Shown here: piece after piece, positions 1 through 64,000 of the stretch | How positions within the stretch are numbered: position 1 is the first letter of the stretch | How the letters are laid out: every line of letters starts with the position of its first letter | Origin: Verrucomicrobiota bacterium | GTDB lineage: Bacteria; Verrucomicrobiota; Verrucomicrobiia; Opitutales; UBA953 | Length of the DNA stretch: 64,000 nucleotides | Assembly (NCBI GenBank): GCA_026397955.1 | Contig: JAPLTV010000016.1 | Coordinates: 1-64,000, forward strand | Reading direction: 5' to 3' | Made by a program: the position numbers and the translations under genes | The notes under the pieces: generated by a model | Told to the model about the DNA's origin: nothing | Seen by the model: only the letters and a program-made list of their open reading frames with translations | Databases searched by the model: none

Positions 1-3
1 GCC

Positions 4-621
4 GTGCCGACGCACCTGAAGCTCAAGGCCTCGTTTACCCGCCTCGATAAGGACGGTAAGCAGGAAGTGTATGCCGAGCCCACGGTCATCACCGTCGATG
101 GCAAGCAGACGACCATCACCGTCGGTTCGGCCGAAGAAGGCGTGGTCTTTACGGTCACCCCTAGGCTCAATAAGGATGGCACTCTGACGCTGGAGACCAT
201 CTCGGAATACCGAAAGCCTCCGACTGCGGAGGCGTCGTCAGTCTCGGCGACACCCACCGCCCCGTCGCCTCGCGCCAAGAGCAAAATGCCTTTCTTCCAC
301 GGCGTGCTGACCAAGGACAAACTCTTTTCGATCGAGGACTCCACGGGCAAGCGCCAGTGGGTGCCGCTCGGGCGCCGTATCGACGGCTGGACGTTGAAGT
401 CCTACGACGAGAAGCGCGAAGCGCTTACTCTCTCCCGTCTTGGTCAGTCCGTTGAACTGGTGCTGCACAAGGCGGTCATCGTTGACGTACCCACTCCGCG
501 GGTTGTCGTCACCCTCACCGAGACTGTCACTACCAAGCCTGGCGTCAGTGAAACCTTTGGGCTTAACACCGCCCGGGGTGTGATCTCGCTCGAGGCCGAG
601 ATCCTGGACCTGTCGAAGTGA
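4..621 (+). CDS. Hypothetical protein, probably a fragment cut at the left window edge; part resembles secretin/GspC-like segments
   Basis: ORF begins at base 4 (GTG) with no upstream context; contains EPTVITVDGKQTTITVG...VFTVTPRLNKDGTLTLE and SIEDSTGKRQWVPLGRRIDGWTLKSYDEKREALTL. Confidence 0.5.
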   Translation: MPTHLKLKASFTRLDKDGKQEVYAEPTVITVDGKQTTITVGSAEEGVVFTVTPRLNKDGTLTLETISEYRKPPTAEASSVSATPTAPSPRAKSKMPFFHGVLTKDKLFSIEDSTGKRQWVPLGRRIDGWTLKSYDEKREALTLSRLGQSVELVLHKAVIVDVPTPRVVVTLTETVTTKPGVSETFGLNTARGVISLEAEILDLSK

Positions 622-625
622 CGGC

Positions 626-1270
626 TTAGGCCACGTCGAGGTGGCCGACTTTGACGAGGATGGTCGCGCCCTCCGGACCGGTGAACGGCCGGTGGTTGCT
701 CATATGCGGGCTGCGGATCCACGTGCCGGCGGGATAGCTGCCGTGCTCGTCGCGGAAGACGCCTTCGAGCACGAGGATTTCTTCGCCGCCGACGTGGGTG
801 TGCGGGTTGAAGCGCGTCTCGGGCGCCCAGCGGACCAGGGCGGTGTGCTTCGTCAGGCCTTGGTGTAATGAGGTGACCTTGAGTCCGGGGACCATGCCTT
901 GGCGCCAATCCAAGTCCGCGCCGCGGAGCGCATAGGAGTCCGTTTCCGGCTCGGAAGGCGTGCGTTCGTTCAGGTAGACCATGCTGGCTTCGGCGGCGGT
1001 GAACGTGGCGGATACGCCCGGGGCGAGGCGGGCGTACGAAGCAGGGCCAAGGTCTTCGCCGTTGAGTTTCATGAGGCCGCGGACGACGAGCACTTCGAGC
1101 AACTTGCTTCCGTCGTGCGACCAGGTCTCGCCGGCTTCGAACGAGCGAAGGGTGATGCGGCTAGGCACCGGGACTTCACGCTGCTCTAGCGCACGTTCCC
1201 CCGCTTGTCCCGCGTACAGGTCGGTCGCGTCTACGACGATGCGGAGGGAATGGTCAGAGTGGAGAGTCAT
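626..1270 (-). CDS. Cupin domain protein (ChrR-like double cupin)
   Basis: Cupin pattern FNPHTHVGGEEILVLEGVFRDEHGSYPAGTWIRSPHMSNHRPFTGPEGATILVK. Confidence 0.8.
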   Translation of the reverse strand: MTLHSDHSLRIVVDATDLYAGQAGERALEQREVPVPSRITLRSFEAGETWSHDGSKLLEVLVVRGLMKLNGEDLGPASYARLAPGVSATFTAAEASMVYLNERTPSEPETDSYALRGADLDWRQGMVPGLKVTSLHQGLTKHTALVRWAPETRFNPHTHVGGEEILVLEGVFRDEHGSYPAGTWIRSPHMSNHRPFTGPEGATILVKVGHLDVA

Positions 1271-1290
1271 GTCGAAATGGGAGGGTGGGT

Positions 1291-1803
1291 TCAGTCGGCC
1301 AGCGCTTTACGCCACTCGGCGATTTCGGTGGCAAGTCCATGGGTGTGCAGTCCGGCCTCGATCTCCGCGTGGGTGGGTTCGGTGACGATATGCTTAGGGT
1401 CGCTCTCGAGGTCCGGACGGACGTGACGCGTGACGGCCCAAGCGGCCCAGGCCCGCCACTTCTTGAGTTCAGCTCGCTCGCCACGCACGCGATCGGCTAG
1501 GTGCTGATAATGCACCCGCGCGTTGCCGGTGAACTCGTCGCTGGGCTGCCTTACCATCCAGCCGATGGCGCGGTAGGGCATGGTATACTCGTTTAAGACT
1601 TCGGATCCGGCCGGGACGTCGCAATAGAGCGCGCGGTCGACGGCCAGCAGCGCCCGGGCGGGTAGGTCGTCCAGCCAGAGCTGCTGGCCGTATTCCAAAC
1701 AGAGGCGATAAAGCTCAGGCCCTTGGTCGTCGCGCAGGGCGTTGAGGTCGCGCCAGGAGAGCGGGCGACCGCAGGACGGCAGGAAGGGGCAGGGCGAAGG
1801 CAC
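1291..1803 (-). CDS. Hypothetical protein
   Basis: Open frame just downstream of the MBL gene on the same strand; GTG start at 1803 inferred because the longer ORF overlaps the MBL gene. Confidence 0.55.
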   Translation of the reverse strand: MPSPCPFLPSCGRPLSWRDLNALRDDQGPELYRLCLEYGQQLWLDDLPARALLAVDRALYCDVPAGSEVLNEYTMPYRAIGWMVRQPSDEFTGNARVHYQHLADRVRGERAELKKWRAWAAWAVTRHVRPDLESDPKHIVTEPTHAEIEAGLHTHGLATEIAEWRKALAD

Positions 1804-1808
1804 GCGGC

Positions 1809-2459
1809 TCAGGGCTTGGCGTACGGATTGGTCTGCTTCTCGACGCCTACCGAGGTCTGGCCGCCGTGGCCCGGCAGGAGCACGACGTCGTCCGGTAGGG
1901 TATAGATCCGAGCACGGATCGAGGTCAGGAGCTGGTTCCAATCGCCGTTAGGCAGATCAGTACGGCCGACGGAGCCCTTGAAGATGGCGTCGCCTGTGAA
2001 GGCGATCTTCTGGTCGGCGGCGTAGAAGAGGATGCTGCCCGGGCAGTGGCCGGGCACGTGCCGGATCTCAAACTTGTAGCCGCAGGTCTCGACGACATCG
2101 CCGTCGTCGACCCAGCGGTCGACCTTCACCGAACGGAAGTCATCGTCGGAGAGCGACGGGATCATCGACTGGTAACGGTTACGGTAAGCCTCGATGTTCT
2201 CGATGAGCTGTTGGTCATCCTTGTGCGCGATGACCTTGGCGCCCGCGTCGGCGAAATAGCGGCCGTCGCACATATGGTCCCAGTGGCCGTGCGTGATAAG
2301 CAGGTGCGTGAGATTGAGGCCCTGTTTCTTGATCTCCTCGAGTAGCAGCGGGCCGGCGGCCTTGGGTGCGTCGATGACGCAGCAATCCTTGCCGTTCTCG
2401 GCGACGACAAGATAGGCGTTGGTTTCGAAAGGCCCGAGCGGGGCGGCGGCGATCTTCAT
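1809..2459 (-). CDS. MBL-fold metallo-hydrolase (glyoxalase II-like)
   Basis: Metallo-beta-lactamase motif THGHWDHMCD, downstream HVPGHCPGSILFY and FTGDAIFKGSVGRTD. Confidence 0.9.
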   Translation of the reverse strand: MKIAAAPLGPFETNAYLVVAENGKDCCVIDAPKAAGPLLLEEIKKQGLNLTHLLITHGHWDHMCDGRYFADAGAKVIAHKDDQQLIENIEAYRNRYQSMIPSLSDDDFRSVKVDRWVDDGDVVETCGYKFEIRHVPGHCPGSILFYAADQKIAFTGDAIFKGSVGRTDLPNGDWNQLLTSIRARIYTLPDDVVLLPGHGGQTSVGVEKQTNPYAKP

Positions 2460-2463
2460 GGAG

Positions 2464-2868
2464 TCAGGCGCCGAAGGCTTTGCTTAGGGCAGAGGCGATT
2501 TTTTCCGGCGGGCGCACGGCCTTGAATTCGCGGTTCACGAAGGCATGGATCGTGAAGCCTTCGACGAGCAGCTCGCCGTCGCGCTCGACCTGGTAGGTGA
2601 GTTTGAGTCGCGCCATGGGCTTTTCGGCCAGGGTCACCGTGATGCGGACGCGGTCGTCAAAGCGGGAAGGGCGGTGGTAGGTCAGGCCAGTCTCCAAGAC
2701 GGGCAGGAGGAAGCCTTCTTGCTCCAGCTGACGATAGGGGGTGCCGAGCTGGTCGAGCAGGGCGACGCGGGCCATCTCGAACCAGGGCAGGTAGTTGCCA
2801 TGATAGGTGACGCCCATCGCATCGGTCTCGGCAAAGCGGACGCGGGTCTCGACGGTGGCCTGAAGCAT
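2464..2868 (-). CDS. Acyl-CoA thioesterase, 4HBT/YbgC-like
   Basis: RVRFAETDAMGVTYHGNYLPWFEMARVALLDQLG hotdog-fold thioesterase signature. Confidence 0.9.
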   Translation of the reverse strand: MLQATVETRVRFAETDAMGVTYHGNYLPWFEMARVALLDQLGTPYRQLEQEGFLLPVLETGLTYHRPSRFDDRVRITVTLAEKPMARLKLTYQVERDGELLVEGFTIHAFVNREFKAVRPPEKIASALSKAFGA

Positions 2869-2965
2869 GAGGCTGTTTTGGCCACTGGCGGCGAATTTCC
2901 AACGCCAAACGACGCATCGGAGGCTTCTCCTTGCTCCCGCGGGCTTCCTTCGCTGATGTCAGGGC

Positions 2966-3610
2966 ATGGGTCAGCGCGAACGCTTCGTCATCTTCTTGGT
3001 TGGTGCCTTGCTGGGCATCGTCGTCCTGCTCGGCGGTAAGTCCTGCGGTAACGAGAAGAAGAATCAGCTCCGGATGGTCCGCTCGTCGCTGAGCATGGCT
3101 CCCATGATGTACGACTTCGCGGTCATGCAGAAGGGCTTCTACGGAAAATATGTCCTCTTCGAGCGGGTCGCCGAGAAACAGGGTGGGGTAAAGGTGCGCA
3201 CGCTCGTCACCGGCGGCACCCGTCGCTACTCGCCTGAAGGCAAGGAGCTGCCCGAGGAACACATCCTGATCAAGGAGTCCTACGCGCCAGGCGTCGCCCT
3301 AGCCGAGGCCGGTCCGGTGTCGTCCTATGAGTTCACCTATGCCGACCGTATCGTGATCAAGCTGAAGCCGGGCCATCAGGCTGCCGAGGTCACGCTGCAG
3401 TCCGGTGACGTCGCCGCCGCCTGGCCAGGCCATGAGGAATCCCTTATTCGTCTCGATGCCTGGAGGAAGCTGCCCGGCGGCGCCCCTTGGGGTAACCTCG
3501 AGGCTCTGGTGCGTGAATTGAACGGCCATCCCGCCGTGGCCGAAGCCCGCCTACCCCAAATCGACTGGCAGGCCGAAGCGGACCTGATTAGGGCTAATTC
3601 ACCCAAATGA
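2966..3610 (+). CDS. Hypothetical protein with N-terminal membrane/signal segment
   Basis: FVIFLVGALLGIVVLLGGKSC hydrophobic N-terminus; stop overlaps the next gene start. Confidence 0.65.
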   Translation: MGQRERFVIFLVGALLGIVVLLGGKSCGNEKKNQLRMVRSSLSMAPMMYDFAVMQKGFYGKYVLFERVAEKQGGVKVRTLVTGGTRRYSPEGKELPEEHILIKESYAPGVALAEAGPVSSYEFTYADRIVIKLKPGHQAAEVTLQSGDVAAAWPGHEESLIRLDAWRKLPGGAPWGNLEALVRELNGHPAVAEARLPQIDWQAEADLIRANSPK

Positions 3611-4527
3611 GCACGACGCTGCAGCGCGAGGGTGGTCTGACCGTGGCGCTCAGCTTGACGGTCAATGTCATCATGGCGGGTGCTAAGCTCAGCGTGGGCG
3701 CCGTCGCCCAGTCGCAGGCGCTCGTCGCCGATGGCATTCACTCGTTGGTCGATATCGCTGGCGACATCGCGGCGATCATCGGGCTGAAGTTTGCGCACCT
3801 GCCTAAGGACGACGATCATCCTTACGGTCACCACCGCTTCTCCACCTTGGCGACGATGCTCATCTCGTCGCTAGTGCTTCTCTTCTGCCTCGGGCTCGCC
3901 TGGCAGTCGCTGTCCGCCCTCGTTAGCCGTGCCGATGTCGCTCAACCTGGCCTCGCCGCCGCCTGGGTCGCTGGCGCCGCTTTACTCATCAAAGAAGGTT
4001 TCTACCAGTATGCGCGTCGTCAGGCCGAGCGCCTCGGCTCGCGCCTGCTGATGGCTAACGCCACCGACCATCGTGCCGACGCCATCGCCTCGCTCCTCGC
4101 GCTCGTCGCAGTCGTCATCGCTAACGTCCATCCCGAATGGAAGGCCCTCGATAAGGTCGTCGGTCTCGTGCTCGCCGGCTGGCTGGGTTCCGAAGGTATC
4201 AAACTCTTCAAGGGCGCCTGCGAAGACCTCCTCGATACCGCTCCGGCCGCGCACGTGCTGCACGACCTCAGTGAGCACATCTTGGCCGCTCCTGGAGCCA
4301 AGGGTTTCCATGCTTTCCGCGCCCGCCGCCTGGGCGACCGTTTCGAAGTCGATTTCCATCTACAGGTCGCCGAGGACGCCACGGTCGCGGACGGACATGC
4401 CATCGCCGGCCGGATCAAGGCGGACATCCTGCGCTCGCATCCCGAGGTGATCTCGGTGCTGGTGCATGTCGAGCCGGATGCCCCGGAGCATCGCAAGCAG
4501 GACGGCCACCACGGTTTCAACGCCTGA
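3607..4527 (+). CDS. Cation diffusion facilitator family transporter
   Basis: DGIHSLVDIAGD, DDDHPYGHHRF, HRADAIASL motifs with several TM segments. Confidence 0.92.
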   Translation: MSTTLQREGGLTVALSLTVNVIMAGAKLSVGAVAQSQALVADGIHSLVDIAGDIAAIIGLKFAHLPKDDDHPYGHHRFSTLATMLISSLVLLFCLGLAWQSLSALVSRADVAQPGLAAAWVAGAALLIKEGFYQYARRQAERLGSRLLMANATDHRADAIASLLALVAVVIANVHPEWKALDKVVGLVLAGWLGSEGIKLFKGACEDLLDTAPAAHVLHDLSEHILAAPGAKGFHAFRARRLGDRFEVDFHLQVAEDATVADGHAIAGRIKADILRSHPEVISVLVHVEPDAPEHRKQDGHHGFNA

Positions 4528-4569
4528 ACGCGGCTTGCGTTTCTTGGGCCGTGGCTTTTAGATGGGGCG

Positions 4570-5982
4570 ATGAGCCTGCCCCGTCTTTGCTTTGCGCTGC
4601 TGGTCACGGTCGTGTCCCTGACCGCCGCCCAACCGCCGAACGTCGTCTTCATCTTCGCCGACGACCAGCGCGCCGACACCATCGCGGCCCTGGGCAATCC
4701 GGTCATCAAGACCCCGAACCTCGATCGCCTCGTGAAGCGTGGGGTGGCCTTCACCCGCGCCTACATGCAAGGCGGCAACCAGGGCGCCACCTGCGTGCCT
4801 TCGCGCGCGATGCTGCTGTCCGGTCGATCGCTCGCGCAGATCGATGAGAAGCTGTTGAAATACCAGACCTGGCCCAACGCCTTCGGCGCGGCCGGTTATG
4901 CGACCTTCGCCACGGGCAAGTGGCATAACGGCCCGCCCTCGATCTCGAAGTCCTTCCAGCAGGCCAAGGCGCTCTTCGTCGGCGGCATGGCTAACCCTCT
5001 GAAGGCTCCGACCAGCGATATGCTGCCCACGGGCAAACTGACCGCGGCAAAGGTCTCCCCGAAGCACCTTTGCGAAGAGGCCACCGATGAGACCTTGGCG
5101 TTCCTGAAGTCGCAGGACGGCAAGAAGCCGTTCTTCTCCTATCTGGCCTTTGATGGCCCGCATGACCCGCACATCGTCCCGGAAGGGTTTCCAATCGATT
5201 ATGCACCGGCCTCGATCCCGCTGCCGCCTAATTTCCTACCCCAGCATCCGTTCGACAATGGCGAGATGGTCATCCGCGACGAGCAGCTGATGAAATGGCC
5301 GCGCCCCGCGGCCGACGTAAAGACGATGCTGGCTGAGTATTATCGTTACGTGAGCTTCCTAGACGTCCAGGTCGGTCGCGTGCTCGACGCGGTGGATGCG
5401 TCACCGTTTGCCGCCAATACCATCATCGTCTACGCCGCAGATTCCGGCGTGGCCCGCGGTTCGCACGGCCTCATCGGCAAGCAGAACCTCTATGAGCACT
5501 CGGTGCGCGTGCCGCTGATCATCGCCGGTCCGGGAATCGTCGCCGACAAGCGCAGCGAGGCGATGTGTTACCTCTTCGACGTCATGCCCACGCTGGGAAA
5601 ACTCTGCGGTATTCCTGCGCCGAAGGATTCCCAGGGTGCCGATTTCTCGGCCGTTCTCAAGGATCCGAGCCAGCCCGCCCGTCCGTTCCTGATGTTCGGT
5701 TACAAGTCATTCCAGAAGGCGCTCAATGACGGACGCTGGAAACTCATCCGCTACCCGCACGTTGACCGTACCCAGCTCTTCGACCTGCAGACCGACCCAT
5801 ACGAGACCAAGGATCTTGCCGCTCTTCCTGAGCACGCCGAGCGCATCAAGGAGATGCTCGCCAAGCTCGCCGCCGAGATGAAAGCCGACGGCGATAACGA
5901 CCTTCTCACCGCCGCGAAGATCCTGCCTGCTGAATGGAAAGCCCCGACCAAGCTGCCCAAGCCCGGCCAGAAAGGATTTTGA
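4570..5982 (+). CDS. Sulfatase family protein with signal peptide
   Basis: NVVFIFADDQRADT N-terminal metal site; CVPSRAML matches the Cys-type formylglycine CxPSR motif; GKWHNG. Confidence 0.93.
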   Translation: MSLPRLCFALLVTVVSLTAAQPPNVVFIFADDQRADTIAALGNPVIKTPNLDRLVKRGVAFTRAYMQGGNQGATCVPSRAMLLSGRSLAQIDEKLLKYQTWPNAFGAAGYATFATGKWHNGPPSISKSFQQAKALFVGGMANPLKAPTSDMLPTGKLTAAKVSPKHLCEEATDETLAFLKSQDGKKPFFSYLAFDGPHDPHIVPEGFPIDYAPASIPLPPNFLPQHPFDNGEMVIRDEQLMKWPRPAADVKTMLAEYYRYVSFLDVQVGRVLDAVDASPFAANTIIVYAADSGVARGSHGLIGKQNLYEHSVRVPLIIAGPGIVADKRSEAMCYLFDVMPTLGKLCGIPAPKDSQGADFSAVLKDPSQPARPFLMFGYKSFQKALNDGRWKLIRYPHVDRTQLFDLQTDPYETKDLAALPEHAERIKEMLAKLAAEMKADGDNDLLTAAKILPAEWKAPTKLPKPGQKGF

Positions 5983-6193
5983 GTGGAGGGCCGGAGGGCA
6001 CGAGGGCAGGAGATGCTGCCGTGACGTAAGAGCCTCGGTTTGGGTGGTCCACCTCGCTTGGCCTTCATGGGTCTTCGAACTCACAGAATACCTGCGCAGA
6101 CGGACGCGATGGGCATCACGTCCCACCCTTGGGCAGCATGTCTCCATGGCTGCTCCCAACCGCTAATCGCCAACCGCTAACCGCCTAAACCTA

Positions 6194-7312
6194 CTACGCG
6201 GGCATCAGGTAAGGCTTGCGACCGAACTTCTTAGCCAGCCATTCCTTGAGGTCCAGGAAGTCCTTGGGCGGCTCGACGGTGATCGTGAGCGGCTTGCCGG
6301 TCTGCGGGTGCGTCAGGGTAAGCTTGTGGGCGTGGAGCATCACGCGGGGCATCGGCCAGCCGGTGTAGCTCGGGACGTCGAACTTGCCGTAGGTACGGTC
6401 GCCCAGGATCGGGTGCGTGATGTGCGCGAGGTGGACGCGGATCTGGTGCGTGCGGCCGGTGTGCGGGAAGGCGCGGACGAGCGCGGCTTCGACGCCGTAT
6501 TTTTCTTCCACCCGCCAGTCGGTGATGGCTTCGCGGCCGTCTTCACGCACGGCCATGCGCACGCGGACGGTGCGGTGGCGGTCGATGTTCGCGTTGATGA
6601 CTCCGGAGAGGAGGCGCGGGGCCTTGTCGACGAGCGCGAGGTATTCCTTCTTGGCGGTGCGGGCGGCGAACTGCGCGACGAGCGCGTGGTAAGCCTTGTC
6701 CGTCTTCGCGAGCACGATGACGCCAGAGGTCTCGCGGTCGAGGCGATGGACGACGCCGGGGCGGGGCGCACCACCAGCCGGGGCGAGCTTGCCCTTGGTG
6801 TAATGCAGGAGGCCGTGGACGATAGAGACTTCGTCGGAACCCTGGACGGGGTGCGTGAGGAGACCGGCGGGCTTGTTGACGGCGATGAGGTGCGCGTCTT
6901 CGAAGAGGACCTCGATAGACATCTTGACCGGACGGGCGGTGGGTTCGCCAGGGGAGGGCAGGGCGACTTCGATGGCGTCGCCCGGGTTGAGTACCGTGCG
7001 GCAATCGGCCGTCTGGCCGTTGACCTTCACTAGGCCGAGGTCGAGGGCCTTCTGCACGCGCGAGCGGCTGACGCCTTCGAGGAGCATGGCGATGATCTTG
7101 TCGGCGCGGGCGGGTTCGAATTCGCTCGGGATGCGCGTCTTGACGATTTCATCGGGACGCAGCTCCTCGATCGGAGCCTTGGCGGGACGGGCCGCGTAGG
7201 GCACGTGCGGAGCAGGCTTGTTCTTACGCTTCAGCGCCTTGGCCGTGCGGGCCTGCGGTCGAGATCCGAGGCGCTTAGGCTGGGCCTTCTTGGGTTTCTT
7301 GGGTTGGGCCAT
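6194..7312 (-). CDS. RluA-family pseudouridine synthase with S4 domain
   Basis: RPGVVHRLDRETSGVIVLAKT catalytic motif, GRTHQIRVHLA, S4-like region VSRSRVQKALDLGLVKVNG. Confidence 0.93.
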   Translation of the reverse strand: MAQPKKPKKAQPKRLGSRPQARTAKALKRKNKPAPHVPYAARPAKAPIEELRPDEIVKTRIPSEFEPARADKIIAMLLEGVSRSRVQKALDLGLVKVNGQTADCRTVLNPGDAIEVALPSPGEPTARPVKMSIEVLFEDAHLIAVNKPAGLLTHPVQGSDEVSIVHGLLHYTKGKLAPAGGAPRPGVVHRLDRETSGVIVLAKTDKAYHALVAQFAARTAKKEYLALVDKAPRLLSGVINANIDRHRTVRVRMAVREDGREAITDWRVEEKYGVEAALVRAFPHTGRTHQIRVHLAHITHPILGDRTYGKFDVPSYTGWPMPRVMLHAHKLTLTHPQTGKPLTITVEPPKDFLDLKEWLAKKFGRKPYLMPA

Positions 7313-7313
7313 A

Positions 7314-8432
7314 TTATTTGGCCTTACCGAGGAGGTATGCGGGATTCAATTTTTGGAGGGGCTTGGGAAGGAAAAGGCCGTCTTTGCGGATCACCTGGCC
7401 ATCGAAACGGATCTCGCCGCCGCCGTATTCGGGGCGCTGGATGCAGACCATGTCCCAGTGGATGGACGAATGGTTGCCGTTGTCGGTGGTCTCGTAGCAC
7501 TTGCCGGGCGTGAAGTGGAAGGAGCCCGCGATTTTCTCGTCGAACAGGATATCCTGCATCGGGTTGAGGATGTGCGGATTGAAGGCGATCGCAAACTCGC
7601 CGATGAAGCGGGCGCCGCCGTCGGTATCGAGGATCTCGTTGAGGCGCTTGGTGTTGTTCGAAGTGGCCTCGACGATCTTGCCCTTGCGGAAGACGAGGCG
7701 GATGTTCTCGAACGAGACGCCTTGGTAGATGGTCGCACAGTTGTACTGCAGCACGCCGTTGACGGAATCCTTAATCGGTGCGGTGAAGACCTCGCCGTCG
7801 GGGATGTTGTATTCGCCGCCGCAGGGGATGGCGTTCATGCCCTTGATGTTGAACTTCAGGTCGGTGCCCTGGCCGACGATGTGGACCTCATCAGTCTTCA
7901 TCATCGCCTGCTTCAGGGCTTCCATGCCCGGGACCATGCGCGAGTAGTCGAGCGTGCAGACGCGGAAGTAGAAGTCGGCGAAGGCTTCGGTGCTCATCTT
8001 GGCCTGCTGGGCCATCGACGAGGTCGGCCAGCGGAGGACGACCCACTTGGTCTTGTTGACGCGGTGATCCAGCACGGGTCGCATGAGCTCTCCGTTGAGT
8101 TTGGCCTGAGTGGCCGGGATATCGCTGCCTTCGAAGATGTTATCGGAACCGCGCACGGCGATGTAGGCCTGCATCTTCTTCATGCGGGCAAGCTCGTGGT
8201 CGGCAGCCAGCTTGAACTGTTCCTTGGTGCCGCCCTTGACCATCTCGCGGCCGACTCGGGCCTTGTGGAGGTTCACCATCGGGGTGGCACCGCGTTCGCG
8301 GGCGGCCCGGATGAGGGCGATGACGAAGTCTTCCGGCACATCGTGGGCGTCAATGAGCACGCTCTCCCCCTTCTTGAGGCGGGTTGAGAAACCGCAGAGC
8401 ACGTCGGCGAGCTTTCCGTAGCGAGGATCCAT
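7314..8432 (-). CDS. Aminopeptidase, M29/AmpS-like
   Basis: [29 protein letters not shown] start (ORF track start at 8957 is too long); [11 protein letters not shown] and EFAIAFNP motifs. Confidence 0.88.
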
Positions 8433-8519
8433 GATGCGGGTAAGTTGCGACCCCCTCGGCCCCTTTCCAAGCGTGAAAGGAGCGCTTGCGATGCCGCGGG
8501 CGCCACGCACGGTGTCCGC

Positions 8520-8894
8520 ATGTCTGATTCTTCGCCTCATGCGCGCGCCCTGGCCTTGGCGGATGAGGCGGCGTTTGACTTTGCGATGGGCGACGAAGCG
8601 GCGGCGTTGACGAAGCTGCAGGCAGCGGTGACCACCGATCCGGCCTGCTTCGAGGCGTGGCTGGCCAAGGCCGAAGTCCACTTCGCTGCTGGTCAGTATG
8701 ACGAAGCCCTGGCTGCCGGCGAACAGGCCCTCACGCTTCGCCCGAAGGACATCCACATCCACACCTCGATGTCCCGCATCTGGATGGAGCGCGGCGACAA
8801 GACCAAGGCCGAGCACCACGGTGCCCAGGCCCGCATCCTCGGCTGGGGCGATCAGTTGAAGGAGCCGGAAGGCAAGCAGCCGGGGGAACTCTGA
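8520..8894 (+). CDS. Small tetratricopeptide-repeat protein
   Basis: [36 protein letters not shown]...TPR-like helices. Confidence 0.75.
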
Positions 8895-8897
8895 ACG

Positions 8898-9000
8898 AGA
8901 GGGGTTGGGGCAGGGGTAGGGGTAGGGGTAGGGGTAGTTTGAGAGGCAGGAAAACAAGGTGTCGTGCCTGCCCCGCCCCCAACCCCTATCCCTACCCCTA
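8898..9000. repeat. G-rich and C-rich hexamer-periodic arms forming an imperfect inverted repeat
   Basis: GGGGTTGGGGCAGGGGTAGGGGTAGGGGTAGGGGTAG, then GGCAGG-loop-CCTGCC, then CCCCGCCCCCAACCCCTATCCCTACCCCTAG. Confidence 0.85.
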
Positions 9001-9038
9001 GCGTTTAACTTGTCCCACCCGTGAGACAGGCTGTCCCG

Positions 9039-9067
9039 AGCAAAACGGGGAACATTGACCCGTTTGC
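9039..9067. promoter_or_regulatory. Candidate operator dyad 1 upstream of groES
   Basis: GCAAAACGGG (9040-9049), 9 nt spacer, CCCGTTTGC (9059-9067). Confidence 0.45.
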
Positions 9068-9107
9068 GGGGTCGAGAGGGGGTAGTAGCCCAGAAAAACC
9101 CCTAAAT

Positions 9108-9132
9108 CGTTTGCTAAACCTCAGCAAAACGG
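9108..9132. promoter_or_regulatory. Candidate operator dyad 2 upstream of groES
   Basis: CGTTTGCT (9108-9115), 7 nt spacer, AGCAAAACG (from 9123); same half-sites as dyad 1 in inverted order. Confidence 0.45.
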
Positions 9133-9197
9133 CTTTGGCATCTGTTCTGCAAAGTCGCAGACGTCCCCAACGACCACCCTCTACCCAAATACCCACC

Positions 9198-9503
9198 ATG
9201 GCTAAAAACACCAAACCCAGCGTCAAGCCCCTCGGCGACCGCGTCCTCCTCCAGCGCATCGAAGAAGCTGAAGAAATCAAGGGCGGCATCATCATCCCTG
9301 ACTCCGCCAAGGAGAAGCCGCAGGAAGCCAAGGTTATTGCCCTCGGCACCGGCGCCCTCGACAAGGACGGCAAGAAGGTCGCCTTCAACGTTAAGGTCGG
9401 CGACAAGGTCCTCGTCGGCAAGTACGCCGGCACCGAAGTGAAGCTCGACGAAGTGATCTACCTCCTCCTCCGCGAAGAAGAGATCCTCGCCGTCATCGAA
9501 TAA
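9198..9503 (+). CDS. groES: Co-chaperonin GroES
   Basis: [41 protein letters not shown]...[24 protein letters not shown]; start at MAKNTKPS. Confidence 0.98.
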
Positions 9504-9533
9504 TCTCACCCCTAACTCTCAAACCATACCACT

Positions 9534-11159
<1,626 letters not shown>

Positions 11160-11181
11160 GGTCGCTGACAGTCGTTTGAAC

Positions 11182-11209
11182 AACGGCGCCCATTTGGGCG
11201 CCGTTTTTT
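11182..11209 (+). terminator. Rho-independent terminator after groEL
   Basis: AACGGCGCCC-ATTT-GGGCGCCGTT followed by T-run. Confidence 0.95.
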
Positions 11210-11348
11210 GTGCCCACCTGGCCGCCAGGGCGGCGCACCTTTCATTTTTACGACAACCGCCCCACCAGGGAGGGCTTTAAGCACTAGGTTTCTTGTCTTC
11301 GTCGTATTGCCATGGGCGCGGGGGTTGTTTGTCTTTTCCCATACCCCT

Positions 11349-14276
11349 ATGCGCCTCCTCGTCGCTTTCCTCTCGGTCTGTCTCTCCGTCCTCGCCTCCG
11401 CGGCCCCCTCCGTCGGCCCGATCCGCGTCTTGTATCTGGACGCCAGCGGCGCTGAGCAGTCCGCCGTCGGTCCGCTGCACTCGCTGATGGCCGAGCTCGG
11501 CCGTGACGCCATCTGGTTCGACTATGCGACGGGAGCCACGCCCGACGCCGCGACGCTCGAACGCTACGACGCCCTGGCGGTGAAGCCGAACGCCGATGGT
11601 TCGCCCGCCCTCAACACTTCGATCAAGCTGCCTAACGGCGCCACGGTCGCGGTGATCGTCATCAAGGCCGACACCACTCCCGCCGGTTTCCGCTCCGAGC
11701 TCGAGGCCGCGCTGTTTCCCGACCGCAAATCCGCCTGGCGGAAATTCCTTGCGCAGCGCGAACCCGAAGTCCGCGAGAAGAATGGCAACGTGGCCAACTA
11801 CGAGAAACGCCCCGAGCCGCTGACCTTCCAGAAGCCTTATTCCGTCAAGGGCAGCATGGAGCGCACGCAGGTCCCGGCGGACATGAAGCTGGTGCTCTTC
11901 GCTTCCGAGCCCGACATCACGAAGCCTATCGCGTTCGCTTGGGATGCCCGCGGCCGCCTTTGGGTCTGCGAGACTTCCGATTATCCGCACGGCGTGAAGG
12001 AAGACCAGCAGCAGGGCAACGATCGCATCAAGATCTGCGAAGACACCGACGGCGACGGTAAGGCCGATAAGTTCACGGTCTTCGCGGACCACCTGAACAT
12101 CCCCACGAGCCTCGTCTTCGCCAACGGCGGCGTGATCGTCGCGCAGGCTCCCAACTTCGTCTTCCTCAAGGACACCGATGGCGACGACAAGGCCGACGTG
12201 CGCCAGGTCATCCTGACCGGCTGGGGCATCCGCGATACCCACGCCCAGACGAGCAGCCTCTCCTATGGCTATGACAACTGGCTACGTGGCGCGGTTGGCT
12301 ACAGCGGCTTCGCCGGCGAGGTCGGCGGCGAGAAGAAGAACTTCGCGATGGGCAGCTATCGCTTCACCGCGGACGGCGCCAAGCTCGAGTTCCTCCACCA
12401 GTTCTCGAACAACACCTGGGGTTACGGCGCCAACGCCGTCGGCGACTCCTTCGGTGGCACCGCCAACAACGCTCCAATTTTCTTCGGCGGTATCCCCGCC
12501 ACGGCCTGGGCCAAGGGTTCGCGCGGCATGTCCGCCAAGAAGATCAACGTCGTCGACAAGGCGCATACGATTACCCCGAACTTCCGTCAGGTCGACGTGA
12601 TGGGCGGCTGGACCGCCGCGGCCGGCTCCACCTTTATCTACTCCGCCCAGTTGCCTCCGCGCCTGCAGGGCAAAGCGATGGTCTGTGAGCCGACGATGAA
12701 GCTGATCGGTCTCATGGACGTCCAGCCTGACGGCGCCGGCTACGTGGCCAAGGACGCCTACAGCCTCGTTGCTAGCTCCGACGAATGGATGTCGCCCGTC
12801 TTTGCCGAAGTTGGCCCGGATGGCGCCATCTGGTTCGCCGACTGGCAGAACTTCATTATCCAGCACAACCCGACCCCCAGCGTCGGTCGCGGCGGCTATG
12901 ACGCCAAGACTGGCGTCGGTGGCGCGCACGAGAACGACCTACGAGACCACGCCCGTGGTCGTATCTACCGTCTCGTTTGGGACAAGCCGGGCTCCGTCGC
13001 CAAGGCCGCCCAGGGCGACTCCGCCGCCGAGCTTGTCGCCGGTCTTTCCGGCAGCACCCAGTACGGCCGCCTCCGCGCCCAGCGCCTGATTGTCGAAGGC
13101 AAGAAGCAGGACCTCGCTCCAGCCCTTCGCGACCTCGTGACGAAGTCCTCCGCTGACATCGGCGCCATCCATGCTCTCTGGTCCTTGCAGGGCCTCGGCG
13201 AGCTCGACGCCGCCACGCATCAGGCCGCGTTGCTCTCCTCTTCGGCGGAGCTTCGCCGCAACGCCATCCGCGCCCTCGGCGCGGACGATTCCGCTCAGAA
13301 GCTCTTCTTTGGCGCCGGCGTCGTCGCCGACAAGGCCCCCGCGAATCGTCTGGCTGCTTTCGTGAAGCTCGCCGATTTCCCGACCACCCCGGAAGTGCAG
13401 ACGCTCGTCCGCCAGCTCTCGGCTGATGTCGCGGTGAAGTCCGATGAATGGCTCTACGAGGCTTCGCGTCTCCTCGCCAAGAAGCATAAGACCGCCACTT
13501 TCGTCGAAGGTCCGAACCTTTTGCCTAACCCCGGTTTCGAAGAGGTCGCCGACGACAAGAAGACGCCGGTCGGCTGGAAGCGCCGTGATTACGGCAGCAA
13601 ACCCGGCAATAAGGATGCGCAGTGGGGTATTGTCATCGATCCGAAGAACGTCCGTTCCGGCAAGTATGCGATGCGCGCCATCACCCGCGCCGACGCCGAC
13701 ACGAGCTTCTTCGCTGACGTCGCATTGAAGCCGAATACCGAATATCGCCTCAGTGCCTGGATCAAAACCCACGCCATGCGCGGCAAGGCTAGCCTCAATG
13801 ACCACATCGGCCGCGCCGAGACCGAGAAGGTGACCGCTCGCGAGTCGGACTGGGCCGAGGTCGAGGTCGTCTTCAATAGCGGTAAGCACCCCAAGGCCAG
13901 CATCAACCTCCTGCACGTCGCCGTCGGCGATTCCTTCTATGACGACGTGAAACTCTGCGAGCTGACGATGGCTGGCGAAGCTCCGGTGACCGCCGGAGTC
14001 CCGGCTCGCGGCGAGCAGATCTTCTGGAAGCACCCCGTCGCCGCCTGCGCGATCTGTCACATGGTCGGAGGGAAGGGCAGCGCCATCGGTCCCGCGTTGG
14101 ACGGTATCGCTACGCGCTCCACGGCGGCCTACATCCAGGAATCCCTGCTCGAACCCAACAAGGTCCTCGCGAAGGGTTTCGAGAAACTCGGTGTCTCCCC
14201 GATGCCGCCCATGGGACTGATTCTCAAGCCGCAGGAGCTCGAGGACGTGAAGGCCTTCCTTCAGACCCTGAAGTAA
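11349..14276 (+). CDS. PVC-type haem-binding CxxCH protein (dehydrogenase-like beta-propeller, carbohydrate-binding-like domain, C-terminal cytochrome c)
   Basis: Signal peptide at MRLLVAFLSVCLSVLASAA; SEPDITKPIAFAWDARGRLWVCETSDYPHG; NLLPNPGFEEV...SGKYAMRA; C-terminal CAICHMVGGKGSAIGPALDG. Confidence 0.88.
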   Translation: MRLLVAFLSVCLSVLASAAPSVGPIRVLYLDASGAEQSAVGPLHSLMAELGRDAIWFDYATGATPDAATLERYDALAVKPNADGSPALNTSIKLPNGATVAVIVIKADTTPAGFRSELEAALFPDRKSAWRKFLAQREPEVREKNGNVANYEKRPEPLTFQKPYSVKGSMERTQVPADMKLVLFASEPDITKPIAFAWDARGRLWVCETSDYPHGVKEDQQQGNDRIKICEDTDGDGKADKFTVFADHLNIPTSLVFANGGVIVAQAPNFVFLKDTDGDDKADVRQVILTGWGIRDTHAQTSSLSYGYDNWLRGAVGYSGFAGEVGGEKKNFAMGSYRFTADGAKLEFLHQFSNNTWGYGANAVGDSFGGTANNAPIFFGGIPATAWAKGSRGMSAKKINVVDKAHTITPNFRQVDVMGGWTAAAGSTFIYSAQLPPRLQGKAMVCEPTMKLIGLMDVQPDGAGYVAKDAYSLVASSDEWMSPVFAEVGPDGAIWFADWQNFIIQHNPTPSVGRGGYDAKTGVGGAHENDLRDHARGRIYRLVWDKPGSVAKAAQGDSAAELVAGLSGSTQYGRLRAQRLIVEGKKQDLAPALRDLVTKSSADIGAIHALWSLQGLGELDAATHQAALLSSSAELRRNAIRALGADDSAQKLFFGAGVVADKAPANRLAAFVKLADFPTTPEVQTLVRQLSADVAVKSDEWLYEASRLLAKKHKTATFVEGPNLLPNPGFEEVADDKKTPVGWKRRDYGSKPGNKDAQWGIVIDPKNVRSGKYAMRAITRADADTSFFADVALKPNTEYRLSAWIKTHAMRGKASLNDHIGRAETEKVTARESDWAEVEVVFNSGKHPKASINLLHVAVGDSFYDDVKLCELTMAGEAPVTAGVPARGEQIFWKHPVAACAICHMVGGKGSAIGPALDGIATRSTAAYIQESLLEPNKVLAKGFEKLGVSPMPPMGLILKPQELEDVKAFLQTLK

Positions 14277-14338
14277 GTCCCTCGGCCCCGGTCCCAATCT
14301 GATTGATTCGGGGCCGGGGCTACCTATCTCTATCGTCC

Positions 14339-14836
14339 ATGTGCTCCGTCGAACTCAAGAAGCCAATGTCTCCGGTGGTCGGCCTGCTGGCCTTGGCCGC
14401 CGTGACCGGCGTCTCCGGAGCTGTCCTGTATTTCGGCGTACCGACCACGGAGTTCCACGGCCTGCAGACGGGCATCTTCTTCCCGTTCGAAGTCGAGTTC
14501 GCCGATGCGCGCTTCATGGACAACAAAATCAAGTGCGAGTCCAAGGAAGTCACCGCCGAGGTCCGCAAGGCCTTGCAGCAGATCAAGTCCGACTATCCGG
14601 TCGACAAGGCCTACGTGACGCTGACGAACTACCCGTCCGGTTATAAGTTTCATGTCACGTACGTGACCTATTACGGCCAGCGCCTCGCCCTCGGTGAAGA
14701 CAAACTGTTCCGACGCGGCGTGCAGGTCGGCGAACCGAAGATCGACGCGGAACTGAAGTCGAAGGACGACGCTTTCGAGAAGGCTATCCGCGACACGATC
14801 GAGGCCTACTTCAAGTCCAAGGGCGCGCAGGGCTGA
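14339..14836 (+). CDS. Hypothetical protein with N-terminal TM/signal segment
   Basis: ORF MCSVELKKPMSPVVGLLALAAVTGVSGAVLYFG... Confidence 0.6.
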   Translation: MCSVELKKPMSPVVGLLALAAVTGVSGAVLYFGVPTTEFHGLQTGIFFPFEVEFADARFMDNKIKCESKEVTAEVRKALQQIKSDYPVDKAYVTLTNYPSGYKFHVTYVTYYGQRLALGEDKLFRRGVQVGEPKIDAELKSKDDAFEKAIRDTIEAYFKSKGAQG

Positions 14837-14870
14837 GGTTAGGGGAGGGCGAAGCCGCATGCGCACGCAG

Positions 14871-14895
14871 AAAAGCCCCGGATTGCTCCGGGGCT
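14871..14895 (-). terminator. Terminator downstream of tRNA-His (may serve the convergent gene too)
   Basis: AGCCCCGGA-loop-TCCGGGGCT; on the minus strand followed by TTTT. Confidence 0.8.
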
Positions 14896-14904
14896 CCTGC
14901 AAAG

Positions 14905-14982
14905 TGGGGTGATTGAGGGGACTTGAACCCCCGACCCCTGGTACCACAAACCAGTGCTCTAACCAACTGAGCTACAACCACC
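14905..14982 (-). tRNA. tRNA-His (anticodon GTG)
   Basis: Reverse complement GGTGGTTGTAGCTCAGTTGGTTAGAGCACTGGTTTGTGGTACCAGGGGTCGGGGGTTCAAGTCCCCTCAATCACCCCA; anticodon loop TTGTGGT, extra 5' G opposite C73, encoded CCA. Confidence 0.96.
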
Positions 14983-15158
14983 GTGCGTTCCTTCTTTAGC
15001 GGAAGGAAGCCCTATGCAGGGAATCCCGCGGGGATTGTCAAACCCGGACCCGAAAGCGCTGAAAAGCCACGTCCAGCCTGAGGTTTGCCTTCTCGGCCGA
15101 GTTTTCCTCCCTTTATCCTTTCCCTTTGCCCCTGCGTATCGCTTTCTAACTCAACTTT

Positions 15159-16346
15159 ATGTCTACGTTTTCCGACCTCGGTCTGCCCGAGCCAGTCCTG
15201 CGCTCCTTAGCCGAACACGGCTACGTGACCCCGACCCCCATTCAGGCTCAGGCGATCCCGGTCATCATGGCCCGCAAGGATCTCATCGGCGCTGCCCAGA
15301 CCGGTACCGGTAAGACCGCTGCCTTCGCTCTCCCGACGCTTTCGCTCCTTGGCCCGGCCGCTGGCAAGCCCCGCTGCCTCGTCCTCGTCCCGACGCGCGA
15401 ACTCGCCGTTCAGGTCGACGAAAACTTCCAGAAATACGGTAAGCACTTCGGTACCCGCACCGCGCTCCTTTACGGCGGCGTGGGCTACGGCGCCCAGGTC
15501 AAGGCGCTCGAAGAGGGCGTCGACGTCGTCATTGCGACCCCGGGCCGCCTGCTCGACCTGCATGAGCAGAAGATCTTGGACCTGAAGTCCATCCAGATGC
15601 TGATCATGGACGAAGTCGACCGCATGCTGGACATGGGCTTCATCGAGGACGTCACCCGCATCGTCAACTACTGCCCGAAGGAGCGCCAGACGCTGCTCTT
15701 CTCCGCCACGATCTCCGACGCCATTGGCCGCATCGCCGGTTGGGCGCTCCGCGATCCGGTCACGGTCGACGTCCGCACGGGCCTCGGCGCCGCCGACACG
15801 GTCGAGCACGCGATCTACCCGGTCGATATCTTCCAGAAGTACGACCTGCTGCTGTCCCTGCTCAACAAGAGCGGCTACAAGTCCGTCATTGTCTTCACCC
15901 GCACCAAGCGCGACGCCGACCGTATCGCCGAGTGGATCGAAGGCCACGGCACGCCCGTCGCCACGATGCATGCCGACCGTTCTCAGTCGGAGCGCGCCGC
16001 CGCCCTCGCGGGCTTCAAGTCCGGCAAGTTCACCATCATGGTGGCGACCGACATCGCCTCGCGCGGCCTCGACATCCGCGGCGTCACGCACGTCATCAAT
16101 TACAACGTGCCTGAGCACGCTGAAGATTACGTCCACCGTATCGGCCGTACCGGCCGCGCCTCCGCCGAAGGCGAAGCCTTCACGCTTTTCTCTCCGGACG
16201 AGATGCACCATCTCCAGCAGATCGAGGTTCTCCTCGGTCGCACCATCGAGCGCCGTAAGCTCGAAGGCTTCCGCTACTACTCCGAGCCGCAGCTGACCCC
16301 GGGCAGCGCCAAGGCGGCGACTGCTTCGCGTAAGCGCAACCGCTGA
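15159..16346 (+). CDS. DEAD-box ATP-dependent RNA helicase (RhlE-like)
   Basis: AQTGTGKTAAFALP, PTRELAVQ, MDEVDRMLDMGF, FSATI, HRIGRTGR. Confidence 0.96.
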   Translation: MSTFSDLGLPEPVLRSLAEHGYVTPTPIQAQAIPVIMARKDLIGAAQTGTGKTAAFALPTLSLLGPAAGKPRCLVLVPTRELAVQVDENFQKYGKHFGTRTALLYGGVGYGAQVKALEEGVDVVIATPGRLLDLHEQKILDLKSIQMLIMDEVDRMLDMGFIEDVTRIVNYCPKERQTLLFSATISDAIGRIAGWALRDPVTVDVRTGLGAADTVEHAIYPVDIFQKYDLLLSLLNKSGYKSVIVFTRTKRDADRIAEWIEGHGTPVATMHADRSQSERAAALAGFKSGKFTIMVATDIASRGLDIRGVTHVINYNVPEHAEDYVHRIGRTGRASAEGEAFTLFSPDEMHHLQQIEVLLGRTIERRKLEGFRYYSEPQLTPGSAKAATASRKRNR

Positions 16347-16348
16347 TC

Positions 16349-17434
16349 GTGTCCGTCCCCGCTTCCGAGCCTCCGATGCGGCGAGCCCTCGAGCTCGCCC
16401 GTCAGGCTTGGGGCCGAACGCACCCCAACCCGATGGTCGGGGCGGTGATTACGGAAGGCGGTAAGGTTGTCGCCGAAGGCTTCCACGCCAAGGCCGGCGA
16501 GCCGCATGCCGAGGTGATGGCCCTGCGCGCCTTGGGCCGTAAGCCCGCCGCGGACGCCATCTTGCACGTCACGCTCGAGCCCTGCTGCACGCATGGCCGC
16601 ACGCCGCCATGCGTCGATGCCATCCTGGCTTCCGGCATTCGCACCGTCGTCGTGGGCGCTCGCGATCCGAATCCGGCCCACGCGGGCCATGGCCTCGAAC
16701 GGCTGCGTGCCCAAGGCGTCGCAGTCGTCGAAGGCGTGCTGGGCGACGAGTGCACCGAACTGAACCTGATCTTCAATCACTGGATCGTCCGCGGCTCTCC
16801 GCTGCTCGCGCTCAAGGTCGCCTCGACGCTCGATGGTAAACTCACCTTGCCTCCGGGGCAGGGTAGGGCGATCACCGGTCCGGAGGCTGCGGCCTATGTG
16901 CATCGCCTCCGCCGGCTCTTTCCCGCCATCGCCGTCAGCGCCGATACTGCGCTCGCGGACAATCCCCGCCTGACCGCGCGAGGTGACGAGGGCGAGGTCT
17001 GCCCGGTGCGCTTTGTGCTGGACCGGCATTTCAAGACCGCTGGTCGCACGGGCCTGAATCTCTTCCAGGACGCCCACCGTACTCGGACCATCGTCGTCGG
17101 CCTGGGCTCCGCGGCCAAGAAGTCAGACCTCGCCTGGTATGAGGCCGAAGGCATCAAGCTCTGGTCCTTGGTCGGCGATGAGGCTTCCTTCCTGAAGGTC
17201 TGGGCTGAGCGCTGCGCCCAAGAGAAGATCAGCGGCGTGATGATCGAAGCCGGTCCGCGCCTGGCTTCGGCCATGCTCTCGGCTGGATCCGCCGATTACC
17301 TTTACGCCTTCGTCGCCCCACGAACGGGCGATGCGGAAGCCCCGAGCTGGCATGATGGGGTCGCCTTGCCGGTGGGGGGCCTACGGACCTCCCTGGTGGG
17401 TTCTGACGCCCTTTATCAGGGTCATCTGGGGTAA
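16349..17434 (+). CDS. ribD: Bifunctional diaminohydroxyphosphoribosylaminopyrimidine deaminase / 5-amino-6-(5-phosphoribosylamino)uracil reductase
   Basis: THPNPMVGAVI, GEPHAEVMAL, TLEPCCTHGRTPPCVDAI, C-terminal reductase domain with LKVASTLDGKL. Confidence 0.95.
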   Translation: MSVPASEPPMRRALELARQAWGRTHPNPMVGAVITEGGKVVAEGFHAKAGEPHAEVMALRALGRKPAADAILHVTLEPCCTHGRTPPCVDAILASGIRTVVVGARDPNPAHAGHGLERLRAQGVAVVEGVLGDECTELNLIFNHWIVRGSPLLALKVASTLDGKLTLPPGQGRAITGPEAAAYVHRLRRLFPAIAVSADTALADNPRLTARGDEGEVCPVRFVLDRHFKTAGRTGLNLFQDAHRTRTIVVGLGSAAKKSDLAWYEAEGIKLWSLVGDEASFLKVWAERCAQEKISGVMIEAGPRLASAMLSAGSADYLYAFVAPRTGDAEAPSWHDGVALPVGGLRTSLVGSDALYQGHLG

Positions 17435-17636
17435 GTCCTGCCGATAGCCCCCAAAAGGCTCCTAAGCAGAATTAGGGGTTATTCCCGCATCTAAAGCAGG
17501 CGAGGGGGTGTCTTTTTGTCCCAAAGGGATCGCTTTGCCTGTTTTGGCTCGACTTTTCAAGAAAAACTTACATCACAGCGAGTCCGCCTCCCTGTCCAAA
17601 GCAGAATGGCCCTAACCTTCTAAATCCTAACTACTT

Positions 17637-18971
17637 ATGACAGAGAAAATCTTGGACCACAAGCGTAAGGAGAAGCCCTCCTTCACATCTCTCATCGAGA
17701 AGAAGCGGGATGGGGGCGAGTTCACCGCCGACGAGATCCGTCATATCGTCGACTCGGTGATGGATTCCGAAATGCCGGAGGCCCAGCAGGCCGCCTTGGC
17801 CATGGCGATTTACTTCAAGCAGATGTCCGCGCAGGAAACCGCGCTCCTGGCCGAAGAGCTCCGCCTCTCTGGCGACGTCATCGACCTCGACCGTCTCACC
17901 CAGCCCAAGATCGCCAAGGTCTCGACCGGTGGCGTGGGCGACAAGACTTCCATGGTGCTCGGCCCTCTCGGCGCCGCCGCCGGCGTCATCATGCCCGGCA
18001 TGAACGGCAAGGACGAGGAGTTCTGCATCTCCACCGTCGAGAAGCTTAGCTCGATTCCGGGCTTCAAGGGCAAGGCCACGATGGATCAGTTCCGTCAGCA
18101 GCTCGAACGCGTGGGTTGCGCGGTGACCGAGCAGTGCAGCGAAATCGCTCCGGCGGATGATATCCTCTACAAGCTCCGCCAGAAGACGGGCACGATTCCG
18201 TCCCTCCCGCTCATCACGGGCAGCATCCTCTCCAAGAAGCTCGCCGAAGGCTGCGAAGGCCTGGTGATCGACGTGAAGTGGGGCAACGGTTCCTTTATCC
18301 GCGACCTCGAGCAGGCCAAGCAGCTCGCCCGCATCGTCACCCGCGTCGCCCGCTCCCTTAACCGCAAGTGCGTGGCCCTCGTGACCGACATCAACCAGCC
18401 TCTCGGCGACTCCGTTGGCACGGGCCTCGAAGTGCTCGAAGCCGTCCGCCTCCTGAAGGGCGAAGGCCCCGAAGACCTGCAGGACCTCGTCCTGAAGCTG
18501 GGCATGGAAGTCGTGCGCCTCGCCGGCGTCGCCGGTTCGACCCTTTCCGCCAAGCAGACCGTCGAGAAGCACCTCAAGGACGGTTCCGCCCTCGAGAAGT
18601 TCAAGGCGATGGTCCGCGCCCAGGGCGGCAAGACCGACTGGATCGACGATCCCGCGAAGTTCCCCAAGGCGAAGTTCATCCGCAAGCTGCCCGCCCCGAA
18701 GCGCGGCTACGTGCACACCATCGATGCCGGCAAGATCGCCCAGGGCGTCCGTCTTCTCGCCACCCTCAAGGATGGCACGCTCGACCCGTCGGTCGGCGTC
18801 ACCGAGATCCGCAAGGTCGGCACGCAGGTCAAGCAGGGTGAGCCGCTGATCATGATCCATTACAACGACGAGGCCAAGGTCGACGCCGCCCTCCCGTACT
18901 TCCGCGACGCCTATCGCCTCGCTCCCAAGCGCCCGAACATGCCCCCGCTCGTCGTCGAGCGTGTGGCCTGA
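17637..18971 (+). CDS. Thymidine/pyrimidine-nucleoside phosphorylase
   Basis: KVSTGGVGDKTSMVLGPLGAAAGVIMPGMNGK...VIDVKWGNGSF...CVALVTDINQPLGDSVGTGLEVLEA. Confidence 0.95.
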   Translation: MTEKILDHKRKEKPSFTSLIEKKRDGGEFTADEIRHIVDSVMDSEMPEAQQAALAMAIYFKQMSAQETALLAEELRLSGDVIDLDRLTQPKIAKVSTGGVGDKTSMVLGPLGAAAGVIMPGMNGKDEEFCISTVEKLSSIPGFKGKATMDQFRQQLERVGCAVTEQCSEIAPADDILYKLRQKTGTIPSLPLITGSILSKKLAEGCEGLVIDVKWGNGSFIRDLEQAKQLARIVTRVARSLNRKCVALVTDINQPLGDSVGTGLEVLEAVRLLKGEGPEDLQDLVLKLGMEVVRLAGVAGSTLSAKQTVEKHLKDGSALEKFKAMVRAQGGKTDWIDDPAKFPKAKFIRKLPAPKRGYVHTIDAGKIAQGVRLLATLKDGTLDPSVGVTEIRKVGTQVKQGEPLIMIHYNDEAKVDAALPYFRDAYRLAPKRPNMPPLVVERVA

Positions 18972-19000
18972 GCCGGATTCGGCTCGGTCGGTGAACGGGC

Positions 19001-19549
19001 ATGAGTGTTTCGATCGACTGCGGTGACGGCCTTTTGCTGACGGTTCGCAGCGAGGCCGAAGCCGAGGAGACGTTCCGCCTGGTGGTCAGGAACGACGCCT
19101 ATCTGCGCGTCTGGCTGCCTTGGCTTGACCGCTGTGCCACGGTCGAGGCGATGAAGGGACGGATCGCCGCCTGGGCGGATGAATCGGCCAAAGGTGAGTC
19201 GCTGCATCTGGCCATCCGCCTGCATGGAGAGATGGTCGGGGCGGTCGGATATAACACGATCTCGACGTTCAATCGCTCCGCCACGATCGGCTATTGGCTG
19301 TCCGAACACATGCGTGGCCGGGGCGTGATGTCGCGCGCGGTCCGTGGCCTCGTGGGCTACGGATTCGCTCAACGTCGGCTGAATCGTCAGGTCATCGCGG
19401 CCGCGACCGAGAATCATGCGAGCCGGAAGGTCGCTGAGAGGTTAGGCTTCCGCTTCGAGGGTGTCGCGCGGGAAGCCGAATGGATCTACGGACGTAAAGT
19501 CGATCACGCCGTGTATGCGATGCTCGCGTCCGAATGGACGGTCGCCTGA
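19001..19549 (+). CDS. GNAT-family N-acetyltransferase (RimJ/RimL-like)
   Basis: IGYWLSEHMRGRGVMSRAVRGLVGYGF...NRQVIAAATENHASRKVAERLGFRFEGVAREAE. Confidence 0.92.
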   Translation: MSVSIDCGDGLLLTVRSEAEAEETFRLVVRNDAYLRVWLPWLDRCATVEAMKGRIAAWADESAKGESLHLAIRLHGEMVGAVGYNTISTFNRSATIGYWLSEHMRGRGVMSRAVRGLVGYGFAQRRLNRQVIAAATENHASRKVAERLGFRFEGVAREAEWIYGRKVDHAVYAMLASEWTVA

Positions 19550-19568
19550 CGCCGCGGCTCTTTCGTTT

Positions 19569-19988
19569 TCAGCCTTCGCCCTGCGGCGTGCCGTCGGACT
19601 TCAGGATGAGGATGAGCTTCTGGCCATCCTTGCCGACGAGTTCCACCTCCACCTCAAGGGCGGTCGATAGCTTCCGCACGCCCGTCGGACCCGAAATCTG
19701 CGCACAGCCGTGCGCTTTAAGGAAGTCGGCCGCCTCGTCGCCGTTCTCCAGCACCACGAGTCGTCCCAGCAGGGCTTTGCCGTCGGCCTGGCCGACCTCG
19801 AGCTTCGCCGTCCGGTCGCGGAAGTGATCGTCGAGCTGAGCCCAGGTCACGACATCCCCTGCGCTGAAAGCGCGCTCACCCGTGCTCCGGATCGCGCTGA
19901 GCTCCGTCGGCAGCCCGCGTAACGTCTCCGTCGCCGGCTTACAGCCAGCTGCCACGAGTGCGACCAGGAGCGCCGGGAGGAACCGCAT
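19569..19988 (-). CDS. Hypothetical lipoprotein
   Basis: Signal plus lipobox: LPALLVALVAAGCKPA. Confidence 0.65.
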   Translation of the reverse strand: MRFLPALLVALVAAGCKPATETLRGLPTELSAIRSTGERAFSAGDVVTWAQLDDHFRDRTAKLEVGQADGKALLGRLVVLENGDEAADFLKAHGCAQISGPTGVRKLSTALEVEVELVGKDGQKLILILKSDGTPQGEG

Positions 19989-19989
19989 C

Positions 19990-20772
19990 TTAGAGGACCA
20001 GCTTCAGGAATTTCTCCATCTCGATCCAAGAGTCGCGGTCGGCGTCGGCGTTGTAGGCGGCGCCCTTGGAGTTGTCGTTACCGGCGGCCTTGTGGGTGAA
20101 GCTGTGGACGGCGCCGGGATACTTCACGAGTTTGTAGTCCACGCCGGAGGTCTTCATCTCGGCCTCGAAGGCGGCGACATCCTTGGCGGGGACGTAAGGG
20201 TCATCGGCGCCGTGCAGTGCGAGGACCTTGGCCTGGATATTCTTGCCGTCGGCCGGGGTCGGGGAATCGAGACCACCGTGGAAGCTGACGACGCCTTTCA
20301 CCTTGGCGCCACTGCGGGCGAGTTCGATGACGGTCGTGCCGCCGAAGCAGTAGCCGGTCGCGGCGAGCTTCGAAGCGTCGGTGCGGGCGTCGTGGCTCAG
20401 AACGTCGAGCGCGGCGTTAACGCGGGCGCGAAGCAGGGGGCGGTCGCCCTTGTACTTGCCGGCTTCCTTGCCGGCGGCCGGAGGCTGCGGGCGGATGCCC
20501 TTACCGTAGATGTCGGCGACGAGGATGTTGTAACCGAGGGCGGCGAGCTTGCGGGCGGCTTCCTTCTCGTGGTCGCTGATGCCAGTCCACTGGTGCACGA
20601 CGAGCACGCCCGGGCGCTTGCCGCTCACGGCGTCGTCATAGGCTTGCCAGCCTTCGCAGAGGACGTCGCCGGACTTATATTCAAGAGGCTTCTCGACGAT
20701 GGCCGCGGAGAGCGGGCCAAAGGAGCTTAGGATAGCGAGGAGGGAAGGTAGGAGGGCTTTCATGCCCGCCAA
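19990..20772 (-). CDS. Dienelactone hydrolase family protein, exported
   Basis: VLVVHQWTGISDHEKE, GYCFGGTTVIELARSG, HGADDPYVP, AVHSFTHKAAG. Confidence 0.92.
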   Translation of the reverse strand: MAGMKALLPSLLAILSSFGPLSAAIVEKPLEYKSGDVLCEGWQAYDDAVSGKRPGVLVVHQWTGISDHEKEAARKLAALGYNILVADIYGKGIRPQPPAAGKEAGKYKGDRPLLRARVNAALDVLSHDARTDASKLAATGYCFGGTTVIELARSGAKVKGVVSFHGGLDSPTPADGKNIQAKVLALHGADDPYVPAKDVAAFEAEMKTSGVDYKLVKYPGAVHSFTHKAAGNDNSKGAAYNADADRDSWIEMEKFLKLVL

Positions 20773-20810
20773 CTTAGGAAAGCCGTCCGTCGGCGCAAGC
20801 GCCTACCAAC

Positions 20811-21587
20811 TTAGGCCAGACCGCGCTTGGTCGACGCCGCGAAGTCCACGAAGGCCTTGGCGACCCGGCCGGAAGCCTCGGGCAAGGTGCGGGCCTTCTC
20901 GAGGGCCTGCGTGGTATTAAGCCCGTCGCGGTAGAAGATCCGGTGCATCAACTTGGCTGTGGCGATTTCTTCATCGGTGAAGCCCGATCGCTTCAGGCCG
21001 ACGGCGTTGATCATCTTGGTCTCGCACGGATTGCCGTCGGCGATGACGAAAGGAGGGACGTCCTGGACGCACTTGGAGCAGGCCGCGACCATGGCGTGGT
21101 CGCCGATGCGGCAGAACTGGTGGATGCCGGCGTTCCAGCCGATGTTCACGTGGTCGCCGACATGCACGTGGCCGGCCACGGCGGAGTGGCTGGAGATGAC
21201 GAGGTGGTTGCCGATCACGCAGTCATGCGCGACGTGCGAATAGGCCAGCAGGACGTTGTCGTCGCCGAGGATGGTCCATTCGCCTTCCTGGGTGCCGAGG
21301 TGGACGCTGACGTATTCGCGAAAGGTGTTACGGGCCCCGACTTTGAGGCCAGGCTTGCCCGGTTTCGCTTTGAGGTCCTGCGTTCGCCCGCCGATGAAAG
21401 CGTAAGGGAAGACCTCGCACTGCGGGCCGAGCTGCGTGTAGCCCTCGACCGTCGCGTGGTGGTGCAGCAAGCAGCCGTCGCCCAAGGTGACGTCGCCGCC
21501 CACGTAGGCGTAGGCGCCGATAACGACGTCGTGGCCGAGCTTGGCGCCAGCTTCGACGATCGCGGTGGGGTGGACTTGCGTGGCCAT
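20811..21587 (-). CDS. lpxA: Acyl-[ACP]--UDP-N-acetylglucosamine O-acyltransferase
   Basis: Hexapeptide repeats HPTAIVEAGAKLGHDVVIGAYAYVG, NTFREYVSVHLGT, LAYSHVAHDCVIGNH. Confidence 0.96.
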   Translation of the reverse strand: MATQVHPTAIVEAGAKLGHDVVIGAYAYVGGDVTLGDGCLLHHHATVEGYTQLGPQCEVFPYAFIGGRTQDLKAKPGKPGLKVGARNTFREYVSVHLGTQEGEWTILGDDNVLLAYSHVAHDCVIGNHLVISSHSAVAGHVHVGDHVNIGWNAGIHQFCRIGDHAMVAACSKCVQDVPPFVIADGNPCETKMINAVGLKRSGFTDEEIATAKLMHRIFYRDGLNTTQALEKARTLPEASGRVAKAFVDFAASTKRGLA

Positions 21588-21592
21588 CCGGT

Positions 21593-22933
21593 TCAGCCGT
21601 TAGGCGAGTCGGCGATGGTGAAGAGCAGTTCGGCGGACGAGACGCACTCGCCGTTGACGAGGCATTCGCATTCGGCAGCAGCGATACGGCCGCGGACCTT
21701 GGTGAGCTTGGCGCGGATCTCCAGGGTGTCGCCCGGCGTAACCGCCTTGCGGAACTTCACCTTGTCGGCGCTCATGAAGAACACGACCTTCGGGGCTTCG
21801 TCGGCGGCGCCGCGGCGCAGCATGATGAGGCCGGCGGCCTGGGCCATCGCCTCGATCTGCAGGACGCCCGGCATGACTGGCTGGCCGGGGAAGTGGCCCT
21901 GGAAATAAGGTTCGTTGATCGTGACGTTCTTGATCGCGACGAGGGAGTCTTCGTTGAGCTCGACCACGCGGTCGACCATCACGAAGGGATAGCGATGGGG
22001 CAGGGCGTTGAGAATCTGGCGGATGTCCAGGGCCGAGCCAGCGGGGGCGGTCGGTGCTTCGACCTTAGGGCCTGCCGGAGCGGGCTTGGCCTTGGGAGCC
22101 TTGGATTCCTGCCACTGCTTGCGGACGGCTGCGGCGAGGCGGGCATTGAGCGCGTGGCCGGGGCGGACGGCGATGATGTGGGCCTTGAGGCGGATGCCGG
22201 CGAGGACGATGTCGCCGACGATATCGAGGATCTTATGGCGGACGAGCTCGTCCTTGAAACGCAGGGGCTCCTTGCTGACGATCTTGTCGCCCTTGAGGAT
22301 GATCGCAGAGTCGAGCGTGCCGCCCTTGATGAGGCCCTTCTCGATGAGGCCTTCGATGTCTTCGTAGATCGTGAACGTGCGGGCCGGAGCGATCTGCGCT
22401 TCGTAGGTCTCGGAGTCGATGTCGATCGTCAGGTGCTGCGTGTGGATGCCTCGGTCATCGGCCGAGGTGCAGGTGATGCGCAGGCCGTCGAAGGGAAGGG
22501 CGATGATGGAGCGGCTGCCTTCATTGATCGTGATGGGGTGCGTGAGCGTGAACGTCTCGCGCTGGGCTTCCTGTTCGATGATACCACACTGGTGGATGAG
22601 CGTCGTGAAGGGGCGGGCCGAGCCGTCGACGATGGGCGGCTCCGAGGCGTCGAGCTCGATGATGGCGTTGTCCACGGCCATACCGCTGAGGGCCGAGAGC
22701 ACGTGCTCGATGGTGTGCAGCTTGACGGCGTCGGAGGAGACGGTCGTCTTGCGCTCCAGTTCGGTGATCATCTCGGACACCGGGCGAACCTCAGGTTTGC
22801 CGAAAAGGTCGATGCGACGGAAGACTAGGCCGGTATTAGGAGCACCCGGTTTCAGGGTCAGGGTGACGTCCTGGCCGGTGTGGAGGGCTTTGCCCTTTAC
22901 GGAGGCTTCTTTGCCAAGGGTGCGCTGTTTCAT
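21593..22933 (-). CDS. lpxC/fabZ: Fused UDP-3-O-acyl-GlcNAc deacetylase (LpxC) / 3-hydroxyacyl-ACP dehydratase (FabZ)
   Basis: LpxC half: [42 protein letters not shown]; FabZ half: [39 protein letters not shown]. Confidence 0.96.
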
Positions 22934-23012
22934 ACCGTTCACACAGTTATTCACACCCCCCTCCCTCTGTAAAGGCCTACTTTCGAGGGGTTTGGGTTGA
23001 AATTCACGGCGG

Positions 23013-23226
23013 AGGGGTAGGGGGTGGGGGTAGGGGCTTTTTAGGGCTAGGGCCGGGGCTTGGGCTAGGGCTGGAAAGTCAGATGCGGATGGGATTCAGG
23101 ATGGGGCCAACCAGGAACAACGAACGATGAACGACGGCGCGCGCGCCAGTCATCGTGATGATTTCATCGCTGTGAACAACGCATCGTCCGAGCCCTGTCC
23201 CTGGCCCTGTCTCTGCCCCTCGAGCG
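23013..23226. repeat. Intergenic G-rich and C-rich hexamer-periodic tracts
   Basis: GGGGTAGGGGGTGGGGGTAGGGGC; GGGCTAGGGCCGGGGCTTGGGCTAGGGCTGG; then GAGCCCTGTCCCTGGCCCTGTCTCTGCCCC. Confidence 0.8.
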
Positions 23227-23305
23227 AACATTGTTCGCACGCTCACTTGTTCACACGGGGCCGCGGTTCCTTGACACTTCGCAGCGCTGGGCAAATCGTC
23301 CGCAC

Positions 23306-23869
<564 letters not shown>

Positions 23870-23872
23870 GCG

Positions 23873-24337
23873 ATGTTCTGCCCCCGCTGTAATCACGAGG
23901 ATACGAAGGTCTTGGAGACCCGCCTCGGGAAGGGTAACCATTCCATCCGCCGTCGCCGCGAGTGCCTGGCGTGCGACCATCGCTTCAGCACCATCGAGGA
24001 AATCGTCCGCGAAGGCATGGTCGTCGTGAAGCGTAACGGCGCCCGCGAAGAATTCGACATCGGCAAGATCGCCTCCGGCGTCCGCAAGGCCACCGACAAG
24101 CGTCCCATCGAGCTCGAGCGCATCAACCTGATGATTTCCGAGATCGTCGAGAACCTGCAGGTGAAGTTCGGCGACGAGGTTCCCTCCAGCGCCATCGGCG
24201 AGGAGATCATGAACCTCCTCCAGTCGGTCGACCAGATCGCCTACGTCCGCTTCGCCAGCGTCTACCGCGAATTCCGCGATATCGACGAGCTCGCCAAGGC
24301 CATCGATCAGCTCCGCAAGGGAGGAAAGATCAAGTGA
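23873..24337 (+). CDS. nrdR: Transcriptional regulator NrdR
   Basis: MFCPRCNHEDTKVLETRLGKGNHSIRRRRECLACDHRFSTIEEI zinc ribbon plus ATP-cone. Confidence 0.97.
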   Translation: MFCPRCNHEDTKVLETRLGKGNHSIRRRRECLACDHRFSTIEEIVREGMVVVKRNGAREEFDIGKIASGVRKATDKRPIELERINLMISEIVENLQVKFGDEVPSSAIGEEIMNLLQSVDQIAYVRFASVYREFRDIDELAKAIDQLRKGGKIK

Positions 24338-24807
24338 CCGCCGCTCTGCCCAAGTCGATCCGCCTCCGCACGCTCAACGCGCTGCTGGCTTCGATGGTGG
24401 GCACCGCTCCCCAGCTCCGCAGCGACGTCGATGCGGTGCTGCGCGTGTTCGAGGCCGACGACGAGACCGACCCGCGCCTCAACGCCACGGACCTCGCCGC
24501 TGCGGCCGCCCAAATCTTCCGCCTGCTTTCACCGGATCGGGCGGTGCCGACTGTCGCCGTACTCGATCATCGTGCTGATCCGTTCGACGCCCTCTGGGCG
24601 CATGAACGCGTCGAAGCCGCCTTAGCCACCACCGGCGAAGCCGCCGACGTGCTCTTCTGGGTCGTTGGCCTGCAGGACCAATATCTCGCCGGCACCCGCG
24701 CCCGTTCGACCCGCTGGCGTGCCGCCTACGACGAAGCGGTCGACACGCTGCAGGGGCTCGTCGCCCGTCAGGCTGGCCGCCGCCGCGTGACGGTCGTCGT
24801 TCTCTGA
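24334..24807 (+). CDS. Hypothetical protein (GTG start, overlaps nrdR)
   Basis: Open frame tightly coupled to nrdR; position suggests NusB, but the sequence does not convincingly match. Confidence 0.55.
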   Translation: MTAALPKSIRLRTLNALLASMVGTAPQLRSDVDAVLRVFEADDETDPRLNATDLAAAAAQIFRLLSPDRAVPTVAVLDHRADPFDALWAHERVEAALATTGEAADVLFWVVGLQDQYLAGTRARSTRWRAAYDEAVDTLQGLVARQAGRRRVTVVVL

Positions 24808-24814
24808 TTTTTCC

Positions 24815-25162
24815 ATGAGCGCCCCGAAGACGCTGTTCCAGAAGATCGCCGACAAGGAGATCCCCGCGAAGTTCATCCATGAGGATGCCGTGTGCGTGGC
24901 CTTCTATGACATCGCCCCGCAGGCGCCGACGCATGTGCTGATCGTGCCCCGTAAGGCCATCCCGCGCGTCGCCGAGGCGACCGGGGAAGATCAGGCTACC
25001 CTCGGGCACCTGCTACTTGTGGCTGGACAGCTTTCCCGCCAGCTCGGCTTGGCCAAGGGTTTCCGCGTCGTGATCAACAACGGCCCTGACGGCGGTGAGA
25101 CGGTCCCGCACCTCCACGTGCATCTGCTGGGTGGACGAGCCCTCGATTGGCCGCCAGGCTGA
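24815..25162 (+). CDS. HIT-family protein (HinT-like)
   Basis: FQKIADKEIPAKFIHED...VPHLHVHLLGGR histidine triad. Confidence 0.96.
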   Translation: MSAPKTLFQKIADKEIPAKFIHEDAVCVAFYDIAPQAPTHVLIVPRKAIPRVAEATGEDQATLGHLLLVAGQLSRQLGLAKGFRVVINNGPDGGETVPHLHVHLLGGRALDWPPG

Positions 25163-25166
25163 GGCT

Positions 25167-25811
25167 ATGAGCGCGCCCGAACCCTGCCTCGTCCTCGACG
25201 GCTCCGCCCGTGCCGGAGTCCGGGTGGGAGTTCTCTCCGGAGGTCGCTGGGTAGGGCAGGGCATCTCACCTGATGGTGCCCTGGAAGGCCTCTTCGGTTG
25301 TGTCGAAGCCGCCTTGGCCGAAGCCAAGCTGTCGCTGGCTGATATCCGTTCCTTCGCCTTGTGCGTCGGTCCGGGCTCCGTACTCGGTATCCGTATCGCC
25401 GCACTCGCGGTACGTTCGTGGACCGCGCTCGAGCCGCGCCCAATCTTCGTCTGGGAATCCCTCGCGGGTATCGCGCGCTCCGCGCTCGCCGCCGGCGAGA
25501 AAGGCCCGTTCCTTGTCGCCGCGGAATCCCGTCTGAAGCGCTGGCATGCGCTCGAGGTTTCTGCCGGTGGTTCCCTCGGCGTGCCCTTCGAAGCCGAGGC
25601 AGCACAGTTGAATTCCTCTGGTCGTCGCGTGCTGGCCTCGAGCGAAGCCGCTGCCGGCGTGCTGACGTCGCACGTCGCCGTCCCGCATCCCTGGTCGGCC
25701 TTGCCGACCTTCTTCACTCAGCCCGGCTTCCTGCGCGAGGAGCCTCGCCCCGATGCGTTGAACGTCGCCAACGATTTCGCCACCTGGTCCGGGGAGCGCC
25801 ACCGCTCATGA
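25167..25811 (+). CDS. tsaB: tRNA threonylcarbamoyladenosine biosynthesis protein TsaB-like
   Basis: CLVLDGSARAGVRVGVL, SLADIRSFALCVGPGSVLGIRIA. Confidence 0.82.
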   Translation: MSAPEPCLVLDGSARAGVRVGVLSGGRWVGQGISPDGALEGLFGCVEAALAEAKLSLADIRSFALCVGPGSVLGIRIAALAVRSWTALEPRPIFVWESLAGIARSALAAGEKGPFLVAAESRLKRWHALEVSAGGSLGVPFEAEAAQLNSSGRRVLASSEAAAGVLTSHVAVPHPWSALPTFFTQPGFLREEPRPDALNVANDFATWSGERHRS

Positions 25812-26956
25812 GCGCTTCGTCGAATGCTTCCGCCGCGCGCGCCTGGGTCGAGATCGACCTGCCGGCGATCGACCGCAATGTCGGTCGCATCAAGCAGGCG
25901 CTGCCACCGCATGTGCGCTATGTCGCCGTGGTGAAGGCCAATGCCTACGGCCATGGCATGCCCGAGGTCGCCACGCGCCTTCTGCAGGCGGGCGTGGATT
26001 GCTTCGCGGTGGCGAACGTCGCCGAGGCCGCCAACCTGCGCGAAATCGGCCACGACGCCGACATCCTCCTGCTCAGCCCGACCTTACCCAGCGAGCTTCC
26101 TCGAGCTTTGGCCCTCGGACTCGATGTCACCTTAAACTCGCTCGATGAAGCGCAGGCGCTGGCCGCCGCGTCCGCGAAGTCGGGACTCAAGGCTAAGGTG
26201 CACGTCAAGGTCGACACCGGCATGGGCCGCGCCGGGGTCTGGCATGAGCAAGCCGCCGAGCTCTTCGCCTTCGTCCAGGATAATGCCACCTTCGAGTGGC
26301 GCGGCGTCTACACGCACTTCTCGGATGCCGACAGCGATGCCGCCTACACCGCCGTTCAGCGTGCCATCTTCCTCAAGTTGCTGGAACGAATTCCTGCTGC
26401 CGTCCGCGCGGGACTGATGATCCATGCCGACAACAGCGCCGGCCTCGAGAGCTTCTCGGCTTCCGCACCTTTCAACGCCGTGCGCGTCGGCCTGATGCAA
26501 TACGGCCTACCGCCGTCCTCGGGATCGTTCCTGGCCAGCCTCCGTCCGGAGCCCGTACTTTCTTTCCATGCGCGCGTGGTGCTCGTGAAAGACCTGCCGG
26601 CCGGTACCGCTGTCAGTTATAACCGCACCAAGACCCTTTCCCGCCCGACCCGCGTTGGCATCGTCGCCGTGGGCTACGGCGATGGCGTCCCGACGGCTGC
26701 GAGCAACCGCGGGTTCTTCCTCGTGAGGGGACAGCGCTGCCCGATCCTCGGTCGCGTGACCATGGACCAGACCATCGTGGATATCACCGATGTCCCTTCC
26801 GTCGTCGTGGGAGATATCGCGACAATCCTGGGCGCGCAAGGTGCTGATCGCATTACCGTGGCGGAGTTCTGCGCTTGGGCGGATTGCATCCCATGGGAGG
26901 CCCTGTGCACGCTCACCCAGCGCGTGCAGCGCGTCTATCGCACCGACCGCACCTAA
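25808..26956 (+). CDS. alr: Alanine racemase
   Basis: ARAWVEIDLPAIDRNVGRIKQ...VAVVKANAYGHGM PLP-lysine motif; HVKVDTGMGRAG; GRVTMDQTIVD. Confidence 0.97.
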   Translation: MSASSNASAARAWVEIDLPAIDRNVGRIKQALPPHVRYVAVVKANAYGHGMPEVATRLLQAGVDCFAVANVAEAANLREIGHDADILLLSPTLPSELPRALALGLDVTLNSLDEAQALAAASAKSGLKAKVHVKVDTGMGRAGVWHEQAAELFAFVQDNATFEWRGVYTHFSDADSDAAYTAVQRAIFLKLLERIPAAVRAGLMIHADNSAGLESFSASAPFNAVRVGLMQYGLPPSSGSFLASLRPEPVLSFHARVVLVKDLPAGTAVSYNRTKTLSRPTRVGIVAVGYGDGVPTAASNRGFFLVRGQRCPILGRVTMDQTIVDITDVPSVVVGDIATILGAQGADRITVAEFCAWADCIPWEALCTLTQRVQRVYRTDRT

Positions 26957-26957
26957 T

Positions 26958-28217
26958 ATGTCCGTCGCCCTCCGTCTCGCGCTGCTCTGCGTCCTTGCGA
27001 CCGTCTTACGCGCGTCGGATGACCCCCTTGCCGCCGCCATCGGCCATGCCAAGGCCCATCCGCAGGGCGATGCCCCCGCCAGCTTTGTCGCGGCAGATTA
27101 TCGGGGCGACCTGCGTGATCTGCCGATCGGAGTCTTTGATTCCGGTGTCGGCGGCCTGACGGTCCTCGAGGCCATCAAAGCCCATGACCGCCATCACAAT
27201 CAGACCGGGGCGGAAGGCCCCGACGGCGTGCCCGATTTCGCCGGCGAACGCTTCGTGTATTTCGGCGATCAGGCGAATATGCCTTACGGAAATTATTCCG
27301 CGGTGGGGCGGACGGATTTTCTGCGTGAACTCATTCTGCGTGACGCCTTGTTCCTGCTCGGGCGGCGTTACGCGAACGGCACCAAGCCGCCGGTGAAGGC
27401 CATCGTCATCGCCTGCAATACCGCCACCGCTTACGGACTGGAAGACATTCGGGCCGCGGTGAAGGCCTGGGGTATCCCGGTCGTCGTCATCGGGGTCGTC
27501 GAAGCGGGCGCGCAAGGCCTGGTCGAGACCGCGGACGGCGCGCAGGGCGGGGTGGCCGTGCTCGCCACCGTGGGGACGTGCGCGTCTAATGCTTATCCCA
27601 AGGCTATCGCCAAGGTCACCGGCCGTCCGGTCCGCCAGCTAGGATCCGCCAGCCTCGCCGCCGCGATTGAGGGTGACCCTTCGGTCAAGACGCCGATCCG
27701 CGATATCATCCGCGCCGATGTTGGCACGTTCCTCAAGTCGGCCGCCGCCGACGGCGCTGCGCCGATCGATACCTTGATGCTCGGCTGCACCCACTATCCG
27801 TTGGTCGCCGATGAGATCGCCGCGGCCTTCGCCTATTGGCGCGAACAATCCGATGCGGCTGGCCGCAAGCCGTATGCCGCGCTCGTGGCGCCCCGGCTCA
27901 AGCAGGTGAATCCCGCCGCCTGGACCGCTGAGGCTCTCTGGCGTTCGCTCCGTGGCGCCAAGATGATGGCGGTGACGAAGCCATCGTCCGGCGACCAGTT
28001 CTTTATTTCCGTCGCGAACCCGCAGTGGCCGGGCGTCGGCCTGGCCCCTGACGGCACGTTGGCTTACGAATATAAATATGGGCGTTCCCCTAATCAGGTC
28101 GGGCGCGAGGACACGGTCAACGTCCCCATGACGGCGGACAAGCTGCCCGGCGCGACGGCGGGACTCGTCCGCGAAAAGCTGCCGCTGACCTGGCGGAGCT
28201 TGCAGGGCGTGCGCTGA
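26958..28217 (+). CDS. Glutamate/aspartate racemase (MurI) family protein with N-terminal signal peptide and C-terminal extension
   Basis: MSVALRLALLCVLATVLRAS hydrophobic leader; FDSGVGGLTVL, FGDQANMPYG, ACNTATAYG, LGCTHYPLV. Confidence 0.85.
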   Translation: MSVALRLALLCVLATVLRASDDPLAAAIGHAKAHPQGDAPASFVAADYRGDLRDLPIGVFDSGVGGLTVLEAIKAHDRHHNQTGAEGPDGVPDFAGERFVYFGDQANMPYGNYSAVGRTDFLRELILRDALFLLGRRYANGTKPPVKAIVIACNTATAYGLEDIRAAVKAWGIPVVVIGVVEAGAQGLVETADGAQGGVAVLATVGTCASNAYPKAIAKVTGRPVRQLGSASLAAAIEGDPSVKTPIRDIIRADVGTFLKSAAADGAAPIDTLMLGCTHYPLVADEIAAAFAYWREQSDAAGRKPYAALVAPRLKQVNPAAWTAEALWRSLRGAKMMAVTKPSSGDQFFISVANPQWPGVGLAPDGTLAYEYKYGRSPNQVGREDTVNVPMTADKLPGATAGLVREKLPLTWRSLQGVR

Positions 28218-28219
28218 TT

Positions 28220-28765
28220 TCAGGCCGCCTTCTTCGGGTCAACCTTAGGCTTTTCCTTTTCGTCCTTCTTCGGCTCGTCCTTGCCGTCCTTCTTCTCGAT
28301 TTTGGCGACGGCCTTGGTGATAGCGTCGGCCAGTTCTTCGCCGTCCGGGACGCTGCTGTAGACCATCTTGCCTTCGCGGTCGAAGGCGCAGACGTAAGGA
28401 TAGGCGTTGGTCTTGATCGGTCCGCGGCAGCCGCTGTAGTTACTGTAGGTCACGCCGGACTTCTTCAGCAGGGTGGTGATGTTCTTGGGCGAGCCGGCGT
28501 AGCCGAGATTCTCGACGCCGATGACGACGAGGTCGTCCTTATGTTCGTCGGCGATCTTCTGGAAGATCTTAAGGTTGGAGCCGCTGGGGTTTTCCAGTTC
28601 GTAGGCCCAGAAGAAAAGTAGAGTGCCCTTGTCCTTCTGTAACACGGGCGTCACGCGCGGGCCGTCGATGTAACGACCGAGCGAGAAGTCGGTGCGGAAG
28701 TTGTATTTCTTCTCGGCGCCGAATACCGTTGTGAGCCAGAGGAGCATGAGGAGGGCGAGGCGCAT
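28220..28765 (-). CDS. Exported thioredoxin-fold-like protein, copy B, no CxxC
   Basis: Signal peptide MRLALLMLLWLTTVFGAE; YNFRTDFSLGRYIDGPRVTPVL shared with 29309..29800. Confidence 0.7.
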   Translation of the reverse strand: MRLALLMLLWLTTVFGAEKKYNFRTDFSLGRYIDGPRVTPVLQKDKGTLLFFWAYELENPSGSNLKIFQKIADEHKDDLVVIGVENLGYAGSPKNITTLLKKSGVTYSNYSGCRGPIKTNAYPYVCAFDREGKMVYSSVPDGEELADAITKAVAKIEKKDGKDEPKKDEKEKPKVDPKKAA

Positions 28766-28832
28766 GTCAAAAGGGTGCTCTTCTTATATTTAATAACAAG
28801 ACCGCAGGTCGGCCCAGTATTCCGATTCAGGG

Positions 28833-29312
28833 CTATTCCGCGCGGTTCTCGCGCCGGATGTCCCGGAACAGGCCGTAGACCATCAGGGCGCCCACCACGG
28901 CACCCTGACCGATGAGCGTATACAGGTTCGTCGGATCCTTGTCGAAGAAGGGCGAGAGGTTGCCCAGGAGGAAGAACGGGAAATAGCCGGCGAAGCTCCA
29001 GAGGGCGGTGCTGATCGCGGTGCTATCCATCGGGACAGACGGGCGCAGAATCATCTGCAGCCCCCAGACGACGCTGGCGAGGGCGAGCAGGTGAAGCTGC
29101 GGCGCGGTCAGCAAGGCTAGTTCATCGGGCAGGAACTGGGCGAAGATCGCTAGGAGGAATAGCAATGAGCTGAGGATCCGGGTGGCCGCCTCGAGGCTGT
29201 TGCGTTCGCGCGTCGGGATGAGCTGATCGGAGCCGAAGCCCGATGAGGTCTCGGCGCCACGCGGCTGGGAGCCGAGGCCCCAAAGTAGACAGTCGAAAAG
29301 GAAGCGGATCAT
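28833..29312 (-). CDS. Small membrane protein, copy B
   Basis: Several TM-like segments; ends GALMVYGLFRDIRRE; similar to 29850..30284. Confidence 0.65.
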   Translation of the reverse strand: MIRFLFDCLLWGLGSQPRGAETSSGFGSDQLIPTRERNSLEAATRILSSLLFLLAIFAQFLPDELALLTAPQLHLLALASVVWGLQMILRPSVPMDSTAISTALWSFAGYFPFFLLGNLSPFFDKDPTNLYTLIGQGAVVGALMVYGLFRDIRRENRAE

Positions 29313-29800
29313 TCGGTGATCGCCTTGATGGCGGCCTTGAAGTCGGCGTTACCTTTGGCCGGCGTACCGCTGTAGATTAGCTTCCCTTCAGAGTTGAAGA
29401 GTAGGCAATGGCCGTCGTGCGGCACTTCGAACGGCGCGTGCTCGATGCCGGCCTGGATGGTGAACTCGATCTTGAACTTCTTGGCGTACTCCGCGAGGTC
29501 CTTGGCGACCAGTCCCTTGCTCCAGGCCGAGCCGATGACCACGACCTTCTTGCCGTGGGCTTCGTGCAAGGCTTCGAACTCCGGCGTCCACGCCGCCGCC
29601 CATGAGTTCCGGTTGCCGGAGAGGGTGCCCATGCTGACGATTGCGACGGCCTTACCCTTGAGGACGGCTTCGGTGACGCGCGGTCCCGTGAGGTGGTTGC
29701 CGAGATTGAAGTCGCGCAGGTGGTAGTTCTTCGTGCTCGGGTCCGCGGCGCCCAGCAAGGTGAGGGTGGAGAATAGGGTGAGCAGGAGAGGCTTGAGCAT
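29309..29800 (-). CDS. Exported thioredoxin-fold-like protein, copy A, no CxxC
   Basis: MLKPLLLTLFSTLTLLGAADP signal; YHLRDFNLGNHLTGPRVTEAVL. Confidence 0.7.
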   Translation of the reverse strand: MLKPLLLTLFSTLTLLGAADPSTKNYHLRDFNLGNHLTGPRVTEAVLKGKAVAIVSMGTLSGNRNSWAAAWTPEFEALHEAHGKKVVVIGSAWSKGLVAKDLAEYAKKFKIEFTIQAGIEHAPFEVPHDGHCLLFNSEGKLIYSGTPAKGNADFKAAIKAITE

Positions 29801-29849
29801 CGGGGTAGGCTCATCCTGTCCTTCGCCCGGACGCAGGCAAGCCCGCGAC

Positions 29850-30284
29850 TCAGGCCGGGCGTTTGATATCGCGCAAGATGCCGACAAAGAAGGCCGCACC
29901 GAACAGGCACACGCTTAGCCACGTGCTTCCGGGCATCTCCTTCGGGCTTAAGGCGTAGGCGGCGTAGGGGGCTAGCGTCCATATTCCGACGTTGGTTGCG
30001 GTCCGGTCTCCGGGGATATCTTTGCGGTAAAGGGTTAGCGCCAGCCACAGGAGCGGCAGGATGTTAAGCCAGTACGCTTCGCTGGAGGAAAGAAAGTCAC
30101 CCTTCAAGATGTGCACCTCTACTCCGACAGCAGCGGTCAAAGCCATGCTTGCCCATGAGAGGGCCTTTTCACCTAAGTCAGGGGTGCGGTCGTTCTCCAA
30201 GGCGGTGAGTCCGGCCGGACCGCGCATGACGAGGTAGCGCCCCAGGATGATCAGGAAGAAGCAGACAGGTATGTAGGCTCCCAT
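29850..30284 (-). CDS. Small membrane protein, copy A
   Basis: TM segments; ends AAFFVGILRDIKRPA. Confidence 0.6.
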   Translation of the reverse strand: MGAYIPVCFFLIILGRYLVMRGPAGLTALENDRTPDLGEKALSWASMALTAAVGVEVHILKGDFLSSSEAYWLNILPLLWLALTLYRKDIPGDRTATNVGIWTLAPYAAYALSPKEMPGSTWLSVCLFGAAFFVGILRDIKRPA

Positions 30285-30299
30285 GCTTCGGGAGGCTGC

Positions 30300-31706
30300 T
30301 TACTTCTTGAATCCGAAGTACTGGCTGGCGTTGCCGTAGCAGACGTCGGCGATCAGGCGTTCGTTCCAGTCCTGGCGGTCCGGCATGCGGCCCGACTCGA
30401 CGTCTTGGCCGACGAGGTCGCACAGGATGCGGCGGAAGTATTCGTGACGCGGATATGAGAGGAACGAGCGCGAGTCGGTGATCATGCCGATGAAGCGGCT
30501 GAGCAGGCCGAGGTCGGACAGCGCGTTGATCTGGTCGCGCATGCCGCGTTCTTGGTCCAGGAACCACCAGCCCGAGCCGTACTGGATCTTGCCCGGCGTG
30601 ACGCCGTCCTGGAAGGAGCCGGGGAGGCAGGCGAAGAGGGCCGTGTCGGCGGGGTTAAGGTTGTAGAGGATCGTCTTGCCGAGGGCGTTCTCGCCGGAGA
30701 GCGTACCGAACCAGCGGATAAGGCCGGGCCCCTGTCGGAAGTCGCCGATGGTATCGCAGCCGGCGTCGGAGCCGAGACGCTTGAGCAGGCCGAGGTTCGG
30801 GTCGCGGACGGCGCCGAGGTGGAGCTGGGTGGCCCAGCCCTTGGCGTGGTTGAGGCGGCCCACGTGCAGCATGATGAAGGCCGTGAATTTTTCGGCTTCC
30901 TCGAGCGTGGCAGCTTTACCGGAGATAGCGTTCTCCCAGATGGCCTTGGCTTCGGCTTCGGTGCAGGCGGCGTCCGGCAGGGTGTCGAGGCCGTGGTCGG
31001 AGGCGCGGCAACCGGCGGCGGCGAAGTCGTCGTGGCGCTGATTGAGTCCGGCGATCAGGCCGGCGAAGGTATCGGCGCCCTTGCCCGTGGCGGCGGCGAG
31101 GCGCTTAGCCCAAGCCTGCACGCGGTCAGGGGTGCGGACCTTGAGGCACGCGTCGGGGCGGTAGGTCGGGACGATCTTGGTCTCGAAGCCGGACTTCGCG
31201 ATCTGGTGGTGCAGGTCTAGCGAGTCGGCGGGGTCATCGGTGGTGCCGACCACGCGGACCTTCATCAGCTTGAGGATGCCGCGAGCCGTGAGGTCGCCGT
31301 TCTTCAGCTGGCGGTTGGCTTCGTCCCAGATTTTCTGGGCCGTGGCGCCTTCGAGGACGTCCTGGATGCCGAAGTGGCGGCGCAGCTCGAGGTGCGTCCA
31401 GTGGAAGAGGGGATTACGGAGCGTGGAGGGGACCGTCTCGGCCCAGGCCTGGAACTTCTCGCGCGACGTGGACTTGTCGCCGGTGATGAGGTCCTCGCTG
31501 ACGCCGTTCGCGCGCATCGCGCGCCACTTGTAGTGGTCGCCGGCGAGCCAGATGGCCGTGAGGTCTTCGAAGCGACGGTCGTCAGCGATGTCCTTCGGGC
31601 TGAGGTGGCAGTGGTAGTCGACGATCGGCTGGTCTTTCGCCACGCCGTGGTAGAGCTTCTGCGCCGTGCCGGTCGAGAGGATGAAGTGGTCGTCCATGAA
31701 GGCCAT
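30300..31706 (-). CDS. uxaC: Glucuronate isomerase
   Basis: PIVDYHCHLSPKDIADDRRFEDLTAIWLAGDHYKWRAMRANG; C-terminal RHEYFRRILCDLVGQDVESG. Confidence 0.96.
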   Translation of the reverse strand: MAFMDDHFILSTGTAQKLYHGVAKDQPIVDYHCHLSPKDIADDRRFEDLTAIWLAGDHYKWRAMRANGVSEDLITGDKSTSREKFQAWAETVPSTLRNPLFHWTHLELRRHFGIQDVLEGATAQKIWDEANRQLKNGDLTARGILKLMKVRVVGTTDDPADSLDLHHQIAKSGFETKIVPTYRPDACLKVRTPDRVQAWAKRLAAATGKGADTFAGLIAGLNQRHDDFAAAGCRASDHGLDTLPDAACTEAEAKAIWENAISGKAATLEEAEKFTAFIMLHVGRLNHAKGWATQLHLGAVRDPNLGLLKRLGSDAGCDTIGDFRQGPGLIRWFGTLSGENALGKTILYNLNPADTALFACLPGSFQDGVTPGKIQYGSGWWFLDQERGMRDQINALSDLGLLSRFIGMITDSRSFLSYPRHEYFRRILCDLVGQDVESGRMPDRQDWNERLIADVCYGNASQYFGFKK

Positions 31707-31721
31707 CGTCGTCGGTCTCGC

Positions 31722-32492
31722 TTAGATGGACATCGCGGCGAAGCCGCCGTCGACGACGATCTCAGCGCCGGTGACGAAGCTACCGGCGTCGGAAGCGAGG
31801 AGGAGGGAGGCACCGATGAGTTCCTTGGCTTCGCCGAAGCGGTTCATCGGGGTCTTGCCCAGGATCATCGCCACGCGCTCAGGGGTGAGCACCTTGCGGT
31901 TCTGTTCGGCGGGGAAGAAGCCCGGGACGAGCGTGTTCACGCGGACGCCCTTGGCGGCCCATTCGCGGGCGAGGTTCTTCGAGAGGTTGTGCACCGCGGC
32001 CTTGGAGGCCGAGTAGGTGAAGACGCGGGAGAGCGGCAGGATGCCGGATTCCGAGCCGAGGTTGATGATCGAGCCCTTGCCGGCGGCGACCATCGCCTCG
32101 CCGAACACCTGGCAGCCGAAGATGACGCCCTTGACGTTCACGGTGAGGATCTTGTCGATCTGCGCTTCGTCGATCTCGAGGAAGGGCGTGGGCGAGTTGA
32201 CGCCGGCGCCGTTGACGAGGACGTCGACCTTGCCGTGCTTGGCGAGGATGCCGTCGCGCAGTTTGATGAGTTCGGCCTTGTTGGTGGCTTCACAGGAGAT
32301 GAATTCGCCGGAGCCGCCAGCGGCTTTGATCTTGGCGAGGCGGGCGTCGGCCTTGGCGGGGTCGCGACCGACGAGAATCACGTGAGCGCCGGCGGAGGCG
32401 AAGCCTTCGGCCATGGCACCGCAGAGTTCACCGGTGCCGCCGATGACGACGGCCGTGCGGCCTTTGAGGGAGAAGAGATCGAGGGAGGACAT
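31722..32492 (-). CDS. SDR-family oxidoreductase (candidate fructuronate reductase)
   Basis: [54 protein letters not shown]; substrate inferred from neighbours. Confidence 0.9.
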
Positions 32493-32499
32493 GGGTCTA

Positions 32500-32527
32500 G
32501 AGTATGGAGTTTGGAGTATCGAGTATA
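32500..32527. repeat. Four tandem heptamers (GAGTATG/GAGTTTG/GAGTATC/GAGTATA)
   Basis: Direct reading of the 50 bp gap between the SDR and kinase genes. Confidence 0.85.
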
Positions 32528-32542
32528 GGGGAGGGCGGGAGC

Positions 32543-33640
32543 TTAGCGGACGACGCGGGCGCCGCCGCCAGCGAGCTGCTTCTCGACTTCCTTACGGGTG
32601 ACCATCGAGGTGTCGCCAGGAGTCGTGGACGCCAGTGCGCCGTGGGCAGCACCGTAGTTTACAGCCTTTTGGGCGTCGTTGTGCTCGAGGAAGCCGAAGA
32701 CCAGGCCCGAGGCGAAGCTGTCGCCACCGCCGACGCGGTCGAGGATCTCGAGCTCGGGGAACTGGATGCTGTCGTAGAATTTGCCGTCGTGCCAGCAGAT
32801 GGCGCTCCAGTCGTTCTTCGTGGCGGTGATCACGCGACGCAGCGTGGTCGCGGCGACCTTGAAGTTCGGGAACTGCTTCACGGCTTCGCCGATCATGTCC
32901 TTGAAGGCCTGAGTCTCGATGTGGGAGAGGCTATGATCAGCGCCCTTGACCTCGAAGCCGAGGGAGGCGGTGAAGTCTTCTTCGTTGCCGATCATCACGT
33001 CGACGTACTTGGCAATCTCGCGGTTCACTTCCTGGGCCTTCTTGAGGCCGCCGATGGTCTTCCAGAGGGAAGGGCGGTAGTTGAGGTCGTAGGAGACGAT
33101 GGTGCCGTGCTTCTTGGCGATCTTGACGGCCTCGATGGTGGCCTGCGCGGTGGTCTCGGAGAGGGCCGCGAAGATGCCGCCCGTGTGGAGCCAGCGGACG
33201 CCGAGCGTACCGAAGAGGTATTCCCAGTCGAAGTCGCCAGGCTTGATCTGCGAGGCGGCGGTGTTGCCGCGGTCCGGGACGCCGACGGCGCCGCGGATGC
33301 CGAAGCCACGCTCGGTGAAGTTGAGGCCGTTGCGGACCGTGCGGCCGATGCCGTCGTCCTCGCGCCACTTGATGAAGTCGGTGTTCACGCCGCCCTGCAT
33401 CACGAAGTCCTCGAGCAGGCGGCCGACCTCGTTGTCGACGAACGCCGTGCACACGGAGGTGCGCAGGTTGAAGCACTTGCGGAGCCCGCGGGCGACGTTG
33501 TATTCGCCGCCGCCTTCCCAGACCTGGAACTGGCGCGTGGTACGCACGCGGCCTTCGCCCGGGTCGAGGCGGAGCATGATTTCACCGAGGGAGACTTGGT
33601 CGAAGGCGCATTCCTTCGCCGACTTAATCTTGAGAGCCAT
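32543..33640 (-). CDS. kdgK: PfkB-family sugar kinase, probable 2-keto-3-deoxygluconate kinase
   Basis: [64 protein letters not shown]. Confidence 0.88.
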
Positions 33641-33676
33641 GGTTGTGGGGAGGGTTGGGTTTTAAAGTGAGGGTGC

Positions 33677-34771
33677 TTAGGCCGTGGGCAAGGTCGCGAG
33701 GTCGAACGGCTGGTGGCCGATGTGTTCCGCGACTTTATTGAACTCTTCGATTTCAGCTTTGGAAAACAGCAGGCCGCCGGCCTTTTCGCTGCGCGCGGCG
33801 AAGGTCGCCTCGAGCTGGCCGGGGAGCATGCACTTCTCGTTGCCGTGGCCGAGGACGTCGGCGAGGACCGCCTTGACGTTCTCGGACTGGCTGCGGCCCT
33901 TGGCGAAGACGCCTGAGCTGATGGCGTCCGGGTGGATCACCTGGAAGAAGAAGGCGCAGGCCTGCTTCTCGCCGGGGACGTGCGTGCGGCTGCGGATGGT
34001 CGGCAGCGATCCGCCGATGAAGCCGGCGACGATCTCGTTGATGAGCGAGAGGCCATAGCCCTTGTGGGCGCCGAAGGGGATGAGCGAGACGGCTTCGTTC
34101 GGGTCGAGGGTGACCTTGCCGTCCTTGTCCACGGCGGCGTCAGGCGGGAGCATCTTGCCTTCGCGCTTGAGCACCTGGACGCGGCCCATGGCGATGACGG
34201 AGGTCGCCCAGTCGATCACGATCGGGAAGCCGACGGCGTCGGTGGTGGGGAAGCCCCACGAGTGCGGATTGGTGCCGAGCGTCGGGTGCTTGCCTTGGAA
34301 GGGGACGACTTCCGCGAGCGTGGCGGTGCAGTTCGTGTAAGCGATGTAACCGCGCTTGGCTGCTTCCATCACGTAGCCGCCGCCCCAGAGGTAGTGGAAG
34401 GCGTTGTCGACTGAGACCGTGCCCACGCCGTACTTGTCGGCGAGCTCGATGCAGCGGTTGATGGCGTCGACGGCGACGGCCTGGCCGAGCTTCTGGTGGG
34501 CGTCCCAGACTTCGGCGGCCTCGAAGCGCGTGGCCTTCTTCGTGACGGTGGCGTTGGGCGTGCAGCCCGGGACCTTGGCGCCGGAGCCGAACAGTTCGTC
34601 GAGATGCAGGGCCTTCAGCGCGTTGTGCGTGCGGATGCCGTGGTGCGTGGCCATGCTGGACATCTGGGCGGCCTGGGCCGATTCCTTGGCGCCGAAGCCG
34701 CGCTTAACATAGGCGGCGGTGACAAGCGCCTCGTGGGCGGCGCGGGGGATGACGTAGAAGACTTCGCTCAT
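33677..34771 (-). CDS. Ldh-family (malate/lactate/ureidoglycolate-type) oxidoreductase
   Basis: GIRTHNALKALHLDEL, SVDNAFHYLWGGGYVMEAAKRGYIAYTNCTA, FGAHKGYGLSLINEIVAG. Confidence 0.9.
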   Translation of the reverse strand: MSEVFYVIPRAAHEALVTAAYVKRGFGAKESAQAAQMSSMATHHGIRTHNALKALHLDELFGSGAKVPGCTPNATVTKKATRFEAAEVWDAHQKLGQAVAVDAINRCIELADKYGVGTVSVDNAFHYLWGGGYVMEAAKRGYIAYTNCTATLAEVVPFQGKHPTLGTNPHSWGFPTTDAVGFPIVIDWATSVIAMGRVQVLKREGKMLPPDAAVDKDGKVTLDPNEAVSLIPFGAHKGYGLSLINEIVAGFIGGSLPTIRSRTHVPGEKQACAFFFQVIHPDAISSGVFAKGRSQSENVKAVLADVLGHGNEKCMLPGQLEATFAARSEKAGGLLFSKAEIEEFNKVAEHIGHQPFDLATLPTA

Positions 34772-34793
34772 GGGTAAGGTTTCGGGTGGGAGA

Positions 34794-35774
34794 TTAGACG
34801 ACCTTCTTCACCGGGACTTCCGGGTTGATCTGGGCGAGCGGCTTTTCGCCGTGCATCGCGCGGATGAGGTTCGTGACGGCGGCGACAGCCTGGCGCTGGA
34901 CGCTCTCGGCGGTGCGGGAGCCGATGTGCGGCGTGACGACGCAGTTCGGAAGCTTCGTGAGCGGGTGGTCGGCGCGAGGCGGCTCTTCATCGAGTACGTC
35001 GGTGCCGTAGCCGCCGACCTGGCCGGACTTGAGGGCGGCCGCGATGTCATCGGTGTGGACGATCTCGCCGCGGGCGCAGTTGAGGATGAGCACGCCCTTC
35101 TTCATCTTGGCGATGTTCTCGGCGCGGATCAGGTCGCGCGTCTCGGGGGTCAGGTTGGTGTGCAGCGAAAGGTAGTCGGCGGCGCCGAAGACTTCGTCCA
35201 TCGTGGCGGCGCGCTTCACGTCGTACTGGGCGGCGAACTTGTCGTCCCAATAGAGGTCGAAGCCGACGACCTTCATGCCGAAGGCGCGGGCGCGGATGGC
35301 GACTTCCTTGCCGATGCGGCCCATGCCGATGATGCCGATCGTCTTGTCGAGCAGCTCATGGCCCGTCTTGCGCTTCCAGCCGCCGGAGCGGGTGGAGTCG
35401 GTGTGGAAGTAGAAGTTCTTCTCCATGGCGAGCAGGAGCAGGAACGTGTGCTCGGCGACCGTGGTGTGGTTGACGCCGGGGGTGAAGAGCAGGGGGATGC
35501 CCTTGGCCGTGAGGGTCTTCACATCGATCTTGTCGACGCCGATTCCGTATTTCGAGACGACCTTGAGGCGGGGGAGGGCCTTCTCGATGACCGCGGCGGT
35601 GATCAGGTCGTCGCCGCAGATATAGCCGTCGAACTCGCCCATCAGTGCGAGCGTGTCGGCTTCGTTGAGCGGACCGCGGGCGGTGACGACTTCCCAGCCC
35701 GTTTCGGCCAGCAACTTATGGTGCTCGCCGGGGGTGTCTTGGAAGGAAGTGGTCGTGAGGAGGATGCGAGTCAT
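34794..35774 (-). CDS. D-isomer-specific 2-hydroxyacid dehydrogenase (phosphoglycerate dehydrogenase-like)
   Basis: KTIGIIGMGRIGKEVAIRARAFGMKVVGFD, LNCARGEIVHTDDIAAAL, CVVTPHIGSRT. Confidence 0.92.
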   Translation of the reverse strand: MTRILLTTTSFQDTPGEHHKLLAETGWEVVTARGPLNEADTLALMGEFDGYICGDDLITAAVIEKALPRLKVVSKYGIGVDKIDVKTLTAKGIPLLFTPGVNHTTVAEHTFLLLLAMEKNFYFHTDSTRSGGWKRKTGHELLDKTIGIIGMGRIGKEVAIRARAFGMKVVGFDLYWDDKFAAQYDVKRAATMDEVFGAADYLSLHTNLTPETRDLIRAENIAKMKKGVLILNCARGEIVHTDDIAAALKSGQVGGYGTDVLDEEPPRADHPLTKLPNCVVTPHIGSRTAESVQRQAVAAVTNLIRAMHGEKPLAQINPEVPVKKVV

Positions 35775-35887
35775 CGTTTCGTGCATATGCTCGTCGATTA
35801 GTGGCTTTATGGCGGGGTTCCGTCAACAGGACTTCTGGGGTGGACTTACCCGAAAATCGGCGTTTCGTAACCCTCAGCCCCACTTAT

Positions 35888-37183
35888 ATGAACGAATCCG
35901 CCCCTGGCTCCGCGCCGGCCGCAAACAAGCACCGCTGGGTCATCCTGGCCCTGCTGTTCTTCGCCACCACGATCAACTATATTGACCGTTCGATCCTGTC
36001 GCTGATCAAGCCGGAGTATCTCGATAAGGAGCTCGGTTGGACGAATATCCAATACGGGTACGTCAACTCGGCCTTCCAGTTCGCCTACGCTTTCGGCCTG
36101 CTGGGCTTCGGTTGGTTCATTGACCGTTTCGGTACCAAGATTGGCTACGCTTTCTCGATTGTCTTCTGGTCGGTCGCCGCCGCCGGACATGCCTTGGTCA
36201 GCACGGTGTTCGGTTTCACCGTCGCCCGCGTCTTCCTTGGTCTCGGCGAAGGAGGCAACTTCCCCGCTGCTATCAAGACCGTCGCCCAATGGTTCCCGCG
36301 CGGGGAGCGTGCATTCGCGAACGCGCTTTTTAATTCTGGTTCGAACATCGGTTCCGTCGTCGCCCCGTTGGTCGTCCTGCCCATCGCCGCCGCTTGGGGT
36401 TGGCGCTCCACCTTCGTGATCGCCGGTGCGATCGGTATCGTCTGGGTCTTCTTCTGGATTCCTCTTTTCCGTAACCCTCCTGCGCAGGACGACGATATCG
36501 GCGAGCCGACCGAGAAGGTCTCCTGGGGTCAGCTCTTCGGCACCCGTCAGGCTTGGGCCTACATGGTCGCGAAGTTCATGACGGACCCGGTCTGGTGGTT
36601 CTACCTGATCTGGCTGCCTGACTACTTCAAGAAGGAGCAGCACCTCGATCTCAAGCACCTTGGTGTCGTGCCCAGCCTCCTGCATCCTTTCGAATTCATC
36701 GGCTGGATGTTCAGCCAGCCGCTGGTCGTGCTCTATTCCATCGTCACCGTCCTGAGCATCTTCGCCGGCTGGCTCGTCAAGAAGTTCGCCGAATCGGGCT
36801 TCGACATCGTGAAGGTCCGTAAGGTCTCGATGCTCATCTTCGCGGTCTGCTCGCTGCCGATCTTCTTCGTCCGCGGCCTTGGCATGTGGGAAGCGGTCTT
36901 CCTCATCGCCTTTGGCGCCTCCGCCCACCAAGCCTGGTCTGCCAGCCTCTACGCCACGGTTTCCGACACGTTCTCTAAGAACGCCGTCGCCTCCGTGTCT
37001 GGCATGGGTGGCTTCGCTGGTTCCATCGGTGGCATGATCTTCCCGATCGTCGCCGGCGCGGTGCTCGACGCTAACCCGACGGGCGGTTACGCGATCCTCT
37101 TCAGCTTCTGCGCCTTCGCCTACGTCATCGCCTTCGCCATTCACCACGCGCTGGTGCCGAAGCTCGAGAAGGCCGTCCTCTGA
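35888..37183 (+). CDS. MFS transporter, probable hexuronate transporter (ExuT-like)
   Basis: HRWVILALLFFATTINYIDRSILSLIKP, RVFLGLGEGGNFPAAIKTVAQWFPRGERAFA; divergent from the hexuronate genes. Confidence 0.92.
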   Translation: MNESAPGSAPAANKHRWVILALLFFATTINYIDRSILSLIKPEYLDKELGWTNIQYGYVNSAFQFAYAFGLLGFGWFIDRFGTKIGYAFSIVFWSVAAAGHALVSTVFGFTVARVFLGLGEGGNFPAAIKTVAQWFPRGERAFANALFNSGSNIGSVVAPLVVLPIAAAWGWRSTFVIAGAIGIVWVFFWIPLFRNPPAQDDDIGEPTEKVSWGQLFGTRQAWAYMVAKFMTDPVWWFYLIWLPDYFKKEQHLDLKHLGVVPSLLHPFEFIGWMFSQPLVVLYSIVTVLSIFAGWLVKKFAESGFDIVKVRKVSMLIFAVCSLPIFFVRGLGMWEAVFLIAFGASAHQAWSASLYATVSDTFSKNAVASVSGMGGFAGSIGGMIFPIVAGAVLDANPTGGYAILFSFCAFAYVIAFAIHHALVPKLEKAVL

Positions 37184-37205
37184 GGCTCGCCTCATCGGTA
37201 AAAGA

Positions 37206-37232
37206 AAAGGGCCCCGTGACGGGGCCCTTTTT
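37206..37232 (+). terminator. Rho-independent terminator between convergent MFS and leuS genes
   Basis: AAAGGGCCCC-GTGA-CGGGGCCCTTTTT. Confidence 0.93.
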
Positions 37233-37252
37233 ATTGGCGGCGAGCGCGGAGC

Positions 37253-39862
37253 TTAGCCGGCGACGACGATGTTCACGAGCTTACCCGGGACGACGATCTC
37301 CTTCACGACGGGCTTGCCGTCGGTGAACTTGATTACGTCGGCGTTGGCCTTGGCCAGCGCGAGCAGGGCGTCCTTAGAGATGTCCTTGGCGACCTTGGCG
37401 GTGGCGCGGACCTTGCCGTTGACCTGGAAGATGACCTCGACGGTGGTCTCGATGAGCTTGGAGGCGTCGAGCTTGGGCCAGCCGGCGGCGGTGACGTTCT
37501 CCTTATGGCCGAGGCGGGCCCAGATCTCCTCGCACACGTGAGGAGCGAACGGCGCGGCGAGGCGCACGAAGTCCTCGACGGTCGAACGACGCAGGGCAGG
37601 GGACTTCTCGGCGACGTTCATCAGGATCATCATCTGCGAGATGGCGGTGTTGAACTGCAGGGTCTCGATGTCCTTCTCAACCTTCTGGATGGTGCGTTGG
37701 AGTTCGCGGACGAGCTCTTCGGATTCGGCGCCGTCAGCGCTGATCTTCGTCGAGACTTTGCCGGTGTTCTCGTCGACCGCCAGGCGCCAGAGGCGACGGA
37801 GGAAGCGGGTGATGCCGATGATGCCGTCGGAGTTCCAAGGCTTGGAGGCCTCGAGCGGCCCGAGGAACATCAGGTACATGCGGAGCGCGTCGGCGCCGTG
37901 GTCCTTGACGATGGAGTCAGGGTTCACGACGTTGCCGCGGCTCTTGGACATCTTCTCGCCGTCTTCGCCCATGATGAGGCCCTGGTGGAAGAGTTTCTTG
38001 AACGGTTCGGCGGTCGGCAGGACGCCGATCTCGTAGAGGAAGCGGTGCCAGAAGCGTGCATACAGCAGGTGGAGCACGGCGTGCTCGGCGCCGCCGATAT
38101 AGAAGTCGGGGCAGCCCCAGTATTCTAGGTCGGCCTTGGAGGCGAGGGCCTCGGCGTTCTTGGGGTCGATGTAGCGCAGGTAGTACCAGCAGGAGCCGGC
38201 CCACTGGGGCATCGTGTTGGTCTCGCGGGAGGCCTTGATCCAGAGCGGACCCGGCTGCGACTTGGACTGCGAGACGGTAGCGCCGGAAGCGATGTCGTAC
38301 CAGACCTCGGTCCACTCGGGTTCCTTGGACAGCGGCGAATCGCCGGTCGGGGAGGGTTGGTAGGATTTGACCTGAGGCAGGGTGAGCGGGAGTTGCTTGG
38401 AGGTCAGCGGCACGGCGCAGACTTCGACGCCGTTGAGCTGGCAGGTGACGGGTTCTTTCGGCAGGAACTCGCGCACTTCAGAATCGGCCGGGATCTTGGC
38501 GTAGTCTTCGCGGGACACCCAGAGGAGCGGGAAGGGCTCGCCCCAGTAGCGCTGACGCGAGAAGAGCCAGTCGCGCAGCTTGAAGTTCACGGCGAGCTTG
38601 CCCTGGCCCTTGGACTCGAGGTCGGCGGTGATCTTCTTCTTGGTCTCGACGGCGGAGAGGCCGTCGAACGGACCCGAGTTCACCATCGGGCCGTCTTCGG
38701 TCCAGGGCTTCTCGTTGACGTCGACCGCTTCCTTGGAGCCGACGACCTGGATGATCGGCAGCTTGAATTCCTTGGCGAACTCCCAGTCGCGTTCGTCGTG
38801 TGCCGGAACAGCCATGATGGCGCCGGTGCCGTAGGTGATAAGCACGTAGTCGGCGGTCCAGACGGGAATCTTTGCGCCGTTGACGGGGTTGATCGCGTAG
38901 GCACCGGTGAAGACGCCGGTCTTTTTCTTAGCGGCGAGGTCGGTACGTTCGAGGTCGGTCTTGTTACGGACCGCGGCGACGTAGCTTTCGACGGCGTTCT
39001 TCTGGGCCGCGCTGGTGAGTTTGCCGATGAGCGGGTGCTCAGGCGCGATGACCATGTAGGTCGCGCCGTAAAGGGTGTCTGGACGCGTCGTGAAGACGGT
39101 CAGCGTGTCGGCATGGCCGTCGAGTTTGAAGGTGACTTCGGCGCCTTCGGACTTGCCGATCCAGTTCTTCTGAAGGCGCTTGGTGGAATCGGGCCAATCG
39201 ACGTGATCGAGGCCTTCGATGAGCTTGTCGGCGTAAGCGGTGATGCGCAGGACCCACTGGCGAATCGGACGGCGTTCGACGGGGTGATTGCCGCGATCGG
39301 AGCGCGGGCCTTCGGGCGTGTTAAGCACTTCCTCGTTGGCGAGCACCGTGCCGAGCGCCGGGCAGAACCAGACCGGCTTCTCGGAGACGTACGCCAGACC
39401 GTGGCGGAAGAGCTTGAGGAAGATCCACTGCGTCCAGCGGAAGTAGTTCTCGTCGGTGGTCGAGAGTTCGCGGTCCCAGTCGATGGCGAAGCCGAGCATC
39501 TGCAGCTGGCGCCGGAAGTTGTCGATGTTACGCTTGGTCTGGACGGCAGGGTGCTCGCCGGTCGCGATCGCGTGCTGTTCGGCGGGTAGACCGAAGGCGT
39601 CCCAACCCATCGGGTGGAGGACGTTGAAGCCGTTGGCCTTCTTGTAGCGGGCGAGGATGTCGGAAGCGGTGTAGCCCTCGGGGTGGCCGATGTGCAGGCC
39701 GGCGCCGGAGGGGTAGGGGAACATGTCCAGGACGTAGTACTTCGGCTTGCCGCAAGAGATCGGCTCGGTGCGGAAGGTGGCATTGGCTTTCCAGACGGCC
39801 TGCCACTTCTGCTCGAAGGCGGGGAAATCGTAGCTGCCGGGTTTTGTTTCCGAAGTTTCCAT
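37253..39862 (-). CDS. leuS: Leucyl-tRNA synthetase
   Basis: [66 protein letters not shown]. Confidence 0.98.
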
Positions 39863-39968
39863 GAATGCGTGCAGATAGGAGGTTCGGGACGGCGCTGGCA
39901 AGGTTTTGGAGCGTCCGCGGGCCCTATCCCGCTTGCCTAGGCCGTCCGGCGGGGGTTATCTGCCACTC

Positions 39969-40958
39969 ATGAACGTGCTCGTGGTGGGCGGTGCCGGCTA
40001 CATCGGCAGCCATTGCGTCCGGCAGGCGCTGGCCGCCGGGCACAAGGTGGCCGTGCTGGACGACCTGTCTTACGGCCACGCCGAGTCCGTTCCCGCCGGG
40101 GTGAAGCTGTTCCGCGCCGACATGGGCGACCAGGCCGCCGTCCGCGCTGCCTTGCGCGAGTCCGCCGCCGAAGTGGTCATCGATTTTGCGGCGTTCACCA
40201 ATGTCGGCGAATCCGTCCAGCAGCCCGAACGCTACCACGACAACAACGTCGTGCGCACCGAAGGCCTGCTCCAGTCGATGCTCACCGAGGGCGTCAAGAA
40301 GCTGGTCTTCTCGAGCACCTGCGCGACCTATGGCATCCCGGAGAAGATGCCGATGACGGAGGACCTTCCGCAGAACCCAATCAATCCTTACGGCGCCACG
40401 AAGCTCGCGGTCGAAAAGCGCCTGCGCGAGCTCGCCGTCTCGCAGGGCTTGAGCTTCGCCGCGTTCCGCTACTTCAACGCTGCCGGGTCTTCGGCTGACG
40501 GTGCGATCGGCGAAGACCATGCACCCGAAACGCACCTGATCCCGCTCGCGATCGCCGCCGCCCTGGGCCGCCGCCCGCCACTCCAGGTCTTCGGCTCCGA
40601 CTATCCGACCCCGGATGGAACCTGCCTGCGCGACTATGTGCATGTCGACGACCTTTCTAGGGCCCACCTTGACGTGCTCCCGAAGCTCGGCCAGCCCGGG
40701 CAGGCCTTGTTCTATAATCTAGGCACCGGCACGCCGTATTCGGTCAAAGACGTCATCGCCAGCGTCGGCCGCATCCTCGGCCGCCCCGTCCCGCACGCGT
40801 TCGCCCCGCGCCGCGAAGGCGACCCGCCCGCCCTTTACGCCGACGCCTCCAAGGTTCGCCGCGAACTCGGCTGGGTCCCCCGCTACGACACGCTCGACAG
40901 CATCGTGCTGACGGCATGCAATTGGCACATGGCCCGACCCAAGGGCTATGCCTCCTGA
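39969..40958 (+). CDS. galE: UDP-glucose 4-epimerase
   Basis: MNVLVVGGAGYIGSHCVRQAL, VFSSTCATYG, NPYGATKLAVEK, RDYVHVDDLSRAH. Confidence 0.95.
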   Translation: MNVLVVGGAGYIGSHCVRQALAAGHKVAVLDDLSYGHAESVPAGVKLFRADMGDQAAVRAALRESAAEVVIDFAAFTNVGESVQQPERYHDNNVVRTEGLLQSMLTEGVKKLVFSSTCATYGIPEKMPMTEDLPQNPINPYGATKLAVEKRLRELAVSQGLSFAAFRYFNAAGSSADGAIGEDHAPETHLIPLAIAAALGRRPPLQVFGSDYPTPDGTCLRDYVHVDDLSRAHLDVLPKLGQPGQALFYNLGTGTPYSVKDVIASVGRILGRPVPHAFAPRREGDPPALYADASKVRRELGWVPRYDTLDSIVLTACNWHMARPKGYAS

Positions 40959-41454
40959 TCCGATGTCCGAACAGCTTCACCCGCACTGGCGCATCCAGTA
41001 CATCCGCACCCGCAAGGAGCCTGGCGCAGGTAGTCCGTTCGCGGCCTTGCTCGCGGCGAACGACGACGAAGCCAACCTGATCCTACATCGCGGCGCACAC
41101 TGCTTCGTCATCCTCAACAACTCTCCTTATAATCCGGGCCACCTGATGGTGCTGCCGAATCGTGAGGTCGGCGAACTGGCAGACCTCACCGCGGCCGAAC
41201 GCGCCGAGATGATGGACCTACTCGTGCGTTGTCAGGGCGTCTTGCAGAAGGTGATGAGCCCGGCGGGCTTCAATATGGGCCTCAATCTCGGCAAGGCCGC
41301 CGGTGCAGGTATCCCGACGCACCTCCACTTCCACATCGTGCCGCGCTGGGACGGCGACCATAACTTCATGCCGGTCATCGGTGACACGCGCGTCCTGCCG
41401 CAGGCGCTATCCGAACTCTGGACGCGTCTTAAGCCTGTCTTCGCCGCCGTATGA
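40948..41454 (+). CDS. HIT-family hydrolase
   Basis: LNNSPYNPGHLMVLPNR, GIPTHLHFHIVPRWDGDHNFMP. Confidence 0.93.
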   Translation: MPPDPMSEQLHPHWRIQYIRTRKEPGAGSPFAALLAANDDEANLILHRGAHCFVILNNSPYNPGHLMVLPNREVGELADLTAAERAEMMDLLVRCQGVLQKVMSPAGFNMGLNLGKAAGAGIPTHLHFHIVPRWDGDHNFMPVIGDTRVLPQALSELWTRLKPVFAAV

Positions 41455-41912
41455 GCCGCGTTGTCGACATCTCTGTCCGTCATGCTAAGACCAAGGTCTC
41501 CGCGGTCTCCGTCCAGCGCGTCGTCCACGCGCTCGACAAGCTCAAAGGATACCGTTGCCCCGAAGGTTCGCTCTCCATCGCCTTCCTTGGCGACAAGGAG
41601 ACCGCCAAGCTCCACGACGAATTCCTGGGCGACCCGACCGTGACCGACGTGATCACGTTCGTCGGCGAAGAGCACCCTGGCGAAGCGTTCGCCGGTGAGA
41701 TCTGTGTGAACATCGATCAGGCCCGCCGGGCCGCGAAGGAGCACGGCGTCACGCTGGCCACCGAGCTGCGTCTCTACGTGGCGCACGGCTGGCTGCACCT
41801 TTCCGGCTTGCGCGACGGTAATCGCAAAGAGTCCGCCGCCATGCGCGTCGGCGAGGCTGTGGCGGTCTCCCACCTCGACAAGCTGGGCGCCAAGCTGCGC
41901 GTCCGCGATTAA
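41451..41912 (+). CDS. ybeY: Endoribonuclease YbeY (rRNA maturation)
   Basis: LHDEFLGDPTVTDVITF, LRLYVAHGWLHLSGLRDG. Confidence 0.93.
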   Translation: MSRVVDISVRHAKTKVSAVSVQRVVHALDKLKGYRCPEGSLSIAFLGDKETAKLHDEFLGDPTVTDVITFVGEEHPGEAFAGEICVNIDQARRAAKEHGVTLATELRLYVAHGWLHLSGLRDGNRKESAAMRVGEAVAVSHLDKLGAKLRVRD

Positions 41913-41954
41913 CGGACTCGCCCTCGGGGCTGTCCGCGTCCAACTTCCCCGCTG

Positions 41955-42614
41955 ATGAAGCGTACCGTCATCATTCACTCCGGTGGCATGGATTCCACCG
42001 TCCTCCTGGCCCATCTCGTGGCCGAGGGCAGGGAAGTCCATGCGCTGTCGGTCGACTACGGTCAGCGCCATCGCCGCGAACTCGTGGCCGCCGCCGAGAT
42101 CTGCGCCCATTATAAGGTACCGCACCGCATCGCTGATCTGCGTGGGTTGACGCCGCTCTTCGGCGCCAATGCGCTCACGGATTCCCATATCGACGTCCCC
42201 GAAGGTCACTACGAGGAGGCCAGCATGAAGGCCACCGTCGTGCCCAACCGGAACATGCTCCTCATCGCGACCGCCGCCGCCTGGGCGATGTCGCTCAAGG
42301 CCACTTCGGTCGCGTATGGCGCGCACGGCGGAGACCACGCCATCTATCCCGATTGTCGCCCGGCTTTCGCGGACGCCTTGGATAAGGCCATCCGTCTCGC
42401 TGATTGGCATGAGGTCTCCCTTGAACGCCCGTTCGTCGGCATGGACAAGACGGCTATCGTGAAGCGTGGCGTCGAGCTCGGCGTCCCCTTCGCTTTGACC
42501 TGGTCGTGTTACGTCGGCGGCGACAAGCATTGCGGCAAGTGCGGTACCTGCGTGGAGCGCAAGGAGGCTTTCCTGCGCGCCGGCGTGCAGGATCCGACTC
42601 CCTACGTCGGGTAG
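41955..42614 (+). CDS. queC: 7-cyano-7-deazaguanine synthase
   Basis: [51 protein letters not shown]. Confidence 0.97.
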
Positions 42615-42702
42615 TCTTATTCTTAAGATAAGCAGAGGTAACACCTTGGGGCCTGACGGTCATTGGGATTGCGCCGACCTGCCTGGGTGGCAATTTGAAC
42701 CC

Positions 42703-42852
42703 GTGCTCCGCCGTCTTCGTAAACCCTTCGCCTGGCTCGCCCTCGTGGCGTGGCTGGCCGCGTCCGGTTTGTCGTGGGACCTCCTGCAGGTCGTGGCTTG
42801 GACGAAGATGTCGGTCGATAACGCCACCCGATTATACGCGTCCTTCGGATGA
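42703..42852 (+). CDS. Small membrane protein, possibly truncated
   Basis: VLRRLRKPFAWLALVAWLAASGLSWDLLQVVAWTKMSVDNATRLYASFG; GTG start inferred from ORF 42646..42852. Confidence 0.4.
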   Translation: MLRRLRKPFAWLALVAWLAASGLSWDLLQVVAWTKMSVDNATRLYASFG

Positions 42853-43044
42853 GGTGAGCGTGTCACGCGTGGCTGAGGTGCCCGTACCACCGCCGCGAGC
42901 GCTCGGCTGATCACCGTTGCGGGCTGCGGTCAGTCGGCTCGCGCGTGGCATCCATCATCCTTCCCAAGTCGCACCCACTCGGTGCGCATCGTCGACTGCG
43001 CGGTCCGCCACACCTGCGTCGAAGACACCCTAAAATCACACATC

Positions 43045-44046
43045 ATGAAGGCTTACTTCTTCTCCGAGCGCACCACGCGGGTCGCGCTCCTCCTACTCCT
43101 CGCGCTCGGCGCTTATACCGAAGCGCAGGCCTGTCCCTGCGGCTGCGTAAAGATCTGCGTCGATAACCTGGCCGATCGTCCGGCTGTCTCCGCGGCTAGT
43201 CCGTTCGTGCTCGACGTGCGTTTCGACGCCATCGACCAGAACGAGCGTAACGATGCGGCCCACGCCCATTGGTATGGCTCGCACTTCCTCACGACCGCCA
43301 CGGTCGAGACGCAGCTGGGCGGTCAGACCTGGTTCCTCTCGGTCCCGCGCGTCGAACGTCACCTGCATACCGACAAGACGGCCCTTGGGGCGATCAACTA
43401 CGACCAGACGGTCGTCGGCCTAGGTGACATCACCGTCGGCACGCGTTTCGACTGGAACGGTTTCACCGTCAACGCCGGCGTCAAGCTGCCCACGGGCAAG
43501 GACGACATCGTCTTCGCCGACCCCGATGGCGGCCTGTCGCGTCGCTACCTGCAGCCGGGCACCGGTTCGACCGACGTGCTGGCCGGACTCCGTAAGGACT
43601 TCGGCGCCGCCGGTTCGGCTTGGTCCGAGTTCGTGCAGCTGCAGGCGGAAGGAGCGATCGCTTCGGATGTGAACTTCCGTCCGGGTACGACGCTCTCGCT
43701 GAGCGCCGGCGTGCGTTACAAGCTGACCGACAGCCTCGCGGCCTCGCTGCAGGGTTCGCTGCTCCGTCAGTTCCGCGACAAGAACACCATGCGTCTCGAC
43801 CCGACGACTCAGCGTCAGGTCGCCGCTCCGTCTAAGTCGGTCTACGATGAGGATCTCGAGTCGGGCGGTCTGACGACCAGTCTGGCGGCCGGCCTGTCGT
43901 ATAAGATCAGCGGCGCCACCAGCGCGTATCTGTTCTACAGCCAGCCGGTGGAGACCCGCAACTACGTCGCCAAGAGCGCCACGTCCCTCGTCAATCCGGT
44001 GCACGCCACCGCGATTTGGTCGCTGGGACTCTCGCACTCGTTCTAA
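43045..44046 (+). CDS. Exported outer-membrane beta-barrel-like protein with Cys-rich N-terminus
   Basis: Signal peptide then ACPCGCVKICVDN; repeated amphipathic strands; C-terminal IWSLGLSHSF ending in aromatic residue. Confidence 0.7.
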   Translation: MKAYFFSERTTRVALLLLLALGAYTEAQACPCGCVKICVDNLADRPAVSAASPFVLDVRFDAIDQNERNDAAHAHWYGSHFLTTATVETQLGGQTWFLSVPRVERHLHTDKTALGAINYDQTVVGLGDITVGTRFDWNGFTVNAGVKLPTGKDDIVFADPDGGLSRRYLQPGTGSTDVLAGLRKDFGAAGSAWSEFVQLQAEGAIASDVNFRPGTTLSLSAGVRYKLTDSLAASLQGSLLRQFRDKNTMRLDPTTQRQVAAPSKSVYDEDLESGGLTTSLAAGLSYKISGATSAYLFYSQPVETRNYVAKSATSLVNPVHATAIWSLGLSHSF

Positions 44047-44070
44047 GCGAACCCGCTTCATCGCCTTGCG

Positions 44071-44107
44071 AGGCCTGCCGTATGAGGATGCGGCAGGCCT
44101 CTTTTTT
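44071..44107 (+). terminator. Rho-independent terminator
   Basis: AGGCCTGCCG-10 nt-CGGCAGGCCT then CTTTTTT. Confidence 0.95.
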
Positions 44108-44182
44108 GGGCCTTTTACGCAGGGGAGGGGCTTCATCTTCCTTGCGACCGGGCCATTCGCCCTCCTATCTGCTGGCTGTCCC

Positions 44183-44617
44183 ATGTTCACCTGCAGCAAG
44201 ACCTATCGCGACATCCCGTTCGCCCACCGGCAGCACCGGCACGACGGGCATTGCTCGTTTCTGCACGGTCATAACTGGGGCATCGAGATCGAGTTCGGTT
44301 GCGAGCAGCTCGATGAGCGCGGCTTCGTCGTGGACTTCGGCGGCCTCGCTTTCCTGAAGACCTGGATCGCCGATCATCTCGATCACGCCTGTCTCTTTGC
44401 TAAGGAAGACCCGATCCGCGAGCAGCTCCTCAAGGATTACCCCAAGCTTTTCCGTCCGCTCGTCATCGATTCCGTCTCCACCGAAGGCATCGCAAAGTTC
44501 CTCTTCGAGACCTTTGACCCGATGGTCCGCAAGGAGACCAGCGGTCGCGCCTGGGTCCGGCAGATCATCCTGCACGAGGACACCAAGAACAAGGCGAGCT
44601 ACCAGCCGAAGGCCTGA
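44183..44617 (+). CDS. queD: 6-carboxytetrahydropterin synthase
   Basis: IPFAHRQHRHDGHCSFLHGHNWGIEIEF...VDFGGL. Confidence 0.93.
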   Translation: MFTCSKTYRDIPFAHRQHRHDGHCSFLHGHNWGIEIEFGCEQLDERGFVVDFGGLAFLKTWIADHLDHACLFAKEDPIREQLLKDYPKLFRPLVIDSVSTEGIAKFLFETFDPMVRKETSGRAWVRQIILHEDTKNKASYQPKA

Positions 44618-44619
44618 CC

Positions 44620-45303
44620 ATGGCAGAGCTCTACCCCGTCAATGAGACGTTCCTCAGTTGGCAGGGGGAAGGGGTCCATCTTGGCCGCAAGGCCTTCTTC
44701 ATCCGCCTGCAGGGATGCCCCGTAAAGTGCGCCTGGTGCGACTCCGCGTCCACCTGGCATCCGCAGTTCGTCCCCAAGCAGGTCCGCAAGGCTTCGGCTG
44801 GGGAACTGGCCGATGAGGCCGCCGCCGCCCGCCCGGAATTCGTGGTGCTGACCGGGGGCGAGCCCTGCATCCACGATTTGACCGCTTTGCTGGCCGCCAT
44901 GGCCTCGATCGGACTCAAGGTTCACCTCGAGACCTGCGGGGCCTACCCGATTGCCTCAGGCTTCGCCTGGGTGACCGTCAGCCCCAAGTGGGCTAAGCCG
45001 CCCTTGGCTGAATCCCTGGCTCGGGCGGACGAGGTCAAACTCATCGTCGAGGCGCCGGATAGCATCACCCGCTGGACCGAGGCCGTCGGCGGCAAGTGGC
45101 TTAGCCCGAACGTCTGGCTCCACCCGGAATGGTCGCGTCGGGCCGATCCAGCCGTATTGCGGACCATTACCGAGCAGGTGAAGCAGGGGGGTGCCCCGTA
45201 TCGGGCAGGTTGGCAGGTCCATAAGCCCTATTCGGCCGACAGTCTGGACGCTCGAGCCCGGCCGCCGGCGCCCTTGGGCGGCGACGTCGCCAAGGGTTTC
45301 TGA
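44620..45303 (+). CDS. queE: 7-carboxy-7-deazaguanine synthase (radical SAM)
   Basis: [32 protein letters not shown] (CxxxCxxC), [13 protein letters not shown]. Confidence 0.95.
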
Positions 45304-45415
45304 GCAGGCCGGCGACGCTTGTCGGTCTCATGCCGGACCTCGGGTTTGGGACTATCTTCGAATGGGAACTTTTTTTGCTTCACTCGGGGGCGGAACCCTC
45401 ATTCAAAACGACCTC

Positions 45416-46573
45416 ATGAACCGACCTGCCGTGCTCGCTCTTGAAGATGGAACCATTCTTCGGGGCAGGGCGTTCGGAGCCACGGCCACCCTCTGCGGAG
45501 AAGTCGTGTTCAACACGAGCATGACCGGCTACCAGGAGATCCTCACGGACCCTTCCTACTTCGGCCAGATCGTCACCATGACGACCCCGCAGATCGGCAA
45601 CTACGGCGTGAACGAAGATGACTTCGAATCCGCCCGCCCGCACGTCGCCGGTTTTGTCGTGCGCGACCTTTCGCCCATCGTCTCCAACTGGCGCGCCACG
45701 ACCGACCTGAGCACCTGGCTCACGAAGTATGGCATCCCTGGCATCGAAGGCGTCGACACCCGCTCGCTTACCAAGAAGCTGCGCTCCGCCGGCGTGATGA
45801 AGGCCTGCCTCTCCACCGAAGGCATCACTGACGAGGAAGCCCTCAAGCGCGCCCGCGCCTGGACCGGCACCGTCGGCGCTGACTTCGTCAAGGACGTCAC
45901 CTGCAAGGCGCCTTACCACTACAACGCCAATGCCGGCGACTGCGAGGCCTTCACCGTGCCGGGCACGCATCTCAACAAGCCCAAGGCTCGCGCCAAGAAG
46001 TACCGCATCGCGGCCTATGACTTCGGCGCCAAGACCTCGATCTTCCGTCGCCTCGTCGCCTCCGGTTTCGACGTGCACGTCTTCCCGGCCCGCACCCCGG
46101 CTTCCGAGATCCGCGCCTTCAATCCTGACGGCGTGTTCCTCTCCAACGGCCCGGGCGATCCCGCCGCCCTGAAGTATGCCCACGAAGCCGTGGCCGACCT
46201 CATTAAGACCTACCCGGTCTTCGGCATCTGCCTCGGTCACCAGATTATCACGCACGCCATCGGCGCCTCGACTTACAAGCTGAAGTTCGGCCACCGCGGC
46301 GGCAACCAGCCTGTCAAGAACACCGAAGAAGACCGCGTGGCCATCACCGCCCAGAACCACGGCTTCGCCTCGAAGCGCGAGGATCTCGAGCGCTGCGGTG
46401 CCATCGTCACCGAAGTGAACCTGAACGACGACACGGTCTCTGGCCTGCGTCTCAAGGATAAGCCGGTCTTCTCCGTCCAGTATCACCCGGAAGCCGGCCC
46501 TGGGCCGAACGACGCGGATGTGCTCTTCGATCGGTTCTACGACCTGATTGCCAAGAGCAAGGGCGCTAAATAA
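45416..46573 (+). CDS. carA: Carbamoyl-phosphate synthase small subunit
   Basis: [70 protein letters not shown]. Confidence 0.97.
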
Positions 46574-46583
46574 GCCCAACGCC

Positions 46584-47099
46584 ATGGCTGCACGACTTCT
46601 CGCAGCCCTTTGCTTCGCCCTCGGCCTCGCCGGTTGCGCGTCGTCGTCTCCCCGTTCCCCGGAGGAGGCCTTGACTCGTCTCATCGAAGACGCCGTCGCC
46701 GGCCGTTCCTCGTCGGATCGGTATCACAACGTCGACCCCGTCGATGAAGACACCATCAAGCAGTTCGTCTATGTCGAGGAGTGGCTCGACGTGAACGGCG
46801 AGTCCGTCGTGGGCGTACGCCCGGGCACGATCCCCGTTGAAGGCTCGTTCCGTTTCACGCGCTTGGCCGACGGCCGCTCGACTTATCTCATCTCGTACGG
46901 CTGGCCCGGCCCGCAGGTGCGCTCACGCGTGCTGCGCCCGGCGCCTGGTTCGAAGATCATGCTCCTCGGCTGGTCGGATCTGTTGCCTTGGGAGCAGCTC
47001 GGCGCCGTCTGCGTCATCACGACGCCGCGCGAGATGGCCGACGAAGAGAATCACCCGTGCAAGCAGGCCTTCGTCTTCAAGGTCGAGGCGCCCCGTTGA
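46584..47099 (+). CDS. Hypothetical lipoprotein
   Basis: MAARLLAALCFALGLAGCASS lipobox. Confidence 0.65.
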   Translation: MAARLLAALCFALGLAGCASSSPRSPEEALTRLIEDAVAGRSSSDRYHNVDPVDEDTIKQFVYVEEWLDVNGESVVGVRPGTIPVEGSFRFTRLADGRSTYLISYGWPGPQVRSRVLRPAPGSKIMLLGWSDLLPWEQLGAVCVITTPREMADEENHPCKQAFVFKVEAPR

Positions 47100-47108
47100 G
47101 CGGAGGCC

Positions 47109-49139
47109 TCAGAGCTCGACCTGCATTCCCAGCTCGACCACGCGGCCGGGCGGCAGATTGAAGTAGGCCGTCGCCGAAAGGGAATTACGGTTGAGCACTT
47201 CGAACAGCTTTTCCTGGACGGCGTTGAGCGAGAAGCCGGTCGTCGCGCGGACAATCGTCTCGCGGCTGAGGAAGTAGGTCACCTCGAGCGGATTGGGTGC
47301 GATGCCCATTTCCTGGTACGCCGCATCCAGCACCGGGAAGACATCCTGCTTCTCGCGGAAGCCGAACGTACCCGTGACGCTGAGGACGGAGGGGAATTCC
47401 TCATGGCTATCTATCTTGCAGAACTTCGGTCCGCGGGTGTTGAAGCTCACGCGGTCCGACATCGGTACGATGGCACGATCCTCGTCGACCTTGAGTGTGA
47501 CGACGATGATATGATCATGAAGCGCACGGTTATGCTTGAGGTTGTGGGCCAGGGCCATTGGCACGGCCTTGGTCGAGCCGGCAAGATAGATTGCCGTTCC
47601 CTTCACGCGCGCGAACTTGCCCGCGACGAACCGGTCTTCGACGCTATCGAGGAAGTTCTCAAAGTCGCCGGCGGCCTCGCCTTCGCTCAGTTTTTGCTTC
47701 ATCGCGATGCGGCCCTTATTCCAGACGGCCATCAGGTAGTAGACGATGATGCCAATCAGCAGTGGCATCCAGCCGTTGGGCAGAATCTTATGCGAATTAC
47801 CGAGGACAAAGAGGACTTCTAGCAGGATGAAGGGCGTGAGCAGTGCATAGGCGCCGGCGGAAGGGATGTTCAACTTGTGGCGGAGGTACTGTCCAAAGAG
47901 GATCGTGGTCACCAGCATCGTGAGGCTCACCGCAATACCGTAGGCGCTGGCGAGGTTCTCGGAGGTCTCGTAATGCAGGACCAGGTAGATCGATCCGGTC
48001 ATGAGGAGCCAGTTGATGATCGGAACGTAGACCTGTCCTGATTCATGGTCGGAAGTACGGTCGATGCGCATGCGGGGCAGGTAGTTCAGCTGAATCGCCT
48101 GCATGGTGATCGAGAACGCGCCGGCGATGAGGGCCTGCGAGGCGATGATGGCCGCGAGCGTCGCGATGACCACGAGCGGAATCTGCGCCCAGTTCGGCGC
48201 CATGTTGAAGAAGGGATTGAAGCCGGGCTCCAGGAGTTCAGCTGGGTGCGCGAGAGCCCATGCTCCCTGGCCGAGGTAGTTCAGGATGAGGGCAGGGAAG
48301 ACGATGAAGCACCACGCCGCACGGATCGGCTTCTGCCCGAAGTGGCCCATGTCCGCGTAAAGTGCTTCGGCTCCCGTCACCGAGAGGAAGACCGCACCGA
48401 GGATCAGAATGCCCAGCCCGGGGTGGGTAATAAGTAGATGTAGCCCTTCGAGCGGGTTGAAAGCCCACATGATCTGCCCGAGGACTGCATGGTTCAGCAC
48501 CAGTGAGAGGACACCAAGGCCGCCGATCACGGCGAACCACACCATGGTGATCGGACCGAAATACATACCGACGCGGCCGGTGCCGATCTTCTGGAGCCAA
48601 AAGATACCTACGAGGATCAGGACGGCTGCAGTGGGGATGAAGTATTTGAGGAAACCGGCGGAGAGGGGTCCGTGCAGACGCTCGTTGGCTTCCTTGACGC
48701 CTTCCAGTGCGGATACGACCGAGATGGCCGGGGTGATGACGCCGTCGCCATAGAGCAGGGCAGCTCCGAAGACGCCGAGGAGGACGAGGACGCTCCGGTG
48801 CTTCCGCTTGGTCTTCTCCTTATCCTTGGCGGATGCGAGGGAGACCAAGGTCATGATGCCGCCTTCACCGTCCTCGTTGGCTTCCATGACCAAGAGGACA
48901 TATTTCACCATCACCACGAAAATGAGTGACCAGATGATGAGCGAAAGGATCGGGACCACTTGCGATGAGCCCAGAATGTTAGAATCCGCGTCCTTGACCC
49001 GTAGGCATTCCTTAAAGGCGTAGAGCGGGCTGGTCCCGATGTCACCGAAGACCACTCCCAGCGCAGCGATGGTGGCCGCCACAGTGAGGGGTTTGACGGG
49101 GGCGGAGCCTTCGATAGGCTCCTGGGCGGGCTGGCTCAT
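47109..49139 (-). CDS. kup: KUP-family potassium uptake protein
   Basis: AALGVVFGDIGTSPLYAFKECL, GDGVITPAISVVSALEGV, FFLSRETIVRA-like end. Confidence 0.96.
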   Translation of the reverse strand: MSQPAQEPIEGSAPVKPLTVAATIAALGVVFGDIGTSPLYAFKECLRVKDADSNILGSSQVVPILSLIIWSLIFVVMVKYVLLVMEANEDGEGGIMTLVSLASAKDKEKTKRKHRSVLVLLGVFGAALLYGDGVITPAISVVSALEGVKEANERLHGPLSAGFLKYFIPTAAVLILVGIFWLQKIGTGRVGMYFGPITMVWFAVIGGLGVLSLVLNHAVLGQIMWAFNPLEGLHLLITHPGLGILILGAVFLSVTGAEALYADMGHFGQKPIRAAWCFIVFPALILNYLGQGAWALAHPAELLEPGFNPFFNMAPNWAQIPLVVIATLAAIIASQALIAGAFSITMQAIQLNYLPRMRIDRTSDHESGQVYVPIINWLLMTGSIYLVLHYETSENLASAYGIAVSLTMLVTTILFGQYLRHKLNIPSAGAYALLTPFILLEVLFVLGNSHKILPNGWMPLLIGIIVYYLMAVWNKGRIAMKQKLSEGEAAGDFENFLDSVEDRFVAGKFARVKGTAIYLAGSTKAVPMALAHNLKHNRALHDHIIVVTLKVDEDRAIVPMSDRVSFNTRGPKFCKIDSHEEFPSVLSVTGTFGFREKQDVFPVLDAAYQEMGIAPNPLEVTYFLSRETIVRATTGFSLNAVQEKLFEVLNRNSLSATAYFNLPPGRVVELGMQVEL

Positions 49140-49269
49140 GGAGAGTTATTCACAATGACAGGTCCTGAGGGGTAATCAAAGCCAATCGGGGCGTGCTGGG
49201 GCTTGCTTTTTTGCCCTTAAATCGCATCTCCAGACGTTCCCTTTCCCTGCTTTCCAAACAATACGAACA

Positions 49270-49611
49270 ATGAATATCATCCAAACTGTTATCAATCAAG
49301 GTTTTGCGGCAGACGTGCCTGCTGGGGCTACTCAGGAAGCATTCAATCCTGTCAGCCTGCTCTTCCCGCTCCTGATGCTTGCGGGCATGTACTTCCTGCT
49401 CATTGCCCCCCAGCGCAAGCGCCAGAAGGAGCTCGAAAAGCTCCAGTCCGATCTCGCCGTGGGCGATAAGGTCCTGGCTGCCGGCGGCATCTACGGTCGC
49501 GTGGTCTCCATCAAGGAAGACCGTATCACCCTTGAACTCGATTCCGGCCGTCTGGTCGTCCACAAGTCCGCAATCATGGGCAAGGACGTCGACGCCGTCG
49601 TCCAGGCCTAA
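49270..49611 (+). CDS. yajC: Preprotein translocase subunit YajC
   Basis: MLAGMYFLLIAPQRKRQKELEKLQSDLAVGDKVLAAGGIYGRV. Confidence 0.95.
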   Translation: MNIIQTVINQGFAADVPAGATQEAFNPVSLLFPLLMLAGMYFLLIAPQRKRQKELEKLQSDLAVGDKVLAAGGIYGRVVSIKEDRITLELDSGRLVVHKSAIMGKDVDAVVQA

Positions 49612-49641
49612 GGACGTTCACCCCTTACCGACCCTGACACA

Positions 49642-52359
49642 ATGACATCCAGGACCTGGTTCTGGAAGATCGCGGTTTCGCTCGTCGCCCTGGCTGTCGC
49701 CTGGTTCGAGTTCCACCCGATCGCTCCGATCCCTCTCGACCAGTTCGTGCCCGCGCAGGTCATCGCGCAGAAGCCCGAATTCGACAAGCTCCACGCCGAA
49801 GCCCTCGAGCGTGTGAAACATTACAAGGACGCCGCCGTCGCGGCCGACAAGAAGTCGGTCTCCTACTTCCAGGCCTTGCGTGACATCGGCGAAGGCCGTG
49901 GTCGCGCCGCCCCGGTCGACTTCCGTCCGTTCTTCTTCACCGAAGCCCAGATCGTCCGCGAGCCTGACCAGGCTAAGCGCAACGGCATCGTGCTCAAGCA
50001 GCTGATGGTCGCCTCTCAGGGCCGTCTCAAGCTCGGTCTCGACCTGCAGGGTGGGGTGTCCTTCACGCTCAAGGTCGACCCGACCGGTGCTGAATCCGGT
50101 GAGAAGACCGCGGGCGACAAGTCCAACGTCTCCCATGCGGATATGGTCAACCAGGCCCTCCAGGTCATGGAGCAGCGCGTCAATCAGTTCGGCGTCGCCG
50201 AGCCGGTCCTCCGCCCCGTGGGCGACCTCTCCCTTGAGGTCCAACTCCCCGGCGAAGACGCTGCCAATAATCCCGACGTCATCGATGCGCTGAAGAAGCC
50301 TGCGAAGCTCGAGTTCCGCCAAGTGTACCGCACCGAGCGGCCCGCCCCGACCGACCGCGAGCATTCGCTTCGCTCGATGCCCGTGGATCCGATGCTGGGC
50401 GATGCTTCCGCAATCTCGACCTACGAGGTGCTCACGCTCCGCGACGTCGATAACCGTTCCGGCGAAATCGCCATCAACCGTTACTACGTCCGCAAGGCCG
50501 CCGACGCCACCGGCAAGATTATCAAGGCCGCTTCCGGCCGCTCCGATGACGGCATCTCCTTCTACGTGGACATGAAGTTCACCGACGAAGGCTCCAAGAA
50601 GTTCGGTGACCTCACCGCCAAGATCGCCGAAGGCAACTCCCGCTCCATCGGCCAGCTCGCCATCGTCCTCGACGGCAAGCTGCAGTCCGCACCGACCGTG
50701 CGCGAAGCCATCCGTAGCACCGGCGCGACCATCACCGGCTCCTTCTCCCGCGAAGAGGCCGTCGAGCTCGCCAACGTGCTCAATAACCCCCTCGAATTCC
50801 CGCTGATCACCCAAGACGTCACCTCCGTCGGTCCTTCGCTCGCGAAGGATGCCCAAGGTAAGTCCGTGGTGGCCTCCCTCGTGGCCGTCGGCCTCGTCGT
50901 CTTCTTCATGGTCGGGTTCTACGTCTGGGGCGGCTTCATCGCCATCCTCGGCATGATCCTCAACTTGGTCATGATCCTCGGCGCCTTGGCCTACTTCGGC
51001 GCCACGATCACGCTGCCCGGCGTCGCCGCGCTCGTGCTCACGCTCGGCATGGCCGTCGATGCCAACATCCTGATCTTCGAGCGTGTCCGTGAAGAGGCCG
51101 CCTTAGGCAAGGACCGCTCCGTGGCCCTGCGCGAGGGTTATGCCCGCGCCACCTGGACGATCGTCGACGCCAATCTGACGACGTTGCTGACCGCCCTCAT
51201 CCTCGTCTTCATGGGCTCCGGTCCCATCCGAGGCTTCGGTATCACGCTGACCATCGGTATCTTCACCACGGTGTTCACGTCGCTGGTGACCTGCCGTGGC
51301 CTGCAGGAACTGGCGATTTCCCGCGGCGTGATGACGCGCGTCTTCGGCCTGCCGGTCTTCAAGCCGACGCTCGATATCCCGTTCCTTAACTTCGCTCGAC
51401 TCGCATTCATCGTCTCGTGGCTCATCATTGCGCTCGGCCTCGGTGAACTCGCCTACAAGGGCAAGGAAGCCTTCGGCAAAGACTTCCGCGGTGGTGAATC
51501 CGCTCTCGTGGCCATCGCTCCCGGCGCCAAGGTCGACACGGGTAAGATCGCCGCGCTGGCGACGTCTATCGGCCTAGCCGATACGACCATCACCGTGCAG
51601 ACCCCGGTGGGCGGCGGTGAACCGATTCTCCGTATCGAGACCGAACTCACCAAGGACAAGTCCAAGGGCGAGTTCGCCAATGTCGCGGCCATCGTGGGTG
51701 CCATCCAGGCCAAGAACCCCGAAATCCTCAAGGATCGGAGCGCTCCCGTCGATAAGCTGATGCTCTCCAAGGAAGCTATCGGTGGTTCCGTGAGCGGCGA
51801 GCTGCGCACCAATGCCATCTGGTCCGTTATCCTGGCACTCCTTGGTATCGGTATCTACGTGTCGCTTCGCTTTGAGACGGGCTTCGGTGTCGCCGCCATG
51901 GTGGCCACGCTCCACGACGTGCTGATGACCATCGCGCTGTTCGTCTTCTTCGGCGGTCAGTTCAATGCGACCCTCATCGCCGCGATCCTGCTCATCATCG
52001 GCTACTCGATCAACGACACGATCGTCGTCTTCGACCGAATCCGCGAGGAGCTGCAATCGAACCCGGGTCGATCGCTCCGCGATGTGATTCACTTCGCAAT
52101 CAACCGCACGCTTTCCCGTACGACCCTCACCTCTGCGACGGTCCTCCTCTGCGCCATCGCTCTCTGGGCCTTCGGTGCTGGCGATGTCCGCCTCTACGGC
52201 GAGATCTTCATCTACGGCGTGCTCACCGGAACCTTCTCCTCCATCTTCATCGCCAGCCCCGTCTTCTACTGGTGGCATAAGGGTGAACGTAAGGGCGTCG
52301 ATGCCGCGGAACTCCCGCGCACCTACTCCTGGGAGGCTGGCTCCGACAAGGACGCCTAA
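49642..52359 (+). CDS. secDF: Fused protein translocase SecD/SecF
   Basis: GLDLQGGVSFTLKV, GMAVDANILIFERVREE, second half IGYSINDTIVVFDRIREEL; single 905 aa frame. Confidence 0.97.
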   Translation: MTSRTWFWKIAVSLVALAVAWFEFHPIAPIPLDQFVPAQVIAQKPEFDKLHAEALERVKHYKDAAVAADKKSVSYFQALRDIGEGRGRAAPVDFRPFFFTEAQIVREPDQAKRNGIVLKQLMVASQGRLKLGLDLQGGVSFTLKVDPTGAESGEKTAGDKSNVSHADMVNQALQVMEQRVNQFGVAEPVLRPVGDLSLEVQLPGEDAANNPDVIDALKKPAKLEFRQVYRTERPAPTDREHSLRSMPVDPMLGDASAISTYEVLTLRDVDNRSGEIAINRYYVRKAADATGKIIKAASGRSDDGISFYVDMKFTDEGSKKFGDLTAKIAEGNSRSIGQLAIVLDGKLQSAPTVREAIRSTGATITGSFSREEAVELANVLNNPLEFPLITQDVTSVGPSLAKDAQGKSVVASLVAVGLVVFFMVGFYVWGGFIAILGMILNLVMILGALAYFGATITLPGVAALVLTLGMAVDANILIFERVREEAALGKDRSVALREGYARATWTIVDANLTTLLTALILVFMGSGPIRGFGITLTIGIFTTVFTSLVTCRGLQELAISRGVMTRVFGLPVFKPTLDIPFLNFARLAFIVSWLIIALGLGELAYKGKEAFGKDFRGGESALVAIAPGAKVDTGKIAALATSIGLADTTITVQTPVGGGEPILRIETELTKDKSKGEFANVAAIVGAIQAKNPEILKDRSAPVDKLMLSKEAIGGSVSGELRTNAIWSVILALLGIGIYVSLRFETGFGVAAMVATLHDVLMTIALFVFFGGQFNATLIAAILLIIGYSINDTIVVFDRIREELQSNPGRSLRDVIHFAINRTLSRTTLTSATVLLCAIALWAFGAGDVRLYGEIFIYGVLTGTFSSIFIASPVFYWWHKGERKGVDAAELPRTYSWEAGSDKDA

Positions 52360-52373
52360 GGGCCACCCCGCAC

Positions 52374-53939
52374 ATGGCCGCCTGGTCTCACCGGGCCGCG
52401 GACGCCGGGCTTGCCCGACGGATCGCGGCTGCGCTGGGGGTTTCCGAACCCCTAGCCACAGTCCTCGCCCGCTCCTTCGCGGACGAGGCCGAAGCGGAGC
52501 GTCATCTGCTCGTCCACTTCCTCCGCCGCCTCGGCGCGCACCCGGAATATTTCGTCCCTCGCCGCCTCGAGGAAGGTTACGGGCTTTCGATGGCCGCGCT
52601 CGAACGCGTGCTCGCCGAAGCGAAGCCCCAGCTCTTCGTTGCCCTCGATTGCGGCACGAACTCCAAGCCAGAAGTCGACCGACTCCGCACTGAAGGCGTC
52701 GACGTCATCGTGGTGGACCATCACGTGGCCAAGGAAACCCGCGTGACCTGCACGCTCGTCAACCCGCGCGTCAACGACGCCGAGGATGCCCCGTGGCAGA
52801 CGCTTTGCACCGCCGGACTGGTCTTCAAACTCGTCCATGGCGTGCTGAAGGTCCTGCGCCTTGCCGGCGACGAACGCGGTACAAGCATCGCGGTAAAGGA
52901 TTACCTCGACCTCGCCGCCCTCGGCACGATCGCCGACCTGGTGCCTCTCCGCACAGAGAATCGCATCCTTGCCGCCCATGGCCTCAAGGCCCTCGGCGAA
53001 GCCCGCCGTCAAGGGGTGCGCGCCCTCATCGCCGTCAGCGGTATGGAGCCGGGTGGGGTGCTTACCTCGGTCGACGTCTCTTATCGCATCGGTCCGCGGA
53101 TCAACGCCAGCGGCCGTCTCGCCGACGCCTCGCTACCGTTGCGTCTGCTGCTCTCCGACGATCCGGCTGACTGTCTGCGTGACGCTGCGCAGCTGGATGC
53201 CATCAATCGCGAACGCCAGGAGATCGACAAGAAGGTCACCGAAGAGGCCATGGCCCAGGCCAAGGCGATGGGTGACCTCGCCGGTTATGTCGTCCATGGC
53301 GACTGGCATCCCGGAGTCGTTGGCATCGCCGCCGGCAAGATCTGCCGCGCACTTGATCGTCCCGTCATCGTCCTCGGGAAGGAAGGGGAGAGCGCCAAGG
53401 GCTCTGGCCGCAGCGTCCCAGGTACCAATCTCGTCGAAGCACTCGGGGCCTGTGCCGACCTGCTCAAGACTTACGGCGGCCACCCGATGGCCGTTGGTGT
53501 CTCGCTCAATGTCATCGACGTCGAAGCCTTCCGTGCGCGCTTCGCCGCCGCCGTCGAAAGCCAGCGTCTCGCCGGCGTCGTCCAGGCTGATGGCCGTGAC
53601 ATCGATATTGCCCACTGGATCAAGCCTTCCGAGGTGACCGACCAGCTGCTCGACGATCTCGACCTGCTACAGCCGTTCGGCGAAGGGAATAGCGAGCCAG
53701 TCTTTGGCTTCAAAGGATTCGTCTTCGACCGTCCGCCCACGCCTTTCGGCGAAGGCAATTTCCGGCACCAGCTTCCGCTCAGCGGCGGCCGCCGCCTGAA
53801 CTTCGTCGCCTGGCGCATGGCTGACCGCATGCCGGAACCCGGTAAGGCGATCGAGATGGCCGTCAAGCTGCAGTGGAACCGCTGGCAGGGACGCCGTATC
53901 CCGCAGGCCGAAATCCTCGACTGGCGCTACGCCTCCTGA
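52374..53939 (+). CDS. recJ: RecJ-like single-stranded-DNA exonuclease ORF lacking DHH motif I
   Basis: VALDCGTN, VVDHHV, LAALGTIADLVPL, GGHPMAVGVSL present; no DYDxDGxxS segment. Confidence 0.9.
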   Translation: MAAWSHRAADAGLARRIAAALGVSEPLATVLARSFADEAEAERHLLVHFLRRLGAHPEYFVPRRLEEGYGLSMAALERVLAEAKPQLFVALDCGTNSKPEVDRLRTEGVDVIVVDHHVAKETRVTCTLVNPRVNDAEDAPWQTLCTAGLVFKLVHGVLKVLRLAGDERGTSIAVKDYLDLAALGTIADLVPLRTENRILAAHGLKALGEARRQGVRALIAVSGMEPGGVLTSVDVSYRIGPRINASGRLADASLPLRLLLSDDPADCLRDAAQLDAINRERQEIDKKVTEEAMAQAKAMGDLAGYVVHGDWHPGVVGIAAGKICRALDRPVIVLGKEGESAKGSGRSVPGTNLVEALGACADLLKTYGGHPMAVGVSLNVIDVEAFRARFAAAVESQRLAGVVQADGRDIDIAHWIKPSEVTDQLLDDLDLLQPFGEGNSEPVFGFKGFVFDRPPTPFGEGNFRHQLPLSGGRRLNFVAWRMADRMPEPGKAIEMAVKLQWNRWQGRRIPQAEILDWRYAS

Positions 53940-54947
53940 TTACTTCGCGCCCGCGGCTTCCGCTGGACGTCGATCTTCGATGGTCTTGCTGCGGATTGCA
54001 TGAGGCTCGTCGGGAATCGGGAGGAGAAAGACGAGCGATCGTAGGTTCGGTTGCTGCAGCGAGCGGTAGACGTGGCCGAGGTCATAGCCGTCGTCGGCCT
54101 TCGTGTGGATTTCGGCCAAGGCGTATTGATGGTCCGACGTCGGATTTTTGACGACGGTACGTGCGTTCACCCGCAGCGTGACCTTGCGCTCGGGGTAGCG
54201 TAACTCGACGTCCTTACCGGTGAGGTTGATGAATTGAAGGGAGCCGTAAGGGAAGGTGCCCTCGGTGTCGTCCAAGGCGAGGATTTGGTGTCCGTTGCCG
54301 CCCGAAGAGAAGAGCAGCAGGTATTTTCCGTCATTTTGAAAGGTGTATTCAGCCGTGGGCGTAGACGTCGGCCTAGGCGCCTTGCCGCCTTTCTTTTTGG
54401 GCGCTTTCAGCGGCTCTTTGGGCGCGGATTCCAAGCGCAGGATCAGGAGATTGGCTTCTTCGGTCTCTTTCGATGCTGAGGTAAGGATACCTGAAAGTTC
54501 TTTGAGCCTTTCGTTAAGGGCATCGAGCTGAGCCTGGTCTCCGGGGGACGGTTTGCGGGCGCGCTCGGAGGTCTGCAGGTTGAGCGTGTTCAGCAAGCGG
54601 GTGATCTGGGCGAACTCGTCCGACGCCTGCAAGGTGACCGCCTGGGCGCGGCGGAGGCGCTGGATGGCCGCCGTCATGTCGGGTGAGAGCGGTCGAGGAT
54701 TCAGCGTCTCTTCGTCGATGGTGATGAAGCGTAGCGTATGAGCACCTTTGTAGGTAATCTCCGCGGTGAAGGCGTTGTTCGGGATGCTGAGCCGTCGCAA
54801 CGTCTCGCCCTCAAGGTAGCTGGCGCCGGGGATCGCCTCATCAAAGGCGAGCGCGCGGAAACGGATGCTCAATCCGGGCTTGTCGGCGGTCTGGGCGAAG
54901 AGGGTCGCCGCGAGGAGCGGCCAGAGAAGGGCGGTGCGGGCGATCAT
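53940..54947 (-). CDS. Exported partner protein X2 of prepilin-like module 2
   Basis: MIARTALLWPLLAATLFAQ signal; GTFPYGSLQFINL...TIEDR shared with 58883..59698. Confidence 0.72.
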   Translation of the reverse strand: MIARTALLWPLLAATLFAQTADKPGLSIRFRALAFDEAIPGASYLEGETLRRLSIPNNAFTAEITYKGAHTLRFITIDEETLNPRPLSPDMTAAIQRLRRAQAVTLQASDEFAQITRLLNTLNLQTSERARKPSPGDQAQLDALNERLKELSGILTSASKETEEANLLILRLESAPKEPLKAPKKKGGKAPRPTSTPTAEYTFQNDGKYLLLFSSGGNGHQILALDDTEGTFPYGSLQFINLTGKDVELRYPERKVTLRVNARTVVKNPTSDHQYALAEIHTKADDGYDLGHVYRSLQQPNLRSLVFLLPIPDEPHAIRSKTIEDRRPAEAAGAK

Positions 54948-57900
54948 AGGTCCTTCTGCGTGAGCGTGCGGGTGGAGAGGATCACGAAGCGCCGGCCAAG
55001 GGTCCGGTTGATCTGGTTGAGCAAGGGGTTGTGCAATTGTCCATCGGTGAGCTTCGCCACTTCGGTCTCGGGCGGTTGGCTGGGGTCGCAGAACTCCGGG
55101 ATGCGTTGCACGACGGCTTCGATCCAACAGCCAGACAGGGTGCGGGTCTGATCGAGCGGGTCCGTCGCTTCTCCGTAGCAACGGATGACAAAGGTGTCCG
55201 AGCGGGTGCTGAGCGAGGAGCCGACTGCCTCTAGGATGTCTGACTGTAGCAGTGAGGTCGGGGCGGCGCGGAGCGAGTGTCCTTTGCTGGAGTTCGTCCG
55301 AGGGTCGGTCGCGATGACGTTGGTCCGCATGTACGTGTAAGGCACCAAGCCGGCAACGGCCGGATTCGTGTCAGGATTGCTGGTGGTGATGGGCGCGAGC
55401 TGCGCGTCCGTGTAGGCCGGCGCCGAGGTCATCGGAGAGTTACGGTTCGAAAGATTGGCTCCGTCGACGTCGGCTCGCAGGATGGCATTCTGGAGGCAGC
55501 CCTGCCACGCGACCTGGTTGGGATACGCGCCGCAGTTGAATCGGTTCACGAACTGGGCCAGGCCGATGTAAGGAAGAGGGACCTCAACGCCGCGGTTCTT
55601 GATCACGTAGTGGACATCCGAAATTCCGACCTTGATGCCGTATTGGTAGCGATGGTTGTAGCGGATGCGCATACGGGTCTCTTCGACGATGGATTTCGCC
55701 AGCAGTTTGATCTGCGCATCGTCCAGGGTGGCCAAACCGGTCCACGTCTTCTTGTCGTTGAGGGCGGTCTTGTAATTGTAATCCGCGGAATCGGCGCGGG
55801 TGGCCCGGGGGAAGCGGGCGTTTTTGTCGGTGCCGGGCAGGAGTTCGGTGGCGGAACCCATCGCGTTACGCTTGGCGCTGGCCAGCAAGGCGGCCCAGGC
55901 GTCGACCGAGGTGCTGTTCACGTTGAACGTGCCGTCTGACAAGATGGTTCCCGCGATGCGCCGATGGTCGGCGAGCATCGCCCGGACGGTGAGCGGGTCG
56001 CGGGTGGCGTAGAGTTTCGTGCGCGGATTGGCGAGCCGGCCCGTGCCGGCGGCGAATTCATCGAGCACCGCGGCTAAGGTCTTGGTCTCCGTGACGACCT
56101 TGCTACGACTGATGATTGGGGCGGCGCCCGAAAGGAAGAAACGGTCGTAGATTGCCGAATTGGCCATCCAGGCATGGTCATGGTTAGCGACACCGCAGAG
56201 CGAGTCCGTCACATAGGTCATGCTGTTGTAGGTATTTAGCGGCGAGAAGCTGTTACCAATCTGGAAGAGCGGCTCCTGGTCGCGCAGGCCGAAGTTGGCG
56301 TGTGTGTACTGGGCAAGGGAAAGCGGGGGCGCGAACGGCACGCTGGTATAGACGGCCGAGGTCACGCCGCCGAGGCCCGACGTCACGCTGAGGCCTCCGT
56401 AGGCCTGCCAGCCGGCGATGGCTGGCGTCTCGATGACCTCGTTCCAGTTATTGGCCGGGCGCTGCATCATCTTGTAGCTGGGCGACGTGAAGGCATAGCC
56501 AGCCGGTGTCGCCGCGCTCGCCATACCGTTGGCATCGCCGCGGGTCACGGCCGCCATGGGGTTCGAATGTGAGAAGATCGGAAAGGGCAGGGTGTCCTTG
56601 GGCCAGCGGAGGTTGAAGTCATGGATACCCAGGATCCTCGGCTCGGACTTGCTGTCGGGCAGCGTGATGCCTGATGCGCCGAGCGCGAGGGAGGTCGCGG
56701 CGCCGCTGCGGCTGAAATCCGTCGCGGTCAGCGCATTCAGTTCGCTGCAGGCGTTGAAGGCGCCGCTCAGCGAGCCGTTGGAGGTTCCCGTGATCCGGTC
56801 GCCCGGCCAGGAGGTCAGCAGCACGCGGGCTTCATAGGAGCCAGCATTCAGCAGGGAGACCGTCACGTTCTCTCCGTTGGCGCTGGCCGCCACCGTCACC
56901 GGATTGCCGTCGGGGTCGGTGCAGGGCATCCAGAAGCCGCCGCGGGTATCGAGGCCCACGATTGCGTTGCCTGGCGTGCGGGTGAACGGCCAGGTGCTGT
57001 CATAGGTGGGTGCCACGCCGACTGCCGGGTAGGAGTAGACGCGGAACTCGCCCGGTAGGAGCACGTTGTCGACGCCGATGTTCATCCGGAAGTTCTCCAC
57101 CGCGTTCGAAGTCAGGTCGACGGCCCGGGCGAGTTCGCCGATGGTCTTGGTCCAGCTCTTGGCGGGGGTCTGGAACTGCACGGTCAGGCTATCCCAGTTG
57201 CGGAACGAGAGCCGCATGGCGGTGAGTTCCAGTGAAGAACTGTCGCGGGCTAGTCGCAGCGAGACGTTGTAAGGATTGTGGAGCACGACGATGGGCGTGA
57301 CGGTGAGCCGCAACGCGCCCCCGCCGCCGTCCTGAAGGCCCCAGACGGTCAGTTGTCGGCAGACGTAGGGGGAGACCGCCACCTTGGTCGGCTTGGGCGG
57401 ATAAAGCCCGTTGATCGTAGTGGCGTTGAGGAAGTCGCCGGTCGACTCAGCGCGGTTGTAGAAGCGCCCATAATGGCTGCGGTCGCCGTAGGCAGAGGCT
57501 GAAAGCGCGGCCGCGTTGGGGAAGTGCGCCCGGGCGTTGAGTTCGGGCGCGACCGGATTGAACCAGTTGAGTTCTTTGTAGAGGCGATGGTAGCTGCGCA
57601 GGGATTCCCAGGTCGGGCCGCGCGTGGTGCCGCTGTTCGAGAAGGAATAGAGCGGCGCGATATTACGGGAGGCGCCGTCATGCCTGATCGTCACCTTAGC
57701 GTCGGCGTAGGCGCTGCGTACGCTGCTACCGTTCGGATGGAAGGTGTACGTCACCCCGGATAGCTGCGCGCCGGCGGAATCCTTGGGGGCGGTGCCTTCG
57801 CTGAATTCGGATAGCTTCCATTCGGCGTCCGTCTTCTCGAAGGCCAGCGAGAGGTCTACTTTGAGCCCGCCCCAGAGCGCGTCGCTGTTTACCCCGCGGG

Positions 57901-58801
57901 ACCAGAGGGTGGCTTCGGTAAAGAGGCGCTTCGCGCGCGTCGGCGGGGAGGTCTCCGTCAGCCCGAGCCCGGAGTTCGTCAGGAAGGGCAGCTCCCTCAT
58001 CTGCGTGATGCGTGGGTCGATGCCGCTGAGGGGCATGTTCTCCAGCCCGGCCAGGATGCCGGTCCCCGAGCGGGCCGTACCGCGCAGCGCTTCCTGCTGT
58101 AATTGGGGTGTCGTCGTGCCCGTGGGCGGGGTGAGCCGCGGGTCGGTGAGGTTGATGCGCGCTTTGACGCCCTCGTCGCCGATCCAGTAGCAGTAGGAGC
58201 CGTTCGCATCGATATCGGGGAGGGCGATGCGCGGCAGGCTGATGCGGCCGTCGGGTTTCCCGGGGCTGGTCGAGCTCGCAAGCTCTGGGCCGCTGGCGCA
58301 GGTGTCGCCGACCAGCGGTACGAGCAGGTTGGCGGGGATGGAGAAGTCGTTCTGCCAAGGCACCCATTGGTCGACGTAGAAGTCAGCCTGTCCGTGGAGG
58401 TTCGCCGACTGCGTGCCCGGCAGCTGGTCGTGTCGTCCGCTGATTAGCCACGAGGGCGGCTGTAACTGCTGGTCGCTGCGCCAGACGCCGGTCCACAGCG
58501 GGTTGCGGATGGTGTTCCAGGTCCAGCCTGGTTGCGTGGTGTTGGCCAGGATGTCGGCCCGCGCGGTCATGCGCCGGTCGGGACCCGCTTCCTGCTGTAG
58601 GTGTGCGAGGGCGAGGCGGAGCGCGACGGCCGCGTTGAGTTTCGCCCGCAGGTAGTTCTGGTGCTGCGCCGAGAGGCGCGACTCGATGGTCACGAACGAA
58701 GCCACCGTGATGACCGTCATCAGCACGATGGACATCACCACGAGCGACAGCACGAGGCTGAAGCCGGAGCGGCGGCGCGGCGTCACGGAGTCGGTGGGCA
58801 C
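54944..58801 (-). CDS. Giant prepilin-like protein (1285 aa), Verru_Chthon cassette protein A-like
   Basis: SGFSLVLSLVVMSIVLMTVITVASFVTIESR; GTFNVNSTSVDAWAALLAS; paralogue of 59688..63716. Confidence 0.82.
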   Translation of the reverse strand: MPTDSVTPRRRSGFSLVLSLVVMSIVLMTVITVASFVTIESRLSAQHQNYLRAKLNAAVALRLALAHLQQEAGPDRRMTARADILANTTQPGWTWNTIRNPLWTGVWRSDQQLQPPSWLISGRHDQLPGTQSANLHGQADFYVDQWVPWQNDFSIPANLLVPLVGDTCASGPELASSTSPGKPDGRISLPRIALPDIDANGSYCYWIGDEGVKARINLTDPRLTPPTGTTTPQLQQEALRGTARSGTGILAGLENMPLSGIDPRITQMRELPFLTNSGLGLTETSPPTRAKRLFTEATLWSRGVNSDALWGGLKVDLSLAFEKTDAEWKLSEFSEGTAPKDSAGAQLSGVTYTFHPNGSSVRSAYADAKVTIRHDGASRNIAPLYSFSNSGTTRGPTWESLRSYHRLYKELNWFNPVAPELNARAHFPNAAALSASAYGDRSHYGRFYNRAESTGDFLNATTINGLYPPKPTKVAVSPYVCRQLTVWGLQDGGGGALRLTVTPIVVLHNPYNVSLRLARDSSSLELTAMRLSFRNWDSLTVQFQTPAKSWTKTIGELARAVDLTSNAVENFRMNIGVDNVLLPGEFRVYSYPAVGVAPTYDSTWPFTRTPGNAIVGLDTRGGFWMPCTDPDGNPVTVAASANGENVTVSLLNAGSYEARVLLTSWPGDRITGTSNGSLSGAFNACSELNALTATDFSRSGAATSLALGASGITLPDSKSEPRILGIHDFNLRWPKDTLPFPIFSHSNPMAAVTRGDANGMASAATPAGYAFTSPSYKMMQRPANNWNEVIETPAIAGWQAYGGLSVTSGLGGVTSAVYTSVPFAPPLSLAQYTHANFGLRDQEPLFQIGNSFSPLNTYNSMTYVTDSLCGVANHDHAWMANSAIYDRFFLSGAAPIISRSKVVTETKTLAAVLDEFAAGTGRLANPRTKLYATRDPLTVRAMLADHRRIAGTILSDGTFNVNSTSVDAWAALLASAKRNAMGSATELLPGTDKNARFPRATRADSADYNYKTALNDKKTWTGLATLDDAQIKLLAKSIVEETRMRIRYNHRYQYGIKVGISDVHYVIKNRGVEVPLPYIGLAQFVNRFNCGAYPNQVAWQGCLQNAILRADVDGANLSNRNSPMTSAPAYTDAQLAPITTSNPDTNPAVAGLVPYTYMRTNVIATDPRTNSSKGHSLRAAPTSLLQSDILEAVGSSLSTRSDTFVIRCYGEATDPLDQTRTLSGCWIEAVVQRIPEFCDPSQPPETEVAKLTDGQLHNPLLNQINRTLGRRFVILSTRTLTQKDL

Positions 58802-58882
58802 CTCATTATTCTGCGGCCATCCCCGAGGCCCTCAAGTCCGGACGGCTCCTGTTATATGAAAGTTATGTGACGCCCCGCCGGC

Positions 58883-59698
58883 TTACTTTTCGCCCTTCGG
58901 TGCCGGCGGCTTCTGGGCTAGGCTGCGCGCGGGCGGGGGGCGGTCTTCGATCACCTTGAGCACGATACGGCCGAGATCACCGGGACCGGGTGAGAGCATG
59001 TAAAGTTTGCGGGTACTCTCCATGTGGAAGACCCGGCCGGAATAAGCGGGGAGCTCGGTCTCGTTGATGCGGCTGGCAATCTGCAGGTCGTAGTAGTCGT
59101 TATCCTTGCTGCCTGGTCGGGCTACCTTGGAGCTGCCGGCAGGAATAAGCTGGTCGCCCGAGGGGAGTTTGATCGTCAGTGGGAAACTGCAGAGGTTGAA
59201 GTAGCGGTTGCTGCCAGGGGGGAAGGAACCTGGGATGTCCTGGATGGCGGTGATCCCGTTATCCTTGCCGGGGTTTACCATCAGGATGAGGTGGAGCTGC
59301 CCTTGTTTTGCCGGCAGGTCGATCCAGGCAATCGGGGGTTTTCCGGCCGAAGCCAAAGCGTGCGTCGGGGTGGCCGCCTTGATGCCGCGGATCGGTCGCT
59401 TGACGACTTCGGTCTTCTCGCCGGTTTTTGGTACAGGCTCCCCAGGAATCTCGGTGGCGGCCAATTCGATCAATTCCATCCGGGCTGGGCCGCGATAATA
59501 GAACGCGTCGGTGAGCATGTCCGTGGGGATGACGAGTCCGTTGACCTTCTTGTCCTGCATGATGCCGATCCCGGCCAGAGGCTTGTTGGCCGAGATGAAC
59601 TTGATATAGGCTTCGACGATGGGGCCGTCCGCGGCCTGGGCAGAGCCGCAGGTGAGGAACAGGGTCGCGAGCAGGATTTTTCCTAGGTCAGATCTCAT
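58883..59698 (-). CDS. Exported partner protein X1 of prepilin-like module 1
   Basis: MRSDLGKILLATLFLTCGSAQAA signal; GSFPPGSNRYFNL...VIEDR. Confidence 0.72.
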   Translation of the reverse strand: MRSDLGKILLATLFLTCGSAQAADGPIVEAYIKFISANKPLAGIGIMQDKKVNGLVIPTDMLTDAFYYRGPARMELIELAATEIPGEPVPKTGEKTEVVKRPIRGIKAATPTHALASAGKPPIAWIDLPAKQGQLHLILMVNPGKDNGITAIQDIPGSFPPGSNRYFNLCSFPLTIKLPSGDQLIPAGSSKVARPGSKDNDYYDLQIASRINETELPAYSGRVFHMESTRKLYMLSPGPGDLGRIVLKVIEDRPPPARSLAQKPPAPKGEK

Positions 59699-62600
59699 CG
59701 GCTTTGAGCCAGCGCATTGAGACGATCTTGAAGCGGCGGCCGAGCACATTATTTACGGGGGTGAGCGCGGTGCTCAAGGTCGCGTCGGTCGCCGCCGACG
59801 GGGCGATCTTCAGCGGCTTCGGTGCGCTGTTACCCGTTTCGGCCGCATTGGTGGGATCGACGAACTCAGGGATGCGCTGGACGACGACCTCCATCCAGGC
59901 CGAACCAATCTCACCGTTGTCGAGGCCGGCTTCGCCGTAGCATCGAAGGGTAAAGGTATCGGAACGGGTGGCTAAGGCGGAGCCGAGGCTTTGGAGAAGG
60001 TCAGATTGCAGGAGGTTGCCGGGGGCGCCCATGGCGGTGTGCGAGCGGCTAGTGCCGGTCTGCGCGGTCGTCTCGATGTTCTCGGGATTGGGGAACCAGC
60101 TGGAGGTCGCCGTCTTGAGCGAATTTTGGGTGAGTTTGCGGTCGGCGGCATTGGCGAAGAGGCGGTCGCTCAGCCCGGCGTTATAGGTCTGGTCGGCGCG
60201 GAAAATCGCCGCCTGCAGCGCACCGCAACGGCTGGCCCAGGTCTCAGGCGTGAGGAAGCGGTTGATGAATTCGGAAAGACCGAGGTAAGGAGTGGTGGCC
60301 TTGGCCAATCCGCCGAAGAGTCGGCTGCCGGGAGCCTTGGCGAGGTCGCGCTCGCTGCGCGCAATGAGGGCGAAGCGTGCCTTGTTCTCCGCGACGATCG
60401 CGTTGGCGAGGTTGGCGATCTGCGTATCGCTGAGGTTGGCGAAGCCGGCCCAGTTGCTGGGGTCATCGGTGTTGCCAGCGGCGATCGCGGCGGTGTCCTT
60501 GGTCAGCACGCGAGGGAAGCGGGCATTGTTGGTCGAAGACGGGCTGGAACTCGTCTTGTCCGCCACCGCGAGGTTCTTGGCGCTGCCGAGGAACGCGGTC
60601 CAAGCAGTCACGGAGGTGGAGTTGACGTTGAAGGCGCCCTTGTTGAGGAGCACGGCGGCGGAGCGTCGGTAGTCGGCGAGGGCGGCCGCGGTGGCCATGG
60701 CGTCGCGGCCGCTTTCCAGGGAGAAGCGCGGGTTGTCTAGCGGCATGCCGTTATTAACGAAATCGCTGATGACTTGGGTCATCGACTTCTTCTCGTTGGG
60801 GTCCGTCGGCGGGGTGGAGGTCTTGCTGGCGATGGTGACGGGGTCGGTCGGCGTGGGTGTCGTCGGGGTGATGACGCCGCCGGTGCCGGATTTCATCCAA
60901 GGCGCGAGGCTCGAAAGGAAATAGCCATCCCAAAGCGTGGCGTTGAGGAGGTAACTCTGGTCGAACTCGGACCAGTTCGAGCCGTTGTCCTGTAGCGCTT
61001 TCTTGGCGTCGACCAGAGGTGAGGCGAAGCTGTTTCCGATGCTGAGGAGCGGTTGCTGATCGCGGATACCAAAGTTGGCGTGGGCGTATTGGGCCAACGA
61101 GACGGGCTGGACGAGGGGGATTTCGGCGAGGATTACGCGCGAGTCTCCGGTCGCGGCGGTGGCGGAATTACCGCCGAAGGCGAGCTTACCGGCGCCAGTG
61201 TTCTCCAGCACGTTTTCCCAAGCTCCGGTCCGGACGCTGAGCTGGTAGCTGGGCGACGACCCGCGGGCGCCGGTCGAGCCGACGCGACCGGCGGCGCTGG
61301 GCTTCTGGACCGCCGCCATGGGGTTCGAATGTGTGTAAGTGGCGTAGGGCGCGGCGGCGTGGTCGGAGGTCTTGGCCGAGACGTCAATGACTGTGACGAT
61401 GTCCGCGGGGAGGGGAGGGGAGTCAGCTGTCGGGTAAGGGTTGCGGCCGTCCCATTCCGGGATGTCCGGGCGGGGATACTTGTTCTGCACGTGGCGCCAG
61501 CTGAGGAAGAATTTCTCTCCAGGGCTCGGGTACTTTATCTGGCCGATATCGTTGAAGGCGATTTCGCTGGTCTCGCTCGTCTTGGCGAGGAAGTCACTCT
61601 TATCGGCCGAAGGATTGCTCTTGGCGTTGGTGTTGAGTTCGAGCTGGTCTCCCGGCCAGCAGCTGAGCGCGTGACGAACGCGAAGGTTGCCGCCGGGTAT
61701 GATCTCGAGCGCAATCGGATTATCGATGTTGAAGGTCAGCGTGGCGGCTTCGCCGAAGTTCCAGTCCCAGACGTTGTCGCGGTAGCCGCCCTGGATATTG
61801 TAGGTGTTATCGAGGACGATGGACTTCGCCCATTCGCCCATCTTCGGTTCGCAGGAGAAGACGCGCATCTCGCCCGGCTCCAGTGTGATGCTGGCACTGG
61901 CGTCCTTGGTCAGGTAGAAGCGGAAGGTGTCGTCGTTGTCGCTATCCGGGGCTTGGCGGGTGAAGAAGTCGGTAATCTTGGTCTCGTAGACGTAGGGATT
62001 GGCCAGCGTGCCGGTCTTGTACTGTTTGAAGCGGAATTTCCAGTCGGCCATGTCCGCGAAACCGATGGCCGCGGCGTAGGGAGTCTTGTTGGCGCCGCCG
62101 CTGGCGGTACCCGGGGTCCAGGTCATGCGGACGTTGAACGGATTATGGATGACGACGATGGGGGTGATGTTGAGGCGGATGTCGACCCACTCGTCCCAGC
62201 TCCAATAGGCGAGCTTGCCGCGGCGGATCAGCGTCCAGTCCCAGTACTGCATCTTGTTCACTGTGAAGGCGAGGGTGACGCGTTGCAGGTAAGGCGTGGC
62301 GGCGACGTTCAGTGGGCGCGTGACGATGTTATTCGTGTCGCCGTTGCGGTAGTCGTTCGCGTTGGGGTTATTGTTGCTCGAGGCCGGCAGGTCGCCGTCG
62401 TAGACGTCCGAGTAGCCGTAGAGTCGGTTGCGCAGGCTGTTGTTGGGCAGGCCGCTGCTGGCGGGCGTGCCGCTAGGGTGGGCGGCGGCGACGTTGGGCC
62501 AGAGCGTGCGGGCGCGAAGGGTAGGGGTGCCGGTAGAGCGGGCGTTCGAGGTGGCGCTGCCGGTCCAGCCGAGCTGCTTGTAGAGGCGATGGTAGTCGCG

Positions 62601-63716
62601 CAGGGCCCACCAGGCGGGGCCGCGGACCTGGCCGTCGCTGACGGTGCGGCTGAAGACCGGCGCGGCGGTGGTCTTCTTGGAGCCTTGCATTAGCACCGGC
62701 ATTGCGGTCGCCTCGACGCCTTTCTCGGTCGTCGTGGCGGCGGCGCCGGCGACGCCTTGTCCGAATTCGGTAGCCGCGAACTGGGCATCGCTGAGTTCGA
62801 AGGCGACGGAGAGATCGCGCTTGAGGCCTCCGTTGAGCGAGTCGGCGAGCACTCCGGCGGAAGTCGCGGTGACGTCATGGAAGAGCAGGCGGACGTTGGG
62901 GGTGGAACTGCCACCAGTGGTCTTGGAGTAGCCGCTAAGGAGCGGCAGCTGGCGCACGGAGTCGAGGCTGGTCAGCTGCGTGGGGTTCGTCAGCAGGCTG
63001 AGCCCGTCGACCAAGGAGTAGCCGGGCGTCAGTGGGCTGCGCAGTGAAATCATCTGGTCTGCGTTGTTCGTATCATCCGGAGTGCGTACATCGCGCAGGT
63101 TGATGCGGGCCTTGATGCCTTCGTCGCCGATCCAGTAGGCGTAGTTGCCTTTGATGCGGTCGTCCGGGAGCGCGACCTTGGGGAGGGCGACGAGCCCGCT
63201 GGGGCGGCTGCCTTCCGCCGCTGCGGCGCTGCCGGTGCCGACGAGGTTCACCATTGACGCGACGTCGGGATTGTAGCCGGTCTGCCACGGGGCCCAGTAA
63301 CCCGCATGGTAGTCGGGCGTGGAGCCGGTCTGATAAAGAGAAAGGGACTGCGTGCCGGCCGGTTGGTCGGCGCGTCCGGAAACGAGCCAAGAGGGCGGAA
63401 GGTCAGGAAGATCGGTGCGCCAGATGCCGGTCCACATCGGATTACGGACCGTGCTGGCGGTCGCGTCGGGTTGCGTGATGTCAGCCCGCGCGGTGGCGCG
63501 TCGGTCGGGCCCGGCCTCCTGCTGGAGGTGCGCGAGGGCGAGACGCATCGCGACGATCGAGTTGAGTTTAGCGCGCGTCGCCAGCTGCTGGTTCATGACC
63601 GCGCGAGATTCGACCGTGATAAAGGCGGAAACGGTGACTAGCAGCATGAAGATTCCCGCCATCACCGTCAGGGACAGGATGAGGCTGAAACCGGGGCTTC
63701 GCTTGCTGTGTTTCAT
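59688..63716 (-). CDS. Giant prepilin-like protein (1342 aa), Verru_Chthon cassette protein A-like
   Basis: PGFSLILSLTVMAGIFMLLVTVSAFITVESR; GAFNVNSTSVTAWTAFLGS; blocks shared with 54944..58801. Confidence 0.82.
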   Translation of the reverse strand: MKHSKRSPGFSLILSLTVMAGIFMLLVTVSAFITVESRAVMNQQLATRAKLNSIVAMRLALAHLQQEAGPDRRATARADITQPDATASTVRNPMWTGIWRTDLPDLPPSWLVSGRADQPAGTQSLSLYQTGSTPDYHAGYWAPWQTGYNPDVASMVNLVGTGSAAAAEGSRPSGLVALPKVALPDDRIKGNYAYWIGDEGIKARINLRDVRTPDDTNNADQMISLRSPLTPGYSLVDGLSLLTNPTQLTSLDSVRQLPLLSGYSKTTGGSSTPNVRLLFHDVTATSAGVLADSLNGGLKRDLSVAFELSDAQFAATEFGQGVAGAAATTTEKGVEATAMPVLMQGSKKTTAAPVFSRTVSDGQVRGPAWWALRDYHRLYKQLGWTGSATSNARSTGTPTLRARTLWPNVAAAHPSGTPASSGLPNNSLRNRLYGYSDVYDGDLPASSNNNPNANDYRNGDTNNIVTRPLNVAATPYLQRVTLAFTVNKMQYWDWTLIRRGKLAYWSWDEWVDIRLNITPIVVIHNPFNVRMTWTPGTASGGANKTPYAAAIGFADMADWKFRFKQYKTGTLANPYVYETKITDFFTRQAPDSDNDDTFRFYLTKDASASITLEPGEMRVFSCEPKMGEWAKSIVLDNTYNIQGGYRDNVWDWNFGEAATLTFNIDNPIALEIIPGGNLRVRHALSCWPGDQLELNTNAKSNPSADKSDFLAKTSETSEIAFNDIGQIKYPSPGEKFFLSWRHVQNKYPRPDIPEWDGRNPYPTADSPPLPADIVTVIDVSAKTSDHAAAPYATYTHSNPMAAVQKPSAAGRVGSTGARGSSPSYQLSVRTGAWENVLENTGAGKLAFGGNSATAATGDSRVILAEIPLVQPVSLAQYAHANFGIRDQQPLLSIGNSFASPLVDAKKALQDNGSNWSEFDQSYLLNATLWDGYFLSSLAPWMKSGTGGVITPTTPTPTDPVTIASKTSTPPTDPNEKKSMTQVISDFVNNGMPLDNPRFSLESGRDAMATAAALADYRRSAAVLLNKGAFNVNSTSVTAWTAFLGSAKNLAVADKTSSSPSSTNNARFPRVLTKDTAAIAAGNTDDPSNWAGFANLSDTQIANLANAIVAENKARFALIARSERDLAKAPGSRLFGGLAKATTPYLGLSEFINRFLTPETWASRCGALQAAIFRADQTYNAGLSDRLFANAADRKLTQNSLKTATSSWFPNPENIETTAQTGTSRSHTAMGAPGNLLQSDLLQSLGSALATRSDTFTLRCYGEAGLDNGEIGSAWMEVVVQRIPEFVDPTNAAETGNSAPKPLKIAPSAATDATLSTALTPVNNVLGRRFKIVSMRWLKADEI

Positions 63717-63738
63717 GCCGTGCCACCTTGAGGGTGGT

Positions 63739-63756
63739 ATGAGTATTATTACTCAT
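63739..63756. promoter_or_regulatory. Perfect inverted repeat in divergent intergenic region
   Basis: ATGAGTA-TTAT-TACTCAT, 23-40 bp upstream of the 59688..63716 start codon. Confidence 0.55.
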
Positions 63757-63889
63757 TTTAAACCTCAGGCAAGAGCCACCTCTGCCCCCTGTCCGCAAAG
63801 TCGGCCCGCAAGCTGACATGCTTACCTTAGATAAGTGATATAAAATAAGTGTTTTCAGGCCACGGATACGGGCATAGTGAACTTTTGTC

Positions 63890-64000
63890 ATGAAAACCCC
63901 GCTTCTGGCCGCAGTGCTCCTTTTCGCCTCAGTTTCTCTTTTCGGTGCCGCCGCCGTCGGTGGCGGTGTTCCGCCCACGACTCCGACGACTCCGACCACC
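63890..64000 (+). CDS. Exported protein with Thr/Pro-rich segment, truncated at window end
   Basis: MKTPLLAAVLLFASVSLFGAAAVGGGVPPTTPTTPTT; divergent from the giant prepilin gene. Confidence 0.6.
   Translation, partial: MKTPLLAAVLLFASVSLFGAAAVGGGVPPTTPTTPTT

Follow-up and report, generated by a model that had tools for sequence, protein, structure and literature searches.

A tandemly repeated gene pair for a giant GspK-like prepilin and an exported partner in Verrucomicrobiota, a candidate tip module of a type II secretion-like pseudopilus

One K subunit is the norm in type 4 filament systems. In the DNA analysed here, a stretch of 64,000 nucleotides from a freshwater Verrucomicrobiota bacterium (the window), a unit of two genes encoding a giant K-type prepilin (A) and an exported partner (X) is present twice in tandem on the minus strand, which raises the question of whether the two proteins belong together and what use a genome might have for several such pairs. 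The four open reading frames are present with the order, strand and sizes that a first-pass annotation had given them: A1 (1342 aa, 59688..63716), X1 (271 aa, 58883..59698), A2 (1285 aa, 54944..58801, starting with GTG) and X2 (335 aa, 53940..54947). X1 has its length from an ATG, with an alternative upstream start giving 288 aa. A1 and X1 overlap by 11 nt and A2 and X2 by 4 nt at the A2 stop, while 81 nt separate X1 from A2. X2 abuts a convergent recJ-like frame whose stop lies at 53939. The neighbours of the tandem are housekeeping genes, with secDF and the convergent recJ on one side and a methyltransferase and an oxidoreductase on the other (names assigned by eye), and the same flanking genes enclose the tandem in another genome of the genus (G102). 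A search of the region against Rfam gave no match, and promoter and terminator scans of it returned nothing informative. A third module of the same genome is located on another contig (C107; A of 1985 aa, X of 298 aa), bringing its A-X modules to at least three.

The module is truly duplicated. A1 and A2 share 33% identity over a full-length alignment of 1428 columns (E 6e-178) that contains the collinear motifs quoted in the earlier annotation, and X1 and X2 are 24% identical (E 4e-10) and align collinearly in another segment as well (E 9e-6); X2 belongs to a type of X that has additional sequence inserted in its middle. In trees, genes of the first and of the second module group apart throughout the genus, each in its own clade; at one locus the order is reversed. 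The tandem duplication therefore predates the genus, and both copies have been retained.

What kind of protein is A? Neither A1 nor A2 matches a Pfam or NCBIfam family, and sequence searches of A and X against Pfam and PDB gave nothing useful. The N-terminus of A1 carries a prepilin cleavage site and hydrophobic helix (G9 followed by FSLILSL...; 63606..63692, minus strand) with no glutamate at +5, a residue missing from all 48 parsed A members; absence of this glutamate is a trait of GspK. Among 12 A relatives, seven match the GspK model NF037980 (best E 3e-6) and six match TIGR02600 (best E 2.7e-5, below the cut-off). Profile comparison of the A N-terminus using hhalign yields a probability of 97.7 with TIGR02600 and 87.7 with GspK; beyond the N-terminal helix the similarity to the GspK profile is insignificant. 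The structure predicted for a 1126-aa A relative (pTM 0.81) combines a long N-terminal helix with a large insert and C-terminal strands. When this model, from a protein about 26-29% identical to the window's A, was searched with Foldseek in place of the window's A itself, GspK (3ci0_K) ranked first of 350,542 PDB chains, although weakly (E 0.036, prob 0.18). Based on the missing glutamate, the GspK and TIGR02600 similarity of relatives, the weak fold match and the K position that A takes in the operons described below, A can be classed as a giant minor pseudopilin of the K type (GspK-like), as had been proposed. It differs from the GspK of type II secretion systems (T2SS) in being three to five times larger and in having no match to the T2SSK domain PF03934, which is matched nowhere in the source genome. 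PF03934 matches in frames of 700-1355 aa were considered as further giant pseudopilins and rejected; by eye, those fetched look DnaE- or Tex-like, and the matches are presumably due to a helix-hairpin-helix motif.

The first-pass annotation had also pointed to Verru_Chthon cassette A (TIGR02600), but membership of A in that family is not supported: A1 and A2 do not match the model, whose curated cut-off is 332.3 bits, and the source genome contains no match at all. The two families do have features in common, both being giant K-type prepilins with a common N-terminus followed, apparently in the same order, by a DE.(K).IN motif and a motif in the strands near the C-terminus. Beyond the N-terminus, hhalign aligns the DE-KIN and C-terminal segments collinearly at weak probability (10-37), with YWVGDEGVKARINL in A corresponding to FWTDDESTKININTA in TIGR02600. 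In A1 this motif reads WIGDEGIKARINL (63096..63134), with W, DE and KA invariant in the alignment, and in A2 WIGDEGVKARINL (58148..58186), where the A1/A2 and wider alignments agree with hhalign. The motif FNVNSTS (60612..60632 in A1, 55907..55927 in A2) is conserved between the two copies and invariant in alignments of 12 and 52 members. The C-terminal strands are RSDTF.LR.YGE...W.EVVVQRIPEF in A1 (59853..59966), collinear with the TIGR02600 C-terminus and with counterparts in the relative's predicted structure, and RSDTFVIRCYGE...WIEAVVQRIPEF in A2 (55094..55204), recovered in the alignments and by hhalign. Judged by sequence, A would be a remote relative of TIGR02600 that falls outside the family at its cut-off. 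The gene neighbourhoods differ as well: TIGR02600 proteins are found with B (I-like), C (J-like) and D (H-like) subunits and without X, and the cassettes examined in one genome (G066) are of the A-I-J-H type, again lacking X.

The partner X matches no Pfam or NCBIfam family by sequence. A hydrophobic N-terminus is present in all of 60 X proteins and a signal peptide in X1, consistent with the export proposed earlier, while a lipobox occurs in few. The AlphaFold2 model of X1 (pLDDT 87.7) consists of two beta-sandwich domains following the signal peptide, with fold-level matches to the extracellular tandem Ig-like domains of PepT and to viral DUF4397 proteins, the best match in the viral library. 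The DUF4397 likeness is one of fold, with no sequence match to the family model in the 60 X proteins. According to this prediction, X is secreted, is built of beta-sandwich domains in tandem and matches no described Pfam or NCBIfam family. Identity with Mul1B (NF052542) was tried and rejected: a single X reaches E 0.057, an X profile does not retrieve Mul1B, and Mul1B matches lie at other loci. One sub-threshold Mul1B-like match outside Akkermansia (E 2.3e-9, contig C36 of the source genome, 50567-51061) is likewise not an X.

The pairing of A with X had been described as unfamiliar, and in the literature we searched no paper on it was found; as a local oddity, it does not hold up, since the pairing is phylum-wide and not peculiar to the source genome. 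When 85,462 species genomes were scanned, at least 538 relatives of A emerged, and among the matches listed, those whose title names a group are from Verrucomicrobiota. In the 75 loci kept, from other Verrucomicrobiota, X adjoins 69 of the 72 complete A genes (68 by script plus one, L168, by eye). X was found in 22 of 145 sampled Verrucomicrobiota genomes, mostly draft metagenome-assembled genomes, and all 22 are among the 37 that have A. The gaps from A to X are mostly -11, -4 or -1 nt. Each X gene fetched from the genus adjoins an A, except for three, each of which comes second in an A-X-X series. That X always follows A is true only in part: X lies upstream of A in some lineages, and A occurs without X at L075, L155, L158 and, for one A, L212. 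In an Akkermansia-like genus A stands alone, with weak X homologues unlinked to it. Some Verrucomicrobiota genomes have more than a dozen copies of the unit. Several unusual loci were seen along the way. At L075, an A of 1422 aa without X (7940-12208) lies between dnaB-like and ssb-like genes; several of the loci L134, L136, L137, L138 and L139 have two X genes in series after a very large A (about 1465 to 2015 aa); and in one member of the genus A is split into three frames (L125, 4292-8786, the same region as L195), either a pseudogene or an assembly error.

The two proteins also share an evolutionary history. A mirror-tree comparison of 71 A-X pairs gave a correlation of 0.885, against a null maximum of 0.177. 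Since paralogous modules share a genome, exchanging X within a locus controls for species history; in none of 18 loci did a swap of X between the paired modules give a better fit, and random swaps within loci reached at most 0.858. The mirrored trees indicate that X co-evolves with its own A, and together with adjacency, translational overlap and co-occurrence across genomes they bear out the suggestion that the two belong together. Neither of the outcomes named in the first-pass annotation as speaking against the module, X homologues found apart from A or paralogues lacking significant pairwise similarity, came about.

If A is a K-type pseudopilin, where are its other subunits? The absence of cassette partners B to D reported for the window was confirmed there and in the remainder of the contig, which ends at 68,079, but not for the genome, since another contig carries an orphan G-H-I-J cassette of B/C/D-like genes. 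In Opitutaceae-like genomes, A-X closes a pseudopilin operon of overlapping genes with A at the K position, as G-H-I-J-A-X (G018, L244), H-I-J-A-X (G091, L245) or G-G-H-I-J-A-X (G140, L250). At the window locus no G-H-I-J precedes A, and A-X modules are detached from GHIJ in this genus, a difference from GspK to which the near-constant company of X may be added. The orphan cassette of the source genome (contig C53, 15102-18694, L259) is complete and has no K, as is the one in G102. Outside the genus, its subunits are at every position closest to the GHIJ of A-X operons, and farther from the H, I and J of T2SS, from the TIGR02600 cassette and from E. coli. The source genome also has T2SSE-type ATPases, and G102 an ordinary T2SS locus (D-E-F-H-I-J-K-L-M) with a K of normal size.

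The likeness of the orphan GHIJ to A-X operons, together with the presence of T2SS genes, makes one shaft with several tips the most economical reading. We therefore consider it somewhat better than an even chance that the A-X gene pair encodes the tip of a pseudopilus resembling that of type II secretion, with exchangeable tips on a shared shaft; of the two roles suggested in the first-pass annotation, tip and cargo, we favour the tip. The prepilin helix of A would seed and cap the filament, and the very large insert between this helix and the C-terminal pilin strands would display a variable head. X, exported through Sec and folded as a tandem beta-sandwich, would bind the head of the A with which it is paired. 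G, H, I and J, the shaft subunits, would come from the single orphan cassette, common to all A-X modules of the genome, and the tandem A1-X1/A2-X2 would provide a choice of two tips whose divergence is older than that of the genus.

The modules of larger genomes are found near carbohydrate-utilisation genes, so the head is probably specific for particular glycans or for glycan-acting cargo. The neighbours at a hand-picked set of A-X loci outside the genus include sulfatases, GH10, a rhamnosidase, a carbohydrate esterase and sugar transporters; the window locus has housekeeping genes only. Of 46 X loci in three genomes chosen for their many X copies, 22 have a LacI-family regulator no more than 8 kb away, compared with 5.4 expected (p about 2e-9), an association that may reflect shared accessory regions. 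One study describes a PulG-like pseudopilin within an alginate operon and counts 67 pseudopilins of this kind in a single genome (PMC13274419), and a type IV-like pilus has been proposed for glycan attachment in Akkermansiaceae (PMC13174399). A-X resembles the MUL1 and MUL2 systems of Akkermansia in that pilus- or secretion-like machinery of Verrucomicrobiota is proposed to handle glycans (PMC13174399), but differs in its parts, X not being Mul1B and MUL2 consisting of a PilM-type protein with an archaeal-type pilin. Taken together, the regulator, the neighbours and these papers favour glycan-linked tips.

Other readings of the pair have to be weighed against the tip module. X could serve its own A in the periplasm as a dedicated chaperone or assembly factor and stay outside the finished filament, a role in keeping with a signal peptide followed by two beta-sandwich domains, with the lack of a lipobox in most X and with strict one-to-one co-evolution and tight gene overlap. 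However, the best folds found for X are those of PepT and viral DUF4397 and no known pilus chaperone, some A genes do without X, and to our knowledge type 4 filament subunits do not normally need a dedicated periplasmic chaperone; we regard this reading as unlikely. It is more doubtful still that A-X re-specifies the ordinary T2SS, A replacing the standard GspK for particular cargo enzymes and the orphan GHIJ being unrelated. Such a T2SS does exist in the genus, modules lie among CAZyme and sulfatase genes in relatives, and the alginate-operon pseudopilin offers a parallel, but A-X operons bring their own GHIJ, to which the orphan cassette rather than the T2SS HIJ is closest, and the T2SS has a K of its own. 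Least probable is a free-standing adhesin or receptor pair without a filament, A being membrane-anchored by a borrowed prepilin-like segment, as the very large heads, the distance of many A-X loci from any GHIJ and the weak GspK similarity past the N-terminus might suggest, since the G-H-I-J-A-X operons and the orphan cassette speak against it.

If the tip-module reading is true, a multi-copy, co-evolving K+X module found across a phylum would imply that the tip of a filament for secretion or uptake can be replaced, and hundreds of giant hypothetical genes in consumers of algal polysaccharides and mucin would gain names and testable roles. A more far-reaching form, which we put forward tentatively as the less probable, has one GHIJ shaft serving a repertoire of individually regulated, glycan-specialised A-X tips that can be exchanged, with an inverted headless copy in Akkermansia that could, through inversion or gene conversion, bring about a change of tip. 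In the Akkermansia-like genus, a full-length A lies opposite a headless inverted copy of A, the inverted repeats being 97-100% identical over 1.8-3.1 kb (L272 8697-16203 in G113; L240 6587-13731; L273 6648-14144; L274 7377-14771), an arrangement that could possibly act as an inversion or gene-conversion switch.
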